The position numbers were made by a program, and so were the translations under genes. Shown here piece after piece: positions 1-56,208 of a stretch of DNA of 56,208 bases; the stretch's first letter is position 1, and every line of letters begins with the position of its first letter. Source of the stretch: an uncultured Mycoplasmatota bacterium (GTDB taxonomy: Bacteria; Bacillota_I; Bacilli_A; RF39; UBA660); contig CAOKBR010000003.1 in the NCBI GenBank assembly GCA_948466735.1, positions 1 through 56,208 of the forward strand, given 5' to 3'. The notes beneath the pieces were generated by a model. That model was not told the DNA's origin. It worked only from the letters and a program-made list of their open reading frames with translations, and did not search any database.

Positions 1-139
<139 letters not shown>

Positions 140-164
140 TTATCATCTCCCTTTTTCTAATTTT

Positions 165-213
165 TCAAAAAAAGAGAAGTAAAGGTACTACAAACTAATA
201 CTTTTACTTCTCA
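165..213 (-). terminator. Intrinsic terminator after the 91-aa ORF
   Basis: A long inverted repeat (GAGAAGTAAA-GTA against TAC-TTTACTTCTC, arms at 173-186 and 199-212) is followed on the minus strand by a run of seven T. It separates the orphan ORF from the recombinase gene. Confidence 0.7.
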
Positions 214-291
214 AAATAAGTCTTTGTAAATCAATTACATAATACAACATTTTTCTTATTTTGTCTATTACCCATTTGTAGGGAATAAGTA

Positions 292-567
292 TTAGTTCAT
301 AGTTTTTATGTAGTTTTCTAATTCTGATATTTTAATCTTCTTACTTAAATTATTGATATAGATTTCATTTGAATAATTAAAGGCAAGAAACATTACATTA
401 TTGATAATTATTCTATGAGGTTCTATGTAGTTTAAGTTTGTCTTATCAATATTCCTTATACTACCATTAATAATTGTTGGAGTAGTGTTACAAAAATCAC
501 ATATTATTTCTAATCTTTTCCTTAAAGATTCCTCCATATCAATTTCTTTTTTGATTACTTTAATCAT
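292..567 (-). CDS. Hypothetical 91-aa protein next to serine recombinase
   Basis: I do not recognise this protein. It is a small soluble product with a charged N-terminal helix, a Cys pair (ICDFC) and an Ile/Asn-rich C-terminal half; no membrane segment is visible. The ATG at 567 is preferred over the upstream in-frame TTG/GTG codons because AGAAAGG lies 9 nt before it. It sits alone between tRNA-Thr and a serine recombinase and ends in its own terminator, so it may belong to the same mobile element. Function unknown. Confidence 0.55.
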   Translation of the reverse strand: MIKVIKKEIDMEESLRKRLEIICDFCNTTPTIINGSIRNIDKTNLNYIEPHRIIINNVMFLAFNYSNEIYINNLSKKIKISELENYIKTMN

Positions 568-606
568 AGACACCAACCTTTCTATGATTTTTTCTTAAAA
601 CGAAAA

Positions 607-632
607 AACCAATCATTTCTGATTGATTCTAT
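607..632 (-). terminator. Terminator downstream of tRNA-Thr
   Basis: On the minus strand the hairpin CAATCA-GAAA-TGATTG is followed by GTTTTTT, about 40 nt after the tRNA 3' end. A small palindrome (TTCGAAcTATTCGAA) lies between the tRNA and the hairpin. Confidence 0.65.
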
Positions 633-668
633 ATCTAAAAGTTCGAATAGTTCGAACAGATTTCCCAA

Positions 669-742
669 TGGTGCTGAATGACTGAATTGAACAGTCCTCT
701 GATGCTTACCATGCATCTGTTTTACCACTAAACTAAATCAGC
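669..742 (-). tRNA. tRNA-Thr (GGT)
   Basis: It folds as a cloverleaf. The acceptor is GCTGATT against ATTCAGC, D-stem GTTT/AAAC, anticodon stem GATGC/GCATC with loop ATGGTAA (anticodon GGT, Thr), and T-stem GACTG/CAGTC with loop TTCAATT. The discriminator is A and CCA is encoded. One U-U mismatch is present at the sixth acceptor pair, and the D-stem is made only of A-T/G-C pairs of low stability. It may be divergent or a target of nearby integration. Confidence 0.85.
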
Positions 743-838
743 AAATGTAATTCCATAATCATATTAACATAGAAATACTAAAAAATCTACCCTTTCACCT
801 AATAAATTTTACCATTTAAGAATTTTCTTATGATTTGT

Positions 839-867
839 TTTACTTATTGAAAAAAACGTGATATAAT
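839..867 (+). promoter_or_regulatory. Sigma-A-type promoter of the glycerophosphodiesterase gene
   Basis: A -35 TTTACT (839-844) and a perfect -10 TATAAT (862-867) are separated by 17 nt, about 24 nt before the GTG start. Confidence 0.65.
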
Positions 868-890
868 ACAAGGCAACCGAGGTGAAACAG

Positions 891-1613
891 GTGAAAGTTG
901 AACAATTAAAAGGATTAGTAATCGCCCATCGTGGGTTGCATCAAGCGAAAAAAGGAATACCTGAAAACTCTATTATAGCATTTGATATGGCGATGAAATA
1001 TAAATTCCCAATCGAATTAGATATTCAATTACTAAAAGATGGTACCCCCATTATTTTTCATGATGACAATCTTTTTCGACTAACTAATGTAAACAAAAAT
1101 GTTGAAGACTGTAATTTATCTTCGATTAAAGATCTTTTTCTATTAGATACCAATGAAAAAATTCCCACTTTAGAAGAAGTCTTAAAACGAATTGATGGTA
1201 AGGTTGTTCTTGTTTTAGAAATTAAATATAATAAAAATTGTTTTAAATACCTTGATCAAATAATTTCTCTACTTGAAGAGTATCCTCATCCTTTTGTTCT
1301 TGAATCATTTCATCCTCGAGTAATTCTTTATTTAAAAAAACATTGTCCAAACTTTTTACGAGGACAATTAATTAGTAATTATCAAGGACAACCCTTTTAT
1401 AAGAAATGGTTTATGCAAAGTATGATTTATAATAGTCTTACAAAACCTCACTTTTTATGTGTTGAACAATCTTTTTTACCAAATAAAATTGTAAGACATT
1501 ATCAGCAAAAAGGTCTACCTATCATTGCGTATACGATTCGTAGCGAAAAAGAATTAAAACAAGCAAAAAGATACGCTGATAGTTTTATTTGCGAAAAAAT
1601 AGGAAAACAATAA
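891..1613 (+). CDS. Glycerophosphodiester phosphodiesterase family protein
   Basis: It hydrolyses glycerophosphodiesters to an alcohol and glycerol 3-phosphate, in the GDPD TIM-barrel family. With a GTG start at 891 (240 aa), the conserved HRG (H13, R14), the E42-x-D44 metal ligands and the HDD motif at H57 are all present. GTG at 891 is preferred to GTG at 882 because GAGGTG lies 6 nt upstream of it. There is no signal peptide, so it is probably cytosolic and recycles lipid head groups. It is a single gene with its own promoter, convergent with mutY and only a few bases from its stop. Confidence 0.9.
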   Translation: MKVEQLKGLVIAHRGLHQAKKGIPENSIIAFDMAMKYKFPIELDIQLLKDGTPIIFHDDNLFRLTNVNKNVEDCNLSSIKDLFLLDTNEKIPTLEEVLKRIDGKVVLVLEIKYNKNCFKYLDQIISLLEEYPHPFVLESFHPRVILYLKKHCPNFLRGQLISNYQGQPFYKKWFMQSMIYNSLTKPHFLCVEQSFLPNKIVRHYQQKGLPIIAYTIRSEKELKQAKRYADSFICEKIGKQ

Positions 1614-1616
1614 TAC

Positions 1617-2651
1617 TTAGTTTTCTAAAATCCAATCAACAATTTTTTTGAAAGCGCTTGGAATAGCGTAATCATTAAGTAACATGGTTTTATTTATCCA
1701 TTGATAAGAAGATGCTATCTTCTTTTTTAAGGAAACAAAATATACTTGTACTTGCCAAACACGATGGGTAAATACATGTTGATAAGGAAATAATTCTTGA
1801 ATATTTACTACACTTTCTTTATCGAAAAGCTCCTCCACTTCTATTTTAGATAAAGTTCCTTCAACATTTGGAAACTGCCATAAGTCTCCAAGAATTCCCT
1901 TGCTCTTTCGTTTTTCTATCGCATACTCTTCTTGCACATTAAAAATAAATATTGTATATTGCTCTATTTTCTTATTGGTTTTCTTTGCTTTAATAGGAAC
2001 TTCTAACATTTTGTTTTTAGAATATGCTTGACAAATATTTGCTAAGGGACAAATTTCACATTTGGGACTACCCTTAGGTAGACAAATATTCTCTCCTAAT
2101 TCCATTAAAGCCTGATTAAAGTCTCCACTTTCTTTAGGAAGTAATTCTAATAAATGCTTTTCTATTTTCCTTTTCACTTTAATATCATCTATCGGATCAT
2201 AATTTAAATATACTCTAGAGTATACTCTTAAAACATTTCCATCAATGGCAACAACTTTTAAGGAAAAACAAATCGACCCAATAGCACCTAAGGTGTACTC
2301 TCCAATTCCTGGTAAAGATAAAATTTCTTCTTCCTTTCTAGGAAACTCTCCATGATACTTATCCATAATCATCATTGCTGCTTTTTTCAAATTTCTAGCA
2401 CGATTATAGTATCCCAACCCTTCCCATAATTTGAATAATTCATCTATAGAAACATTTGCCAAGTCTTCTATTGTAGGTAATTTTTCCATAAAACGTAGGT
2501 AATATGACTTTACTGCTTCAATTCTTGTTTGTTGTAACATAATTTCGGATATCCACACATGATATGGATCTTTATCTACACGCCAAGGAAGCATTTTTTT
2601 ATTTTTTTGGTACCATTTTAATAATTTTTGTGTAGGAAAATTCTCTTGCAT
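1617..2651 (-). CDS. mutY: A/G-specific adenine glycosylase MutY
   Basis: It removes adenine mispaired with 8-oxoguanine or guanine in base-excision repair. The 344-residue length is normal. The HhH-GPD fold shows LPGIGEYT (113-120), catalytic Glu36 in SEIMLQQT and Asp137 in AIDGNV. The four 4Fe-4S cysteines are C190, C198, C201 and C207; the first gap is seven residues rather than the usual six. The last ~120 residues match the MutT-like 8-oxoG recognition domain. AAGGTG lies 8 nt before the ATG. Confidence 0.95.
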   Translation of the reverse strand: MQENFPTQKLLKWYQKNKKMLPWRVDKDPYHVWISEIMLQQTRIEAVKSYYLRFMEKLPTIEDLANVSIDELFKLWEGLGYYNRARNLKKAAMMIMDKYHGEFPRKEEEILSLPGIGEYTLGAIGSICFSLKVVAIDGNVLRVYSRVYLNYDPIDDIKVKRKIEKHLLELLPKESGDFNQALMELGENICLPKGSPKCEICPLANICQAYSKNKMLEVPIKAKKTNKKIEQYTIFIFNVQEEYAIEKRKSKGILGDLWQFPNVEGTLSKIEVEELFDKESVVNIQELFPYQHVFTHRVWQVQVYFVSLKKKIASSYQWINKTMLLNDYAIPSAFKKIVDWILEN

Positions 2652-2682
2652 CTATACTTCACCTTTTTTATTTTAACAAGAA

Positions 2683-2735
2683 AGTAAAAAAAAGGAAATA
2701 GAAAAAAGACGATGAATAAATTTTTCTATTCTCGC
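2683..2735 (-). terminator. Terminator of the cohesin-like/M60 operon
   Basis: The minus strand carries AATAGAAAAA and TTTTTTCTATT as hairpin arms, flanked by AAAGG/CCTTT and a run of T, just after the stop at 2748. Confidence 0.6.
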
Positions 2736-2747
2736 CCTTTTTAATGA

Positions 2748-3575
2748 TTAGATTTTTTTACAAAGATAAAAGATTACTCCACCGATGATAACTACTGCTA
2801 AAGTACCACCGATAACCATTGGGAAAACTCCTGTTTTTTCATCTTCCTCTACGGTATTAGAATATTGATCATCTTTTTTATCATCTGTAGATGGTTTATT
2901 AACGTTTGATGAATCATCCCCAGGCTTTATAGTTGAATCATTATCTTTTTCATCGTCTTCATCTTGATTAGCATTTGAATGGTTTGAATCATTAGATGGC
3001 TTTTGTTCTCCACCTGGTAAATTACCTGATGGATTACTTGGTGTTTTATCTTGATCGGTTGATGGATTTTGATTATCATCTTTATCATCATCTACAATAG
3101 GAGTTGTATTATAAACAAATTCTTGATGTTCAATGGTAGATACATCACTTTCTTCACTTGCTTGATAATCCATATTAGAAACATTTAACTTATTGATTTT
3201 TACATCGTATAAAGTATTATCTTTATCCGCTTTTACTTTAAGTATTCCAATATGTACTGTACCATCACTGCTAACTAAGTTTTTACTAGCATCTCCTGTT
3301 GCTATGTAAATTCTAATGATATTATCTTGATAAGTATATTTTTTTACATACTCACTAGCTAAAGACTCATCCCAGTTAATTTGTTCTAATTTAACATCTC
3401 CGCTAAGTTCAATGGTTACATCTAAAGCATTAAGGTATCCTGTATCAGTAGATAATTTTATTTCTACTTCCCCATTTGCTTTTGATTCACAATGTAAGGT
3501 AGAAGCCATAGCATCTATCGTTCCATTAAGGAATAATGCTATAGCAACTACAATGGTTAATATTATTTTCTTCAT
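2748..3575 (-). CDS. Membrane-anchored cohesin-like domain protein
   Basis: A 275-aa surface protein. Residues 1-25 form a signal peptide ending near AMAS. Residues ~26-155 read as a cohesin/carbohydrate-binding-like beta sandwich: LNALDVTIEL, then IIRIYIAT and SSDGTVHIGILKVKA, which follow the cohesin pattern. Residues ~160-245 are a Pro/Asp/Asn/Ser-rich linker, and residues ~251-272 are a transmembrane helix followed by KKI. There is no LPXTG motif, so anchoring is by the helix. Its ATG overlaps the stop of the upstream protease gene (ATGA), with AGGAG inside that gene's end, so the two are translationally coupled. The protease has a dockerin, so I infer this is its cell-surface receptor. 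The cohesin assignment rests on pattern only. Confidence 0.7.
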   Translation of the reverse strand: MKKIILTIVVAIALFLNGTIDAMASTLHCESKANGEVEIKLSTDTGYLNALDVTIELSGDVKLEQINWDESLASEYVKKYTYQDNIIRIYIATGDASKNLVSSDGTVHIGILKVKADKDNTLYDVKINKLNVSNMDYQASEESDVSTIEHQEFVYNTTPIVDDDKDDNQNPSTDQDKTPSNPSGNLPGGEQKPSNDSNHSNANQDEDDEKDNDSTIKPGDDSSNVNKPSTDDKKDDQYSNTVEEDEKTGVFPMVIGGTLAVVIIGGVIFYLCKKI

Positions 3576-6500
3576 CTTGCCTCTCCTTTAGTTGTATCAA
3601 TGATTTGCATTAATGGTAACTCTTCAATACTTGGTAAGTTGTGTATAGCAAGTGATGTACTAGTTAGACGTTGACCTTCATTCGTTAAGGCATCATCTAC
3701 TCGATATAACTCTGCGCGAATCGTTTTTCCTTGCATTTTTTGATATTGTTCTACTGTTACAACATAGAACCAATAACCTGATGCAATTTCATTAACTTCA
3801 TGATTACTATTTAACTTAGCAAATAGGAAGTTTTCTCCACTAAATACGCTATCTTCAATATTTTCATCATCACTTTGATAATTAGCATCTACTAATAACA
3901 TAGCATTAAATGCTGGATGACCACGGTATTCACCTTTAAATACGATGGAACCTTTTTTAATAACAGCATCATTTCCATTACTATCTAAGTAATGATAATC
4001 ATTTTCTAAAATGCCAATGGTATCTTTTGATAGTTCCACATTATCCCCAGGAGGTGCGATTACATCAAATTCGCTACCAGAAATTCCACTATTGCCAATT
4101 GCTTCAATTTTAATATAAGAAATATCACTATAAGTCCATAATTGATCTTTGCCTGTTGTTCCTTCTTTATCAAAGTATACAATATTACTAAATTGGTTAT
4201 CTTTATTTAATTTGAATGTTCCAGTTTTTGCTAAAATCCAATCTTCACGATTCTTACTAACATAAATGTTATATTTTTGAATGGCATTATCTAATAATTT
4301 TCCATTCTCACTAGCTGCTTGATACTTAATACCAGAAACATCTAATTTAGAATTTAAATCAATGATAACATAAGGATTAGTTTTATCTTTTAGATTAATT
4401 CTAGTTGTTCCATTAAAGATAGTATCTAATTGATTATCAATTAGCTGATTTATTTTAAGTTTAGCTGTATCCATATCAGGATCTTCTACATCGACAATTT
4501 CATCATTTTCCTTAAAGTTAGAAGTAATGCTAAAGTGATCTTTTTTAACACTTCCATCATGAGATACTTTTACTTCATCTAAGGTAGCGGTATTTGTTTT
4601 ATTTAGATATTTATCATATGCTGTAACTTCATAAGTAATCGCTTGATTATTCATAGAACCAATGATATCCGTAAACTCATTTTCAGTAGTAAACATAATA
4701 ACTACACCATTACGTTTAATTTCATATCCTAAAATAGTATCTTTACTCTTATCAACATCAAAAGTTAAGGTATAACGTTTATTTTGATTATCGGCCAAAA
4801 TTAAATTAGCACTTACCATCGTTGTATTATCCATAGCACTACCTTGGTTTAGACGATAACGTCTAGCATCATCATTCAAATACCAAATAGGGCGACTTTC
4901 TTTTTCTAAGTTCAAGCTAGCAATGTATTCAATTGCTTTATCACTAGGAGTTAATCCCCATTTTTGGAAGAACTCTGTTAAATCGTATCCTGCTGCTTGG
5001 CTAGCTAAGATAATTAATAACTCATCTTTTGTATAACCAGTTAATGTATTTCGTCTACTAAGACGGTTAATTTTAGCATAAATAGAGTCAACATCATCTA
5101 CTGTTTTATTATTATCATATGCTAAATGTAATTGCCAGTACATTCCAAGATTTACGAAGACATCGCTTCCTTTACCAAAGGTATTAGAGGTTACTTTTTG
5201 ATAAATTTTATGATATCTATCTTCAATTCTTGCTTTAGCTATATCATCATTTGTTTGTGCCAATAATGAGTAAACGTTATTAGTAACCTCAGCATAAGAT
5301 AAGTTTGCTTGATTAATTTGATGTCCAATTTCATGACTAATTCCCCAACCAAAGTATCCAGTTGTTCTTAATGTACCATCAATAACTTCGTTAGGTCTAC
5401 CTTGCATTAATCCAGCAATAGAACCATATTCAATACCAATATGATCACCTGATGCATACATAAATGCTCCATCAAACATTCTCATTAAGCGAATGTTAAT
5501 TCTTGATGATGGCGTTTTATCTTTAGGATCACTAGCATTTTCTGATAATCCTTTATGACGATAGAATAAATTCATCATTTCTTCAAAAGCTACTAATGAA
5601 CGATATAATCTCTCATTCATTTCTTCACTTCCACTTGCTCCAGCACGAATTCCATCATATGCAGCAGTAGCAGCAACAGAGAATAATCCATTTTTAGTAA
5701 CAATTTCAGTTGAATTTAATACACTAAGTTTACGATCAAAAGTCATTCCTTCTTCTTGATACATACTAGGTAGGTTTTCTACATAAGTTTTTAACTGTTC
5801 AATGTATGTAGATATAGCATTTTTAATTTCAATTTCATCGCTTAACTGGTGAATATCTAAAACAGGTATTTTTACTCCACCACTTACTCGAACTTTAATT
5901 TCTTTGTCAGCTGTTGCTTTTGGATAGCGAATATAAATTGATCCACCACGTTCTGTAGCCATTGTACCAATTTGGGGAACATCAATAATATTTTGCCCTT
6001 TTTTAAGATTTACTACAACTTGTTTCCAAGTCGATGCTTCAGCGTAATACTGAGTAAATACTAACTGTGGTAAGGTATTTCCTTTTGTTCCTACATAAAT
6101 GGTAATTTGATCTTTTGCTCGTACAGCTACTCCTAAAGGTTGTAAATCACTAAGTGGTGAGAAACCCAAATGAGTATTTTTAGTCGTTGAAATATTTTGA
6201 TCAACTATAATAGCATCTTGAATGGCTGTATCATTTAATATTTTTTTAGCGTAATCTAACTCGTTTAGTAATGCTGTTTTATTTGGATGATACTCCTTAC
6301 TAACTGGATCAATGGTATTTACTCGCTCTTCTAAGGCATTGATATCATCCATCGTTACGCCTTCTTTTAATTCAACGCGCAAATCATCTAAAAATAAATT
6401 GGCAACATCATCTACTAATGAATCATATTGATAAAATCTAACTTCTCTAATAGCAATATTTCCGCTAGCAGAGTAATTGGCCAAATTAATTTGAATTTGA

Positions 6501-8713
6501 TTCGTCGTAATTTTATTAAAATCTAGTCGATAATACCTTTGTCCATTTGGACTAGTAAGTGCTTTAATACTTGTTGAAATTTTCTTAGATATTCCATTTT
6601 CTAAATAATTAATTTTTGAATAGAAGAATGCTGCTTGATCATCCTTTGGTACGATAAAGATATGATCAATTGTATATTCATCATCAAAGTTAAAAATAGG
6701 TCCATTATTGAAAGCGTTATATCCTCCTAAATCCCAAGTATTTGCTTGATAATAAGAATTAAAATCATTATCCACTAAAGCAAATTCACTAGCTTGATTA
6801 CTATTTACTTTATATTGAATAGAAGTAATATGATTACTTGGTACTCCAGTTCCATTTGAGGTATTTAATAAAGCATAGTTAACCATATCAGGTAGAGTTT
6901 GTTCTTTTGTAGTGGCTGTTGCTAAAACAGATTTTTCTCCCTCGCCAAGATGATTATTTCCGTTGACATAAACTTCATAAGTTGTTCCTTCAACTAAATC
7001 TCTTAATTGATAACTATTTCCTTTAATATTTTCAATTTTCTTAAATTCTGAATCACCACTTTTACGGTAATAAATATTATAAGAAAGTGTATCTTTCATG
7101 TCTTTATAACTAATGTTAAAACCAGAACTAACAGGAGTCAAGTTAACCATATCAACTCTTGGAGGTAGGCGATTAGGTTCAGGGCTAAAGGAAACACTAT
7201 TACTATAGTTACTCTTCCATTCCCCGTTTACTGCTCTTACACTAACTTGATAATTTTTATAGTTCTTTAATTCTTTTATCACATAGTTTGTATAGGTTGT
7301 TTGATAAATGATATTGGAAACGATTTGCCCATCTTTTAATTCTTGAACTAAGATTTCATAACCAATGACATTACGTAATTGATCAAAGTTTATTTCAGCT
7401 TTTTCACTAGATGTGATAACAGAAATATTTTTAGGAACTTCTATTTCTGGAACAGGGACTTTTTCATAAACATTATTTAAAAATTCCACTTCTGCTATTT
7501 CTGCTAATTTTTTACTAGAAGTTTTTACAATTTTAATTGTTACTTTTTTAACAGCAATTTGCCCATCTAAATCAATAACAATCGTATTATCGTTAGCGGA
7601 ATCTGTAAAAAAGTGAATATTTTCTAGAATCGTTAATTCTTTTTCATAAGTGGTAACATTACCAAATTCATCAGTGATTTCTAAAATGATTGTTTCTGGC
7701 ACGTTTTCACTTTTTGTCCCTAAGCGAAATTGGCTCATTGTAATTGGTTGTTCTAAGTCAAACGACATTACCGCTGGATTCTCTTTAGAGATATCTTTTG
7801 TCTCATCGCTAGGTTTTACACTAACACTATCATTTTTTTGAAGTAAATCACTTACACTTCCGTCGATATTACCAGTAACCGTAATATTTTCGTAGTTCAT
7901 CATAGCACTAGTATCCACAATTTGTAAGTTTTTTGCTTCTCCGTTAATGCTACTAGCAATAATGGCAATATCACTAATATCAATCTTTCCATCACGGTTT
8001 AAATCAAAGGCGCCTACTTTTCCTTTATCTGTGTTATCGATATTTTCAATAATTAAATCGATATCATCCTCATCTACTTTTCCATCTTGGTTGACGTCCC
8101 CTATTTCAAATAAACCTTTTTCATTAGAAATAGATACACGTTTTGCATAATCTTTTAATTCGATATTACTAACGGTATAACTTTTATAACCATTTCCATA
8201 CAACTCGATACTATAAGTTCCTTGCTGTAATTGATAAATGGTAATGGAATAGTATTTTACTTGATCAAGATTTTGTCCATTTAAAACGATTCCTTCTTGA
8301 TCCATTTTTTTAATGGAAAGTTCTCCTTTTTGTTCTCCTAAGGTGTACGATAATGTAGACATCGTAGTAATTCCATTAAAATTAATATTTTGTTCATTAC
8401 CTTGTTCATCTTTTACAATAATTCCCATATTTGGATTTTCTGTATTTTGAATAGGTAAGGCAAATTTTAAATCAATTTCTAAGTTACCTTTTGGAATAAA
8501 TTCATCTACTACATTAGTGGTAACTTGATTATCATTTGTATCATCATTAGGTGTATTTTCTAAATTATTCATCATGGTCACTTTAGGACTTGATGAAGTA
8601 TTATCTAATTGATTTACTGGATTTGACACCGTATTTTTTACATTTAACATAGGTACAACAACAGTGTTAAATAGCATACAACAAGATAATACTAGGCTTA
8701 TGGCCTGTGACAT
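3572..8713 (-). CDS. Secreted M60-family (mucinase-type) zinc metallopeptidase with dockerin
   Basis: A 1,713-aa secreted protease. M60 enzymes cleave mucin-type O-glycoproteins. The order is: hydrophobic secretion signal (~1-20); beta domain (~60-200); type I-like dockerin (~204-256) with two calcium loops, D206-N208-D210-D217 and D237-N239-D241-D248; a discoidin-like domain (~285-415); two fibronectin III domains (~420-620); an F5/8 type C-like domain (~625-780); the M60 catalytic region with H1127-E1128-x-x-H1131 and E1142; and C-terminal interaction and discoidin-like modules. The metal motif fits HExGH(x8-28)E. The dockerin is near the N-terminus, which is unusual, and the signal peptide lacks N-terminal Lys or Arg. 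The ATG has GGAG/AGAGG 6-9 nt upstream. It overlaps the downstream cohesin-like gene by 4 nt. Confidence 0.9.
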   Translation of the reverse strand: MSQAISLVLSCCMLFNTVVVPMLNVKNTVSNPVNQLDNTSSSPKVTMMNNLENTPNDDTNDNQVTTNVVDEFIPKGNLEIDLKFALPIQNTENPNMGIIVKDEQGNEQNINFNGITTMSTLSYTLGEQKGELSIKKMDQEGIVLNGQNLDQVKYYSITIYQLQQGTYSIELYGNGYKSYTVSNIELKDYAKRVSISNEKGLFEIGDVNQDGKVDEDDIDLIIENIDNTDKGKVGAFDLNRDGKIDISDIAIIASSINGEAKNLQIVDTSAMMNYENITVTGNIDGSVSDLLQKNDSVSVKPSDETKDISKENPAVMSFDLEQPITMSQFRLGTKSENVPETIILEITDEFGNVTTYEKELTILENIHFFTDSANDNTIVIDLDGQIAVKKVTIKIVKTSSKKLAEIAEVEFLNNVYEKVPVPEIEVPKNISVITSSEKAEINFDQLRNVIGYEILVQELKDGQIVSNIIYQTTYTNYVIKELKNYKNYQVSVRAVNGEWKSNYSNSVSFSPEPNRLPPRVDMVNLTPVSSGFNISYKDMKDTLSYNIYYRKSGDSEFKKIENIKGNSYQLRDLVEGTTYEVYVNGNNHLGEGEKSVLATATTKEQTLPDMVNYALLNTSNGTGVPSNHITSIQYKVNSNQASEFALVDNDFNSYYQANTWDLGGYNAFNNGPIFNFDDEYTIDHIFIVPKDDQAAFFYSKINYLENGISKKISTSIKALTSPNGQRYYRLDFNKITTNQIQINLANYSASGNIAIREVRFYQYDSLVDDVANLFLDDLRVELKEGVTMDDINALEERVNTIDPVSKEYHPNKTALLNELDYAKKILNDTAIQDAIIVDQNISTTKNTHLGFSPLSDLQPLGVAVRAKDQITIYVGTKGNTLPQLVFTQYYAEASTWKQVVVNLKKGQNIIDVPQIGTMATERGGSIYIRYPKATADKEIKVRVSGGVKIPVLDIHQLSDEIEIKNAISTYIEQLKTYVENLPSMYQEEGMTFDRKLSVLNSTEIVTKNGLFSVAATAAYDGIRAGASGSEEMNERLYRSLVAFEEMMNLFYRHKGLSENASDPKDKTPSSRINIRLMRMFDGAFMYASGDHIGIEYGSIAGLMQGRPNEVIDGTLRTTGYFGWGISHEIGHQINQANLSYAEVTNNVYSLLAQTNDDIAKARIEDRYHKIYQKVTSNTFGKGSDVFVNLGMYWQLHLAYDNNKTVDDVDSIYAKINRLSRRNTLTGYTKDELLIILASQAAGYDLTEFFQKWGLTPSDKAIEYIASLNLEKESRPIWYLNDDARRYRLNQGSAMDNTTMVSANLILADNQNKRYTLTFDVDKSKDTILGYEIKRNGVVIMFTTENEFTDIIGSMNNQAITYEVTAYDKYLNKTNTATLDEVKVSHDGSVKKDHFSITSNFKENDEIVDVEDPDMDTAKLKINQLIDNQLDTIFNGTTRINLKDKTNPYVIIDLNSKLDVSGIKYQAASENGKLLDNAIQKYNIYVSKNREDWILAKTGTFKLNKDNQFSNIVYFDKEGTTGKDQLWTYSDISYIKIEAIGNSGISGSEFDVIAPPGDNVELSKDTIGILENDYHYLDSNGNDAVIKKGSIVFKGEYRGHPAFNAMLLVDANYQSDDENIEDSVFSGENFLFAKLNSNHEVNEIASGYWFYVVTVEQYQKMQGKTIRAELYRVDDALTNEGQRLTSTSLAIHNLPSIEELPLMQIIDTTKGEAR

Positions 8714-8827
8714 ATCTATCCTCTCCTACTTATAAATATTCATTTATAGGATAACACATTTATCCTACATTTTTCAACAAATTTCAAAAGAAAATTACCC
8801 ATTAACAATTTATTAACAAACAGAAAA

Positions 8828-8855
8828 AATGATACTTATTTTGTACCATTTCTTC
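8828..8855 (-). terminator. Terminator of tRNA-Arg
   Basis: On the minus strand ATGGTAC-aaaataa-GTATCAT is followed by TTTTTTC, about 30 nt past the tRNA 3' end. It lies in the gap before the M60 gene. Confidence 0.65.
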
Positions 8856-8885
8856 AATTGCCTTTCATTATAAGAAAAACCATAG

Positions 8886-8962
8886 TGGTGCCCATGATAG
8901 GATTTGAACCTACTACCTATAGCGTCGGAGGCCATCGCTCTATCCAAGTGAGCTACATGGGC
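8886..8962 (-). tRNA. tRNA-Arg (CCG)
   Basis: Acceptor GCCCATG pairs with CATGGGC, the discriminator is A and CCA is encoded. The D-arm is GCTC...GAGC, and the anticodon loop CTCCGAC gives CCG, reading CGG. The T-loop is TTCAAAT. All arms are intact. Confidence 0.95.
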
Positions 8963-8986
8963 ATACAATAATCATACCATAAAACA

Positions 8987-9013
8987 GAAAAAAGAGCAAT
9001 TTGCTCTTTTTAC
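8987..9013. terminator. Bidirectional hairpin terminator
   Basis: AAAGAGCAAATTGCTCTTT is a near-perfect palindrome with A/T runs on both sides. It covers the stop of the small gene at 9010 and ends its minus-strand transcript before tRNA-Arg. Confidence 0.7.
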
Positions 9014-9171
9014 ATCATACTTTCGATATTATGTTCAGCCTGTTTTGTCATTTTACCGACTGCTCTTTTAATATCTTGAGTCGCAGATGGGTTATATTTT
9101 TTATACATTGTCCATGCACCATAACCCGCTGCTGCCGTTAAGGCTAAGCCTAATCCGGTTTTAAGTTTCAT
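9010..9171 (-). CDS. Small 53-aa protein with N-terminal hydrophobic segment
   Basis: A short ORF (MKLKTGLGLALTAAAGY...) with AGGTGATT 5-7 nt before the ATG and a terminator over its stop, so it is likely a real gene. Residues ~5-22 are a Gly/Ala-rich hydrophobic stretch, and the rest is a charged amphipathic helix. The layout recalls YtxH-like small membrane proteins, but that is only a resemblance. Function unknown; it lies downstream of recD2 on the same strand. Confidence 0.6.
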   Translation of the reverse strand: MKLKTGLGLALTAAAGYGAWTMYKKYNPSATQDIKRAVGKMTKQAEHNIESMM

Positions 9172-9208
9172 TTACAATCACCTCTTGACTCTTGATTTGA
9201 AAATATGA

Positions 9209-9232
9209 TTGATACAATTAATCTTGTATCAT
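9209..9232. repeat. Dyad TGATACAA-6-TTGTATCA between recD2 and the small ORF
   Basis: A perfect 8-bp inverted repeat with a six-base loop. It is followed by a T-run only on the plus strand, so it could be a weak terminator or an operator for the small gene at 9010-9171. Confidence 0.45.
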
Positions 9233-9247
9233 TTTTAGTATGACCAA

Positions 9248-11461
9248 CTATTTACTTGTTATACCACTTTCTAACATTTCTTTTAAAGATGTTCTTCTAA
9301 TATCTTCTTGATTATTTAAAATCGCAAAATCTAAGGCTTTCATTTCACCAATCAAAATAAGTCTTTCTTTGCAACGAGTTACCGCGGTATAAATTAATTT
9401 ACGATAAAGCATTTTTCCATAATTTTTTACTAATGGAATGATGACAATACTAAATTCACTACCTTGAGCTTTATGAATACTAATGGCAAAACCATGTTTA
9501 AAATTTACAAAATTACTTGGCGTATATCGAACAACATTACCATCAAAATCGATATAAATTTCCCTTTTTGTTCCATTTTCAATTCTTGTAATAATTCCAA
9601 TATCACCATTAAAGACATTATCATCAGGCATATTGGTTAATTGAATCACTTTATCTTCTTCACGATAAATTACATCGCCTACTTTAAGTTCTTTTTTTCT
9701 TGTTGTTTTAGGATTAAAAATTTGTTGCAATTGCTTATTAATTTCATCAATTCCAACAACTCCTTTATACATTGGTGCTAAAACTTGAATTTTTTTATAA
9801 TCAATGTCCTGATAAAGTGTTGCTAATTGTTTTAAATAAGATAAAGTCTCTACTCCATTTGCACTAATAAAAGATAGATCATCTTCTTGATTAAAGATAT
9901 CTTCTTGTAAAGAACCTTTTTGAATATCATAAGCTAAAGTTAAGATATTAGAATCACTCTTTTGACGATATAATTCCTTTAAAGAAATCACATTTAAAAC
10001 TTCGCTTTCAATACAATCTTTTAAAATTTGTCCAGATCCAACGCTTGGTAATTGGTGGTAATCTCCCACTAAGACAATTTTACAATGAATAGATAATCCT
10101 TTTAATAGGCTATCTAGTAAATAAGTATCAATCATACTAGCTTCATCGATAATCACAAATTCAACGTCACTTTTATTATACTCATTAATGGCAAAAGTAT
10201 TGGTATCTTTGTTCCATTTTAAAAAGCGATGGATGGTCTGTGCTGGTAGAGCAGTGGTTTCACTCATTCTCTTACTAGCTCTACCCGTTGGGGCTAATAA
10301 CATCAATTTTTCTTTCATTTGTGTTGCACTAAAACCATGGATTAATCGATATAATTCGATAATCGCTTTGATAATTGTCGTTTTTCCTGTTCCAGGTCCT
10401 CCAGTAATAATTAAAAAATCGTTAAGATGAGCTTGTTTTATTGCTTCTTTTTGGGAATCGTTATATTTTATTTGCAAAAACTCTTCTAGCTCATTTATTT
10501 TTTTGCTAATATCATCATCTTCTTGTTGATTTTGTTTTTCTTTTCTTTTATTTAATAAACGAAAACGACTGGCAATATTTTTTTCTGCTTGATATAACGT
10601 AAATAAATATACTCGCTCATCTATCCTTTTAATTTTATAATCGCGTTCTAAATGAAGTAGTACTTCTTCCAACAATTCTTCTTGAATATTAACACTTAAA
10701 GCACGAAGAATTAAATTAGGAAGTTCACTTTTTAATAGATAGGTATTTCCTGATATGTTACAAACTTCTTCTAAGATATAAACAATTCCTGCTGCTAATC
10801 GCCTTTTATCATCAAACGTTAACCCCAGTGCTCCTGTTGCAATATGATCTATTCTTTTAAAACTTAAATCTTTAAAATCAAGCCATGATTGATAAACATT
10901 ATTTTTAATAATATCCATCGTTTTTTCTTTATATTTTTTATATATCATCATGCTATCTTTGGAACTAAAACCTAACTCTGTTAAATAAAGAATCAATTGA
11001 TAAGAAGATTCATATTCTAATAATTTATCATGTAAAACTTCAATATTTTTTTGGGTAATTCCTGGAATTAATAGTAAATTATTAGGGTTTTCTAAAATGA
11101 TTGACAATGTATCTTTTCCTAAATGATCAACGATTTTTTTTATTTTTGTTTTTCCAATGCCTTTAAATAAATCACTAGCTAAAAATTCTATAATAGATGA
11201 GTTTTCTTCTGGTAATACTCTTGAATACGCACTAACTTGAAATTGCTCCCCATAACGCTCATGTTCAATTACTTCTCCATAAAATAAATAAGTATCTATA
11301 TCATTTAATTCATGAAAATATCCAGTAAAGGTAATTGTTTTATTGATATAATTTTCTAAATTTTTATCGTTTGTTTCTTTTACTTTAAATAGTCCAATAG
11401 TATATCCACTATCCGATTGAAAAATACTTTTTCGATAATTTCCTTTTATATATTTATCCAT
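9248..11461 (-). CDS. recD2: RecD2-type 5'-3' DNA helicase
   Basis: A superfamily 1B helicase (737 aa), the RecD2/YrrC form that works without RecBC in DNA repair and replication-fork maintenance. The N-terminal ~100 residues are OB-like, followed by helix-hairpin-helix motifs (KGIGKTKIKKI, LLIPGIT). Walker A is GGPGTGKTT near residue 354, Walker B is VIIDEAS, and the C-terminal UvrD-like motif is AISIHKAQGSEF. GGGGGAG lies just before the ATG. It follows two short unknown genes, with a terminator in between. Confidence 0.93.
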   Translation of the reverse strand: MDKYIKGNYRKSIFQSDSGYTIGLFKVKETNDKNLENYINKTITFTGYFHELNDIDTYLFYGEVIEHERYGEQFQVSAYSRVLPEENSSIIEFLASDLFKGIGKTKIKKIVDHLGKDTLSIILENPNNLLLIPGITQKNIEVLHDKLLEYESSYQLILYLTELGFSSKDSMMIYKKYKEKTMDIIKNNVYQSWLDFKDLSFKRIDHIATGALGLTFDDKRRLAAGIVYILEEVCNISGNTYLLKSELPNLILRALSVNIQEELLEEVLLHLERDYKIKRIDERVYLFTLYQAEKNIASRFRLLNKRKEKQNQQEDDDISKKINELEEFLQIKYNDSQKEAIKQAHLNDFLIITGGPGTGKTTIIKAIIELYRLIHGFSATQMKEKLMLLAPTGRASKRMSETTALPAQTIHRFLKWNKDTNTFAINEYNKSDVEFVIIDEASMIDTYLLDSLLKGLSIHCKIVLVGDYHQLPSVGSGQILKDCIESEVLNVISLKELYRQKSDSNILTLAYDIQKGSLQEDIFNQEDDLSFISANGVETLSYLKQLATLYQDIDYKKIQVLAPMYKGVVGIDEINKQLQQIFNPKTTRKKELKVGDVIYREEDKVIQLTNMPDDNVFNGDIGIITRIENGTKREIYIDFDGNVVRYTPSNFVNFKHGFAISIHKAQGSEFSIVIIPLVKNYGKMLYRKLIYTAVTRCKERLILIGEMKALDFAILNNQEDIRRTSLKEMLESGITSK

Positions 11462-11471
11462 ATTCTCCCCC

Positions 11472-11502
11472 TTTAAAAAGAAAAAGGTGTATTATTCACC
11501 TT
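11472..11502 (-). terminator. Terminator upstream of recD2
   Basis: AAGGTG-aataata-CACCTT followed by TTTCTTTTT on the minus strand. It overlaps the stop codon of the 82-aa gene and separates it from recD2. Confidence 0.65.
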
Positions 11503-11744
11503 ACTAATTTCTTATGCTTTTCTTGAAACATTTTTAGTGCTAGTGCTACTTCATATTTACTATCTAAACCAACGAGATACTCTTGTTTTTCCATTAATAC
11601 CGCTTTTCGTACACAAATATCCCCAGTGTGATTTACTCTACTTAAATATACATATGGAGTATTATTGATTGCCATAGTATCAACAATAACATATTTCTCT
11701 CCATCCTCTAATGTGATAAGTTCAATCATGTTTTCTTCTTTCAT
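11496..11744 (-). CDS. Small beta-rich protein, DUF1292-like
   Basis: An 82-aa soluble protein. ITLEDGEKYVIVDT and YVYLSRVN, followed by a C-terminal helix, resemble the small DUF1292/YrzB-type proteins of Bacillota, but the match is weak. GGAGG lies 7 nt before the ATG. It starts 4 nt after the stop of the upstream 170-aa gene, so the two are probably co-transcribed and ended by the hairpin at 11472-11502. Function unknown. Confidence 0.5.
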   Translation of the reverse strand: MKEENMIELITLEDGEKYVIVDTMAINNTPYVYLSRVNHTGDICVRKAVLMEKQEYLVGLDSKYEVALALKMFQEKHKKLVR

Positions 11745-11748
11745 TTCA

Positions 11749-12261
11749 CTACCTCCGACTAGAATTTTTATTCTCTTCTCTATTTTCGAAGTTATCTTGT
11801 GTTAAAATTCCAAGATTTTCTAAAGCTTGATCATATTTTCGTTCTAATTGTTTACTAGAAATTAATATTGATTGTTTTAAAGAATCACTGTAATTAAATT
11901 GTTCTTGTACTAATTTCATTTCTTCATTGGGAAGTTTAATAAAATTTAGTAGGCAAATAGCTATTGAAACACTAGCAACCGTAGTAAAACCACCAATTAA
12001 GCCTAATTTCCAATGAGAATCAAGTTCCTCATCATGAATTACTTTTTGAATATTACCCTTAACTGGTACAATCGTTTTACTCATGCTTTTATCAATCGTC
12101 TCTTGGGCTTTTTCTTTTAGTCGTTGATACGCTTTAAAATCAATATCAACTACCAATGGAAATTCTTTTTTTAATTGCTCACTATTAGAAAATCGGGCAA
12201 TAGGAATATGAACAATTCCCTGTTCTATAGGATGACGTACTTCTTCACTAGACTTAATCAT
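11749..12261 (-). CDS. Single-pass membrane protein of unknown function
   Basis: A 170-aa product from the ATG at 12261. AAGGTG lies 5 nt upstream, which favours it over the in-frame ATG at 12282. It has a charged cytosolic N-terminal part (~90 residues), one transmembrane segment (GGFTTVASVSIAICLLNFI, about residues 98-116) and a coiled, charged C-terminal tail. I do not recognise the family. It lies between mtaB and the 82-aa gene on the same strand. Confidence 0.55.
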   Translation of the reverse strand: MIKSSEEVRHPIEQGIVHIPIARFSNSEQLKKEFPLVVDIDFKAYQRLKEKAQETIDKSMSKTIVPVKGNIQKVIHDEELDSHWKLGLIGGFTTVASVSIAICLLNFIKLPNEEMKLVQEQFNYSDSLKQSILISSKQLERKYDQALENLGILTQDNFENREENKNSSRR

Positions 12262-12321
12262 CTTATCACCTTCTATATTCATTGTAATATAAACTAGTAG
12301 TATTTGTCAAAATGAATTTAT

Positions 12322-13587
12322 TTACTTAACAATTACATAAGGATATTCTATTTTTTCTATCGTTAAATCTACTAAAGTATTTGATGGAATTTCTTTTTTT
12401 ATTTTAGCATACAAATAATTTTCACTATGTCCATAACTATAACTATTTTTGGTTGTTTCGATTAAAAAAGGTAATTTTTTTCCAATAAACTTCATCATGT
12501 ATTCTTCTTCTAATTGACGTGATAAATTAAGTAGTCTTTTTGCTCGGTCTTTCTTCACTTCACTTGGGACTTCCTCCATGGTTGATGCTAAGGTACCATC
12601 CCTTTTAGAATATGGAAAAACATGAATCTTAGCAAAAGCAAAATCTTTAGCAGTTTGTAATGTTTTTTCAAATAATTCTTCACTTTCATAAGGAAAGCCG
12701 ACAATAATATCAGTAGTAATCGAAATATCGCTTCGAATCTTTCTAATTTTTGCTAATTTTTCTCTAAAGTAAGATAAATCATATTTTCTTTTCATTAACG
12801 TTAAGATTTCATCACTCCCTGCTTGTAGGGGAATATGTAAGTGATTTACAATTACGTTTTCTTTTTCTAAAAGATTTAACACTTCATCATTTAATTCGGT
12901 AATTTCAATGGATGAAATTCTAAGACGCAACAAATTAGGAATTTTTACTAACTCAGATAAAAGAGTAGCAAAACTACTACCAATATCATATCCATAATTT
13001 CCAGTATGAATTCCTGTTAAAACAATTTCTTGATAACCATTGGCAACTAAATCGCTTACTTCTTTAATGACTAAAGCAAAAGGTTTTGAGCGACATTTTC
13101 CACGAACATAGGGAATAATACAATAACTACAAAAGTTTTCACAACCATCTTGAATTTTCACAAAGGCTCTTGTTCTACCTGAAGTTGTTGTTAAATTCAT
13201 TTTTTCAAAAGTAAACATGGCTTTATCCACCCGATGGGAAATAGGTTCTTTTAAAGTAAAATACTCATCTAAAAGGGAAACAATTTTTCCTTTATCCTGA
13301 TTACCAATCAATAAACTGACACCTTGTTCTTGATATGTAGGATTTGCTTCAATAAAACATCCCATGGCAACAATACAAGCTAGTGGATTTCTTCTTATTG
13401 CTTGATGAATCATTTTTCGACTTTTAATATCACTGGTATTAGTAACCGTACAAGTATTGATGATATAAATATCACATATTGAATCAAAAGGAGCAATTTC
13501 ATACCCATTATTTTTTAATTCTTGGATAACAAACTCACTTTCATAAGTATTTACTTTACACCCAAGTGTTGCTACGCCTACTCTCAT
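12322..13587 (-). CDS. mtaB: tRNA N6-threonylcarbamoyladenosine(37) methylthiotransferase MtaB
   Basis: A radical SAM enzyme that adds the methylthio group to t6A37, making ms2t6A in ANN-decoding tRNAs. It has an N-terminal cluster-binding domain with C10, C46 and C77 (VATLGCKVN, NTCTVT, AMGC), a radical SAM CxxxCxxC (CENFCSYC, ~149-156) and a C-terminal TRAM domain. The 421-aa length is usual. Its place next to rsmE matches the yqeU-yqeV order in Bacillus. The preceding GTG would add one Met; GGGGGA lies upstream of both. Confidence 0.93.
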   Translation of the reverse strand: MRVGVATLGCKVNTYESEFVIQELKNNGYEIAPFDSICDIYIINTCTVTNTSDIKSRKMIHQAIRRNPLACIVAMGCFIEANPTYQEQGVSLLIGNQDKGKIVSLLDEYFTLKEPISHRVDKAMFTFEKMNLTTTSGRTRAFVKIQDGCENFCSYCIIPYVRGKCRSKPFALVIKEVSDLVANGYQEIVLTGIHTGNYGYDIGSSFATLLSELVKIPNLLRLRISSIEITELNDEVLNLLEKENVIVNHLHIPLQAGSDEILTLMKRKYDLSYFREKLAKIRKIRSDISITTDIIVGFPYESEELFEKTLQTAKDFAFAKIHVFPYSKRDGTLASTMEEVPSEVKKDRAKRLLNLSRQLEEEYMMKFIGKKLPFLIETTKNSYSYGHSENYLYAKIKKEIPSNTLVDLTIEKIEYPYVIVK

Positions 13588-13599
13588 CACTTATTCCCC

Positions 13600-14460
13600 C
13601 TAATCCAATTTTTTTTGTAATTCTTTCAATCGATTAATAAAATCTCTTGTTTTTTGTAATTCTTCATCAAATTGCTCAATACTTCTACTACTTCCCACTT
13701 GCCAAGAAGTATTATTTTCATCTTCAACTCCAAAAACAGGAGAAATAAATGGACTTGTTTTAAATCTTTGAGCTTTTGGTGTATTGAATACTTGATTTAC
13801 TACTTGATCTAATTCTTGATTATGTTCTTTTTCCTGATTAAGTTCTAAACTACCATTTTGTTCATAATAGGTTTTTTTTAACTCTTCAATGTTGATTGGC
13901 AAAGTTTTCTCTAATGGGTCTTCATAAGATAATTCATTGATTGTACTTTTACTTTTTTCCATTAATTCATTTAAACTTATAACAGCATTTTCTTCTTGCT
14001 CAACAGTAAAATCATCAAGCGCTTTTTGATTTTTTTCTTCGACTTCTCCCAAAGTTGACATTAAACGTTCTAGTTCTAATTTTGCATTTTCTTTTTCCTG
14101 TTCATCGCTTTGTTCAACGTATTTAATTTTTTCAATCGGTTTAGTATAAAAAACATCTTCTTTAACAATTAATTCTTCTTTCTCAATCACTGCTGTTTTA
14201 GATAATAGTTCATCTACATTATGACTATCAGTTCCTAGTTTTTCTTCCTTTTTTTTCAAAACATTATCATCTTTTACTTGGTTTAGTACTTGTTCTTCTT
14301 TTACGTTTACATGAGATAAAATTTTGCTACTTTTTTTTCTTTTAGGAAAGCCATAATCTAGATATAAAATTAAAACAATCAACATGACCATTACTACGAT
14401 TAATGCAAAAAAAACAATCGAGGAATTTATACTTTCCATATAGATAAATTTATCAATCAT
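13600..14460 (-). CDS. Acidic membrane-tethered protein of unknown function
   Basis: A 286-aa protein. Residues ~13-33 form one strong transmembrane helix (VFFALIVVMVMLIVLILYL), and the rest is Glu/Lys-rich and largely disordered or coiled coil, probably cytosolic. A short C-terminal helix (FDEELQKTRDFINRLKELQK) looks like a docking element. GAGGTG lies 7 nt before the ATG. It is packed between rsmE (6 nt) and mtaB (9 nt), so it is part of the same operon. The shape resembles cell-division adaptor proteins, but I cannot name a family. Confidence 0.6.
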   Translation of the reverse strand: MIDKFIYMESINSSIVFFALIVVMVMLIVLILYLDYGFPKRKKSSKILSHVNVKEEQVLNQVKDDNVLKKKEEKLGTDSHNVDELLSKTAVIEKEELIVKEDVFYTKPIEKIKYVEQSDEQEKENAKLELERLMSTLGEVEEKNQKALDDFTVEQEENAVISLNELMEKSKSTINELSYEDPLEKTLPINIEELKKTYYEQNGSLELNQEKEHNQELDQVVNQVFNTPKAQRFKTSPFISPVFGVEDENNTSWQVGSSRSIEQFDEELQKTRDFINRLKELQKKLD

Positions 14461-14466
14461 ACTACT

Positions 14467-15180
14467 TCACCTCATAAATTGATATTGAATAACACTCATG
14501 ATGTACAATGCTACCGTTTCACTTCTAAATACCAATTCTCCTAAACTAACGGGAATAAATCCTTGTTCTAACAGCATTTTTTCTTCACTTGATGTAAACC
14601 CGCCTTCAGGACCAATCACTATTAACATTTTATCACTCTTTTTACATTGTGATAAGACTTTTTTTAAAGTTATTGACATTTCATTTACCGTACACAATAA
14701 TTTTACATTATATTCACTTGATGATAGTTCATTAGGCTTAATCGCTGGATATACTTTGGGAACATCTATTCTTTTAGATTGTTCGCTTGCTTCTTTTACG
14801 ATGGTTTGCCAACGTTGTAATTTTTTTTCTTTTTTATTTTCTAGTTTTATTATTGACCTAGTTGCTTCTATTGGAATAAAAGAATGTACTCCTAACTCAG
14901 TTGCTTTTTGGAAAATGAAATCCATTTTTTGTTCTTTTAATAAACTTTGTCCAAGGGTAACTTTTGGTAATTCTAAATTTTCTTTTTCTTCTACTTCTTG
15001 AATAATGGCAACAACACTAGGTTCTAATTGATTAATTTTAGCAAGATACACTTTATTATCATCAACAACTTCGATAACTTCCCCTAAACTCATTCGCATA
15101 ACATTTTTAATATGGTGCGACGTGGTTATATCAAAATAGATTTTATTCTCTTGAATTTTTTGTCCAAAATATCTTTGCAT
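14467..15180 (-). CDS. rsmE: 16S rRNA (uracil1498-N3)-methyltransferase RsmE
   Basis: It methylates N3 of U1498 in helix 44 of 16S rRNA. It is a SPOUT methyltransferase of 237 aa: an N-terminal PUA-like domain, then a knotted domain with IGPEGGFTSSE and the C-terminal knot LGELVFRSETVAL, which bind SAM. Its ATG lies 38 nt inside the end of the upstream YfhO-type gene, with AGGAG 8 nt before it, so expression of the two is tied together. Confidence 0.94.
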   Translation of the reverse strand: MQRYFGQKIQENKIYFDITTSHHIKNVMRMSLGEVIEVVDDNKVYLAKINQLEPSVVAIIQEVEEKENLELPKVTLGQSLLKEQKMDFIFQKATELGVHSFIPIEATRSIIKLENKKEKKLQRWQTIVKEASEQSKRIDVPKVYPAIKPNELSSSEYNVKLLCTVNEMSITLKKVLSQCKKSDKMLIVIGPEGGFTSSEEKMLLEQGFIPVSLGELVFRSETVALYIMSVIQYQFMR

Positions 15181-17680
15181 CTTCTTTTCTCCTATTTTTA
15201 TTATCTAATATCATTAAAGTAATAAAACAAATCACACCAACTTCTGATAACATTTTTCCAAAACGAGATAAGGGTGCTTGATAAGTAATTTCAATATGAT
15301 GAGTACCTTTATCTAGTTTAGCTCCTAAAAAGGCCGTATTGACAAGTTCCTTTTTAGTAATGCTATCATCTACTTTAATCGTATACCCCTCATCATAAGG
15401 TAGAGAAGTCACTAAATATCCATCATCATCTAAAGTAATATCAAAGGTAAATTTATCTTTTTTAGAAGTAAAGTTAGATACTACAGTTAACTCATTCTTT
15501 CGTTTTTTCAACTCATTAACATCAAGCGTATAAAGATGGATATCCCCTATTTCATAATCTCCTTTTTCAATAACCATATCAATAGAATCATTGGTATCAC
15601 TAATTACGTAATCAAATTGATAATTATCATTTTTATATAGCCAATCATCACAAGTCACTTTATTAGATAGACCATTAATTTCAATAAAACGATCAACTTC
15701 TTGACAACTGACTTTATTTTTTATTTGAAAAGAGATTAACAACAAGTTATTTTCTAACGGTTTTGTTAGTGATAAAGTCATTTTTTTTCGTTTAGCAAGA
15801 TGAAATTGGTAACCATCTTTTATTTTTTTTCCATCTAATTGTTTTATTAACTGTTGAAAATCAATATATGTGTTATCTTCCTTTATTTTCTCTTCTACTA
15901 CTTCATTTTTGGTATCATCTACTACAGTAGAAAACATTAAAAAATTGGTTTTTCCTATTTTATCTGATGTATCAAAAGTAGCTTTATTTACTAATTTCGT
16001 AGAACCATAAATCATGGGATACACATCAATATTTTGATAAAGATCTGTAGTTGCTTCTATTTTTTGATAAGTATTAGGAATATGATTTTTTCCAATTAAG
16101 TATTTTACCCCCATAAAAGTGTTAAATAGTAAACTAGAACTACTCGTTAGCATTAAATTATTTCTAGAGGGAATAGCATTAAATAATTGTTCCTGATAAA
16201 ATTTAGCAAAATATTGATTTTCAACGGAGGAATACACAGATGTTTGTTTTTGTCTTAAATCATAAATTTTATTAAGTGATTGACTAGCATTTGTAAGTTT
16301 ATTGGTACGATATAAGGATATTTCTTTATCTTTTTGGTATATTTCACCTAATTGATGAACAATTTCTTCATTATTTAGCGCATCATATAAAGAGTGAGAT
16401 ATATATTTTTCACATTTGTTACTAGATACATTATAAATGATTGCAACTAGACAAATAGGTATAACAAAATAGATAAACTTCTTTTTCTTTTGATATAAGA
16501 AAAAAGAAAAAAGTAAGACACCTAAATCAATTAAAGCTAAAACGATATAACCGTCTTTTGTATAAAAAAGAAAGGAAAGGAAAATATAACATAAACTTAA
16601 GAAAGTAAGAAGTTTAATAGGAATTTTTTTCTGATTTTTTTTAATATCTTCTAATAGATTTGCTATTAATAATCCAAGTAAAGGAAGAAATGGAATTAAC
16701 ACTTTAGGTCTTATATAAAGTCCACCGTTTAACAATAAAATCAGTAGCGGTGATGATAAGGTAATGGCAATTAAAATCGATAAAATTTTCTTTTCTTTTT
16801 CCTTTTGCATAACTCCATAACCTAGGGCAAAAAAGGAAATAAATGTTAACCCTAATCCATAAGAGTCATACAATAAAGTTTTTATATCAAACCTTGGAAG
16901 TATACTTTTTATGGACAAATTAATGGAGGTTTCACTTCTTCCATTTAAAATCACATAAAAAGTAGGAAGTAGTAAAATCATTGCCATCAATAAACCCGTT
17001 AAGACGCTAGGAATTATCCCCAAAATCGATTTTTTCCACTCCTTAAATGTTTGCTTATTTTTAATGTTTCGATATAAAAAGTAGAAAAATAAGACAATAG
17101 ATGATCCTAATGCGTAATAATAACTAGTTAAAAATAATAAGGTAATTCCTATAGCCAAAATGCTAAGACGCCTTTTGTCCATGTATTCATCTACTCCACA
17201 TAAACTAAGGAGTAAGAAAGGAAAATAGGAAACAAACATAATTTGACGATGACTTTGAAAAATTAAGGGTAAAGCCATGATAAAAAGAATGCTACTTACT
17301 AGACAAACACTTCTTGAAAATTGATGATATTGTAGCCAACGATGAAATAAAATCACATCTAAAATAAGAAAGAAAATCATAATAATGATTAAAAAATGCG
17401 CCATTGGAATATGGGGAAAAAAGCATGAAAATAAAACAATTGGATTATATAGCCCATAGTAAGAAAAATAAAAAATATTTTCACCTGCTCCAAGATGGAT
17501 AGCTAAATTGGGTAAATTTAGGGTATGGTTTTCTAAAATTAAGGAACGAAAATAGGAAAAAAATGATGTATGTTGGCTTAACCAATCGGTAGTAGAACCA
17601 AAAATATTTACCCATGAACCTAATAAAACAACAATAAGTACTAATCCAATTAACCATAAAATATCTTTATTTTTTTTCAT
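15143..17680 (-). CDS. YfhO family polytopic membrane protein
   Basis: An 845-aa protein with about twelve N-terminal transmembrane helices and a large extracytoplasmic C-terminal part ending in another helix. The pattern QKQTSVYSSVENQYFAKFY ... GVKYLIGK is typical of YfhO proteins, GT-C-like enzymes linked to sugar decoration of lipoteichoic acid. The C-terminal domain (TKKELVNTAFLGAKLDKGTH) is the usual beta-sandwich. It is divergent from the SpoVB-like flippase at 17765, whose role also lies in envelope polymers. The substrate is not known. Confidence 0.8.
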   Translation of the reverse strand: MKKNKDILWLIGLVLIVVLLGSWVNIFGSTTDWLSQHTSFFSYFRSLILENHTLNLPNLAIHLGAGENIFYFSYYGLYNPIVLFSCFFPHIPMAHFLIIIMIFFLILDVILFHRWLQYHQFSRSVCLVSSILFIMALPLIFQSHRQIMFVSYFPFLLLSLCGVDEYMDKRRLSILAIGITLLFLTSYYYALGSSIVLFFYFLYRNIKNKQTFKEWKKSILGIIPSVLTGLLMAMILLLPTFYVILNGRSETSINLSIKSILPRFDIKTLLYDSYGLGLTFISFFALGYGVMQKEKEKKILSILIAITLSSPLLILLLNGGLYIRPKVLIPFLPLLGLLIANLLEDIKKNQKKIPIKLLTFLSLCYIFLSFLFYTKDGYIVLALIDLGVLLFSFFLYQKKKKFIYFVIPICLVAIIYNVSSNKCEKYISHSLYDALNNEEIVHQLGEIYQKDKEISLYRTNKLTNASQSLNKIYDLRQKQTSVYSSVENQYFAKFYQEQLFNAIPSRNNLMLTSSSSLLFNTFMGVKYLIGKNHIPNTYQKIEATTDLYQNIDVYPMIYGSTKLVNKATFDTSDKIGKTNFLMFSTVVDDTKNEVVEEKIKEDNTYIDFQQLIKQLDGKKIKDGYQFHLAKRKKMTLSLTKPLENNLLLISFQIKNKVSCQEVDRFIEINGLSNKVTCDDWLYKNDNYQFDYVISDTNDSIDMVIEKGDYEIGDIHLYTLDVNELKKRKNELTVVSNFTSKKDKFTFDITLDDDGYLVTSLPYDEGYTIKVDDSITKKELVNTAFLGAKLDKGTHHIEITYQAPLSRFGKMLSEVGVICFITLMILDNKNRRKEDAKIFWTKNSRE

Positions 17681-17764
17681 TCTACGTCACCATTCATTTC
17701 TTTTTTCTTTCCTGTCGTCATATATATTATAATGTATTTTTAGTTTTTTAAAAAGAGGAATTTT

Positions 17765-19057
17765 ATGAGTAAAGAAAAATTTATTAAATCAACAATTATT
17801 TTAATGGTTGGGGGATTTTTAACAAAGTTTTTAGGAATGATTATTAAAATTGTGATGAGTAGATTAATGGGAAGTGAAGGAATTGGCTTATATATGCTAA
17901 TTCTTCCTACCTTTTCTCTATTCATTGGTCTAGCACAGTTTGGCTTTCCTATTGCTATTAGTAAACTAGTAGCAGAAGATAAGAAAAATAATAAAAACTT
18001 GATTTTTTCCATTATTCCTGTATCACTAGTAATTAATTTAGCTATCATTATTTTTATTATTGCTATTAGTCCATATCTTGCTAAAAATTTACTAAATGAA
18101 CCAAGAAGTTATCTTCCTCTTTTAAGTATTGCCATTGTCTTACCATTAACTAGTCTATCAGGAATATTAAGAAGTTATTTTTTTGGACGTCAAAGAATGT
18201 TACCCCATGTTGTTTCTAATGTAACAGAAGATATTGCTAGACTTTTGTTAATTATTTTAGGAGTTCCCCTATTTTTATCAAAAGGCTTAGAATACGCTGT
18301 AACGTTTGTTGTCTTAACCAACATTATTAGTGAAGGAGTATCAATTTTAGTCTTATTTTTCTTTCTTCCTAAACACTTTAAAATTACTAAAGAAGAATTA
18401 ATACCTAATGGAAGATATTTAAAAGATACCTTAAGTATTGCTGTTCCTTCTACAACAGGAAGATTAATTGGTTCCATCGGATATTTCCTAGAGCCAATTT
18501 TATTAACACAAGGATTACTTTTAGCAGGATACCAACAGTCTTATATTATCAATCAATATGGAATCTTATCTGGTTACGCTCTTCCTCTACTTCTATTGCC
18601 ATCCTTTTTTACTGGCGCTATTTCACAAGCACTTTTACCTGTTGTTAGTAAAGCATATGCCAATAACAATATTACTTTTGTAAAGGCAAAAATTAAGCAA
18701 GCAATTTTCTTTTCTTTATTAATTGGATTACCTGTAACGATATTATTTGTGTTAATTCCTCAAGTACCCTTAAAATTAATTTATAACACTCGTCTTGGAA
18801 TTGACTATATCAAAATTCTAGCACCTATTTGTCTATTTCAATATGTGCAAGCACCACTTTCTGCTAGTTTGGATGCGATGGGTAAAAGTAAGGATAATAT
18901 GATGGGAACTTTGATTGGAACTATTCTTCGTTCTATCTTATTATTTACAACTTCCCTACTTCATATTGGAATTTATTCTTTGATTATTGCTACAAGCGTT
19001 AATGTTTTATATGTTACCTTTCAAAATATTCGCCATGTAAGAAAATATTTACATTAA
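17765..19057 (+). CDS. SpoVB/MurJ-like polysaccharide flippase (MOP superfamily)
   Basis: A 430-aa membrane protein with 12-14 predicted helices, of the MATE/MOP flippase type that moves lipid-linked sugars across the membrane. GGFLTKFLGMIIKIVMSR at the N-terminus and PLSASLDAMGKSK near the end match SpoVB/YtgP proteins. GAGGA lies 5 nt before the ATG. It is one of few plus-strand genes and is divergent from the YfhO-type gene. There is no spore operon here, so a cell-wall or capsule role is as likely as a sporulation role. Confidence 0.82.
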   Translation: MSKEKFIKSTIILMVGGFLTKFLGMIIKIVMSRLMGSEGIGLYMLILPTFSLFIGLAQFGFPIAISKLVAEDKKNNKNLIFSIIPVSLVINLAIIIFIIAISPYLAKNLLNEPRSYLPLLSIAIVLPLTSLSGILRSYFFGRQRMLPHVVSNVTEDIARLLLIILGVPLFLSKGLEYAVTFVVLTNIISEGVSILVLFFFLPKHFKITKEELIPNGRYLKDTLSIAVPSTTGRLIGSIGYFLEPILLTQGLLLAGYQQSYIINQYGILSGYALPLLLLPSFFTGAISQALLPVVSKAYANNNITFVKAKIKQAIFFSLLIGLPVTILFVLIPQVPLKLIYNTRLGIDYIKILAPICLFQYVQAPLSASLDAMGKSKDNMMGTLIGTILRSILLFTTSLLHIGIYSLIIATSVNVLYVTFQNIRHVRKYLH

Positions 19058-19104
19058 TGTATAAATGAGAAAAGATTTATTCATGATAATATTGGAGGAA
19101 AAAT

Positions 19105-19245
19105 ATGATAAAAAAACCACGTTGGAAATATCGAAAAAAGTTATACTTAAAACAACAACCTAGTAGTGTCGCTAGAAAAATAGAGACCATCGAATATGGA
19201 AAAGAGTATTATGAAGCAGTAGATGAAAACAAGGAATCAAATTAA
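19105..19245 (+). CDS. Small basic 46-aa protein
   Basis: A short ORF starting MIKKPRWKYRKKLYLKQQ, with GGAGG 6 nt upstream and a terminator right after the stop. The N-terminal half is very basic and the C-terminal half acidic, with no membrane segment. It lies 47 nt after the flippase gene and is likely the last gene of that transcript. Function unknown; RNA or membrane binding are possibilities. Confidence 0.55.
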   Translation: MIKKPRWKYRKKLYLKQQPSSVARKIETIEYGKEYYEAVDENKESN

Positions 19246-19268
19246 GATCTAGTAATAGGTCTTTTTAT
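19246..19268 (+). terminator. Terminator after the flippase operon
   Basis: AGATCT-agtaat-AGGTCT followed by TTTTTATT on the plus strand; one G-U pair in the stem. Confidence 0.65.
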
Positions 19269-19386
19269 TATAAATAAAGAGATAATAAGAAAAGTGAGAA
19301 CGTAAACAACAATTACTCATTTATCCCTTCACTATTATCATTATCCACAATTTTAAAAAGTACTAAACTTTTCTATTTTTTTTTAA

Positions 19387-19726
19387 TTATTTTATAATAC
19401 TTACTACGACTCTTGCACCAACATTAGTCCGTGTAGTATTGATGTTACATTAACATTCCATGCACGATTAAAACCAAATGAATATGCATCCATTGGTCAA
19501 TAGGCAGCATTATTTACTCCATCATTTATCGTTCCTCCATGTCCTAAAATATAAGTATTAGTAGCACAACTAAATTGATTGGTAGATGCATCATAACTAC
19601 ATTTGATGATTCAATCATATTTTCAACAGTTCCATCTTTTGAAAAGGTAAATACTGCAAAAATTACTCCAACTGTGGCAATTGCTAATAAAAGTAACATT
19701 ACTACTAATTTCTTCTTTTGTTCCAT
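19387..19726 (-). pseudogene. TasA/CalY-like SipW-type surface protein, remnant with internal deletion
   Basis: The N-terminus is intact from the ATG at 19726 (GGAG upstream): an export segment and then FTFSKDGTVENMIESS, the family hallmark. After about 40 codons the sequence jumps directly, in another frame, to the C-terminal Cys domain (CSYDASTNQFSCATNTY), matching the copy at 41766-43011. An in-frame TGA follows NNAAY, and a further frame change restores TNVGARVVVSIIK before the final stop. So some 300 residues are missing and at least three lesions are present. It is a dead gene, informative for the family's history. Confidence 0.75.
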
Positions 19727-19805
19727 TTCTCTTACTCCTTTTTAAAACAAAAAAAGGATGAAAACATAGTTTCACTCTTACGTGTATCATTTATTAATTT
19801 TATTT

Positions 19806-19888
19806 TAAGGTCTAACCCTCCCCTAGTTAATTTAAGGTTAACAAGATAAGCAGGAATAGAAAATTTTTTATTACTAATTCTTTTTCAT
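19806..19888 (-). pseudogene. Degraded copy of the LTRGG small ORF
   Basis: The frame encoding AYLVNLKLTRGGL lies upstream of the broken TasA-like gene, as in the copies at 31117-31281 and 35696-35776. An ATG at 19888 is out of frame by one A in an A-run, so the copy looks frameshifted. The G-tract is four G, then A, then GGG. The Leu codon before Val-Asn is CTT here, against TTA and CTA in the other copies. Confidence 0.5.
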
Positions 19889-19913
19889 TCTAACAACTAC
19901 CATTTTTAAACAT

Positions 19914-21203
19914 TTAACTTGCAATTTCCTTTTTCCAAGATAATATCTTATATACTGATTGATTAATCTTTTCTATATCAATTCGATTAGATTTTACCGC
20001 TTCTACTACTGCATTAATCTGCGTTTTATAATTGGTTGAGATGATCATATCATTTCCTGCTTCTACCGCTAAAACTGCTGCTTCTTCTTCTCCAAAGTTA
20101 TCCTTTACTGCTCCCATATACACATCATCAGTAATAATTACCCCGTTGAATCCTAATTCATTACGTAATATTTCATGAACCTTCTTGGATAAGGAAGCTG
20201 GATAGTCTTTATCCATACTAACAACGGTATTATGCGATACCATAATGGCTTCTACCCCTTCAATAATTCCTGCTTTAAAAGGAAGAAAATCATTCTTTTG
20301 AAAATTTTCATAACTTCGTTCATCCAGCGCTGCTCCATTATGCGTATCTTTATTATTTCCATATCCTGGGAAATGTTTTAAGCAGGAAGATAGACCATTT
20401 TCTTTATTTACCTTTATGAGTTCTTTAATATAATTTGCTGTTTCAGTTGCATCTTTACCAAAAGTACGGCGATAAATATAATCATTTGGACTTGTGGAAA
20501 CATCTGCTACAGGAGCTAAATTCAACTTTATTCCAAGACTTAAAAGTAGTTTGGCTTTTTCCTTAGCATCATTTAAAATCGCATCCATTCCACCCATTTT
20601 ATATAACTCTTGAGAAGATTTAAAGGGTTCACTTCTAAACTCTTTAAAACTACTAACCCGATTAACAATTCCCCCTTCTTCATCAATAGCAAAAAGTAGT
20701 GGAATCTTTGATGCATTTTGATAACTTTGTAATTTATTGATGAACGAATCCTTTGTATTTCCTTCAATATCAGGCTTAAATAACACAACTGATCCTAAAT
20801 GATAATTTTTAATATCCTCAGTAAAATTTTTACTTCCAATGGGAATTCTTACCATAAACATTTGTCCAACTTTCTCTTCAATGGACATTACCTTTAACTC
20901 TTCTAAAACTTGATCAAGTTCATACTTTTTTATTATGGTTAACGTTTTTACCAAATTATTCTTATTTTCAATATATTTAACTTTAACAATATCGCCAACA
21001 TTTAGTTTCCTCTTTTCTATTTTAGAAATATCAAAAGCTTCTTCCATTTGTTCTTTTTCTATATAGATAGTATCTTCACTAATTTGTTTAATTGACCCTT
21101 CTAGTGTTTTCACTACATCCTTTTGATAAGGAAATAAAAGTAAAATAATTCCTACGATGACAATAGTTAAAATAAATAACGCTATTCCTATTCTTTTTTT
21201 CAT
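19914..21203 (-). CDS. Membrane-anchored glycoside hydrolase family 3 (NagZ-type)
   Basis: A 429-aa GH3 beta-N-acetylhexosaminidase. Residues ~5-24 are a transmembrane anchor, followed by a small beta domain (~32-80). The catalytic barrel has VGQMFMVR, the loop KHFPGYGNNKDTHNG that holds the catalytic His/Asp of NagZ enzymes, and ITDDVYMGAV with the nucleophile Asp. It probably trims muropeptides outside the membrane, as Bacillus NagZ does. It lies directly downstream of the intact TasA-like gene (8-nt gap), so the two are likely co-transcribed. A role on host glycans is also possible. Confidence 0.88.
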   Translation of the reverse strand: MKKRIGIALFILTIVIVGIILLLFPYQKDVVKTLEGSIKQISEDTIYIEKEQMEEAFDISKIEKRKLNVGDIVKVKYIENKNNLVKTLTIIKKYELDQVLEELKVMSIEEKVGQMFMVRIPIGSKNFTEDIKNYHLGSVVLFKPDIEGNTKDSFINKLQSYQNASKIPLLFAIDEEGGIVNRVSSFKEFRSEPFKSSQELYKMGGMDAILNDAKEKAKLLLSLGIKLNLAPVADVSTSPNDYIYRRTFGKDATETANYIKELIKVNKENGLSSCLKHFPGYGNNKDTHNGAALDERSYENFQKNDFLPFKAGIIEGVEAIMVSHNTVVSMDKDYPASLSKKVHEILRNELGFNGVIITDDVYMGAVKDNFGEEEAAVLAVEAGNDMIISTNYKTQINAVVEAVKSNRIDIEKINQSVYKILSWKKEIAS

Positions 21204-21211
21204 TACTCTAC

Positions 21212-21832
21212 CTATAAACCTTTTTTAGCATATACATTCACCCTTACCTCATAACGTTGAGGAACTCCTTCTATTTGGGCATTTTCATCTACCCACATGC
21301 GAAGTCGATAATGATTTATCGTAGTTCCTTTTTTATTAAAGCTTGATGTTTCCATAACCATTGAGCCTGCTGGTGAACCATTGTTAGATGCTACGGTTAA
21401 GGGAATAAAATGACTTGGTGCCATAACTTCTTGATATGTTGTATCTGAATCTATCATTTTTTCTAAATACAATTTTACCTCATCATCCCCTAGTGCTCCT
21501 AAAGAGCCTGTTTCTACTATCTCCTGTTTCACCGCTGTTACTTCATAAGGAATGTTGATATCACTAGATAAAGTTGCTTCTACAGTAAAATCAAAACTTT
21601 TTCCATCTCCTGATAATAATTTTCCCATTTCATCACTAACAGGAAAGACATCAACTAAATTAATTCCCGTTGCCCCTTCGGTATAAGTTAATTGAATAGT
21701 CCCTGTGGTAATTATGTTTTCTACCTGGCCTTCCTTAGCAAAAGTAAAGGCCGCATAAGTAAATCCAATTGTTAATAACATTAAAATTGCTACATACCCT
21801 ACATTAAACCAAAATTTTATTTTTTCTTTCAT
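21212..21832 (-). CDS. TasA/CalY-like protein with SipW-type signal, intact
   Basis: A 206-aa secreted protein from the ATG at 21832. AAAGG lies about 9 nt upstream; the in-frame ATG at 21874 overlaps the promoter and has no ribosome site. The N-terminus is basic, then a membrane segment ending TIGFTYAAFTFAKEGQVEN, the pattern processed by SipW-like signal peptidases. The core (~50-205) ends NHYRLRMWVDENA and VRVNVYAKKGL. It is the only unbroken member of this family in the window and lacks the variable C-terminal domain of the others. TasA relatives form matrix fibres; that role here is inference. Confidence 0.75.
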   Translation of the reverse strand: MKEKIKFWFNVGYVAILMLLTIGFTYAAFTFAKEGQVENIITTGTIQLTYTEGATGINLVDVFPVSDEMGKLLSGDGKSFDFTVEATLSSDINIPYEVTAVKQEIVETGSLGALGDDEVKLYLEKMIDSDTTYQEVMAPSHFIPLTVASNNGSPAGSMVMETSSFNKKGTTINHYRLRMWVDENAQIEGVPQRYEVRVNVYAKKGL

Positions 21833-21869
21833 TTTCTTTTTCCTTTTCCTATTTTTATCATAATAAATT

Positions 21870-21898
21870 CCCATTTATCGTACCATAATTTTAAAATT
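21870..21898 (-). promoter_or_regulatory. Promoter of the intact TasA-like gene
   Basis: On the minus strand TTTACA and TACGAT are separated by 17 nt. It lies just after the terminator of the candidate ncRNA, so the two are separate transcription units. Confidence 0.5.
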
Positions 21899-21910
21899 TT
21901 GTAAACGATT

Positions 21911-22131
21911 GCAAAAGAAAAAACTTTCTAAGAAAGTTAACAAATAAGTAACATATATTTCAAAGAAAAAGAAGAGGTACTTGATAACACTTTGTTACGG
22001 GCACTCAAGATATACATGAGTCGATATCCATAATGAAAGGCAATTAGATATTTGTCTTATTCGCTCATTAAATAAGACCTTCTAATAACAAAATGCCAAA
22101 CCTATTCTTCTCTAGGGAAGTTTCCTTCACC
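21911..22131 (-). ncRNA. Candidate structured non-coding RNA, about 220 nt
   Basis: No good ORF lies in this stretch, but it has a complete transcription unit: a -35/-10 pair upstream and a hairpin plus T-run at the end. Local stems include GAAG-GAAA-CTTC (a GNRA loop) and GTCTTATT/AATAAGAC enclosed by TTAGA/TCTAA. There is also a long-range pairing of CATTTTGTTA with TAACAAAGTG (one G-U), extended outward by TTG/CAA, AGGT/ACCT and AGAAG/CTTCT. GATAT/ATATC and ACTCA/TGAGT interleave, so they are alternatives or a pseudoknot. I cannot assign a family; 6S RNA size and shape fit loosely. Terminator: AACTTTC-TAA-GAAAGTT at 21922-21938. Confidence 0.5.
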
Positions 22132-22137
22132 AACTAA

Positions 22138-22166
22138 AGAATACCACGTACTAACGTGAAAGTCAA
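22138..22166 (-). promoter_or_regulatory. Promoter of the candidate ncRNA with palindrome in the spacer
   Basis: Minus-strand TTGACT (22161-22166) and TATTCT (22138-22143) are 17 nt apart. The spacer holds a perfect dyad, CACGT-4-ACGTG (22145-22158), placed where a repressor or activator could act. A second TTGACA lies just upstream. Confidence 0.5.
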
Positions 22167-22296
22167 CTTTTTTGTCAAATGTAATTATTTCGTGTCAAAA
22201 TCATCGTTTTGAAAAAAATTATAAATTCGACATTTTTTTCTCTATGGTAGAAATGATTGTCATAATATGATAGAATATGATAAAGAGGTTGATTTT

Positions 22297-23808
22297 ATGC
22301 TAGCGAAATATTGTAAACAAATCAAAGATATTTTGTTGTGTCTTCTCTTAGCCTTTGGTGGACTACTTATAGTATCAAAGTGTTCTTTGTTATATCCCTT
22401 ACAAGACTGGGTTGACACAAATTGTTTTTTTACTATGGGAAGAGGTATGTTTCATGGACTAGTACCTTATCAAGATTTATTTGAGCAAAAAGGTCCCTTA
22501 TTATATTTTTATCATTTAATTGCAGTAGCTATTAGTGAAACAAGTTTCCTTGGTGTATTTATTTTAGAAGTCTTATCATATACTTTATTTCTTTATTATT
22601 TAAAAAAGATTCTTGCCTATTTTATTACCGATCATAGTAAATGTGTGATTTTAACAATGCTTGCTGTGCTATTTACCCTAACCATGCGTTCATTTCATTT
22701 TGGTGATAGTGCTGAGGAATTTTGCCTTCCCTTTATTACCATTCAATTTTATCATCTAATTAAACTAGTAAAAACGAAAAAACTAAGAAAAAAAGAATTA
22801 TTTGTGGATGGTTTTCTAGCAGGTTGTACTTTCATGATCAAATATACCTTATTAGGCTTCTTCATTGGTTATGGAATTACTTTAACAATAACTTATTTCA
22901 TGAAAAAAGAGAAAAAAGAAATTCTAAGTGCTTACCTATATTTATTTCTAGGTGGAATACTGGCAATTTGCCCATGGCTTATCTATTTTATTATTACAAA
23001 AGGATTAAAAGATTTTATTCACGTTTATTTTGTATTAAATATTACTAAATACTCATCTCCTTTTGGAGGATTATTTAAAAAAATTTATCACATCATTAGT
23101 ACTTGTTTCTATAATTTAACCAAACATCCCCTTTATGCTTTAATCACTCTACCTGGTATAATTAATTTCTTTATCAAAAGAAAAAGTGATTTTCTAAAGC
23201 TAGACGAAAAGTGTCTATTATTTATTCCTTTATTAACAACCATTACTTTTGTCTACATTGGTAAATCGTTTAAATATTATTTCTTTATTCTAGCTTTATT
23301 TATCGTTTTTGGACTACTATTTTTAAATCAATATTTACTAAAGAAAAAAAGTTATTCTAAGTTAGTAATCATTACTTGTTTTATTTCTTTATTTCCTTTA
23401 ATTTTTCTACTTAGTAAAAACACTAAAGATATGTTTTATCCAAAAGATTATTATGCCCAGGTGGTATTTGCTAATAAAATTAAGGAAAGTGGTGTAGATA
23501 ATCCTACTTTATTAAATTATGGATTTTTAGATGGAGGATTTTATTTTACTACCAATACCTTACCTAACACTTATTACTTTCAACAAAATAACTTCGATTA
23601 TGAAATTTTTCCTGATAATAAAGATGCACAAGATAATTATGTAAAATCCAGTCGATGTGACTTTATTATATTACGTTTAAAGGATGAAACATTCACCTAT
23701 CTTGATCCTTTATTTAAAAATTATCAAGTCATTGCCATTCATGAACAAAAAACAGAAAATTTTCAAGCAACTTATATTCTTTTAGAACACAAAAAACATT
23801 TAAGCTAA
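22297..23808 (+). CDS. GT-C family membrane glycosyltransferase (family 39-like)
   Basis: A 503-aa polytopic protein from the ATG at 22297. GAGG lies 8 nt upstream, which favours it over the in-frame ATG at 22267. The first extracellular loop has LQDWVDTNCFFTMGR and GLVPYQDLFEQKGPLLY, matching the Asp-containing loop of GT-C enzymes that use polyprenyl-phosphate sugars, and ~10 helices follow. The acceptor is unknown; wall teichoic acid, lipoteichoic acid or surface proteins are candidates. It is a single gene on the plus strand with a shared terminator. Confidence 0.75.
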   Translation: MLAKYCKQIKDILLCLLLAFGGLLIVSKCSLLYPLQDWVDTNCFFTMGRGMFHGLVPYQDLFEQKGPLLYFYHLIAVAISETSFLGVFILEVLSYTLFLYYLKKILAYFITDHSKCVILTMLAVLFTLTMRSFHFGDSAEEFCLPFITIQFYHLIKLVKTKKLRKKELFVDGFLAGCTFMIKYTLLGFFIGYGITLTITYFMKKEKKEILSAYLYLFLGGILAICPWLIYFIITKGLKDFIHVYFVLNITKYSSPFGGLFKKIYHIISTCFYNLTKHPLYALITLPGIINFFIKRKSDFLKLDEKCLLFIPLLTTITFVYIGKSFKYYFFILALFIVFGLLFLNQYLLKKKSYSKLVIITCFISLFPLIFLLSKNTKDMFYPKDYYAQVVFANKIKESGVDNPTLLNYGFLDGGFYFTTNTLPNTYYFQQNNFDYEIFPDNKDAQDNYVKSSRCDFIILRLKDETFTYLDPLFKNYQVIAIHEQKTENFQATYILLEHKKHLS

Positions 23809-23810
23809 AG

Positions 23811-23838
23811 AAAAGACGATTTAATTAGTCGTCTTTTT
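23811..23838. terminator. Bidirectional terminator between convergent genes
   Basis: AAAAGACGA and TCGTCTTTT form a hairpin with A and T runs on both sides. It serves the glycosyltransferase (+) and the amidotransferase gene (-). Confidence 0.75.
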
Positions 23839-24540
23839 TCTTTTTTGATATTGAATCGCTGCTTTAATAAACATATCGAAAATCTTTTTTTCTTTTGCAT
23901 CTATTCTAACTAATCGTTCTGGATGCCATTGTAATCCTAGATGAAAACTACATTTTGGATATTCTAGTGCTTCAATTAGTCCATCAAATGAATAAGCTAC
24001 TACTTGATAATGTTTATTTTCTATAGCATGATAGCGATGAAGACTATTTACCATAAGTTCTTCTTTTCCGATGATTTGATAAAGTAAGCTATCCTTTTTA
24101 ATGGTAACCAAATGAACATAATCTTTATCAATCATCCGATGATCTAGTCCTTTTTCATCGTTTGGTTCTACAAATATTTTATCATGATAACAAGACATAA
24201 TTTGCATACCTAAGCAAATACCCAAAATAGGAATATCTTTTTCTATGGCATACTCTAGTGCATAAAAGTCCTGCTCGCACATCTTGTTTCCCCCAGGAAG
24301 TAAAATGCCATCTAATAAATCTAATTCGCTTCTTAACATTTCTTTTTCTTCCAAAGTCATTTTAGGAATTTCACTTAACTTCGTTTGGTAATAGTAAACA
24401 TCTTGAATTGGAGTAATCGCTACAGGTATCCCATTAGAATTTAGAATCGCACACCGATACGCTTCTTCCATCGCTAAAGAAGACTCATCAACTAAATTCA
24501 TCGTCGGGCGAAGCATAATTCCAATTCTTGGTTTACGCAT
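23821..24540 (-). CDS. Class I glutamine amidotransferase-like peptidase (C26 family)
   Basis: A 239-aa protein of the gamma-glutamyl hydrolase/PuuD type. The nucleophile elbow GICLGMQ and the His-Glu of LQWHPE complete the Cys-His-Glu triad, with LLPGGNKM as the oxyanion loop. It probably hydrolyses gamma-glutamyl amide bonds. The start overlaps the end of ileS by 8 nt, so it is translationally coupled to a tRNA synthetase, which is not an obvious pathway link. It ends at the hairpin 23811-23838. Confidence 0.85.
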   Translation of the reverse strand: MRKPRIGIMLRPTMNLVDESSLAMEEAYRCAILNSNGIPVAITPIQDVYYYQTKLSEIPKMTLEEKEMLRSELDLLDGILLPGGNKMCEQDFYALEYAIEKDIPILGICLGMQIMSCYHDKIFVEPNDEKGLDHRMIDKDYVHLVTIKKDSLLYQIIGKEELMVNSLHRYHAIENKHYQVVAYSFDGLIEALEYPKCSFHLGLQWHPERLVRIDAKEKKIFDMFIKAAIQYQKRKKTTN

Positions 24541-27265
24541 TATCTTCTACCACATCATGACAACGCTTACAAACATCATTTATCATTTCATCTTCCATAA
24601 AATAGTTCCAACAACGTTGACAACGAACGCCATCAAATGGTTCTACCTTAACACCTACATGTTGATAACGTGGCAAGTCTTCAGTAGTTAAAATTACATC
24701 AGATACAATAAATAATCGCTTAAATTCACTACCTAACATAGTGGCAACATTTTGATACTTCTCTCCTAGATTTAAATAAACTCTAGCTTCTAATCCTTTA
24801 CCAATAAGTTTAGTTGCGCGTGCTTCCTCTAAAGCCTTATAAACATCATCTTTAATTTCAAAAAATTCATCAAATAATGATAAAATTTCATCTTTATTTT
24901 GATAATTCACAATGTCTTTCATCGATAATAAATGTACACTTTCCTCTTTTACTCCAGGCATCATTTGGTAAACTTCTTCACTAGTATAAGGTAGGATTGG
25001 TGCTAAAAGTCGTACCATAACATCTAAAACTTCACAAATTACCGTTTGAACACTGCGTCTTACTAGGGAATCTTGTTTTTCAATGTATAAAATATCCTTA
25101 GTAAAATCTAAATAAAAGTTTGATAAAGTAAAAGATACAAAATTGTTAATTGTTTTATAAATTTCTTGGAACTCATAATTTTGATAATCTTCAATGATCT
25201 TTTTTGCTGTTTGATTAAGTTTTACCATCATATATTGATCGTACTTCATCATATTTTTAAAATCAACTTTATCCTTACTAGGGTTAAAATCAAATAAGTT
25301 TCCAAGTAAGAAACGATAGGTATTTCTAATTTTACGGTAACTTTCTTTTACTTGATCAAGTAATTCAGGACTCATTTTAAAGTCTTCTGTATAATCAACA
25401 CTTGCTACCCATAAACGTAGGATATCTGCTCCATCTTTTTCTACAATATCACTTGGGGCAATGGTATTTCCAATACTTTTTGACATTTTAACGCCTTTTC
25501 CATCTAAAGTGAAACCATGAGATACTACTTGTTTGTAAGGTGCTTTTCCATGTACCGCATAACCGCAGATTAAAGAAGAGTTAAACCAACCACGATATTG
25601 ATCGCTTCCTTCTAGATAAACATCTGCTGGATACGGTAAGCCTCTTTCTACTAAAACGCTAGTATGGGTACTTCCTGAATCAAACCATACATCCATGATA
25701 TCTTCTTCTTTAGTAAAGTTACCATTTGGACTTTTAAGATTCGTATATCCTTCTGGTAATAGTTCCTTAGCACTTTTGGAAAACCAAATATCACTGCCAT
25801 ATTTTCTAAATAAATCAGCAATATGCATCATAACTTTTTCATCTAAGATTTCACTACCATCTTCATTATAGAATATAGGAAGTGGTACACCCCAAACTCT
25901 TTGTCGAGAAATACACCAGTCTCCACGATCAGCAATCATATTATGTAAGCGAATTCTTCCCCATTCAGGATGCCAAGTAACATTTTCATCGATTTCTTTT
26001 AACAAGCCATCCCGAATTTTATCAATGCTACAAAACCATTGTGGTGTTGCTCTAAATATTACTGGTTTTTTTGTACGCCAATCATGAGGATATGAGTGGG
26101 TAATCATTTTTAGTTTTAGTAAAATACCTAATTCTTCTAATTTTTTTGTTATTTCTTTATTCGCATCTTCAAAATATAAACCTTGAAATTCTCCTGATTC
26201 TAAAGTTAAAACTCCTTGATCATTTACTCCGTTAATCATTCCTAATTTGTATTTATTTCCAATGATGAAGTCATCCACTCCATAACTTGGGGCAATATGA
26301 ACTAGTCCTGATCCTGAATCTAAAGTAACATGATGTCCTAAAACAACTTTACTATCACGATCCATTAATGGATGATGATAAGTAACTCCTAGTAAATCAC
26401 TTCCCATAAAAGTTGAGGTAACTTGGTAGTTAGTAAACTCAAATTCTTGACATAGTGACTCTACTAATTCTGTTGCCATAATATAATTTTTACCATCAAC
26501 AGCTACTTTGCTATAGGAAAATTTTTCACCTACAGCAATTGCTAAGTTTCCAGGTAACGTCCAAGGGGTTGTTGTCCATATTACTAAACTATCATTGGAA
26601 TCAACAAAATCATTTCCTATAACTATTGGAAAAGCAACAAAAATAGATGGATCTGTTCTATCTTTATATTCGATTTCTGCTTCTGCTAGGGCTGACTCAC
26701 TAGATGGTGACCAATAGACAGGTTTTAATCCTTTATAAATCAATCCTTTTTTAGCCATTTCACAAAATACTTCAATTTGTCTAGCTTCCATTTCTTTTTG
26801 TAAGGTAATATAAGGATTTTTATAGTCTCCAATCACATTTAAAGTAAGGAAATCTTTTTTTTGTAGTTCTACTTGTTTTAAGGCGTATTCATGACACAAT
26901 TTACGAAATTCTAGCTTAGTCATTTCTTTACGATTTACACCGCTATTAGTAATTGCTTGTTCAATTGGTAAGCCATGGGTATCCCATCCTGGAATATAAG
27001 GAGAAAAATACCCTAACATCAATCTTGATCTAGTGATGAAATCTTTTAATACTTTATTTAGCGAGTGTCCTAAATGAATAGAACCATTCGCATACGGTGG
27101 ACCATCATGCAAAATAAAGGTAGGATTTCCTTCATTTTTCTTTAACATTTTTTGATATAAATCCATATTTTCCCAAATTTCACGTTGTTTTTTCTCGTTC
27201 TCTGGTAAATTGCCACGCATTTGAAAATTGGTTTGTGGCATTAGTAAACTTTCTTTGTAATCCAT
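24533..27265 (-). CDS. ileS: Isoleucyl-tRNA synthetase
   Basis: A 910-aa class I synthetase that charges tRNA-Ile and edits valine. The HIGH-type motif is PPYANGSIHLGH (~57-68), KMSKS lies near residue 595, and the editing domain sits between them. The C-terminal zinc finger uses CQRCW and CKRCH. It is controlled by the T-box leader just upstream. The downstream amidotransferase gene overlaps its end. Confidence 0.97.
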   Translation of the reverse strand: MDYKESLLMPQTNFQMRGNLPENEKKQREIWENMDLYQKMLKKNEGNPTFILHDGPPYANGSIHLGHSLNKVLKDFITRSRLMLGYFSPYIPGWDTHGLPIEQAITNSGVNRKEMTKLEFRKLCHEYALKQVELQKKDFLTLNVIGDYKNPYITLQKEMEARQIEVFCEMAKKGLIYKGLKPVYWSPSSESALAEAEIEYKDRTDPSIFVAFPIVIGNDFVDSNDSLVIWTTTPWTLPGNLAIAVGEKFSYSKVAVDGKNYIMATELVESLCQEFEFTNYQVTSTFMGSDLLGVTYHHPLMDRDSKVVLGHHVTLDSGSGLVHIAPSYGVDDFIIGNKYKLGMINGVNDQGVLTLESGEFQGLYFEDANKEITKKLEELGILLKLKMITHSYPHDWRTKKPVIFRATPQWFCSIDKIRDGLLKEIDENVTWHPEWGRIRLHNMIADRGDWCISRQRVWGVPLPIFYNEDGSEILDEKVMMHIADLFRKYGSDIWFSKSAKELLPEGYTNLKSPNGNFTKEEDIMDVWFDSGSTHTSVLVERGLPYPADVYLEGSDQYRGWFNSSLICGYAVHGKAPYKQVVSHGFTLDGKGVKMSKSIGNTIAPSDIVEKDGADILRLWVASVDYTEDFKMSPELLDQVKESYRKIRNTYRFLLGNLFDFNPSKDKVDFKNMMKYDQYMMVKLNQTAKKIIEDYQNYEFQEIYKTINNFVSFTLSNFYLDFTKDILYIEKQDSLVRRSVQTVICEVLDVMVRLLAPILPYTSEEVYQMMPGVKEESVHLLSMKDIVNYQNKDEILSLFDEFFEIKDDVYKALEEARATKLIGKGLEARVYLNLGEKYQNVATMLGSEFKRLFIVSDVILTTEDLPRYQHVGVKVEPFDGVRCQRCWNYFMEDEMINDVCKRCHDVVEDNA

Positions 27266-27295
27266 ATTTATCTCTCTCCTTAATTTTATTTAAAA

Positions 27296-27528
27296 AACAA
27301 AAAATAGACCTCCTGTTAAAGGACGTCTATCTCACGCGGTACCACCTTTATTTATGGATAATTCCATACTCTTGATTCACATAACGGGTGAATGCGGCTT
27401 TATCTTATCCATAAAGCACACTTGAAAGTGATTCTAGGATAGGCTTATTATCTTCTTCCACCAAACGAAGACTCTCTATTAATAAGGCTTTATTCCTACG
27501 TCTTTCGCACTTGTTTTTTCTGATATAG
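27296..27528 (-). promoter_or_regulatory. T-box riboswitch leader of ileS
   Basis: On the minus strand the T-box GGTGGTACCGCG (27335-27346) is followed by a terminator hairpin, ATAGAC-TCC/GGA-GTCTAT with a T-run (27303-27330). The preceding ~170 nt form the stem I-III region. CCTATCCTAG in its 3' side offers an AUC (Ile) triplet as specifier. Uncharged tRNA-Ile would bind, stabilise the antiterminator and allow ileS transcription. Confidence 0.92.
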
Positions 27529-27557
27529 AATATAACACAAATTTATTTGTTTAGCAA
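27529..27557 (-). promoter_or_regulatory. Promoter of the T-box/ileS transcript
   Basis: Minus-strand TTGCTA (27552-27557) and TATATT (27529-27534) are 17 nt apart, just before the leader. Confidence 0.6.
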
Positions 27558-27598
27558 GAGAAAATCAAACAAATTCATTGATGAAACCATTAACCTAA

Positions 27599-28468
27599 TT
27601 ATTTGATTTGGTTCATTACTTCTTGAGCAAAGTCTTCTTGTTTTTTCTCGATTCCTTCGCCTACTGCAAATCTTGTCATGGAAATTACTGTACCATTATT
27701 TTTCTTAACATAAGCTTCTACAGTTAAATCGTTTTCTTTAATGAATGGTTGTTCTAATAAACAAATTTCTTTATAGAATTTATTTAAGCGACCCTGTACC
27801 ATTTTCTCAGCAATATCAGCAGGTTTTCCTTCGTTCATGACTTGTTCTTTGATAACACTAGCTTCTCTATCTAGCATATCAGATGGAACTTGTTCACGTG
27901 ATAAGCACACTGGATTCATTGCAGCAACGTGCATAGCAACATCTTTTGCTACTTCATCATTTGCACCATCAACAATTACTAAAGCACCAATTTTTCCACC
28001 CATATGTAAATAACTTCCAAAATGCTCAGTAGACGTTTTTTGTACTTTAACAAAACGACGGAAACTAATTTTTTCTCCAATTTTAGCAGTAATTGCTACA
28101 ATTTTATCCTGAATTGTTTCCCCATTTACTTGATAAGATAGTACTTCCTCATTTTCTTTTAATGGACTATTTAAAATAATATTAGCAAGTTCATTAACAA
28201 AGTTTTTAAATTCATCGTTTTTCGCTACGAAATCTGTTTCTGAGTTTACTTCTAATATTACTGCTTCGCTATCGTTAGAAACAATAGTACATAATCCCTC
28301 AGCTGCAATTCTATCTTCTTTTTTCTCAGCTTTACTGATTCCTTTTTTTCTTAACCAATCAACAGCTTCTTCTAAATTGCCATTAGTAGCCTCTAAAGCT
28401 TTCTTACAATCTAGCATTCCTGCTCCAGTTTTTTCTCTTAATTCTTTTACATCGCTTGCACTAAACAT
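27599..28468 (-). CDS. tsf: Elongation factor Ts
   Basis: The nucleotide exchange factor for EF-Tu, 289 aa. The N-terminal UBA-like domain (VKELREKTGAGMLDCKKAL) and the central TDFVAKNDEF motif that contacts EF-Tu are clear. It lies 45 nt after rpsB, the usual rpsB-tsf pair. Confidence 0.97.
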   Translation of the reverse strand: MFSASDVKELREKTGAGMLDCKKALEATNGNLEEAVDWLRKKGISKAEKKEDRIAAEGLCTIVSNDSEAVILEVNSETDFVAKNDEFKNFVNELANIILNSPLKENEEVLSYQVNGETIQDKIVAITAKIGEKISFRRFVKVQKTSTEHFGSYLHMGGKIGALVIVDGANDEVAKDVAMHVAAMNPVCLSREQVPSDMLDREASVIKEQVMNEGKPADIAEKMVQGRLNKFYKEICLLEQPFIKENDLTVEAYVKKNNGTVISMTRFAVGEGIEKKQEDFAQEVMNQIK

Positions 28469-28513
28469 AATTTTCCTCCTTTATGATGAAAAAAGGTAAT
28501 CTAAGACTACCTT

Positions 28514-29425
28514 TTATTGAATTGCATCAATTAATTCTTGCTTTTTCATGGTAGAATATCCTTCTACACCTTTACTCTTAGCAATTTCTCTTAATTCTGC
28601 AACAGTCATTTTGCTATGATCGGTAGTATGATTTTCTTCTTGTTTATTTTCTATTACTTGCTCTTGAATCTCTTCTTTTTCTTCAACGTTTCCATCTTTT
28701 CTAGGTTTCTTCTTTTCATCTTCGCTAACAAAATCTAATACTTCGCATCCATTAACTTCAGCAATGGCATTTGCTAATACGTTGATTATTAATTTAACAG
28801 CACGAACAGCATCATCGTTACCTGGAATTACATAATCTACCATATCTGGATCACAGTTCGTATCAACGATTCCAAATACTGGAATATTTAAAATACGTGC
28901 TTCTTTAATCGCAATTTCTTCTTTACGTGGATCAACGATAATCATAGCATTTGGCATTTTCTTCATTTCACGAATTCCGCCTAAATTTTTTACTAATTTT
29001 TCGTATTCCTTTTTAATTTGAATAACTTCTTTTTTAGGAAGTAAATCAAATGTTCCATTTTGTTCCATTGCTTCGATCTCTTCGATACGTTTAATTCTAG
29101 AACGAATAGTTTTGAAGTTTGTTAGTGTTCCTCCTAGCCAACGCTCATTAACATAGTACATATTAGTACGCTTTGCTGCTTCCTCTGCTGCTTCTTGTGC
29201 TTGTTTTTTTGTTCCTACAAATAAGAAACTTCCGCCTTCTTCTGCAATTTTCTTCATTGCTTCATAAGCTTCTTCGATTTTCTTTACTGTTTTTTGTAAA
29301 TCGATAATATAAATATCATCACGAGTAGTGAAGATGTACTCTTTCATTTTTGGATTCCATCTTCTTTTTTGATGTCCAAAGTGAACACCTGCTTCTAATA
29401 AATAATTCATTGATACAACTGACAT
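28514..29425 (-). CDS. rpsB: 30S ribosomal protein S2 with Rho-N/SAP-like C-terminal tail
   Basis: Ribosomal protein uS2: [19 protein letters not shown] at the start and [19 protein letters not shown] in the core. It is 303 aa, longer than usual (~240-260). The extra C-terminus is a Lys/Glu-rich linker plus ~34 residues ([19 protein letters not shown]...) with the fold pattern of Rho N-terminal/SAP helix-extension-helix motifs that bind nucleic acid. The same tail ends L20, about 1 kb away. The function of the tail is unknown. Confidence 0.96.
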
Positions 29426-29461
29426 AATTTTCTTTTCCTTTCGTTTTACTTCTATTAACTT

Positions 29462-29492
29462 CCAAAAAACACCACCGTATTCGGCACTCGGT
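29462..29492 (-). terminator. Weak terminator-like hairpin before rpsB
   Basis: On the minus strand TGCCG-AATA-CGGTG, flanked by ACC/GGT, is followed by TTTTTT, between rplT and rpsB. It could end the infC operon or act as an S2 leader element. The stem contains G-U pairs. Confidence 0.45.
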
Positions 29493-29512
29493 ATTTCAAT
29501 TCATTAATATGA

Positions 29513-30094
29513 TTATTTTTCTAATGCGTCAATTAATTCTTGTTTTTTCATCGTAGAATATCCTTCTACACCTTTATTTTTCGCAGTTTCTCTTAATTCT
29601 GCAACAGTCATTTTGCTATAATCAGTAACCTTCTTTTCTACTTTTTTCACATCTTTTTTAGTAGTTTCATTCTTTTCTACTACTTTTACAGTTTCTTTTT
29701 CTTTTTTCTCTTTAACGGTAGTAGTCTTAGTTACTTTTCCTTCTTTTCCATCGCGAGCAATTTTGACTAATTCACTAAATGTTTTAGGATCACTAATTGC
29801 AATCTCACTTAACATTTTACGATTGATTTCTACTCCTGCTTTATTTAGTCCTTCAATAAAGCGTGAATAACTAATTTCATTTTCACGACATGCCGCATTA
29901 ATTCTTGTAATCCATAACTTACGGAAATCTCTTTTTCTTTGTTTACGATCACGGAATGCATATTGTCCTGAATGCATTAATTGTTCTTTTGCACTTTTAT
30001 ATAATCTATGTTTACTTCCAAAGTAACCTTTTGCTTGCTTCAATACTTTTTTATGACGCGCTTTTGTAACAGCGCCATTTTTCACTCTTGCCAT
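29513..30094 (-). CDS. rplT: 50S ribosomal protein L20 with Rho-N/SAP-like C-terminal tail
   Basis: Ribosomal protein bL20, needed for early assembly of the large subunit: [20 protein letters not shown] and [19 protein letters not shown]. It is 193 aa against about 118 normally. The extension is a Lys/Glu/Thr-rich linker (~120-155), then [19 protein letters not shown]..., a Rho-N/SAP-like module nearly identical to that of S2. It is the third gene of infC-rpmI-rplT. Confidence 0.96.
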
Positions 30095-30121
30095 ATTAAC
30101 TCCTCCTTCTGGTTTAAGTAA

Positions 30122-30316
30122 TTATTTTACAATAATATTTTTTAAACGGTTGTAATCTGCTTTAGAAAGATTTGCACCTTTTCTTTTTTTACGATTACTT
30201 GCTGCGTTTTTCTTTCCCATATTATGTCTACTACCAGGACGTCCTGTTGTGATAGTTCCACTTTTTCTAACTTTGAATACTTTTTTTGTTCCTTTATGTG
30301 TCTTTAATTTAGGCAT
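30122..30316 (-). CDS. rpmI: 50S ribosomal protein L35
   Basis: Ribosomal protein bL35, 64 aa, very basic: PKLKTHKGTKKVFKVRKSG, then RPGSRHNMGKK. It lies between infC (13 nt) and rplT (27 nt) in the standard operon. Confidence 0.97.
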   Translation of the reverse strand: MPKLKTHKGTKKVFKVRKSGTITTGRPGSRHNMGKKNAASNRKKRKGANLSKADYNRLKNIIVK

Positions 30317-30329
30317 ACTTCTTCCTCCC

Positions 30330-30863
30330 TTATTCCTTATCTTTTTTCGGTGCTAGTAACATCGTCATCGTGCGTCCTTCTAATTTCGCAGGTTGTTCGA
30401 TATCGGCGATATCAACAAGACGTACATAGAATTTATCAATTACTTCTTGTCCTAATTCAGGATGTGCCATTTGACGACCTTTGAATCGAATTGATAATTT
30501 AATTTTATCTCCTTTTTCAAGGTACTTAATTACATTGCGTAACTTAGTTTCAAAATCTCCTACGTCAATTACTGGTGATAAACGGAATTCTTTTAATTCT
30601 GCCGTATTAGCACGTTGCTTCTTTAAGGCATCTTTTTCCCGTTTCTTTTTTTCGTAACGGAATTTATTATAATCCATTACTTTACAAACTGGTGGCTTTC
30701 CATTTGGATTCATTAAAACTAAATCAAGTCCCGCATAAGTTGCTAATGTCAATGCATCTTGTATGTTTTTTACCCCAACTTGTTCACCATTAGGTCCGAT
30801 GACAAGCACTTCCCTCGCACGAATTTGTTCGTTGATTAACATGTTGTTTCTATTGTTAGCGAT
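30330..30863 (-). CDS. infC: Translation initiation factor IF-3 (non-AUG start)
   Basis: IF-3 controls start-codon fidelity and subunit dissociation. LINEQIRAREVLVIGPNGEQ, KPPVCKVMDYNKF and the C-terminal domain are clear. The ATG at 30842 has no ribosome binding site. GGAGG at 30871-30875 instead directs starts 21-24 nt further upstream, at ATC (30863, spacing 7) or ATT (30866, spacing 4). Both are non-canonical codons of the kind IF-3 discriminates against, the known autoregulation trick of infC (AUU in E. coli). From ATC the protein is 177 aa. Confidence 0.93.
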   Translation of the reverse strand: MANNRNNMLINEQIRAREVLVIGPNGEQVGVKNIQDALTLATYAGLDLVLMNPNGKPPVCKVMDYNKFRYEKKKREKDALKKQRANTAELKEFRLSPVIDVGDFETKLRNVIKYLEKGDKIKLSIRFKGRQMAHPELGQEVIDKFYVRLVDIADIEQPAKLEGRTMTMLLAPKKDKE

Positions 30864-30884
30864 AATTACACCTCCATTAAATAT

Positions 30885-31010
30885 AAAAAAGTGAATACGC
30901 GAAACGTATCCACATCAAACGATTCTTGATTAATTTTATCAAGAAGGCTTGCTACCCAACGCTACTTGCATTCAGGTGGATGAGATACATCGCTTTCCTT
31001 TTTTTCATTT
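30885..31010 (-). promoter_or_regulatory. infC operon 5' leader with attenuator (L20-leader-like)
   Basis: The minus-strand leader ends in the terminator GTGGATACG-TTTCG-CGTATTCAC-TTTTTT (30885-30913), only ~10 nt before the infC ribosome site. A second hairpin, TTCTTGAT/ATCAAGAA (30922-30943), and further structure lie upstream. In Bacillota, L20 binding to such a leader (Rfam L20_leader) triggers termination. The position and terminator are visible; the family call is inferred. Confidence 0.65.
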
Positions 31011-31066
31011 ATATGACCAATTATAGTGATTTATTCTCTATTTGTCAAGAATTTTTTCAAAAACTT

Positions 31067-31116
31067 TTATGAGCTAGTAACAGCAATATTACCAGCACTA
31101 TGTGTTATTGTTCCTA
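31067..31116 (-). pseudogene. C-terminal tail of an LRR surface protein, out of frame
   Basis: The final ~16 codons (FVIGTITHSAGNIAVTSS) match the end of the copy at 34054 but lie in a different frame from the NKTGRSFNW part at 31117-31203. They are the broken tail of the same relic. Confidence 0.6.
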
Positions 31117-31281
31117 TTACAAAAGTAGCAGCAGTATTTGCTCTTGCCAATTAAAACTTCTACCCGTTTTATTAATAATTTTTCCTAAATTAGGATTAGA
31201 AAAGCTCCCTCCCCCCCTAGTTAATCTAAGGTTAACTAAGATAGGGATCAAAAGATAAAAACCATTACTAACTCGATTCAT
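31117..31281 (-). pseudogene. LTRGG small ORF fused to an LRR-protein C-terminal relic
   Basis: From the ATG at 31281 (AGGTAGG upstream) the frame reads MNRVSNGFYLL..., then ILVNLRLTRGGGSF. It runs straight on into SNPNLGKIINKTGRSFNW, which matches residues near the C-terminus of the BspA-like copy at 34054 (SNPNLEKIINKTGRSFDW). A shifted frame follows. So the small ORF is joined in frame to the tail of a surface protein whose middle has been deleted. The G-tract is seven G, then AGGG. Confidence 0.65.
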
Positions 31282-31565
31282 TTTTTACACCTACCTTTAT
31301 ATTACTATAATAAAAGTATGCACCAACAAAAGTCACCTCGACAATACTAAAATAGTATAAAATTTTACTTTTAGCTAACCATTAATATAGGAGTATTCAT
31401 TATTCACTGCATTTGTTTTTTCATACATTATACTAGAGAATGAAATTTATCATGTTTGAATCATTCTCAAAAGGGTACCTTATTTTACAAATTTACTTTT
31501 CCAAACAAGTTTTAATTTATGTTTAGTATTCATCCAAACAAAATAATTTTCCCTCCCACAACGAA
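31282..31565. other. Gap with no recognisable gene
   Basis: About 280 nt of AT-rich sequence between the relic and the ftsK terminator. It presumably holds the promoter of the small ORF at 31281, but no clear -35/-10 pair stands out. No ORF with a ribosome site, tRNA or strong repeat was seen. Confidence 0.5.
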
Positions 31566-31595
31566 AAAATCTAAGCCATATGGTTTAGATTTTTA
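31566..31595 (-). terminator. Terminator of ftsK
   Basis: AAATCTAAaCCATATGGcTTAGATTT hairpin followed by TTT on the minus strand, just after the ftsK stop. Confidence 0.7.
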
Positions 31596-31598
31596 TTT

Positions 31599-33920
31599 TT
31601 ATTCATCGCTTGATTCGTCTTGTTCTTCCAATTTTACTAACACTTCACGAGGTTTACTTCCGTTCGCTGGCCCAATAATTCCTCGTTCTTCTAGTAAATC
31701 AATCACTCTTGCAGCTCGATTATATCCTAGGCGAAATCTTCGTTGTAGAAGAGATGCCGATGCTTTTCCAGTTTGAATAACAAACTCAGCAATCTCATTA
31801 TATAATGGGTCATCATATTCTTCTTCTTGATTTTCATCTTCCCTTTGACTAGCACTTTTACTACTATCAGCAACAGCTAAATTCATCATATTCTCATCAT
31901 ACTGTGCAATTTGTTGAGCTACTGTATAATCGATAATCTTTTTAATCTCATCATCAGAGATAAATGCTCCTTGAATACGCGTTGGACTAGTATCCCCCAT
32001 TGGGAAGAACAACATATCTCCCTTTCCAAGAAGTTTTTCTGCTCCTGTCATATCCAAAATAGTACGAGAGTCAATACTATTACTAACAGCAAATGATATA
32101 CGCGATGGTATATTTGCTTTAATTAATCCCGTAATAACGTCAGTTGAAGGTCGTTGTGTGGCAATAATTAAATGAATTCCTGCTGCACGTGCCATTTGGG
32201 TAATTCTCATAATGGAGTCTTCTACTTCTTTACTAGCAACTAACATCAAGTCAGCAAGTTCATCAACAATGACTACGATATACGGCATTTTTCTTAATTT
32301 TTCATCATCTGGCAAGGTTTGATTTCGCTGTTCAATGTATTCGTTATATCCTTTAATATTTTTCGTTTTACTATCACTAAACACATCATACCGTCGTTCC
32401 ATTTCTGATACTATCTTAGCTAGGGCAACGCTTGCTTTCTTAGGATCTGTTACCACAGGACACAATAGATGTGGTGTTCCATTATATACACTTAATTCAA
32501 CTTTCTTGGGATCAACTAAGACTAAACGCACTTCATCAGGTTTTGTTCTCATTAAAATCGAACAAATAATACCGTTAATACAAACAGATTTACCACTACC
32601 TGTTGTACCTGCTACTAAAAGGTGCGGTGTCTTATCAATTTCACACCATTTTACATCACCGTTAATATCTTTTCCTAAAGGGGCTAGAAGCTTACTGTCT
32701 TTTTTCTCTTTAGGGACACCTTCCAATACTTCACGGAAAGAAACAGATGTCATATAATCATTAGCTAACTCAATTCCAACCGTTTTCTTACCTGGAATTG
32801 GAGCCTCAATACGCACATCCTTCTTCGCTAAAGCTAGGGCAATTTCACGATAAATACCAAGTAACCTACTAACTTTAGTACCTGATTGTAACTCTAACTC
32901 ATATTGAGTAACCGTAGGTCCAACATGAACTTCAACTACTTTTCCAATAACGCCAAAGTCTGATAAAACTTGTTCTAGTACAACAATATTATGTTCAATT
33001 CCTACTTGATTAGGATTTTTAGCGCTTTTCTTTGGTGCGGCTAACAAAGTAATCGGTGGTAAAATATAATTTTTTTCTCTTACGATCAAATGATTTTCAT
33101 TACTGTTATCTTGTTTGATTTGAAGTGGTTCTTCTTTGTCTTCTTTCTCATCAGGTGTTACATCTTCACGAACAACTAGAGCTTCTTTATGAGGCTCTAA
33201 ATCTTTTAAGCTAGAAATAACAATTCGTTTATCTTCTTTTTCTTCTTCCTTCTTTTGTTCTTTATCGTCTAAGTCTACACCACTAATAATAACTTTCTTT
33301 CGATCTTCCTTACTTTTTTCCTTTTTCTCATGATGTTTTGGTAATAACTCTTTACTTTTACTCCAAGTGTTTTTAATCAAATCAACAATTGAAAATCCTG
33401 TAAATAAAGTTAGTCCAATGATAAGTAATGCCCATCTCATAATGACCATACCTTGATAATCAAAAAGTTTTGTAAATAAGACGCCAAAAGCACAACCTAA
33501 AATTCCACCACCGGCGAGTTCAAAATTTACCGTTTGAACATGTTGAAAGGCTCCAGTTAATTCTTGAATAGTATCTTGAAATATTTTAGAAATATCATCT
33601 AGATGTTGCGATATATAACTATCATGTGCCCATATTAATAAAGCAATCACAAAAATATATAATCCAATTAGTTTAGTTGAAAAGAAATTCGGCCATTCTC
33701 TTTTTAAAAGAAGATAGAAACCAACAACAAAAAAGGCGACTAATAACACACCATAATATGTACCTACTAAAAAGATACAAAAAGAGCTAATTATCTCTCC
33801 CACTGGACCGTATTTTCCAATACCAAGGATTGCACTAAGCATTAAAATAACCCCAATTAACTCTGCTGTATACTTAAATTCCTTTTTTGGTTCTTCTTTT
33901 CTTTTTTTCTTTTTTGCCAT
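31599..33920 (-). CDS. ftsK: FtsK/SpoIIIE family DNA translocase
   Basis: A 773-aa septal DNA pump that clears chromosome ends during division. It has four N-terminal membrane helices (~20-190) and an acidic linker. The RecA-like motor has Walker A GTTGSGKS near residue 435 and VIVDELADLM as Walker B. The C-terminal gamma winged helix (SASLLQRRFRLGYNRAAR) reads orienting sequences. It is a single gene ended by its own terminator. Confidence 0.95.
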   Translation of the reverse strand: MAKKKKRKEEPKKEFKYTAELIGVILMLSAILGIGKYGPVGEIISSFCIFLVGTYYGVLLVAFFVVGFYLLLKREWPNFFSTKLIGLYIFVIALLIWAHDSYISQHLDDISKIFQDTIQELTGAFQHVQTVNFELAGGGILGCAFGVLFTKLFDYQGMVIMRWALLIIGLTLFTGFSIVDLIKNTWSKSKELLPKHHEKKEKSKEDRKKVIISGVDLDDKEQKKEEEKEDKRIVISSLKDLEPHKEALVVREDVTPDEKEDKEEPLQIKQDNSNENHLIVREKNYILPPITLLAAPKKSAKNPNQVGIEHNIVVLEQVLSDFGVIGKVVEVHVGPTVTQYELELQSGTKVSRLLGIYREIALALAKKDVRIEAPIPGKKTVGIELANDYMTSVSFREVLEGVPKEKKDSKLLAPLGKDINGDVKWCEIDKTPHLLVAGTTGSGKSVCINGIICSILMRTKPDEVRLVLVDPKKVELSVYNGTPHLLCPVVTDPKKASVALAKIVSEMERRYDVFSDSKTKNIKGYNEYIEQRNQTLPDDEKLRKMPYIVVIVDELADLMLVASKEVEDSIMRITQMARAAGIHLIIATQRPSTDVITGLIKANIPSRISFAVSNSIDSRTILDMTGAEKLLGKGDMLFFPMGDTSPTRIQGAFISDDEIKKIIDYTVAQQIAQYDENMMNLAVADSSKSASQREDENQEEEYDDPLYNEIAEFVIQTGKASASLLQRRFRLGYNRAARVIDLLEERGIIGPANGSKPREVLVKLEEQDESSDE

Positions 33921-34053
33921 ACCTTTACCTCACCTTCAAGAACAGAATCTATACAATACAAATTATATCATAGAAACAAATTATTGTGCATAATAATTAT
34001 AGAATTTGAAAAGATTTTACTAATTAAAAAGAACAAGACAATGCTTATTCTAT

Positions 34054-35559
34054 TTATGAAGATGATATTACTACGCTCCCAACACTTCCAGTTACAAATG
34101 GTGTTCCTGTAGTTCCTCTAATAATATCATTCCAATCAAAACTTCTTCCTGTTTTATTAATAATCTTTTCTAAATTTGGATTTGAAGAAGAGTACTTATA
34201 TAATGCCATTTGCCCAATCGTTGTTACACTACTAGGAATAACTATGCTAGTTAATTGATTATCAAGAAATGCCCCTTGCCCAATCGTTGTTACACTACTA
34301 GGAATAACTATACTAGTTAATTGATTTCTAGAAAATGCAGAATTTCCTATTAATGTTACACTATTTGGTATTGTTACGCTTGTTAATTGATTATTAGAAA
34401 ATGCATAATCTCCAATTGTCGTTACATTATTTGGTATTTCTACGCTTGTTAATTGATTAGTAGAAAATGCAAAATTTTTTATTGATGTTACACTATCAGG
34501 TATTGTTACACTTGTTAATTGATTATGAGAAAATGCCAAACCTCCTATTGTTGTTACACTATCAGGTATTGTTACACTTGTTAATTGATTATAATAAAAT
34601 GCAGAATTTCCTATTGTTGTTACACTATCAGGAATTGTTACGCTTGTTAATTGACTATAAGAAAATGCAGAATCTCCTATTGTTGTTACACTATTAGGGA
34701 TAGATAAAGAGACAAGACTATTTTCATAAAATGCATAATCTCCAATACTTGTTATCGTATTTGGAAGAACTACACTAGTCAAACGAGTAGTTCTATTAGC
34801 AAAGACATTATCGCCAATTGTTGTTACTTTTACTCCATCAATAGTGTATGGAATTACTACGTCACTACTACATTCATCACTATATCCAGTAATTGTTCCT
34901 GTTGTTTTTTCAAAGGTAAAACATGCTTCATCTGTAAAGTTTTCACTAGATACTTGTTTTGCATACACATTTACTTTTACTCCATACTTTCTTGATTCAC
35001 CGTTTGGAATTTCTGCACTTTCATCTACCCACATACGTAATCGATAGTTATGAATTGTTGTTCCTTCTTCCATAAAAATTCCTGAATCTAAAATCATTGA
35101 GCCTATTGGAGAACCTACTTCACTTTGACTTTACATTGCCAAAAAATTACTAGGAGCCATTACTTGTTGATAAGTTGTATCAGGATCTACTGCTCTTTCT
35201 AAATAAAGTTTTACTTCGTTATCTTCTAAAGGGGTTACATCGCTAATTGGCAGTTTTACTGCACTTACTTCGTAAGTTATAACATTACTTTTTCCAAGAG
35301 TTGCTTGGACTGTAAAATCAAATACATTGTTTTCACCTACTAAAACTTTTCCTTTTTCATCAGAAATCGGATACGCTTCATTTAACATAATTCCTGTTTT
35401 TCCTTCGGTGTATGTTAACACGATGGTTGACGTTTCTAGAGTATTTTCAACAGTTCCCTCTTTTGTAAAGGTAAATGCTGCAAAAGTGACTCCTATTGTT
35501 ATTATTACTAAGAGAAAAAGCATTACTATAGATACAATTATTTTCTTTTTATTTTTCAT
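34054..35559 (-). pseudogene. TasA-like N-terminus with BspA-type LRR C-terminus, broken by one nonsense codon
   Basis: The ATG at 35559 has GGAG upstream. The N-terminal part carries the SipW-type segment and FTFTKEGTVENTLETS. The frame stays open to the end except for one TAA at 35131-35133 (after SNFLAM), where the intact relatives have no stop. The neighbouring copy has GAA (Glu) at that point, so a single G-to-T change explains it. Downstream are ten leucine-rich repeats of the LRR_5/BspA type (TTIGNSAF...NQLTSVTIPDSV, 23 residues each), then NKTGRSFDWNDIIRGTTG and the end VISSS. Unless the stop is read through, only ~142 residues are made. Confidence 0.75.
34190..34810. repeat. Tandem ~69-bp coding repeats (LRR units)
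   Basis: About nine near-identical 69-bp units encode the 23-residue LRRs of the surface protein. Several neighbouring units differ by only a few bases, so copy number could change by slippage or recombination. Confidence 0.8.
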
Positions 35560-35642
35560 TATCTTAAACTCCTATTATTTTTTAGTATACCCTTATTTTT
35601 TCCTAAATACTTAATTGTTAACTAAAACATAATTTTTTACCA

Positions 35643-35682
35643 CAAAAAGGAATAGAGACACTTCCTATTCCCTTTGTTTTCC
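35643..35682 (-). terminator. Terminator after the LTRGG small ORF
   Basis: GGAATAG-gaagtgtct-CTATTCC followed by TTTTTG on the minus strand. It lies between the small ORF and the TasA-like gene, making the small ORF a separate transcript. Confidence 0.65.
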
Positions 35683-35695
35683 AAATAATTTTACT

Positions 35696-35776
35696 TTAAA
35701 AGCTACCCCCCCCCCTAGTTAATCTAGGGTTAACTAGATAATGTAGACGCATATCTTTTCCTATCACATTTACCAT
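35696..35776 (-). CDS. LTRGG small ORF, 26 aa, complete copy
   Basis: A 26-residue product: MVNVIGKDMRLHY then LVNPRLTRGGGSF and stop. Support: GAGGTG 6 nt before the ATG, a promoter upstream, a terminator downstream, and two related copies (19806, 31117). Between copies the G-tract grows from G4A to G7A to G10, in steps of three, which keeps the frame. The Leu codon varies synonymously (CTT, TTA, CTA). I do not recognise the peptide. It could be a secreted signal, a leader peptide, or part of an uncharacterised repeat. A dyad, TAGTTAA/TTAACTA, lies in the coding DNA. Confidence 0.5.
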   Translation of the reverse strand: MVNVIGKDMRLHYLVNPRLTRGGGSF

Positions 35777-35800
35777 TTTCTACACCTCTACTTTATGTTC

Positions 35801-35829
35801 ATTCTATCATAAAAATATTTTTTTAACAA
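35801..35829 (-). promoter_or_regulatory. Promoter of the LTRGG small ORF
   Basis: Minus-strand TTGTTA (35824-35829) and TAGAAT (35801-35806), 17 nt apart, 25 nt before the start codon. Confidence 0.5.
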
Positions 35830-35911
35830 TAATTAAATAAACCCTTTGTTAAACTTTTCTATTAAATGTAAGTTAAATTTGAAAGCGCACAATTGAAGGA
35901 GGAATATTATC

Positions 35912-36305
35912 ATGGCAAATTATTATCATCCATCATATGAAGATAGAAAAAGTAGTATTGAATGTAATCATAAAACTGGAGAATACATTTCTCATGTATT
36001 TTTCTGTGATCCTTCTGCTTCTTGGCAAAAAGGAAGTATCGAAAAAAATCATGAATTTATTAGATATGTTCTATCTAAAAAAACTACATTTAAAGATTTA
36101 ACTCAAAATGATTGTAATATTGCTGCAAATAATATTAAATGTCCATGAGAGAATCACTTAATAGTAATTGTCATTTAAAGCAATGTTATTTCTATGTAAT
36201 GAAAAGATATTAATTTCATTAAACATGTATTATATTGAACCTGATGAAGTTGTATTAAACAATAGTTTATTAAAAAAAAAAGATATTTATAATCTCTACT
36301 TATAA
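35912..36305 (+). pseudogene. IS30-like transposase remnant
   Basis: The ATG at 35912 has GGAGG upstream. The N-terminal ~15 residues (MANYYHPSYEDRKS) are joined to a C-terminal part, CDPSASWQKGSIEKNHEF, with the SW-KGS-E-N motif around the last catalytic Glu of IS30-type DDE enzymes. After a stop at 36146 the match continues in other frames (RESLN, then FKAMLFLCNEKI and YIEPDEVVLN) to 36305. So there is a large internal deletion and two frameshifts. No terminal inverted repeats were identified. Confidence 0.65.
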
Positions 36306-36397
36306 ATATCAACCTGACAAATAAATTGCCGCATATTACATATATAACAGAATTGTGCACTTTACTTTTTACCTAACATCTTAATTTTACCAATTCA

Positions 36398-37755
36398 TTA
36401 ATTCGTAATTACCACATCTCCAACAAAACCAGTAACAAACATAGTCCCTTTAGTTCCGTTAATAATATAATTCCAGTCAAAGCTTCTTCCCGTTTTATTA
36501 ATAATTTGCGTTAAATTATAGTTCAATTTAAAAACGCTATCATGAATTTCCAATACATTACTTGGAATAGTCACTATGATAAAATCATTTAATCTAAACG
36601 CTTCTGTTTTTATTTTGGTAACACTTTCTGGAATAAATATACTAGTTAAATGATTTCCATTAAAAGCCAAAGACTCTATAGTTTCGACAAAATCTGGAAT
36701 AACCACATTTTCTCTTTTCGCACCTCCATAACTTAATAATTTAGTATAATCAATATTTGCATCATCACTTCGCCGATAAAAGAAGGCTTGCTCATCTGGT
36801 AGCTGATTATCGTTAAATGCTCCTAGCCCAATAGTTTCAATACCATTAGGAAGAGTTACATTTCTTAACTGATTAGAAAGAAAAGCGAATCTTCCTATAA
36901 CTTTTATATTTTGTGGAAAAACTATTTCCGTTAACTTATTGTTATAAAACGCACTTTCTCCGATTTCTTTTATATTACTTGAAAAAGTAACACTAGTTAA
37001 TTTCTTATTCAAAAAAGCTTTATCACCCATTTTAGTAACCTGTACTCCATCAATAGTGTATGGAATCACTACATCTTTTGGACAATTGTCATCATAATCA
37101 GTAATGGTTCCTGTAGATGAGTCAAATGTAAAACAAGACTCGTCTGTAAAGTTTTCACTTGATACTTGTTTCGCATACACATTCACTTTTACTCCATACT
37201 TTCTTGATTCACCGTTTGAAATTTCTGCACTTTCATCTACCCACATACGTAAACGATAATTATGAATCGTTGTACCTTTGGTATAAAATGCCCCCCGAAT
37301 CTAAAATCATTGACCCTACTGGTGAACCTACTTCACTTTGACTTTCAATTACTTGGTGCTAAAACTTGTTGATAAGCGGTATCAGGATCTACTGCTTTTT
37401 CTAAATAAAGTTTAACCTCATTATCTAAAAGTGATGTTACATCAGCAATTGGTATCTTAACTGCACTTACTTCATACGAAATTACTGTTGATGTTCCTAG
37501 AGTTGCTTGCACCGTAAAATCAAAAATGTTGTTTTATAAAACTAAAACTTTACCCTTATCATCACTCATTGGATACACTTCACTTAAAGTAATTCCTGTT
37601 TTACCTTCCGTATAGGTTAACATGATGGTTGATGTTTCCAAAGTATTTTCAACTGTTCCTTCTTTCGTAAAAGTAAATACGGCAAAAGTTACTCCAATTG
37701 TTACTATCACCAATAAAAGTAACATCGCCAAAGGAAATATTATTTTCTTCTTCAT
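36398..37755 (-). pseudogene. Second TasA/LRR surface-protein copy, multiply broken
   Basis: The N-terminus at 37755 (TFTKEGTVENTLETS) runs to a nonsense codon at 37534 (VLVL-stop, where the relative has VLVGENN). The next segment continues in frame, then stops and shifts near 37345 after APSN, where ~11 nt seem lost. A run of six G (37291-37296 on minus; five expected) shifts the frame again just before TIHNYRLRMWVDES. From there to 36398 the frame is open: a degenerate LRR domain with less regular repeats than the copy at 34054 and the shared end NKTGRSFDWNYIINGTKG. Confidence 0.72.
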
Positions 37756-37840
37756 TTTTATTTACCCTATTATCTTTATCTATACTTATTAGTGCACCAT
37801 AAATTTCTAAAAATTAGAGAAAAATTTACCATTAAAAACA

Positions 37841-37862
37841 AAAAACGCAATAATTATGCGTC
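37841..37862 (-). terminator. Terminator of the ruvAB-queA operon
   Basis: ACGCA-taatta-TTGCGT followed by TTTTTG on the minus strand, overlapping the stop of queA. Confidence 0.6.
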
Positions 37863-38894
37863 TATGTCTGTTGTTAAAAACATGCTATCACCGAAAGAGA
37901 AGAATCGATATTTCTCATCTACTGCAATACGATAAGCATTTAAGATAATCTCACGAGTAGCAAAAGCACTCACTAACATCACTAAAGTCGATTTTGGTAA
38001 ATGAAAATTTGTAATTAACCCATCGATGGCTAAAAATTGATACCCTGGATAAATGAAAATATTAGTAAACCCAAAACATTCTTGGAATTTGCCGTATTTT
38101 TGCATGATGGACTCTAGTGTTCTAGTAGATGTTGTTCCCACACTAATAATTCGTTGATGATTTTTCTTAGCATCATTTAAAATATCAGCAGTAACTTTAC
38201 TCATTTGATAATATTCACTATGCATTTCATGGTTTTCAATTTTCTCTACTTTAACAGGACGAAATGTACCTAATCCAACATGAAGCGTAACTGTACAAAT
38301 CGTTACCCCCTTTTTCTTAATCTCATCAAGTAACTCTTTAGTAAAATGTAGTCCTGCAGTAGGTGCTGCTGCACTTCCTTGTTCTTTGGCATACACTGTT
38401 TGATAACGATTTTGATTTTCTAATTGTTCATGAATATAAGGTGGTAGCGGCATCGTTCCTAACTTATCTAAAATTTCATAAAAGATTCCTTGATAAGAAA
38501 ATACAAACTCCCTTATTCCTTCCTCACCGATGGAAGTACACTTTGCCGTTAATAATCCTCCACCAAAGGAAATGATAGTTCCTAGTTTTACTCTTCTAGC
38601 TGGTTTTACTAAAGCTTCCCAAGTATCTTTTTCTATATTTTTTAAAAGTAATACTTCAATTGCTGCTTTAGTATCTAGTTTTTCTCCTAAAAGTCTAGCA
38701 GGTAATACCTTAGTATCATTTAAAACTAGGACATCTCCATTATGTAAATAAGATAAAATATCAGTAAACTTTTGATGTTTAATAGCACCTGTTTTTCTAT
38801 CAACAACCATTAATCTCGATGAATCACGTTTTTTTAAAGGAACTTGGGCAATTAACTCTTCTTTTAGTTCATAATCAAAATCTTTTACTTCCAT
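37854..38894 (-). CDS. queA: SAM:tRNA ribosyltransferase-isomerase QueA
   Basis: It moves the ribosyl part of SAM onto preQ1 in tRNA, giving epoxyqueuosine. At 346 aa it shows [22 protein letters not shown] at the start, [12 protein letters not shown] in the middle and [17 protein letters not shown] near the end. It follows ruvAB as in many Bacillota. No tgt is in the window. Confidence 0.96.
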
Positions 38895-39314
38895 TTAAAA
38901 CTCCCAAAGGTTTAGTCCTATTTCATCATCAAACCTACGATTTATTTCTACATCCACTGCATCAATTATGATTTCACCTGTTGCCGATATTATTGCTTTA
39001 TTCAAGTGACCCCCGAATAATTGACCATTAATGTTTCCAACAGTAATATGTAAATGAAGATAAACTTGTTCTTCTTTTCTTGAAATGTTTCCTATTAACG
39101 AGGTAATTTCTAAAGACTCATTTAACTGATTCATGTGATACTTTTTCTCTTTTGTATCAAATAAACCAAATTCTATTCTTTCTACTGCCCCAATTCCTGT
39201 AATGCTACCAGCCTTAATATCATTTTGCTTACAAAAATTGCTAATAGATTCTATAATTTCCTCGCCCTTTTCTAATCTTAAAAAGTAACGATTATCTTTT
39301 TTCTTCCACTCCAT
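38895..39314 (-). CDS. PPC (DUF296) domain protein
   Basis: A 139-aa protein of the PPC family: YFLRLEKGEEIIESI, ITGIGAVERIEFGLF, HLHITVGNINGQLFGGHL and the ending FDDEIGLNLWEF. The HxH in HLHI and the GGH motif resemble the metal-binding site seen in bacterial PPC proteins, which form trimers. It is fused to the operon with no gap before queA. It may bind DNA or a small ligand; the role is not established. Confidence 0.85.
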   Translation of the reverse strand: MEWKKKDNRYFLRLEKGEEIIESISNFCKQNDIKAGSITGIGAVERIEFGLFDTKEKKYHMNQLNESLEITSLIGNISRKEEQVYLHLHITVGNINGQLFGGHLNKAIISATGEIIIDAVDVEINRRFDDEIGLNLWEF

Positions 39315-39335
39315 AAAACATTCCCCCTTATTGTT

Positions 39336-39962
39336 TTACATTGCTAAAGCGTGTTCTGTATCTTTTGATAAAATATCTTCCTTATTTCGTAATCTTCCCA
39401 TACGAATCGGTGGTACAAGATTACGAATTAAATCAGCATAAGGATTTGCCATAAACTCTTCCTGTAATTCAAAAAACCTTGTAATTGGATCCATTGTTCG
39501 TGAATGAGTTTTCATATCATTCACTAAATAATGCAGTAATAAAAATTGTTTATCCTCTTCATTTGGGGCTTTAGAAACCGCTAAAGATAGTGTAGCGTTA
39601 TTAGCAGCAAACTTTCCCTGTTCTTCTAGATCTTCGCATGATGCAATATAATCGCCTAATAAAAATAAGTTTTCGTTTTTAAATTTCGCTAAACTATTTT
39701 GGTTAATCTTAGCAACATGGACAATACCTCCAATCATGAGTAACTTCCATAAATCACTAAGTTCAGAATGTTTTTCTAATTGCTGTTTTAAATATAAAAT
39801 ACTCTGTTGTGATGTCGTTGATAGTTTTTCAATTTCATAAATATTTCGAATCAGTGTTAACTGCGTTGGACTTTTTACATAATCCACATTTTCAATAATT
39901 GCATCTTTTAACTCTTTAATTAACTGTTCAATACTTGAATACATTGTTTTTCCGTTTTCCAT
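39336..39962 (-). CDS. Unknown helical protein in the ruvAB-queA operon
   Basis: A 208-aa, almost wholly helical soluble protein without a signal or membrane segment. I do not recognise the family. AGGAG lies 9 nt before the ATG. It sits 12 nt after ruvB and 21 nt before the PPC-domain gene on the same transcript, which hints at a DNA-linked or tRNA-linked task, but nothing in the sequence shows an active site. Confidence 0.6.
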   Translation of the reverse strand: MENGKTMYSSIEQLIKELKDAIIENVDYVKSPTQLTLIRNIYEIEKLSTTSQQSILYLKQQLEKHSELSDLWKLLMIGGIVHVAKINQNSLAKFKNENLFLLGDYIASCEDLEEQGKFAANNATLSLAVSKAPNEEDKQFLLLHYLVNDMKTHSRTMDPITRFFELQEEFMANPYADLIRNLVPPIRMGRLRNKEDILSKDTEHALAM

Positions 39963-39974
39963 TACTTATAGCTC

Positions 39975-40982
39975 CTAACTAAATATTGTATCCTGATATG
40001 AGATATGCAAGTGGGCATATGCTCTTGGTGTGACCATTCGGCCACGGGAAGTTCGCTTAAGTAAACCAATTTGTAAAAGATATGGTTCATACACATCTAA
40101 AATAGTTGTTACTTCCTCTCCAATAGAGCTTGCGATCGCTTCCACTCCAACTGGACCCCCATTAAATTTTTCGATAATTGCTTTTAGTAATTGATAGTCT
40201 GTCTCATCAAGTCCTAAGGCATCTACTTTTAGTCGGTTTAAGGCGTTTACTGTAATTGTAAGATCCATTACTCCATCTCCTTCGACTAAAGCAAAGTCCC
40301 GAACTCGTTTGAATAATCGATTAGCTATTCGTGGTGTTCCTCTACTCCTACTAGCTAGTTCCTTGGCTGCTTCATCAACAATTGTAATATCCATAACTTT
40401 CGCTGTTCGTTTTACAATTTCTGTTAACTCTTCTACGGTGTAATATTGTAATTTTGCAATAATTCCAAAACGATCTCTTAATGGTGCTGATAAATCACCC
40501 GCTCTAGTGGTAGCTCCTACTAAGGTAAACGGTGGTAAATCAATCTTAATATTTCTTGTATTAGAATCGTTTCCAATGATAATTTCTAAGGTAAAGTCTT
40601 CCATCGCTGGATATAATACTTCTTCAACAAATCTAGGAATTCTATGTATCTCATCAATAAATAACACATCTCCTGGTTCTAGTGTTGATAGTATCGCAGC
40701 AAGATCTCCTGTTTTTTCAATAGCTGGGCCTGAAGCGGTTTTAATGTTAGTGTTTAGTTCATTGGCAATAATGTGAGCTAGGGTTGTCTTACCTAATCCT
40801 GGAGGGCCATAAAGTAATACATGATCTAGTGATTCATCCCGCATTTTTGCTGCTTCAATAAAAATCCTAATGTTTTCTTTAACGTCCTCTTGACCTATAT
40901 ACTCACCTAAAGATAATGGACGAATGCTATCACTAATTTGATCTTCTACTAGTTCTTCACTACTTACAATTCTCTCGTCCAT
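39975..40982 (-). CDS. ruvB: Holliday junction branch-migration ATPase RuvB
   Basis: The AAA+ motor that drives branch migration with RuvA. At 335 aa it has Walker [11 protein letters not shown] (58-67), Walker B LFIDEIHR, sensor [18 protein letters not shown] and a C-terminal winged helix ending [13 protein letters not shown]. It follows ruvA by 23 nt. Confidence 0.97.
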
Positions 40983-41005
40983 TTCTCTTCACCTTTTTCT
41001 ATCCG

Positions 41006-41557
41006 CTACTTTAGTAATAATTTTAATGCCTCTTTGATTTGTTCTTCAATACTTAGTTCTTTGTTTACTCTAGGCAAAATTTGTTTGAAATCTTTTTCTT
41101 TGTAACCTAAGCCTAGTAAGACTTCTGTTAATTCTAAATAAGAACTTGTAGTACTTGTAATGGTAATATCTAGTTTTCCTTTTAAATCAAGAATCATTTG
41201 TTTTGCTAGTTTATCTCCAATTTTAGGAAACTTTCTTAGGTAAAGTAAATTTTCTCTTTCAATAGCATCAGCAATTCCTTCGATGCTTCCTGTTGCTAAA
41301 ATTGGTAAAGTCATTTTAGGCCCTAGACCTTTTACGCTAATAAGTTTTAAAAACAATTCTTTTTCTTCTATGGTTTTAAATCCAAAAAGATTATGTTCAT
41401 CTTCTCTAATTTGTTGATAAAGATAAACTTTATATACCTCGTTTTCAATAAAGGCATATGGATTTGGGGTATTTACGATGTAACCTATGTCATTTACTTC
41501 TAGTGTTATGGAATTTGAAGTAATATTGGTTACCTTTCCAATCATATAATCATACAT
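41006..41557 (-). CDS. ruvA: Holliday junction DNA-binding protein RuvA
   Basis: It binds four-way junctions and loads RuvB. At 183 aa it has an N-terminal OB fold (MYDYMIGKVTNI), helix-hairpin-helix motifs (LISVKGLGPKMTLPIL, LRKFPKIGDKLAKQMI) and a C-terminal RuvB-binding helix bundle. It is slightly short but complete. First gene of the ruvA-ruvB-queA operon. Confidence 0.95.
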   Translation of the reverse strand: MYDYMIGKVTNITSNSITLEVNDIGYIVNTPNPYAFIENEVYKVYLYQQIREDEHNLFGFKTIEEKELFLKLISVKGLGPKMTLPILATGSIEGIADAIERENLLYLRKFPKIGDKLAKQMILDLKGKLDITITSTTSSYLELTEVLLGLGYKEKDFKQILPRVNKELSIEEQIKEALKLLLK

Positions 41558-41765
41558 TTTCTACACTTCCTCATGTTAACAGTTCTTATTATACTACAAA
41601 ATGAGACAAAATTCCAGCTAAATTTAGCACGTTTTTTTAAAAGCCTTGCTATATAAAGAAAAAAATATGAAAATATTTTTTTTAAATGAAAAAACAAAGT
41701 GGCAAAAAGTGTCAAGAAAAAAGTACTAAGTTTAATTTATAGCACTTACGTTTATCAGAAAAATT

Positions 41766-43011
41766 TTATTTATTAATCATCACTACTGCTCTACCTCCTA
41801 TTTTTGTGTTTCCTGTATGATAAGTGCTCATTACCCCGTAACCACGTATGCCCCAAGCATGAGTAGAAACATTTGAATTTGCATTCATTGTCAAGTATCC
41901 GTTGTTATCTTCATTCTCTCCTGCTTCATCTACTGTTCCCCCATTAGAAGTAGAATTTATTAAATAATTATACATCCATACTGGACAGGTTCCATTAGTT
42001 ACACCGTTATCATACGCTAAACACCCTAAATTATGTGCTTCTTGTACACTAATCATTCTAGACTTTGCAGTACTACTTTCTAAAGTATATGTATTAACTG
42101 CACAGGTAAATTTATTTGTTGTTAAATCATAACTACATCCAGTAAAAGCATTATCTTTAAAGATAGTAGTTCCCATAGTATAGGTTTGATCAAGTACATT
42201 ACTCCATCCACTAGTCGCATTTTCTAAGGCTTCTAATACTGTTAACGGTCCTTTCGTGTTATCATTAGCATCAGCATACCACGCAGTAGAATATACTGTA
42301 TTTTCTCGTTGTTGTAGCATTAAGGTATCCCCATTATCGCTTATTACGTGAAAATATTTCTCTTCACTATCGTTTACTTGATATTTTATGATGGTACCTT
42401 CTCGATAAGTCGCCTGTGGTGCTAAACTTTGACAGGTCTCTTCTTCTCCTGTTACACAAAAGGTGGATGATTCCCTATTTTGATTATATTGGTAAATTGC
42501 TAAAATATTAGGATTACTTTCAGGTTCAGTAACTGGTGTTGCTACTACATCTTGTTTAGCATACACATTTATTTTTACTCCATATTTTCTAGTCTCACCA
42601 CTTGGAATCAACGTACTTTCATTTATCCACATTCTTAAACGATAATGATATATGGTAGCACCTGTATTGGTAATATTTCCAAAGTCTAATACCATTGACC
42701 CTATAGGAGAGCCTATTTCACTTACCGCGATACTTGGTATAAACGCTTTTGGTGCCATCACTTCTTTATAAGTAGTATCTGGGTCAATTACTTTTTCTAA
42801 ATAAAGTTTTACCTCATTATCTTCTAGTGGTGTTACATCATTTATTGGTAATTTTATAGCAGTTACTTCGTAGCCAATGGGTACACTTCTAGATAAATTT
42901 GCTTGAATGGTAAAATCAAATACTTGGTTAGTTCCCATCAATGCTTTTCCTACTTCATCAGAAATGGGATACGCTTCTTCTAAAGTAATTCCTGTTTTTC
43001 CTTAAATTGAG
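41766..43011 (-). pseudogene. TasA-like surface protein with Cys-containing C-terminal domain, 5'-truncated
   Basis: The open frame begins GKTGITLEEAYPISDE at about 43011, directly after a TAA. The export signal and the first ~55 residues expected from the relatives are missing. The core (VMAPKAFIPSIAVSEIGS, YHYRLRMWINES) is sound. The C-terminal ~240 residues form a domain with Cys pairs (FCVTGEEETC, GCSYD...FTCAV) and the end GNTKIGGRAVVMINK, unrelated to the LRR type. An ATG at 42941 could make a cytosolic product, but without the signal it cannot reach the surface. The sequence before the break is an Rpn-type nuclease relic. Confidence 0.7.
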
Positions 43012-43429
43012 AACATATATTTGAATAAATACTAGCTTATTACTTAGCAAGGTTCCCTCATCACTTTGAACAAAGTAGTAATCAACTATTTTTTCATTTC
43101 CAACAAAGACAAAATTATTAAGATTAAACTGGATTACCGAAGTATAATCATACCCTTTTCCTGTTTCCAACTTTTTTGCATATAACCTATGAGCGTATTC
43201 CATGTTTCGTTCCATTACTTCTAAATCATCATTACAATTTACTTCAAGATTTAACATGTTTCCATCAATTATCGCTACATAATCACTTCTCTCTCCTTTC
43301 GTCTTTTCTCTTTCTTTATCGAGTTCATTCTTAGCAAGTTTTAAATTCTTTAGCAAGTACTCATTAATAAGAGAAAAATTTACAAGAATACTTTATGCGA
43401 TTCTCATTAGAAAACATACATTTTAACAT
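43012..43429 (-). pseudogene. Rpn-type PD-(D/E)XK nuclease/transposase relic
   Basis: On the minus strand SMLKCMFSNENRIKYSCKFFSY and then, after a one-base frame change, LINEYLLKNLKLAKNELDK, ERSDYVAIIDGNMLNLEVN and MERNMEYAHRLYAKKL match the recombination-promoting nuclease family common in gut Bacillota. The D..(E)V pattern of the nuclease core is present. The 3' end is cut where it meets the TasA-like gene near 43011, and weak similarity extends upstream to about 43500. The family is inferred from memory of the motif. Confidence 0.6.
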
Positions 43430-43750
43430 ACTATTCAGAGGAGTGATACTTTCATTCCTTTCGTTCTTCTTGGTAATTTGACTTTATTTTTAGGACTTAC
43501 CTTATTATCATATAAGAATTTTTTATTGATATTTTTGATTGGTACCATTACTCGATACGCCTCCTTTTAAAAAAATAATATGGCTATCATAGCAAACTTC
43601 ACTTTCCTTGTAAAATCGTACTTTTACCAAATTTTCCATAAAAAAAGCACCAATTTATTTTTTCCCTAGAAGCTTTTTTTTAATTGATGTTTTTCTCTTC
43701 TTAAAAAAGGGATTTCTTATCTTTTTAAAATTTTTAAGATAAAATGTATA
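43430..43750. other. Gap between Rpn relic and rpmA terminator
   Basis: About 320 nt of very AT-rich sequence. A 40-codon plus-strand frame (43451-43570) is hydrophobic but has no start codon. No tRNA or clear promoter was seen. Confidence 0.4.
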
Positions 43751-43782
43751 AAGAAAAAGTAGCATATCATCTACGCTACTTC
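43751..43782 (-). terminator. Terminator of the rplU-prp-rpmA operon
   Basis: AAGTAGC and GCTACTT hairpin arms followed by TTTC on the minus strand, right after the rpmA stop. Confidence 0.65.
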
Positions 43783-43788
43783 ATTTTA

Positions 43789-44085
43789 TTATTCACTAAC
43801 AGGATAAACGCTAGCTTGCTTTTTTTCTCTTCCTAAACGTTCATATTTTACAATACCATCAATTGTCGTATAAAGAGTATCATCACTACCTTTACGAACA
43901 TTTACTCCAGGATGAATTTTTGTTCCTCGTTGACGATATAAAATGCTTCCTGAGGTAACATATTCGCCATCGCTTGCTTTTGCACCTAAACGACGTCCTG
44001 CTGAATCACGTCCATTAGAAGTTGATCCTTGTCCTTTGTGGTGTGCAAAAAGTTGAATATCTAATGCTAATAAAAACTTATTCAT
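43789..44085 (-). CDS. rpmA: 50S ribosomal protein L27 with Prp-cleaved N-terminus
   Basis: Ribosomal protein bL27, 98 aa. The first 13 residues end LDIQLF, before AHHKGQGST. This is the Bacillota-type extension that must be cut off by the protease Prp after Phe13 to expose the functional N-terminus near the peptidyl transferase centre. The prp gene lies 13 nt upstream. Confidence 0.96.
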
Positions 44086-44098
44086 GGAAATTCCCTCC

Positions 44099-44401
44099 TT
44101 ACTTTATTTCTACATTTTTTGGATAATCATGGCTTAATTGAGTTAGTAAATCTAACATATTTAAAATGAATTGATCTAAAACATCATCTTCATGATGAAT
44201 AGATAGAATTAATCCATCTTTCTTTTGCTCAACAGATAAATATTGATTGTTCACTCGGTAAATTCCATTCACCGTAGTAATTACAATTGCACTAACAGCA
44301 CTACAAACAATATCTTTTCCATAATCCTCATACATCGCATGCCCTAAAATAGACACACTAGTTACCCGATTATCCTCGCTTTTTACTTTAACACAAATCA
44401 T
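44099..44401 (-). CDS. prp: Ribosomal-processing cysteine protease Prp
   Basis: A 100-aa YsxB-type protease that trims L27. The catalytic dyad is H21 ([12 protein letters not shown]) and C33 (IVCSAVSAI). It lies between rplU (2 nt) and rpmA (13 nt), the fixed Bacillota order. Confidence 0.93.
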
Positions 44402-44403
44402 AA

Positions 44404-44703
44404 TTAACCAATCTTCGTAATTTCTACTTTAGTATATGGTTGTCTATGACCTTGCTTTAAACGGTTGCTCTTTGATTTTTGCTTATACTTGTAAATCGTA
44501 ATTTTCTTACTTTTACCTTGCTTTTGAACAACACCAGTCACTGTAACATTTGCTAAATAAGGGTTACCCACTTTTCCATCTAACATTAATACCTCGTCAA
44601 ATGTTACCGTTGCGCCTTGTTCAGCATCTAATTTTTCCACAAAAATTACAGAACCTTCGCTAACGATATATTGTTTTCCACCCGTTTTAATAACAGCCTT
44701 CAT
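44404..44703 (-). CDS. rplU: 50S ribosomal protein L21
   Basis: Ribosomal protein bL21, 99 aa: [17 protein letters not shown] and [20 protein letters not shown]. The ATG at 44703 is chosen because AGGAGG lies 8 nt upstream; the longer frame from 44724 would run through that site. First gene of the operon. Confidence 0.95.
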
Positions 44704-44826
44704 TCTCATTACCTCCTTATTCATTTCTTAAGACTCGCTCTAAAGGTACAATTTCTTGTTTTCAACCTTTTCAATGCGGTTTGAGCATGAAGCTACAAAC
44801 ATCTAAGATTCTAACATATTATTAAA
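44704..44826 (-). promoter_or_regulatory. rplU 5' leader, L21-leader-like
   Basis: The minus-strand leader contains AACCGCATTGAAAAGGTTGA and, before the AGGAGG, GTACCTTTAGAGCGAGTC. These resemble the conserved blocks of the L21 leader of Bacillota, which lets L21 repress its own operon. The match is from memory and not folded in full. Confidence 0.5.
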
Positions 44827-44845
44827 ATTTAGTAAAGCCCTTTTT

Positions 44846-46498
44846 TTACACTTCTTGAATGACACTAATAATCATTGGTTTACACTCGGTTTCTTTATAA
44901 AAGAACTTACCTAGTTTTTCTCTAACATCCGTTTTGATCTTTGCATAATCCACACGTTTTTCTCCTTGGGATGTACTTTCCATAACAATTTCTAAAGCGA
45001 TTTTCTTAGTCTCTTCTAGTAAGTCTTGACTTTCTTTAACAAAGACAAAACCTCTAGTTAACACTTCAGGACCAGCTAAAATGGCCTTTGTACTTCTATC
45101 AATCGTACAACTGATAATCACAATTCCACTTTCACCAAGCATCTCTCTATCTTTTAAGACTAACTCGCCAATATCCCCTTGTGTTTTTCCATCAATTAAA
45201 ATTTCATCTACTGAAACTTTCTCGATACTCTTACTTAATTTTCCATCTACAAATGTTACCACGTCACCATTTTGTTTTAACAAAATATGATTAGGTCGAA
45301 TTCCTAACCCTTCCGCAATCGTCGCATTTTGATATTGATGACGGTACTCGCCTTTAACAGGAAAATAATACCTTGGTTGAATTAAATCAATCATTAACAT
45401 CAAATCTTCTCTTGATGCGTGGTGAAGCAAATGTTTTTTACTAGATAAACTAATCGCATTCACTCCCATTTTGGCAATATCATCCATTACTAAAGCTAAA
45501 CGCTTTTCAATTCCTTCATACGCTGGTTCTGTAATAAAAATAGTATCCGTGTCTTTTAATTTTATGTATTTATCAAACCCTTTAATTATCTTTTCTAAAT
45601 TAGCAAAAGGTTTTTCCTTCTCATCAGAAATTAATACAACAACATCGCGATCATTTAAATTTGACAAATCCCCTAATTGATTTTTATTTAATGTTAAATA
45701 CCCTAAATTAATGGCCATATTGATGGTCTCTTGTAAAAATTTTCCCATAATAACTACTTTTCGATGGGTTTTTCCAATTTCATTAAAAATTTCTTGTACA
45801 CGGTAAATATGTGATGGGAAAACAGTTGCAATAATACGATGCTCATTTTTTAATAGCACCTCACGAATAAAGCCACCTACTCGATTATTTGGACTCGTAT
45901 GTCCTTCTTTTTCAGCATACATTGATTCAGATAATAAACATAATACTCCTTGTTTGCCCACATAAGCAAGCTTTCCAATATCCGTTTTATAATTGCCCAT
46001 CATGGTTGAATCAAATACAAAATCTCCTGTGTAAACAATTGCTCCATCTTTTGTATATAACACATAACATACACTATCAGGAATCGAATGCGTTACACTA
46101 ATAGGAAAAATCGCTAAAGAACCAAATTCCAATTTTGAATGAGGACGAATTTCTTTTAACTTATACTTTTCTAGTAAAGATGGTTCAATATCCCTTTTTA
46201 ACATTTCCATGGTAAATTTTGTTCCATACACCTTAATATCAGGAATTTCTTTTAAAATATCAGGAACTGCTCCCATATTTCCATCATGCCCATGCGTTAG
46301 GAAAATCCCCTCAATTTGTTTCTTATTTTCAATTAAATAATCAAAATTTGGAATAATATAATCTACCCCTAAAGCTCGATTATTATCATATTTTAATCCC
46401 GCATCAAACACAAAAATTTGCTTATCTACTTCGATGACATACATATTCTTGCCAACTTCATTTAGTCCCCCTAGACTAAAAATTTTAATTTTACTCAT
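44846..46498 (-). CDS. rnjB: Ribonuclease J2-type protein
   Basis: A beta-CASP metallo-beta-lactamase RNase of 550 aa from the ATG at 46498 (AAAGGAG 5 nt upstream). The metal motif reads H69-G-H71-D-G73-N74: the Asp-His pair of active RNase J1 (HxHxDH) is replaced by Gly-Asn, as in B. subtilis J2 (HGHDEN). THSIPDS, TGDF and HASREDL are kept. The end KPMIISVIQEV also fits J2. It is likely the weak subunit of a J1/J2 complex; no rnjA is in the window. Confidence 0.85.
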   Translation of the reverse strand: MSKIKIFSLGGLNEVGKNMYVIEVDKQIFVFDAGLKYDNNRALGVDYIIPNFDYLIENKKQIEGIFLTHGHDGNMGAVPDILKEIPDIKVYGTKFTMEMLKRDIEPSLLEKYKLKEIRPHSKLEFGSLAIFPISVTHSIPDSVCYVLYTKDGAIVYTGDFVFDSTMMGNYKTDIGKLAYVGKQGVLCLLSESMYAEKEGHTSPNNRVGGFIREVLLKNEHRIIATVFPSHIYRVQEIFNEIGKTHRKVVIMGKFLQETINMAINLGYLTLNKNQLGDLSNLNDRDVVVLISDEKEKPFANLEKIIKGFDKYIKLKDTDTIFITEPAYEGIEKRLALVMDDIAKMGVNAISLSSKKHLLHHASREDLMLMIDLIQPRYYFPVKGEYRHQYQNATIAEGLGIRPNHILLKQNGDVVTFVDGKLSKSIEKVSVDEILIDGKTQGDIGELVLKDREMLGESGIVIISCTIDRSTKAILAGPEVLTRGFVFVKESQDLLEETKKIALEIVMESTSQGEKRVDYAKIKTDVREKLGKFFYKETECKPMIISVIQEV

Positions 46499-46572
46499 AA
46501 ATACTCCTTTCAATTTCTATTCGTTAGTGGCGATTATTATAACAGATTTTTAAAGAAATGACAACTACCGAT

Positions 46573-47253
46573 TCACCTTTTGGCTAAAATACTAAGGGCA
46601 CTCTTCGCTGCTTCTTGTTCTGCTTCTTTCTTACTACAACCAACTCCCTTACCATAGACGATATCATCAATTTTGACTTCGATAGTAAATCTTCGATCAT
46701 GTGCTGGACCTTCTTCTTTTACTAAATGATACACTAAACTTTTTTGTTCCGTTTGCACAAATTCTTGTAATGCTGATTTATAATCACTAAAAAACGTTAT
46801 TGTAGGGTCTATAATATAAGGAACAATAATTGCTAATAATACTCTTCTTGCTGTTGCATATCCTAAATCGATATAAATCGCTCCAGTCATTGCTTCAAAA
46901 ATATCAGCAGTAATTGCTCGCTTATATTTACCACCATCTTCCTCTTCTCCATGTCCTACTTTAATATAGCGATGTAATTGTAAATCTTTAGCATACTCTG
47001 CTAAGGCATTTTCACAAACATAACTTGCTCTAACCTTAGTCATATATCCTTCTTCTTGATCAAAATTTGAATACAAATAATCTGCTACTACTAAATCTAA
47101 TACCGCATCTCCTAAAAACTCTAAACGCTCATAATCAGCCTTTAAATTATGTTCATTCACATAAGAAGAATGACAAAACGCTCTTTCATACAATTTTTTA
47201 TCTTTAGGCTTTATTCCTAATTTGTTAAATAATTCTTCCATATTTTTTGTCAA
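46573..47253 (-). CDS. rnc: Ribonuclease III
   Basis: It cleaves double-stranded RNA in rRNA processing. At 226 aa it has the signature ERLEFLGDAVLDLVV, the second catalytic part TADIFEAMTGAIY and a C-terminal dsRNA-binding domain (GKGVGCSKKEAEQEAAKSA). The start is uncertain: a TTG at 47253 has a better-placed AGGTGAG than the ATG four codons in. Confidence 0.95.
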   Translation of the reverse strand: MTKNMEELFNKLGIKPKDKKLYERAFCHSSYVNEHNLKADYERLEFLGDAVLDLVVADYLYSNFDQEEGYMTKVRASYVCENALAEYAKDLQLHRYIKVGHGEEEDGGKYKRAITADIFEAMTGAIYIDLGYATARRVLLAIIVPYIIDPTITFFSDYKSALQEFVQTEQKSLVYHLVKEEGPAHDRRFTIEVKIDDIVYGKGVGCSKKEAEQEAAKSALSILAKR

Positions 47254-47404
47254 GATAAAACTCGACTCACCTTCCTTTCTTCAATCACATGATCACCTTG
47301 CATCATTATAACATACCTAACTTTTCTTGTAAATTCTATTCATTTTGTTTAGATAATCTTTATGAATGATAAAAATAGCAAAAGCGTTTACTACTTTCCT
47401 ATAG

Positions 47405-47433
47405 TTGAATTTTTTCCTTATATAGTGTACAAT
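47405..47433 (+). promoter_or_regulatory. Promoter of the ZnuA-like lipoprotein gene
   Basis: TTGAAT (47405-47410) and TACAAT (47428-47433), 17 nt apart. No Zur-type dyad was seen near it. Confidence 0.55.
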
Positions 47434-47472
47434 ATTATACAGATTTTAAATTAGAAAGGTGAACATTTAAAG

Positions 47473-48342
47473 ATGAAGAAAATAAAATTATATCTATTTT
47501 TATCGATTTTCTTGATGCTATTAACCACAGGATGTAAGATGGATAACATGGAAAATATTGAAATTATTACTACAAGTTATCCGATTGAATACATTACAAC
47601 TAGATTATATGGTGATCATGCAATAATTAATTCCGTTTATCCAGATGGAACAAATATTAGAGAATACGTGGTGACACAGAAGCAATTAAGTGATTATAGT
47701 AAAAAGGAATTATTTATTTATAATGGTTTAGCAGAAAGTGATAGAGAAATCACGATTGATTTACTTGATCGAAATGATGAGTTAAAAATTATTGATGGTT
47801 CGTTTGGAATGGAGTTAACTTATGGACTTGAAGAGTTATGGTTAAATCCATCACAGTTGTTGATGATTACTCAAAATATTCGTACAGGATTAAAAGAGTA
47901 CATCAATAGTACTTATTTAAAAAAAGAAATAGATGATCGTTATGAAGAGTTAAAAGTGGAACTATCAGAGTTAGATGCAGAAATTAAGTTAGTCGCAGAA
48001 AATGCTAAAAATAAGACGATTGTGGTACAAAATCAAACATTAAGATATTTAGAAAAATATGGATTTAATGTAATTTCATTAGATGAGGACAGTAATATTT
48101 TAGATAAAACGATGCAACAAGTAAGAGGAATGATTGATAGCGGGGAAATTAATTATATTTTTATTCTTGAACATGAAAATATTAATCAACCCGTACAAAC
48201 GTTAATTGATGAAAAACAAATTGAGACTTTAACGTTTAGAAGACTTGATAATATTACCGATTTAGAACGAGATAATAATGATGGTTATTTAGAAATCATG
48301 AACAATAATATTGAACTATTAAAACAAGAAGCATATCAATAA
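47473..48342 (+). CDS. ZnuA/TroA-like lipoprotein with lost metal ligands
   Basis: A 289-aa lipoprotein (lipobox TTGC, Cys21). IEIITTSYPIEYITTRLYGD, LFIYNGLAE, ELWLNPSQLLMITQNI and the long central helix follow the cluster A-I metal-binding proteins. The zinc-binding histidines are missing: the H-x-x-EPS loop reads PDGTNIREY, the second His before W-NP is Glu-Leu, and the third (IVVQNQTLRYLEKYG) has Asn/Gln where TxHxAF is usual. No permease or ATPase is nearby. It may bind something other than zinc or act as a structural surface protein. Confidence 0.75.
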   Translation: MKKIKLYLFLSIFLMLLTTGCKMDNMENIEIITTSYPIEYITTRLYGDHAIINSVYPDGTNIREYVVTQKQLSDYSKKELFIYNGLAESDREITIDLLDRNDELKIIDGSFGMELTYGLEELWLNPSQLLMITQNIRTGLKEYINSTYLKKEIDDRYEELKVELSELDAEIKLVAENAKNKTIVVQNQTLRYLEKYGFNVISLDEDSNILDKTMQQVRGMIDSGEINYIFILEHENINQPVQTLIDEKQIETLTFRRLDNITDLERDNNDGYLEIMNNNIELLKQEAYQ

Positions 48343-48349
48343 GAGAAAA

Positions 48350-48377
48350 AAAACCTAGTACTCTGCTAGGTTTTTTA
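48350..48377. terminator. Bidirectional terminator
   Basis: AACCTAG-tactctg-CTAGGTT with A and T runs on each side, between the ZnuA-like gene (+) and the AlkD-like gene (-). Confidence 0.75.
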
Positions 48378-49062
48378 TTTTTTCTTTTTCTATGAAAGAT
48401 ACACGATGACTATCTAATAGTTTTCGAATCGTCATTTTCTCTATTTCTATATCGCTAGTTAATGTTTTTAGGATTTTTTTATTGGGATAGTGAATATAAA
48501 TTTCACAACTTATCCACGCTAGAGCCATTTTAACGTAATAATTTGATGTTTTAATGCTAGATAATAAAGAGATAACTTGATTGATATATTCATTATTTAA
48601 ATAGTAATTTAGTAAAAGGACAATGCCAACGCGAACAATATAAGGGTTTTCATCTTTTACAAGGGTTTCTATTCTTGAATAGTACAAAGACAGATGTTTT
48701 TTAATGATGTGATAGTGACTACAAAAAGTATCACAAGTTGCCCAGTTATCAATATGATTAAGGTATTCTCTAAAATAAGGATAGGCTAGCGTTTCTTCTT
48801 TTAATTCGGCAATCACTAAGCCAGTAAGAAGAATTTCCTCGTGAGAAGAATATTTTACTTCTTCTAAATAAGCGTAAGGTGATGTTTTCCCTATTTTTTT
48901 CGCCATTTTTGATAGAATGGGAATTCTAACACCAATCATTTTGTAATGAGTAGAAATCAATTTTTGATTGAAGGCTTTATATTTAAGATCTTGATTTTTT
49001 TGTAATTCTAATATGGCTTCTTGATAAATAGTTAAACCTGTCGGCTTTTTATGGCTTTCCAT
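48355..49062 (-). CDS. DNA alkylation repair protein, AlkD-like
   Basis: A 235-aa HEAT-repeat protein. AlkD-type glycosylases excise cationic alkylated bases without flipping them. GVRIPILSKMAKKI, HIDNWATCDTF (with the family's D after W) and VRVGIVLLLNYYL match. GGAG lies 6 nt before the ATG, which is 31 nt inside the ABC permease gene. It is the last gene of a three-gene operon with an ABC-2 exporter, an odd mix. Confidence 0.85.
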   Translation of the reverse strand: MESHKKPTGLTIYQEAILELQKNQDLKYKAFNQKLISTHYKMIGVRIPILSKMAKKIGKTSPYAYLEEVKYSSHEEILLTGLVIAELKEETLAYPYFREYLNHIDNWATCDTFCSHYHIIKKHLSLYYSRIETLVKDENPYIVRVGIVLLLNYYLNNEYINQVISLLSSIKTSNYYVKMALAWISCEIYIHYPNKKILKTLTSDIEIEKMTIRKLLDSHRVSFIEKEKIKNLAEY

Positions 49063-50333
49063 AATTTACTCCACATTTTATCCGTTGAATAATTTAAAAT
49101 ACCAATTTTATAAATTCTCATCCCAAACTTTATCATTAAATAGTTAAATAAAATAAGAATAACAATGGAGATGATAACATCAATAATTCCAATTTGTCCC
49201 AAAACGAGTAAAGCTGGAGATAGTAAACACGAAATAAAAGGAACATAAGATAAAATGCGAATTAATAGTGAACCATGAAACATTCCTGCCATGATAGATA
49301 AGTAATAAGCAATTAAACATAGGAAAATTACAGGAGCTTGAATTTGTTGAAAATCTTCCATATTAACGGTCATTGAAGCTAAAATTCCTGAAATTAAGGC
49401 GTAAGCTAAGAAAGATAAAATCAATAAAATTAAAGTTAAAGGAATAATATAATACAATTGATCGATAAAGCCACTTTCTCTAAGACTTTCTATCATTGGG
49501 GATAAACTTCCCATGATATTTTCTGCTCCGCTAGTTAGTGAGCGAACAAGTAAGGCCACTCCTCCATAGATAAAAAGTAAGGCTCCTTGCGTTAACACAA
49601 AAATGTTACTTGCTAATACTTTCGAGAAAAAATGCACCTTTGGACTAACATTAGAAATGATAATTTCCATACTTCTAGTCGTTTTCTCTTCATTAATTTC
49701 GGTTCCAATCATTTGAATTAAAAAAATGACTAGCATGAAAAACGGTAGAATCAAAGTAGGAAAAACAGTTCCCATAATCGTGGTCATGTCTTCTGTTTCA
49801 TTAGTATCATTATCTAATACCATTCGTTCAATATCTAAAGGCTTTAAAACCATTGCTAATTCGTTTTCATCAATATTACTTAACGATAAGGCATATTGTT
49901 GTTTAGCAGCCATTAATCCTTGGGTAAGTTGTTGATATTCTATGGCATCGATGGTGTTTTTTGAAGTAATTTTAGCTTTTACATAGTTTAAATCATCTTT
50001 AAGTAACTCAATTACAATCGCACTAGGGACTTCTTCTAATATTTCATCAAGTGTTTTCGTCGATAAGCTGATATTTAAGACTTCTTCTTTGTCAGTAGAT
50101 GAGGAAAAATTTGACAAACTATTTTTGAAATAATCAAAACATTTTTTTGTTTCATCGATAACGACGACTTCAATTTTTTCATCAAAATCGCCACCAAAGA
50201 ATTTGATAATTTGATCAATATTGGCAATAGAGATAATAGCAATCGCTAAAATTAGGTTGACAATAATAAACCATTTGGTAGCAATCTTCTTTTTTAAGCT
50301 TACTTTAGTTAAATATTTTAATTTACGATACAT
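49032..50333 (-). CDS. ABC-2 type transporter permease (NatB-like)
   Basis: From the ATG at 50333 the protein has 433 aa. An N-terminal helix is followed by a ~140-residue extracellular domain and five to six C-terminal helices, with TRSMEIIISNVSPKVHFFSK as the family motif. It pairs with the overlapping ATPase gene. NatAB-type exporters move sodium or small hydrophobic compounds; the substrate here is unknown. Confidence 0.87.
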   Translation of the reverse strand: MYRKLKYLTKVSLKKKIATKWFIIVNLILAIAIISIANIDQIIKFFGGDFDEKIEVVVIDETKKCFDYFKNSLSNFSSSTDKEEVLNISLSTKTLDEILEEVPSAIVIELLKDDLNYVKAKITSKNTIDAIEYQQLTQGLMAAKQQYALSLSNIDENELAMVLKPLDIERMVLDNDTNETEDMTTIMGTVFPTLILPFFMLVIFLIQMIGTEINEEKTTRSMEIIISNVSPKVHFFSKVLASNIFVLTQGALLFIYGGVALLVRSLTSGAENIMGSLSPMIESLRESGFIDQLYYIIPLTLILLILSFLAYALISGILASMTVNMEDFQQIQAPVIFLCLIAYYLSIMAGMFHGSLLIRILSYVPFISCLLSPALLVLGQIGIIDVIISIVILILFNYLMIKFGMRIYKIGILNYSTDKMWSKLWKAIKSRQV

Positions 50334-51219
50334 GTGCACCGCCTACTTTCTCAATAAAAATTTCATTTAACGTTGCTTCTTGTAAATCAAAGGTTAACAC
50401 TTTACTATTTTTTACCGCATCAAAGACTAAAGGAGCAATACTTTCTTTTTCTATTTTTACAAGATATCCATCCACTAAATTAGACACATCAAGTACACCA
50501 GATACTGTTTTTACTTTTTCGATATCAATATCTCCTCTTAAGCGAATGTTCATTTTTTGATAAGCTTTTTTGATGTCTTTGACATAGCCTGATAAAATAC
50601 TTTTTCCTTTGACTAAAATAACTAATTTTTCACAAAATTCTTCAATGTGTTCCATTTGATGAGAGGAAAAAATAATAGAACAGCCCTTTTTTTGTAGTTC
50701 ATAAATAGCATCTTTCATCATTTTTACATTAATCGGGTCAAGTCCAGTGAAAGGTTCATCTAAAATGAGTAATTTAGGTTCATGAAAAACAGCAGAAATA
50801 AATTGAATCTTTTGTTGATTTCCTTTAGATAATTCTTTAATTTTCCTGTTTTTATACTCCGTAATTTGAAACTTTTCAAGCCACATATCCATTTTTTTTA
50901 GAATTTCATCTTCCTCTAGCCCTTTTAAAGTACCATAAAAAATCAATTGTTCCCTAACGGTTAACTTGGACAAAAGGCTTCTTTCTTCAGTAACAAAGCC
51001 AATTTCATTAGTTATCAAGTAGTCAATTGGTTTTCCATTTAGACTCACTTTTCCTATATTAGCATCTAATAAGCCCATAATGATACGAAATGTTGTGGTT
51101 TTCCCTGCTCCGTTTTCTCCTAGTAAGCCAAAAATTTCTCCATCATTAACGACAAAAGATAAATCATCAACAGCTAAGTGGTTCCCATAAGATTTGCTAA
51201 TGTGTTCAACTTTTAACAT
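50323..51219 (-). CDS. ABC transporter ATP-binding protein (NatA-like)
   Basis: A 298-aa ATPase: Walker A LLGENGAGKTT, signature LSKGNQQK, Walker B LLILDEPFTGLDP and the H-loop SSHQME. The C-terminal ~80 residues are the extension usual in drug/sodium exporters of the ABC-2 group. Its end overlaps the permease start, so the two are coupled. Confidence 0.93.
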   Translation of the reverse strand: MLKVEHISKSYGNHLAVDDLSFVVNDGEIFGLLGENGAGKTTTFRIIMGLLDANIGKVSLNGKPIDYLITNEIGFVTEERSLLSKLTVREQLIFYGTLKGLEEDEILKKMDMWLEKFQITEYKNRKIKELSKGNQQKIQFISAVFHEPKLLILDEPFTGLDPINVKMMKDAIYELQKKGCSIIFSSHQMEHIEEFCEKLVILVKGKSILSGYVKDIKKAYQKMNIRLRGDIDIEKVKTVSGVLDVSNLVDGYLVKIEKESIAPLVFDAVKNSKVLTFDLQEATLNEIFIEKVGGAHVS

Positions 51220-51328
51220 CTTATCCCTTCTTTCATGTCTATTATAGCAAGAAAGATTTTTCTTGAAAAGAAAAAAGATGTGAAAATTTCCATCCGTTAT
51301 TTTAAAGTATTAACTAACTTTTCTATCA

Positions 51329-51448
51329 CTAGGAACTAGTTATTTGAATATTACCTACTCCCCCATGACAAATGTAGTTATCCAAATTTTTCCTAAAATA
51401 CTATACCAATACACCCTTCTTGTTTGATTAACTACCTTTATTAAATTA
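51329..51448 (-). pseudogene. Isolated C-terminal relic of an LRR surface protein
   Basis: In the gap between the ABC ATPase and the HerA-like gene, the minus strand reads NLIKVVNQTRRVYWY...TTFVMG, then after a one- or two-base frame change VGNIQITSS and a stop. This aligns with NLEKIINKTGRSFDWNDII...TPFVTGSVGSVVISSS at the end of the copy at 34054. Nothing else of the gene is left. The rest of the 320-nt gap shows no gene. Confidence 0.55.
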
Positions 51449-51518
51449 GTATTGACATTTATTACATTATTTCCCTTTTGTATACTTTAACATAATGAAT
51501 GTTAACTAAAAAAGAAAG

Positions 51519-51546
51519 AAAAGATTTTCGTTTTCCATCTTTTTAT
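51519..51546 (-). terminator. Terminator of the HerA-like gene
   Basis: AAAAGAT-ggaaaacgaaa-ATCTTTT followed by CTTTCTTTTTT on the minus strand, overlapping the stop. Confidence 0.6.
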
Positions 51547-53318
51547 TGTTGTTGATTTGACTTTTGAAACCAAATGGACTCCACATCCACATTGTTACTT
51601 AATGGTTCGGGATTAGGTTTTTCAATTAACATCGAAGTAGGTACCAAGAACGCACTTCCAAAAGCAATGCAACTACCTGGTTGAAGATTTTTAATTTCTT
51701 CCATTAACTCTTCACTAACACTTGGAACCATTTCCTTAATATATTGTAAATCCTTAGGATGAAGCGTTCTTAAAATCAAAAAATTAGAGCACTGTGAAAT
51801 AGCAGTATCACTAAGTTCTGAAGGACGCTGCGTAATTAAACCAAGCAACACACCATACTTTCTTCCTTCTTTAGTGATTCTCTCAAAAATATTGTATCCC
51901 AAAATCTCTGTATCACTATCTAATTGCACATAACGATGCGCTTCTTCAATCACAATATGAAAAGGTACACTTCCTCGATTAGGGTTTTCTGTTGCAAAAT
52001 CAAAAATTAATTTCGATAAAATCTTAGTAATTACTTTGGCTAAGCGATCATCTACATAATGAATATTAAAATTTACAATTTGACACTTTTTTTGTTCGGC
52101 ATTCACTAATAACGAACGCACATACTCCGCCTTACTAATCATTCTAGGAAATGAAAAATAATTTGCTGAATTACTATTAATTAACGAATGAATTCTTACC
52201 AATAGTACGTTTGCTTCGTCATACACACGATCACTATTTAAAACACCCTCACTAATTAGCGCTAAAGACATAGCCTGTTCAAAATCAGCTAAATCATACA
52301 TTATCGTTCCATTTGGGTCTTTTAACTCCAAACCGTCAATAATAAACTGGCCAATAAACCCTGTTACCAATTCAATTTCTTGCATCTTATTCTTATCCAC
52401 ATACAAACACTGCTTTAACGTCCTCACATACCCTGGTTGAACAATTTGACTATCTAAATTCAAATCTTTCGTATGAAATTTCGTTAATACTGCAATAACT
52501 TGATCGCGAATCTTACTTGAGTCAGTACTACTGGTTAAAATATCCATAATACTTCTTGCAATGATATCATTCTTATGCTGTAAGACACTTTCATCATCAT
52601 TTTTTAAAATAGGAACAATTTTTAAGGCTTTTTCAATAATTGGCAATTGATTCGGTGTTGTCACTCCTAAAAGAAGGGCAATATCATCAACCCCTAATAA
52701 CCAAAAGGGAATCTTTAACACTTCATCCATCGAATAACTTGTATTTGTTGTGTACACTTTATAATTTAATAACGGTGATATTTGTGATAAAGATTGAAAA
52801 GCATTCGTATATTCCCCATAAGCATCAAACAAAAGAATATTAGCGCCGATTGGAATATATTCTCCTGTAGTAAAAATATTTTGAATTAATCTTGTTAAAG
52901 TAAAACTTTTTCCGCTTCCTGTGTTTCCTAAAATGGCAAAGTGATTACTTAAAAAACGATTTACATCCACATAAATAGGATATTGTTGATAAATATTAGA
53001 ATATCCTAAACGAAATTTTGAAGATTTTCCCGTTGTATTTCCAAATACTAACGCTAGTTCATTAGCGTTCACCAAACGAACCGTAGATCGAAAAGCAGGT
53101 TTTCTTATCGCCCCTGGAATAAACGTATTATTGACAATCTCACCGACAATAATAATTTCTGCTTGCTTTTGGGTTATGTCCACAATTTGTCCAATGATCA
53201 TCGTCTTATCATCGATAAACACCACATGAAGTCCTACAAAATTCACCTGTACTTTGATATCCACTGCTAAATCAATCGTTACTATATTTTTCTTTATACA
53301 ATGAATTGTTCCTAACAT
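51543..53318 (-). CDS. HerA-like DNA-translocating ATPase
   Basis: A 591-aa ATPase of the HerA/FtsK-related group. The N-terminal ~90 residues are a HAS-barrel-like beta domain. Walker A is AILGNTGSGKSFT (~128-140), Walker B lies in FHIVIEEAHRYV, and LGLITQRPSELSDTAISQC holds the arginine-finger region. HerA usually works with a NurA nuclease in end resection or phage defence; none is adjacent. It is alone in its transcript, so a housekeeping or a defence role are both open. Confidence 0.85.
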   Translation of the reverse strand: MLGTIHCIKKNIVTIDLAVDIKVQVNFVGLHVVFIDDKTMIIGQIVDITQKQAEIIIVGEIVNNTFIPGAIRKPAFRSTVRLVNANELALVFGNTTGKSSKFRLGYSNIYQQYPIYVDVNRFLSNHFAILGNTGSGKSFTLTRLIQNIFTTGEYIPIGANILLFDAYGEYTNAFQSLSQISPLLNYKVYTTNTSYSMDEVLKIPFWLLGVDDIALLLGVTTPNQLPIIEKALKIVPILKNDDESVLQHKNDIIARSIMDILTSSTDSSKIRDQVIAVLTKFHTKDLNLDSQIVQPGYVRTLKQCLYVDKNKMQEIELVTGFIGQFIIDGLELKDPNGTIMYDLADFEQAMSLALISEGVLNSDRVYDEANVLLVRIHSLINSNSANYFSFPRMISKAEYVRSLLVNAEQKKCQIVNFNIHYVDDRLAKVITKILSKLIFDFATENPNRGSVPFHIVIEEAHRYVQLDSDTEILGYNIFERITKEGRKYGVLLGLITQRPSELSDTAISQCSNFLILRTLHPKDLQYIKEMVPSVSEELMEEIKNLQPGSCIAFGSAFLVPTSMLIEKPNPEPLSNNVDVESIWFQKSNQQQ

Positions 53319-53395
53319 TTTTATGCTCCTTTTCTATTCTATCTCATTATAACACAACTTAATTTCTCTTAGCAACGATATCTATTTTTCTATCA

Positions 53396-54628
53396 TTAAT
53401 AATTAATGTTTTTCACCAAATCAAAGCGATATCCTAACTCATGCATCTTATCAACAAAATCTCCAATAGCTTCATAATTTCCTTTATTTTTAGGATGTAA
53501 AAGATAAATTGCCCCGTTGTGATAACGTTTTAACAGCAACTCTAGCGCTTCTTCTTTGGACTTATCTTCATTAAAATCTAAATAATCAGCACTCCAAAAA
53601 AAACTTTTATATCCCATATCCTTTACGATTTCCAACCCTCTAAAGCTCCATTCCCCCTTCGGATCACGATATACCTTATCCATAGTTTTTCCTGTAATTT
53701 CAAAATACGCTTTTTCCATACTCAAAATCTCATTTTTAAACTCCATAAAACCAGATGCATTTGCATATTTTGGCATTTGACGATGGTGATAAGTATGGTT
53801 TCCTATCGAATGACCCTGTTCTACCCATTTTTTTACTTGTTCTTGATTTTTTACCATATAATTTCCACATAAGAAGAAAGTGGCCTTTACCCCTTTACTT
53901 GCTAAAACATCTGCAATTAAATCAAGATACGTATCTCCTCCCCCCTCATCAAAGGTTAGATAAATCACCTTTTCATCAGACCCCATAAAATAAGCTGAGT
54001 ACTTTGCTAATTCCATGAAATTCCATCCACCTGATGGTCGATTATGATCAAACTTATTCCCACTCCACCACGAATGAAGCGTTGAATCAATATCATCATA
54101 CCTTACCTGATAACTAAAATCTTTAGGTATAACCTTAACTACGCGCTTTTTTTTTGTGCAATTTTCATTTTTATCACATACCGAGTAAGTTAATGTATAC
54201 TCTCCTGTTTGATGAATATTTACATCTCCTTCCACCAAAACTTTTGTTGATAAATCACCATCTTGCTCATCACTAGCAGAGTAACCTTCTTCTTTATAAT
54301 TCGTATCCACAATTAAAGTATAAGGATTACTCCCTTTTAGTATTAACTTTGGAGCAATTGTATCATTATTTATCAAGGTTCTCTTTACCGTTTTCTTAAT
54401 ACCTAAAAAATTTCTTGCTGAATAAACTATCTTATTCTTTTCTTGTTTTATCTTAACGTTTAAATTAAATCCTAAAAACTTAGCTTTTGCTCCTTGCTCA
54501 ACATAAGGATTTTCTCCCGTTAAATAAACTACATTTTCCCCATTCATCTTTATTTCTACCAAAAAATAACTACATACCCACAGTACCCAAAGAATTAAAC
54601 CAATACATATAATCTTTTTTTTCATCAT
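53396..54628 (-). CDS. PdaA-like polysaccharide deacetylase with Ig-like domains
   Basis: A 410-aa membrane-anchored enzyme. Residues ~4-24 are a signal anchor. Two bacterial Ig-like domains follow (~25-85 and ~90-165, the second with YKEEGYSASDEQDGDLS, DUF5011 type). The NodB domain starts VIYLTFDEGGGD near residue 222; TFDEG rather than TFDDG is typical of PdaA-type muramic acid deacetylases. HSIGNHTYHH supplies the metal histidines. It probably modifies peptidoglycan. Confidence 0.88.
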   Translation of the reverse strand: MMKKKIICIGLILWVLWVCSYFLVEIKMNGENVVYLTGENPYVEQGAKAKFLGFNLNVKIKQEKNKIVYSARNFLGIKKTVKRTLINNDTIAPKLILKGSNPYTLIVDTNYKEEGYSASDEQDGDLSTKVLVEGDVNIHQTGEYTLTYSVCDKNENCTKKKRVVKVIPKDFSYQVRYDDIDSTLHSWWSGNKFDHNRPSGGWNFMELAKYSAYFMGSDEKVIYLTFDEGGGDTYLDLIADVLASKGVKATFFLCGNYMVKNQEQVKKWVEQGHSIGNHTYHHRQMPKYANASGFMEFKNEILSMEKAYFEITGKTMDKVYRDPKGEWSFRGLEIVKDMGYKSFFWSADYLDFNEDKSKEEALELLLKRYHNGAIYLLHPKNKGNYEAIGDFVDKMHELGYRFDLVKNINY

Positions 54629-54657
54629 CTATCCCCTACCATTTCCCTAAATTATAT

Positions 54658-54703
54658 GAAAAAGGAAAAATTTTTAGAGAAAAAAACAGAAAATTTCTTT
54701 TCC
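54658..54703 (-). terminator. Terminator-like hairpin after the 42-aa ORF
   Basis: GGAAAAGAAATTTT and AAAATTTTTCC arms followed by TTTTTC on the minus strand; imperfect stem. Confidence 0.4.
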
Positions 54704-54731
54704 GTTTTATGATTTGTTAACAAAATGAATT

Positions 54732-54860
54732 TTAACGACCCCTTAAAAAATAAATAATCAACAATAATATCAATGCAATTGCTAATCCAATAGAGAGCAA
54801 ATGAACAATTTTAAATTGAAAACGATTATCTTGATTATTCATAATTTCATTTTTTTTCAT
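54732..54860 (-). CDS. Small 42-aa single-pass membrane protein
   Basis: A short ORF from the ATG at 54860 with AAGG and AGG upstream. A charged/polar N-terminal 20 residues is followed by one membrane helix (LLSIGLAIALILLLIIYFL) and RGR. Unknown function; the composition and position before a hairpin suggest a real gene. Confidence 0.5.
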   Translation of the reverse strand: MKKNEIMNNQDNRFQFKIVHLLSIGLAIALILLLIIYFLRGR

Positions 54861-54968
54861 CTACATTACCTACCTTACAATATGTAGTATAACAAAATAA
54901 ATAAGAAAGAGCAATCAAATTTATTTGTTTTTATAGAATCTATTGTTCTTTGTTAAAACTTAAAAAGT

Positions 54969-55331
54969 TCATTCAAATATTGAACAAGATAAATGTGGAT
55001 GATACATTATAGAATCTTGATTTATCTCGATTAACACATAAGTGTGGTCAAAATCACAAGGATACTTAGAAGTAAAGGTTGATATATCGACATTATGGTT
55101 ATCTTTAAGTGATTGTAAGGTAACTTTTATCACATGAGCACTGGACAAATTAGTAGAATCAACATTTACTTGATAATTGGCTCTTACAAATTGTACCAAA
55201 GCGTTTTCTACCTCAGTTATACTAATTGATGAGTCTTCCGCTTTTTTTTCTTTATTTAACATTATTCCTGTAACAATTGATGATATAGCAACAAACGCTA
55301 ATATGATTGATATACCTTTTCCTACTTTCAT
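54969..55331 (-). CDS. Secreted or membrane-anchored protein of unknown function
   Basis: A 120-aa product from the ATG at 55331 (GAGGG 5 nt upstream). An N-terminal hydrophobic helix (ISIILAFVAISSIVTGIML) is followed by an extracytoplasmic domain with two Cys (YPCDFDHTY, HLSCSIFE) that could form a disulfide. I do not recognise it. It is divergent from the thioredoxin-like lipoprotein gene 145 nt away, which may be a functional link. Confidence 0.55.
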   Translation of the reverse strand: MKVGKGISIILAFVAISSIVTGIMLNKEKKAEDSSISITEVENALVQFVRANYQVNVDSTNLSSAHVIKVTLQSLKDNHNVDISTFTSKYPCDFDHTYVLIEINQDSIMYHPHLSCSIFE

Positions 55332-55475
55332 TTTATCCCTCAACTATTCTTTTCTATTGCTAGTATAACACAAATTCATTTGATAGTATACTTTTTTCAA
55401 GAGCATTGTTCTTTTTTTATAATACTTTGCAAGAATGAAAACCCATGTTATAATGATTAGGAAAAGAGGGATATA

Positions 55476-55895
55476 ATGAAAAAGAAAATCTTAATGATTG
55501 CTATTATGATATTTGGTATTTTCTTCCTTACTGGATGTAGTGGAAAGAATAATATTGAAGAAATCAATTTTTCAACTTTGCAAAAAAAATTGGAAAATAA
55601 GGAGACTTTTATTTTAGAAGTTGTCCAAACAGGCTGCAGTGCTTGTAAAGATTTTTCCCCAAGATTTAATCAAGTATTAGGGGATAACAATTTAAAAGCA
55701 TATTCTGTTAATCTTACAAATTTTAGTGAAGAAGAAGCAAAAGAATTCAAAAAAATATTAACTATTTCAGGAACTCCAAATGTCATCTTCTTTAATGAAG
55801 GAGAAGAAAAATCAAGTATGACAAGAATCAGTGGTGCAGTAACCAATGCAAAAATTATAGAAAAATTAAAAGCTAATGGTTACCTTGCAGATTAA
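55476..55895 (+). CDS. Thioredoxin-like lipoprotein
   Basis: A 139-aa lipoprotein (lipobox LTGC, Cys21). The thioredoxin fold has VVQTGCSACKDFSPRF with a CSAC active site (C54, C57) and the cis-Pro in SGTPNVIFF. It probably reduces or makes disulfides outside the membrane. Single gene with its own terminator; AAAGAGGG lies before the ATG. Confidence 0.88.
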   Translation: MKKKILMIAIMIFGIFFLTGCSGKNNIEEINFSTLQKKLENKETFILEVVQTGCSACKDFSPRFNQVLGDNNLKAYSVNLTNFSEEEAKEFKKILTISGTPNVIFFNEGEEKSSMTRISGAVTNAKIIEKLKANGYLAD

Positions 55896-55898
55896 AAA

Positions 55899-55936
55899 AT
55901 GAAAACTTCGTTTCTAATAGGGAACGAAGTTTTTTA
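55899..55936 (+). terminator. Terminator of the thioredoxin-like gene
   Basis: AAAACTTCGTT-tctaataggg-AACGAAGTTTT followed by TT on the plus strand. Confidence 0.75.
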
Positions 55937-55952
55937 TGAAAAATAATATGAA

Positions 55953-55977
55953 AATAAAAACCTTGAATAATCAAGGT
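55953..55977 (-). terminator. Terminator of tRNA-Ala
   Basis: ACCTTGA-ttat-TCAAGGT followed by TTTTATTTT on the minus strand. Confidence 0.7.
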
Positions 55978-55988
55978 AAATATCAATA

Positions 55989-56064
55989 TGGTGGAGAATA
56001 GGAGGATCGAACTCCTGACCTCCACGGTGCAAACGTGGCGCTCTCCCAGCTGAGCTAATTCCCC
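55989..56064 (-). tRNA. tRNA-Ala (TGC)
   Basis: GGGGAAT acceptor, D-arm GCTC...GAGC, anticodon stem CCACG/CGTGG with loop TTTGCAC (anticodon TGC), T-loop TTCGATC, CCA encoded. An intact housekeeping tRNA. Confidence 0.96.
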
Positions 56065-56097
56065 ATAAAAACTAGTCATTTCTGAACCAGTAATTGA

Positions 56098-56127
56098 ATT
56101 ATAGCATAATCAAATTTATGATGTCAA
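56098..56127 (-). promoter_or_regulatory. Promoter of tRNA-Ala
   Basis: Consensus TTGACA (56122-56127) and TATAAT (56098-56103), 18 nt apart on the minus strand. No G/C-rich discriminator is visible. Confidence 0.75.
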
Positions 56128-56208
56128 TAATTTTTTCTAAATTTTTTTGACAATGTTGATTTTAATTTGGAAGTCCGTTTTTATGTAAAAAGCTGAAATA
56201 AGTCTTGT

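Follow-up and report, generated by a model that had tools for sequence, protein, structure and literature searches.

A probable two-gene surface-display module, an M60 protease with an X-dockerin and an adjacent membrane-bound cohesin-fold protein, in an uncultured small-genome bacterium

The closest described systems and the present locus

In Ruminococcus flavefaciens, the cohesin of ScaE is the attachment point on the cell surface for proteins with an X-dockerin (PMC5301203), its clients being ScaB, CttA and the putative cysteine peptidase RflaF_05439 (PMC5301203, PMC3573020). ScaE is linked through a sortase signal (LPXTG), serves several clients and forms the base of a cellulosome, with scaE and cttA lying within one sca gene cluster. 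In the type II anchoring systems of C. thermocellum and Acetivibrio cellulolyticus (2b59, 5g5d, 4u3s and 4wi0), the X-dockerin ends a multi-cohesin scaffoldin and links it to the cell surface. Non-cellulosomal pairs are found in the glycosidases of Clostridium perfringens (2jh2, 2ozn and 2vo8), where cohesin and dockerin modules sit on the enzymes themselves and join them pairwise (PMC12997984). The mucinolysome of Limousia is a cohesin-dockerin system directed at mucin, whose parts include peptidases with a dockerin and a cohesin protein, cSca5, anchored to the cell wall, but it is built from multi-cohesin scaffoldins, many dockerin glycosidases and LPxTG anchoring (PMC12997984). A survey of M60-like (PF13402) proteins tabulated two with a type I dockerin (Nakjang et al. 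2012, PMC3267712); its text makes no mention of cohesins and so describes no paired anchor. Our literature search found no dockerin paper on the small-genome Bacilli group treated here (RF39, presumed to be the order).

The locus described here lies in a window of 56,208 nucleotides, the whole stretch of uncultured Mycoplasmatota DNA that was analyzed, and consists of a gene for a large protease of the same catalytic family as the proteins of Nakjang et al., followed by a gene for a membrane anchor protein (Table 1). As with ScaE, one surface-anchored cohesin is predicted to hold an X-dockerin protein, and one of the ScaE clients also has a peptidase-like fold. In contrast to ScaE, the anchor is a transmembrane helix, its gene always adjoins that of one protease, whose X-dockerin is N-terminal, and the source genome holds no other dockerin and no Pfam-detectable scaffoldin. 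The type II scaffoldin-anchoring modules are the nearest solved structures to the X-dockerin model, although here the dyad belongs to the N-terminal part of a protease, with no scaffoldin present. The nearest solved structure to the anchor domain is the cohesin-like module of C. perfringens, whereas in the present locus the cohesin is on a separate membrane anchor. Compared with Limousia, there is one enzyme and one membrane socket.

Table 1. Features of the protease and anchor genes (positions counted from the first letter of the window)
Feature	Position	Strand	Residues or extent	Basis
Anchor gene	2748-3575	-	275 aa, membrane anchor protein	
C-terminal transmembrane helix	2754..2819	-	anchor residues 253-274	model helix, hydropathy 2.42
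Long acidic linker, predicted disordered	2826..3098	-	anchor residues ~160-250	pLDDT <50 at 164-254
Cohesin-fold domain (predicted)	3111..3500	-	anchor residues ~26-155	AlphaFold2 model; Foldseek against PDB, best 2.7e-5
ATGA overlap	3572..3575	-	protease stop and anchor start	
AAAGGAG, Shine-Dalgarno-like, of anchor gene	3583..3589	-	inside the end of the protease gene	
Protease gene	3572-8713	-	1,713 aa, secreted M60-family metalloprotease	
F5/8 type C (carbohydrate-binding-like) domain	4157..4441	-	protease residues 1425-1519	Pfam, 30.2 bits, cut-off 28.2
Peptidase_M60 domain	4955..5395	-	protease residues 1107-1253	Pfam, 62.6 bits
Catalytic motif HEIGH-x10-E	5288..5335	-	protease residues 1127-1142	read from sequence
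First fibronectin type III domain	7187..7435	-	protease residues 427-509	Pfam fn3, 47 bits, two stretches
Dockerin	7946..8101	-	protease residues 205-256	Pfam Dockerin_1, 30.1 bits, cut-off 22.9
Dockerin calcium loop 2	7970..8005	-	protease residues 237-248	D237, D241 and D248 identical in 30/30 pairs
Dockerin calcium loop 1	8063..8098	-	protease residues 206-217	D206, D210 and D217 identical in 30/30 pairs
X module (predicted)	8117..8467	-	protease residues 83-199	AlphaFold2, fold matches and profile match

The X-dockerin of the protease and the cohesin fold of its neighbor

A preliminary description of this DNA had proposed that a dockerin-bearing M60 protease is coupled to a membrane-anchored cohesin-like protein, and both open reading frames, their ATGA overlap and the M60 assignment were confirmed from sequence and Pfam. 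The protease matches the M60 profile and carries the HExxH-x(n)-E motif of the M60/enhancin family, in which H1127, E1128, G1130, H1131 and E1142 are invariant in an alignment with relatives. Fibronectin type III domains were detected by Pfam at residues 427-509 and beyond. Its nearest sequence relatives in the PDB are M60-family chains, with E-values down to 2.5e-40, including the glycopeptidases ZmpA and ZmpC, entries that we take to be M60 glycopeptidases of C. perfringens. By analogy with the family and with these two relatives, the substrate may be mucin or another O-glycoprotein. Hydropathy analysis showed no C-terminal membrane helix in the protease.

The dockerin had been described as type I with two calcium loops. 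The two loops were found, as tandem repeats matching the Dockerin_1 profile, but the module is not a plain type I dockerin, since an X module precedes it and its fold is nearest to type II anchoring modules. A hint of a module ahead of the dockerin came from the PDB sequence search with the protease, in which residues 159-257 were aligned with a scaffoldin X-dockerin. The AlphaFold2 model of residues 83-265, built with 17 homologues, has a mean pLDDT of 91, and its 11 best fold matches in the PDB are all X-dockerin or dockerin chains, with the type II X-dockerin complexes of A. cellulolyticus and C. thermocellum ranking first and C. perfringens NagH after them. The sequence profile of the region also matches X-dockerins of the PDB, with the NagH dockerin among the matches. 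As modeled, then, the plug of the protease is an X-dockerin dyad whose fold is nearest to the type II modules that anchor scaffoldins. This dockerin is the sole Dockerin_1 match above the cut-off in the 1.06-Mb source genome, which argues against its presence in the protease being due to chance; a weak second candidate was rejected because it sits in MutS. Across 30 pairs the second repeat (DLNxDGxxDIADLNYITA) is better conserved than the first, and this inequality of the repeats suggests that the module binds in one way, unlike symmetric dockerins with their two binding modes.

The anchor protein has the signal-like hydrophobic N-terminus, cohesin-like domain, long linker and transmembrane segment that had been proposed for it, as judged from sequence and model. 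Its linker averages 17% identity among homologues, and its C-terminus is a transmembrane helix ending in CKKI; the single cohesin domain seen in the model recalls ScaE-type scaffoldins, but the LPXTG-like motif of those sortase-anchored proteins is absent from the anchor. Searches of Pfam, NCBIfam and the PDB with the anchor sequence returned nothing beyond transmembrane and low-complexity noise, and PF00963 was matched neither by the source-genome anchor nor by six homologues nor by two anchors of another family. When the anchor profile was compared with the Pfam cohesins of the lineage, the probability was 63 with the signal peptide included and a non-significant 0.4 for the domain alone; given this domain-only value, we do not claim a link to the Pfam cohesins at the sequence level.

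The fold points to the cohesins. The beta-sandwich predicted by AlphaFold2 with six homologues is confident (block means of 83-95 over residues 31-130), and cohesins make up 25 of its 26 PDB matches by Foldseek at E<=1e-3, at a probability of 1.00, the best being the C. perfringens cohesin-like module 2jh2 (2.7e-5) and the archaeal cohesin 2xdh (3.0e-5). The target-normalized TM-scores are moderate, mostly 0.4-0.67. A check that could have contradicted the proposed cohesin-like domain thus upheld it: by its modeled fold the anchor ectodomain is a cohesin, one that constitutes a sequence family of its own and lacks a match to the Pfam profile that is usual, though not defining, for cohesins.

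Conservation of the gene pair and apparent exchange of the membrane anchor

The related genomes were searched for the same adjacent pair. The anchor profile, run over 291 family genomes, recovered 22 anchors, that of the source genome included; one (G197) is just a fragment at the edge of a contig. In 22/22 loci an M60 gene on the same strand immediately precedes the anchor gene. The full-length profile gave many false matches from the linker and transmembrane parts, so a domain-only profile was used afterwards. Run over 288 hold-out genomes of the order, it yielded 14 new anchors; upstream DNA was present for 13, and all 13 are preceded by an M60 gene with an X-dockerin. A search of 395 genomes of the class found the pair in another family, in 3/3 loci from three genomes, and Pfam detects both the M60 domain and the dockerin in the two of these loci that were scanned. 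Overall, the adjacency holds in 38/38 checkable loci, again with the source genome counted, although these pairs share ancestry and are not independent events. An (X-)dockerin was found in each of the 36 anchor-paired M60 proteases whose N-terminus is visible. In a far more divergent case (G474), a weak anchor match directly follows an M60 gene, and the X-dockerin profile matches the N-terminus of that gene's product. Two other matches were put aside, one at class level (G450) that belongs to an ABC-transporter-like protein and one on a SAR116 contig (L014) that covers just the first 46 query residues.

The source genome is a draft of 58 contigs (1.06 Mb, 92.8% complete), in which a chance neighborhood or an assembly artifact could arise, but the recurrence of the adjacency in dozens of other genomes and in two families refutes this explanation, whose probability we regard as vanishingly small.

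The junction between the genes is variable. From protease stop to anchor start the distance is -32 to +93 nt in the 21 family loci measured, and most anchor genes, including that of the source genome, carry their own Shine-Dalgarno-like sequence. It had been suggested that the overlap ensures equal synthesis of both parts by translational coupling. We have dropped this idea, because the ATGA overlap is not conserved among relatives and the anchor gene has its own AAAGGAG. Promoter and terminator scans gave results near chance level.

A functional indication came from the C-termini of the M60 proteases, measured as the maximum hydropathy over 19 residues within the last 100. None of the 35 anchor-paired proteases measured has a C-terminal hydrophobic helix (0.13-0.98), whereas one is present in all 34 anchors measured (1.89-3.69) and in 7/7 family M60 proteins without an anchor neighbor (2.27-3.19), two of which were called M60 in the genome search and not reproduced by hmmscan. 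The contrast between paired and unpaired proteases has a Fisher's exact probability of 3.7e-8, uncorrected for shared ancestry, and the seven unpaired proteins belong to a different M60 subgroup from the paired ones. The visible part of these seven shows no dockerin; up to three of them (L163-L165) are perhaps cut by a contig end before the N-terminus, leaving four clean cases. That the paired proteases lack an anchor of their own and the unpaired ones have it points to display, and the simplest reading seems to be that, where other M60 proteases have a membrane anchor in cis, the paired ones depend on the cohesin protein to provide it in trans. The display proposal of the preliminary description is largely supported, but its novelty is smaller than had been implied, given the precedents of ScaE, of the M60 proteins tabulated with a dockerin in 2012 and of the Limousia mucinolysome.

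One could also imagine that the X-dockerin is a calcium-stabilized spacer and that the neighbor works independently of it, as a surface protein such as an adhesin that happens to have a cohesin fold. The anchor does resemble cohesins by fold only, and a distance-matrix comparison showed no co-variation specific to the cohesin and the dockerin (partial correlation of 0.48 for cohesin-dockerin against 0.46 for cohesin-fn3). This is nevertheless quite improbable, as dockerin and cohesin folds are adjacent in 38/38 loci and the protease has lost its own helix in exactly those loci. The dockerin might also bind a cohesin elsewhere, on another protein or in another species, with the neighboring cohesin taking a different ligand; cohesin-dockerin systems are known in which binding crosses from one species or one toxin to another. 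The invariant adjacency and the lack of any other detected cohesin in the source genome make this option very improbable.

A probably dedicated pair and its parallel in the family

The family contains a second arrangement of this kind. Dockerins were found in 220/291 of its genomes and Pfam cohesins in 99/193, and their positions show that at least 41 cohesins, in at least 39 genomes, start 104-157 nt downstream of a dockerin of the same orientation. In the examples read, a glucosaminidase related to SagB and Autolysin E ends in a dockerin, and the next gene encodes a cohesin and cadherin-like protein with a C-terminal hydrophobic segment. Because both halves of this pair are visible to Pfam, it supports our reading of the M60 pair. 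The glucosaminidase was not found in the source genome, in a search run without a positive control. Some relatives hold several dockerins and cohesins. We regard it as evenly balanced whether the small-genome Bacilli generally hold their secreted enzymes in trans, each enzyme gene, whether for an M60 protease, a glucosaminidase or another enzyme, being followed by that of a private, mutually specific membrane cohesin, as a distributed alternative to the scaffoldin.

Taken together, the evidence very probably describes a two-gene surface-display module in which the X-dockerin of an M60 protease is plugged into a membrane cohesin encoded next door. Lacking any membrane anchor itself, the protease would be exported and would bind, through its N-terminal X-dockerin and with calcium, the single cohesin of the next gene's product, and the anchor would hold the enzyme at the membrane through a flexible acidic tether of ~90 residues and one transmembrane helix. 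The pair would be one-to-one and dedicated, as searches of the source genome show one dockerin and no second cohesin, although the draft may hide others and Pfam does not see the anchor's own cohesin family. A cellulosome or mucinolysome, by comparison, has a multi-cohesin scaffoldin and several dockerin enzymes, whereas here a single dockerin and no Pfam cohesin were found.

If the socket instead served as a general scaffold, it would take the M60 protease plus other dockerin proteins, either unrecognized ones or ones from neighboring bacteria. ScaE of R. flavefaciens does serve several X-dockerin clients (PMC5301203), some relatives encode more than one dockerin and cohesin, and partners could go unseen with a cohesin family that Pfam misses. 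We consider such a role unlikely, as a single dockerin is detectable in the source genome and the anchor gene always adjoins an M60 gene; the dedicated pair is the reading that we prefer.

In this gut-type bacterium, a plug and a socket appear to keep a single large M60 protease on the cell surface. The cohesin-dockerin interaction, familiar chiefly as what binds multi-enzyme scaffolds together, is reduced here to one of each, and in a widespread and little-studied group of small-genome Bacilli the pairing appears to stand in for a membrane anchor. Surveys of cohesins by Pfam miss the whole family of these anchors. If the predicted binding is true, then the module would be a minimal natural display system, protein engineering would gain from its relatives dozens of divergent and perhaps mutually specific pairs, and the protease and its anchor would give a handle on how bacteria of this group may act on host glycoproteins.

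N-terminus and surroundings of the M60 protease

The signal-like N-terminus of the protease (window 8639-8713) was found to lack the usual positive charges in the window's genome and likewise in its sister (G001, stretch L170); ordinary signal peptides were found on the protease in several relatives. A thioredoxin-reductase-like gene is found close to the M60 pair in the relatives represented by L018, L019, and L021; the window's protease gene has a different neighborhood, with a tRNA-Arg(CCG) gene just upstream (window 8886-8962). In another related genome (G013), a 1,078-aa ORF (L017:16687-19923) is located some kilobases downstream of the pair, and its start (MKYIIGLDLGIDNVGYSVI) looks like that of Cas9. 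Four other, paralogous secreted-type proteins of the window have a WVDESAEI...RKYGVKVNVYAKQ-like segment in common, and leucine-rich repeats of the type 'LTSVTIPDSVTTIGNSAF' are present in two of them.

A glucosaminidase-cohesin module

Besides the M60 pair, the family has another two-gene module, present in at least 39 of its genomes, in which a dockerin-bearing glucosaminidase, a relative of SagB/Autolysin E, is directly followed by a cohesin and cadherin-like protein with a hydrophobic segment at its C-terminus.

Coordinates of the secreted-type paralogs, modules, and clusters
Feature	Location
Paralogous secreted-type protein with the common segment	window 21212-21874
Same	window 34054-35097
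Same	window 36398-37246
Same	window 41766-42941
Dockerin-glucosaminidase/cohesin-cadherin-like module	L084:261-3613
Same	L085:2517-5769
Same	L086:2907-6171
Operon-like dockerin/sortase-like/Ig-repeat/cohesin cluster	L087:4050-11339
Same	L088:851-5100
Same	L089:3572-11001

Further cohesin-dockerin proteins and clusters

Operon-like clusters in three stretches from relatives (L087, L088, and L089) combine a dockerin protein, which has a CAP domain in L087, with a sortase-like gene. They also include a long protein of Ig repeats whose end is LPxTG-like, and a short protein that has a cohesin and a membrane helix. Cohesins were also observed in several further ORFs of ~2,100-3,200 aa, and in a 2,887-aa protein of the related genome G011 (L020:4637-13300), two hydrophobic segments separate an N-terminal cohesin from a dockerin. 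In the 1.3-Mb genome of another relative (G217), several dockerin-protein and several cohesin-protein genes are adjacent in one run (L083:1997-19669), which is a small cellulosome-like cluster.

Follow-up and report, generated by a model that had tools for sequence, protein, structure and literature searches.

A repeated poly-G leader element before surface-protein genes in an uncultured Bacilli lineage: a probable frame-switched transcription attenuator

What could be the role of a 26-codon open reading frame that ends in a run of ten G residues? The question is raised by positions 35696 to 35776 on the minus strand of the window, i.e., the whole stretch of 56,208 nucleotides analysed here (contig CAOKBR010000003.1, from an uncultured Mycoplasmatota bacterium). 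The earlier note took this ORF for the gene of a small LTRGG peptide. We consider it likely that the LTRGG element is instead a phase-variable attenuator, in which a poly-G frame switch would act through transcription termination, and the signal is probably the reading frame rather than the peptide. The finding is real and larger than first noted, and its meaning most likely shifts from a peptide gene family to a multi-copy frame switch.

The ORF itself is present as first described, together with its ribosome site, promoter-like boxes and terminator-like hairpin. Along the minus strand, a promoter-like pair (TTGTTA at 35829-35824 and TAGAAT at 35806-35801, 17 bp apart, score 9 of 12) precedes an AGAGGTG ribosome site and the 26-residue leader MVNVIGKDMRLHYLVNPRLTRGGGSF (35696..35776), which is in the phase called ‘short’ below. 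Its G10 tract (35706..35715), the proposed slippage site, is the longest G/C run of the window, and directly past it the double stop TAAAGTAA (35691..35698) shuts two of the three frames. The third frame stops at 35667-35665, within an intrinsic-terminator-like hairpin followed by a U-run (35644..35674; local fold -11.1 kcal/mol). No Rfam match was found at 35560-35900, up to an E-value of 10. A surface-protein gene begins 146 nt past the tract. Its N-terminal part (35131..35559) encodes 142 aa with a secretion-type signal, and a BspA-type LRR ORF (34054..35097) is its apparent continuation; the gene is thus interrupted: over 34054-35559 it is broken up between an N-terminal and an LRR ORF, which makes this copy look inactive in any phase.

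That the motif occurs three times in the window was borne out by a scan with a 23-base pattern allowing up to 3 mismatches, which gave 3 matches, all on the minus strand, and none in 100 dinucleotide shuffles. They encode LVNLKLTRGG (copy 1, 19842-19820), LVNLRLTRGG (copy 2, 31236-31214) and LVNPRLTRGG (copy 3, 35734-35712, described above); position 31117, previously given as a motif site, is actually the lower boundary of copy 2's 54-codon ORF (31281-31117). Ahead of Val, Leu is encoded by CTT, TTA and CTA, respectively, and the tracts are GGGGAGGG, GGGGGGGAGGG and G10, in agreement with the silent Leu changes and the three-base tract difference already noticed. Copy 3 is the sole intact one. 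Copy 1 is a decayed leader in open phase (19816..19842, tract AGGGGAGGG) without an in-frame ATG, followed by a weak hairpin with U-run (19751..19779; -4.3 kcal/mol) and by a truncated surface-protein gene of 60 codons (19547..19726), both on the same strand. In copy 2 the leader ORF (31117..31281, purine tract AGGGGGGGAGGGAG at 31205..31218) continues into a remnant (31067..31204, minus strand) which resembles, by eye and in comparison with C-termini, the C-terminal end of an LRR surface protein. A leader of another kind, a T-box, also lies in the window (27316-27519) upstream of a tRNA-synthetase gene (24533-27265).

The number of three copies applies to the window alone. By a fixed definition there are 55 in the two genomes of the genus that were covered (1.1-1.3 Mb each), 14 in that of the window (G000) and 41 in G001. 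One copy with a 5-base purine tract (L114) was removed before counting, and divergent copies outside the 55 include L007, L011, L012, L015, L058, L062, L151, L154, L167, L260, L265, L266 and L289. A looser pattern finds 18 places in G000, one of which (L017) looks like a chance match within a longer open frame, and none when reversed. Among 98 genomes the codon-degenerate motif occurs in 3, at 8 places in G000, 18 in G001 and 1 in G015; the last lies in what reads as ordinary coding sequence. The exact motif pattern gave 0 matches in viral contigs. The poly-G is indeed as unusual as the earlier note had remarked: a first-order Markov model taken from the window predicts 0.27 runs of at least 9 G per 1.06 Mb, and G000 has 7. 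These 7 and the 29 of G001 all lie, on inspection, inside a leader or a variant of it, some of them decayed. Across the 55 copies the longest G-run measures from 3 to 13; it reaches at least 9 in 32 copies and is shorter or interrupted in the other 23. The DNA dyad, which the earlier note had named as an alternative, was also tried as the conserved feature and rejected, its left arm being lost in the MKINQKLTRGG branch (ATTAACCAAAAATTAACTAG).

The leader ORF looks translated, a point on which the initial reading stands. In 44 of the 54 copies with at least 60 nt upstream, an ATG preceded by a ribosome site (any of six 4-mers being accepted) opens into the motif in the LTRGG frame, compared with 1 and 0 copies for the other frames, and the distance from ATG to motif varies from 9 to 75 nt with every value divisible by 3. 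Promoter-like pairs upstream of the leaders reach a score of 8.92, mononucleotide shuffles one of 7.98 (n=50), while those between terminator and gene (8.07 against 7.99, n=15) hardly differ from their shuffles. Of the 35 copies followed by an ORF, 16 have less than 45 nt between U-run and gene. Given promoter boxes only before the leader and such short gaps, transcription of the surface gene most likely relies on read-through of the terminator.

What follows the tract is arranged by frame. A double stop (e.g., TAAAATAA) closes two frames within 22 nt in 46 of the 55 copies, and a hairpin with U-run follows the tract in 48. The 48 hairpin sequences are all different; their median z is -3.3, and 38 rank in the bottom 5 % against dinucleotide shuffles of the same sequence. 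In the 43 copies that have both double stop and hairpin, with frames fixed by the double stop, the stop plus 14 nt leaves the hairpin clear in 42/43 and 42/43 copies for the two closed frames and in 1/43 for the third, which reaches the hairpin in the remaining 42. Over the stretch that starts at the double stop and finishes with the U-run, no stop interrupts the third frame in 30 copies of 43, the short frame in 5 and the second frame in 22, against 12.9 +/- 2.9 in dinucleotide shuffles (maximum 24 in 1000). The contrast is weakened by the second frame, which is also raised (22 vs 13 of 43 in shuffles), and by 13 copies in which the third frame fails to get past the U-run: in 9 of these, the intact copy of the window included, it ends in the hairpin, in 3 it ends 1-6 nt short of the hairpin, and in one (L071) well before. 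A shorter test, to 14 nt before the hairpin, leaves the third frame open in 42/43 copies and the other two in 35 and 36, with 35.1 +/- 2.2 in mononucleotide shuffles (maximum 41). Leader frame, double stop, hairpin and the stop positions of the three frames are all read from sequence, as are the surface-type genes on the same strand and the variation of tract length and frame from copy to copy.

The mechanism that this arrangement suggests would run as follows. From a promoter upstream, a short leader ORF would be transcribed and translated, with the poly-G just before its end. The tract would gain or lose bases in replication. In two of the resulting frames the ribosome would be halted by a stop at most about 16 nt past the tract, the hairpin would be left free, transcription would end and the surface gene would be off. 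In the third, the ribosome would move into or through the hairpin and block its formation, RNA polymerase would continue into the surface gene, and the gene would be on. Slippage would occur within a population, and its benefit would be that many surface proteins are expressed stochastically and independently of each other.

Which genes would be switched in this manner? A downstream ORF of at least 60 codons, on the same strand, was found for 35 of the 55 copies; among the other 20, 12 are situated at the end of a contig or in a truncated locus, and the remaining 8, with ample DNA downstream, gave no ORF within the limits. By eye, 31 of the 35 have a hydrophobic secretion-type N-terminus, with signals of the form ...GVTFAAFTFxKEGTVENTxETGT... 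or ...YALFSxNQISKSAITIKAGT.... The linkage to TasA/LRR genes that had been proposed thus holds as far as same-strand, surface-type genes are concerned, and 8 of 27 downstream proteins carry BspA-type LRRs, but no TasA family match was obtained: none of the 27 matched a TasA-type family in Pfam and NCBIfam (E 0.01), nor did any of 7 N-terminal parts in NCBIfam (E 10), a comparison with PDB sequences gave no TasA match, and there was no TasA among the 50 matches listed for a low-confidence predicted fold that is too poor to judge by (pLDDT 44). SipW-class signal peptidases are encoded in G000 (1.06 Mb), with 5 matches to TIGR02228, 4 of them over the cut-off (L290-L293). We do not adopt the term ‘TasA-like’ and regard the downstream products as surface proteins, possibly SipW-dependent.

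Beyond the genus, G-runs of at least 9 are present in 43 of the 98 genomes, spread very unevenly, and in the family members that were viewed the poly-G often lies ahead of, or right at the beginning of, genes that carry a secretion signal or a prepilin-like start. Four designs were distinguished. A leader ORF before a hairpin, as in the window, was seen in G053 and less clearly in G007, where the leader (L138) stops at +34, apparently short of the hairpin. In 5 of 6 loci examined in G035 the open frame of the leader ends on the ATGA of the next gene. The tract lies in the first codons of a surface or prepilin-like gene in G043, G031 and parts of G015 and G028, and between -35-like and -10-like boxes in G013, G011, G018 and parts of G028 and G015. 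Among 38 ORF-type loci drawn from 10 other genera, 36/38 have two frames that close within 22 nt, and 37/38 have a third that stays open for 49 nt or more, or as far as the available DNA extends; without L190 and L204, which have too little DNA after the tract, the figures are 35/36 and 35/36. The open phase is present in 9 of the 38. By the same two criteria, 28 promoter-type loci gave 24 and 6. The two types were assigned by hand, leaving aside L177 and L226, in which the ATG looked accidental, and loci fitting neither type. Since the leader peptides of the other genera look unrelated, the frame logic is what is kept. We lean, with some reserve, towards the broader view that many surface genes are each under their own poly-G switch (14 + 41 leaders), which would amount to a combinatorial surface-antigen system in a 1.1-1.3 Mb genome, and that the wider family reuses poly-G in gene starts, ATGA-coupled leaders and promoter spacers.

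Several of these loci deserve a description of their own. The ATGA leaders of G035 (L205, L213, L234, L235 and L250) carry G9-G11 tracts, their only long open frame ends on the ATGA, and they suggest a version of the switch based on translational coupling. Tracts of 9-14 G lie between TTGAC[A/T] and TAnnnT boxes, with implied spacers of 17-21 bp, in G013 (L134, L183-L185, L258), G011 (L192, L202, L210) and G018 (L208, L219, L221, L223); this looks like classical promoter phase variation, and several of the loci precede genes with secretion signals. In G022, a box TGCRAYT-GGGGGGGGG-TGCRATACAWT is found before surface-type genes (L169, L171, L172, L174-L180, L182), the gene starting about 43 nt past the tract in L169 and L172. 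Its tract has 9 G in 11 of the 11 loci viewed, which were found with a 9-G pattern that shorter tracts would escape, and a length so constant points to a binding site more than to a slippage tract. In G002 (L187 and L256, similarly L186 and L188) a G9-G10 tract can be read as the 5' side of a terminator hairpin (GGGGTAAATATTTACCCC, U-run) that precedes downstream genes, and the length of the tract could tune the terminator itself.

The phases of the 46 copies with a double stop are short in 28, open in 14 and second-short in 4. In nine of the open-phase copies the tract is short or interrupted, and in the other 5 it has a run of 8-10 G; in addition L001 and L005 have no start and L002 is a relic, so that some of these copies may be decayed rather than switched. 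Among short-phase copies the third frame passes the U-run in 17/25, namely in 14/17 with pure long tracts and 3/8 with short or interrupted ones, as expected if only switchable copies need an open frame, although the numbers are small and the copies related. Two pairs of very similar copies are one G, and hence one frame, apart (L033 with G10 and L042 with G11; L020 with G10 and L023 with G11). Between the two genomes, a strong match of the upstream flank was seen for only 4 of the 14 G000 copies, and none of the 4 shows a clean tract-only difference between G000 and G001. Poly-G lengths in databases can be erroneous, as pointed out in work on Bifidobacterium (PMC9187656).

The open third frame of the short-phase copies (17/25) would be equally explained if slippage took place at the RNA level, by RNA polymerase or by ribosomal frameshifting at G10, giving a fixed mixture of short and long peptides and no heritable switch. 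A G10 run is a plausible slippery site. However, genomic tract lengths and phases vary between copies, and where tracts of other genera lie between -35-like and -10-like boxes (13-21 bp spacers) it is a change in the DNA that would matter. We regard slippage confined to RNA as unlikely, even though it survives better than the explanations that follow.

Somewhat less probable still is that the element is, after all, a real small-peptide gene family, with ...LTRGGGSF/SL as the product (a signal, an antimicrobial or a regulator) and the surface genes as mere neighbours. The short phase is the commonest one (28/46), the leaders have their own promoter-like boxes and terminator, and LTRGG and its codons are strongly kept, with scarcely any silent-site variation, a feature which the switch model does not need. 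However, a conserved peptide as the product, as first proposed, was not supported: the segment preceding the motif can be as short as a few residues or as long as about 25, varies freely and has no conserved sequence that we could see, and the copies do not agree in the frame that follows the tract. Frame-breaking changes, whose frequency the earlier note had made the touchstone of its peptide reading, are common (18/46), yet they favour the frame that enters the terminator, 14 vs 4 (binomial P 0.03, for copies that are not independent). In addition, the 16 copies with a gene less than 45 nt past the U-run probably need read-through, and other genera retain the frame logic with unrelated peptides.

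The near-invariance of the core DNA can also be seen as that of a homology block for cassette exchange between surface-protein genes, conserved through recombination and not through regulation. L010 in G000 and L079 in G001 share an upstream flank and differ in their leaders and downstream genes, as such an exchange would have it; the pair suggests a swapping of leader-plus-gene cassettes between the two species. We nevertheless give a homology block a low probability as the explanation, for it leaves frame-dependent stops, in-frame starts and hairpins unaccounted for. It may coexist with a switch.

A leader peptide plus a terminator is the layout of a classical attenuator, and in DNA with 30 % G+C the codons AGG GGG GGG stand out as unusual. 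The ribosome might thus be stalled at the rare AGG (Arg) and GGG (Gly) codons, or by the LTRGG nascent chain, in response to a metabolite or to secretion status. This strikes us as very doubtful, since no obvious competing antiterminator appeared in four leader folds, stalling has no need of frame-dependent stops, and the poly-G is the sole feature common to the unrelated leaders of other genera. Pairing of a tract with the terminator has been described for Bacillus pyrG, and the last alternative is that such pairing, or a RepG-type sRNA acting in trans on the G-tract, makes the tract a target at the RNA level. Despite the precedent of the leader G-repeat in Helicobacter pylori (PMC8295292), this is the least probable explanation of all, as the in-frame ATG, the double stop and the open third frame would all be unneeded and tract pairing is not uniform across the four leader folds.

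Should the frame-switched attenuator be confirmed, a device described at two streptococcal pilus loci could serve genome-wide, and an uncultured Bacilli lineage with small genomes would be seen to invest heavily in stochastic surface variation. The DNA signature (in-frame ATG, poly-G, double stop and hairpin) could give predicted on/off states from metagenomes, and caution is due before leader ORFs of this kind are simply annotated as peptide genes.

How does the proposed switch compare with known systems? In coupled attenuation of the E. coli pyrBI type, a ribosome entering the terminator lets transcription go on, under the control of the UTP level. The effect of a ribosome in the terminator is thus the same, with UTP control there and a proposed heritable frame switch here. 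RepG acts on tlpB of H. pylori as an sRNA, and neither leader translation nor terminator read-through is known to be involved. The likeness lies in a G-repeat of variable length in the mRNA leader (PMC8295292). A sortase-dependent pilus of Bifidobacterium is a surface structure of a commensal governed by a poly-G of variable length, whose slippage was measured by deep sequencing (PMC9187656). That tract lies between two pilin coding parts, and the available part of the paper mentions no control by leader ORF and terminator; the coding-start loci of G043, G031, G015 and G028 are nearer to the Bifidobacterium switch than the element of the window is.

The closest known system is that of Streptococcus gallolyticus, where GCAGA repeats lie within a leader ORF that is followed by a terminator and the pil1 or pil3 pilus genes (Danne et al. 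2014, PMC3894217). In the low state translation stops 39 or 49 bp before the terminator (both figures are given), in the high state close to, in or beyond the hairpin, and the model is backed at pil1 by a start-codon mutant and by terminator reporter constructs (PMC3894217). We recognised no homopolymer version of such an attenuator, nor any report for this lineage, among the matches listed in full-text searches of a library with few subscription papers. As judged from the letters of the DNA, the LTRGG element has the leader ORF, the slippage-prone repeat, the terminator-like hairpin and the frame-dependent stop position of a pil1-type system. As far as the available part of the S. gallolyticus paper goes, the two share the promoter, the repeat-bearing leader ORF, phase-dependent stops, the terminator, genes for surface structures and the proposed logic. 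They differ in the repeat, a G homopolymer here and GCAGA there; in the states, since two phases would be off and one on here, whereas an in-frame repeat number is low and an out-of-frame number high there; in the target proteins; and in number, with two pilus loci in S. gallolyticus against 14 and 41 copies in two genomes of the present genus.
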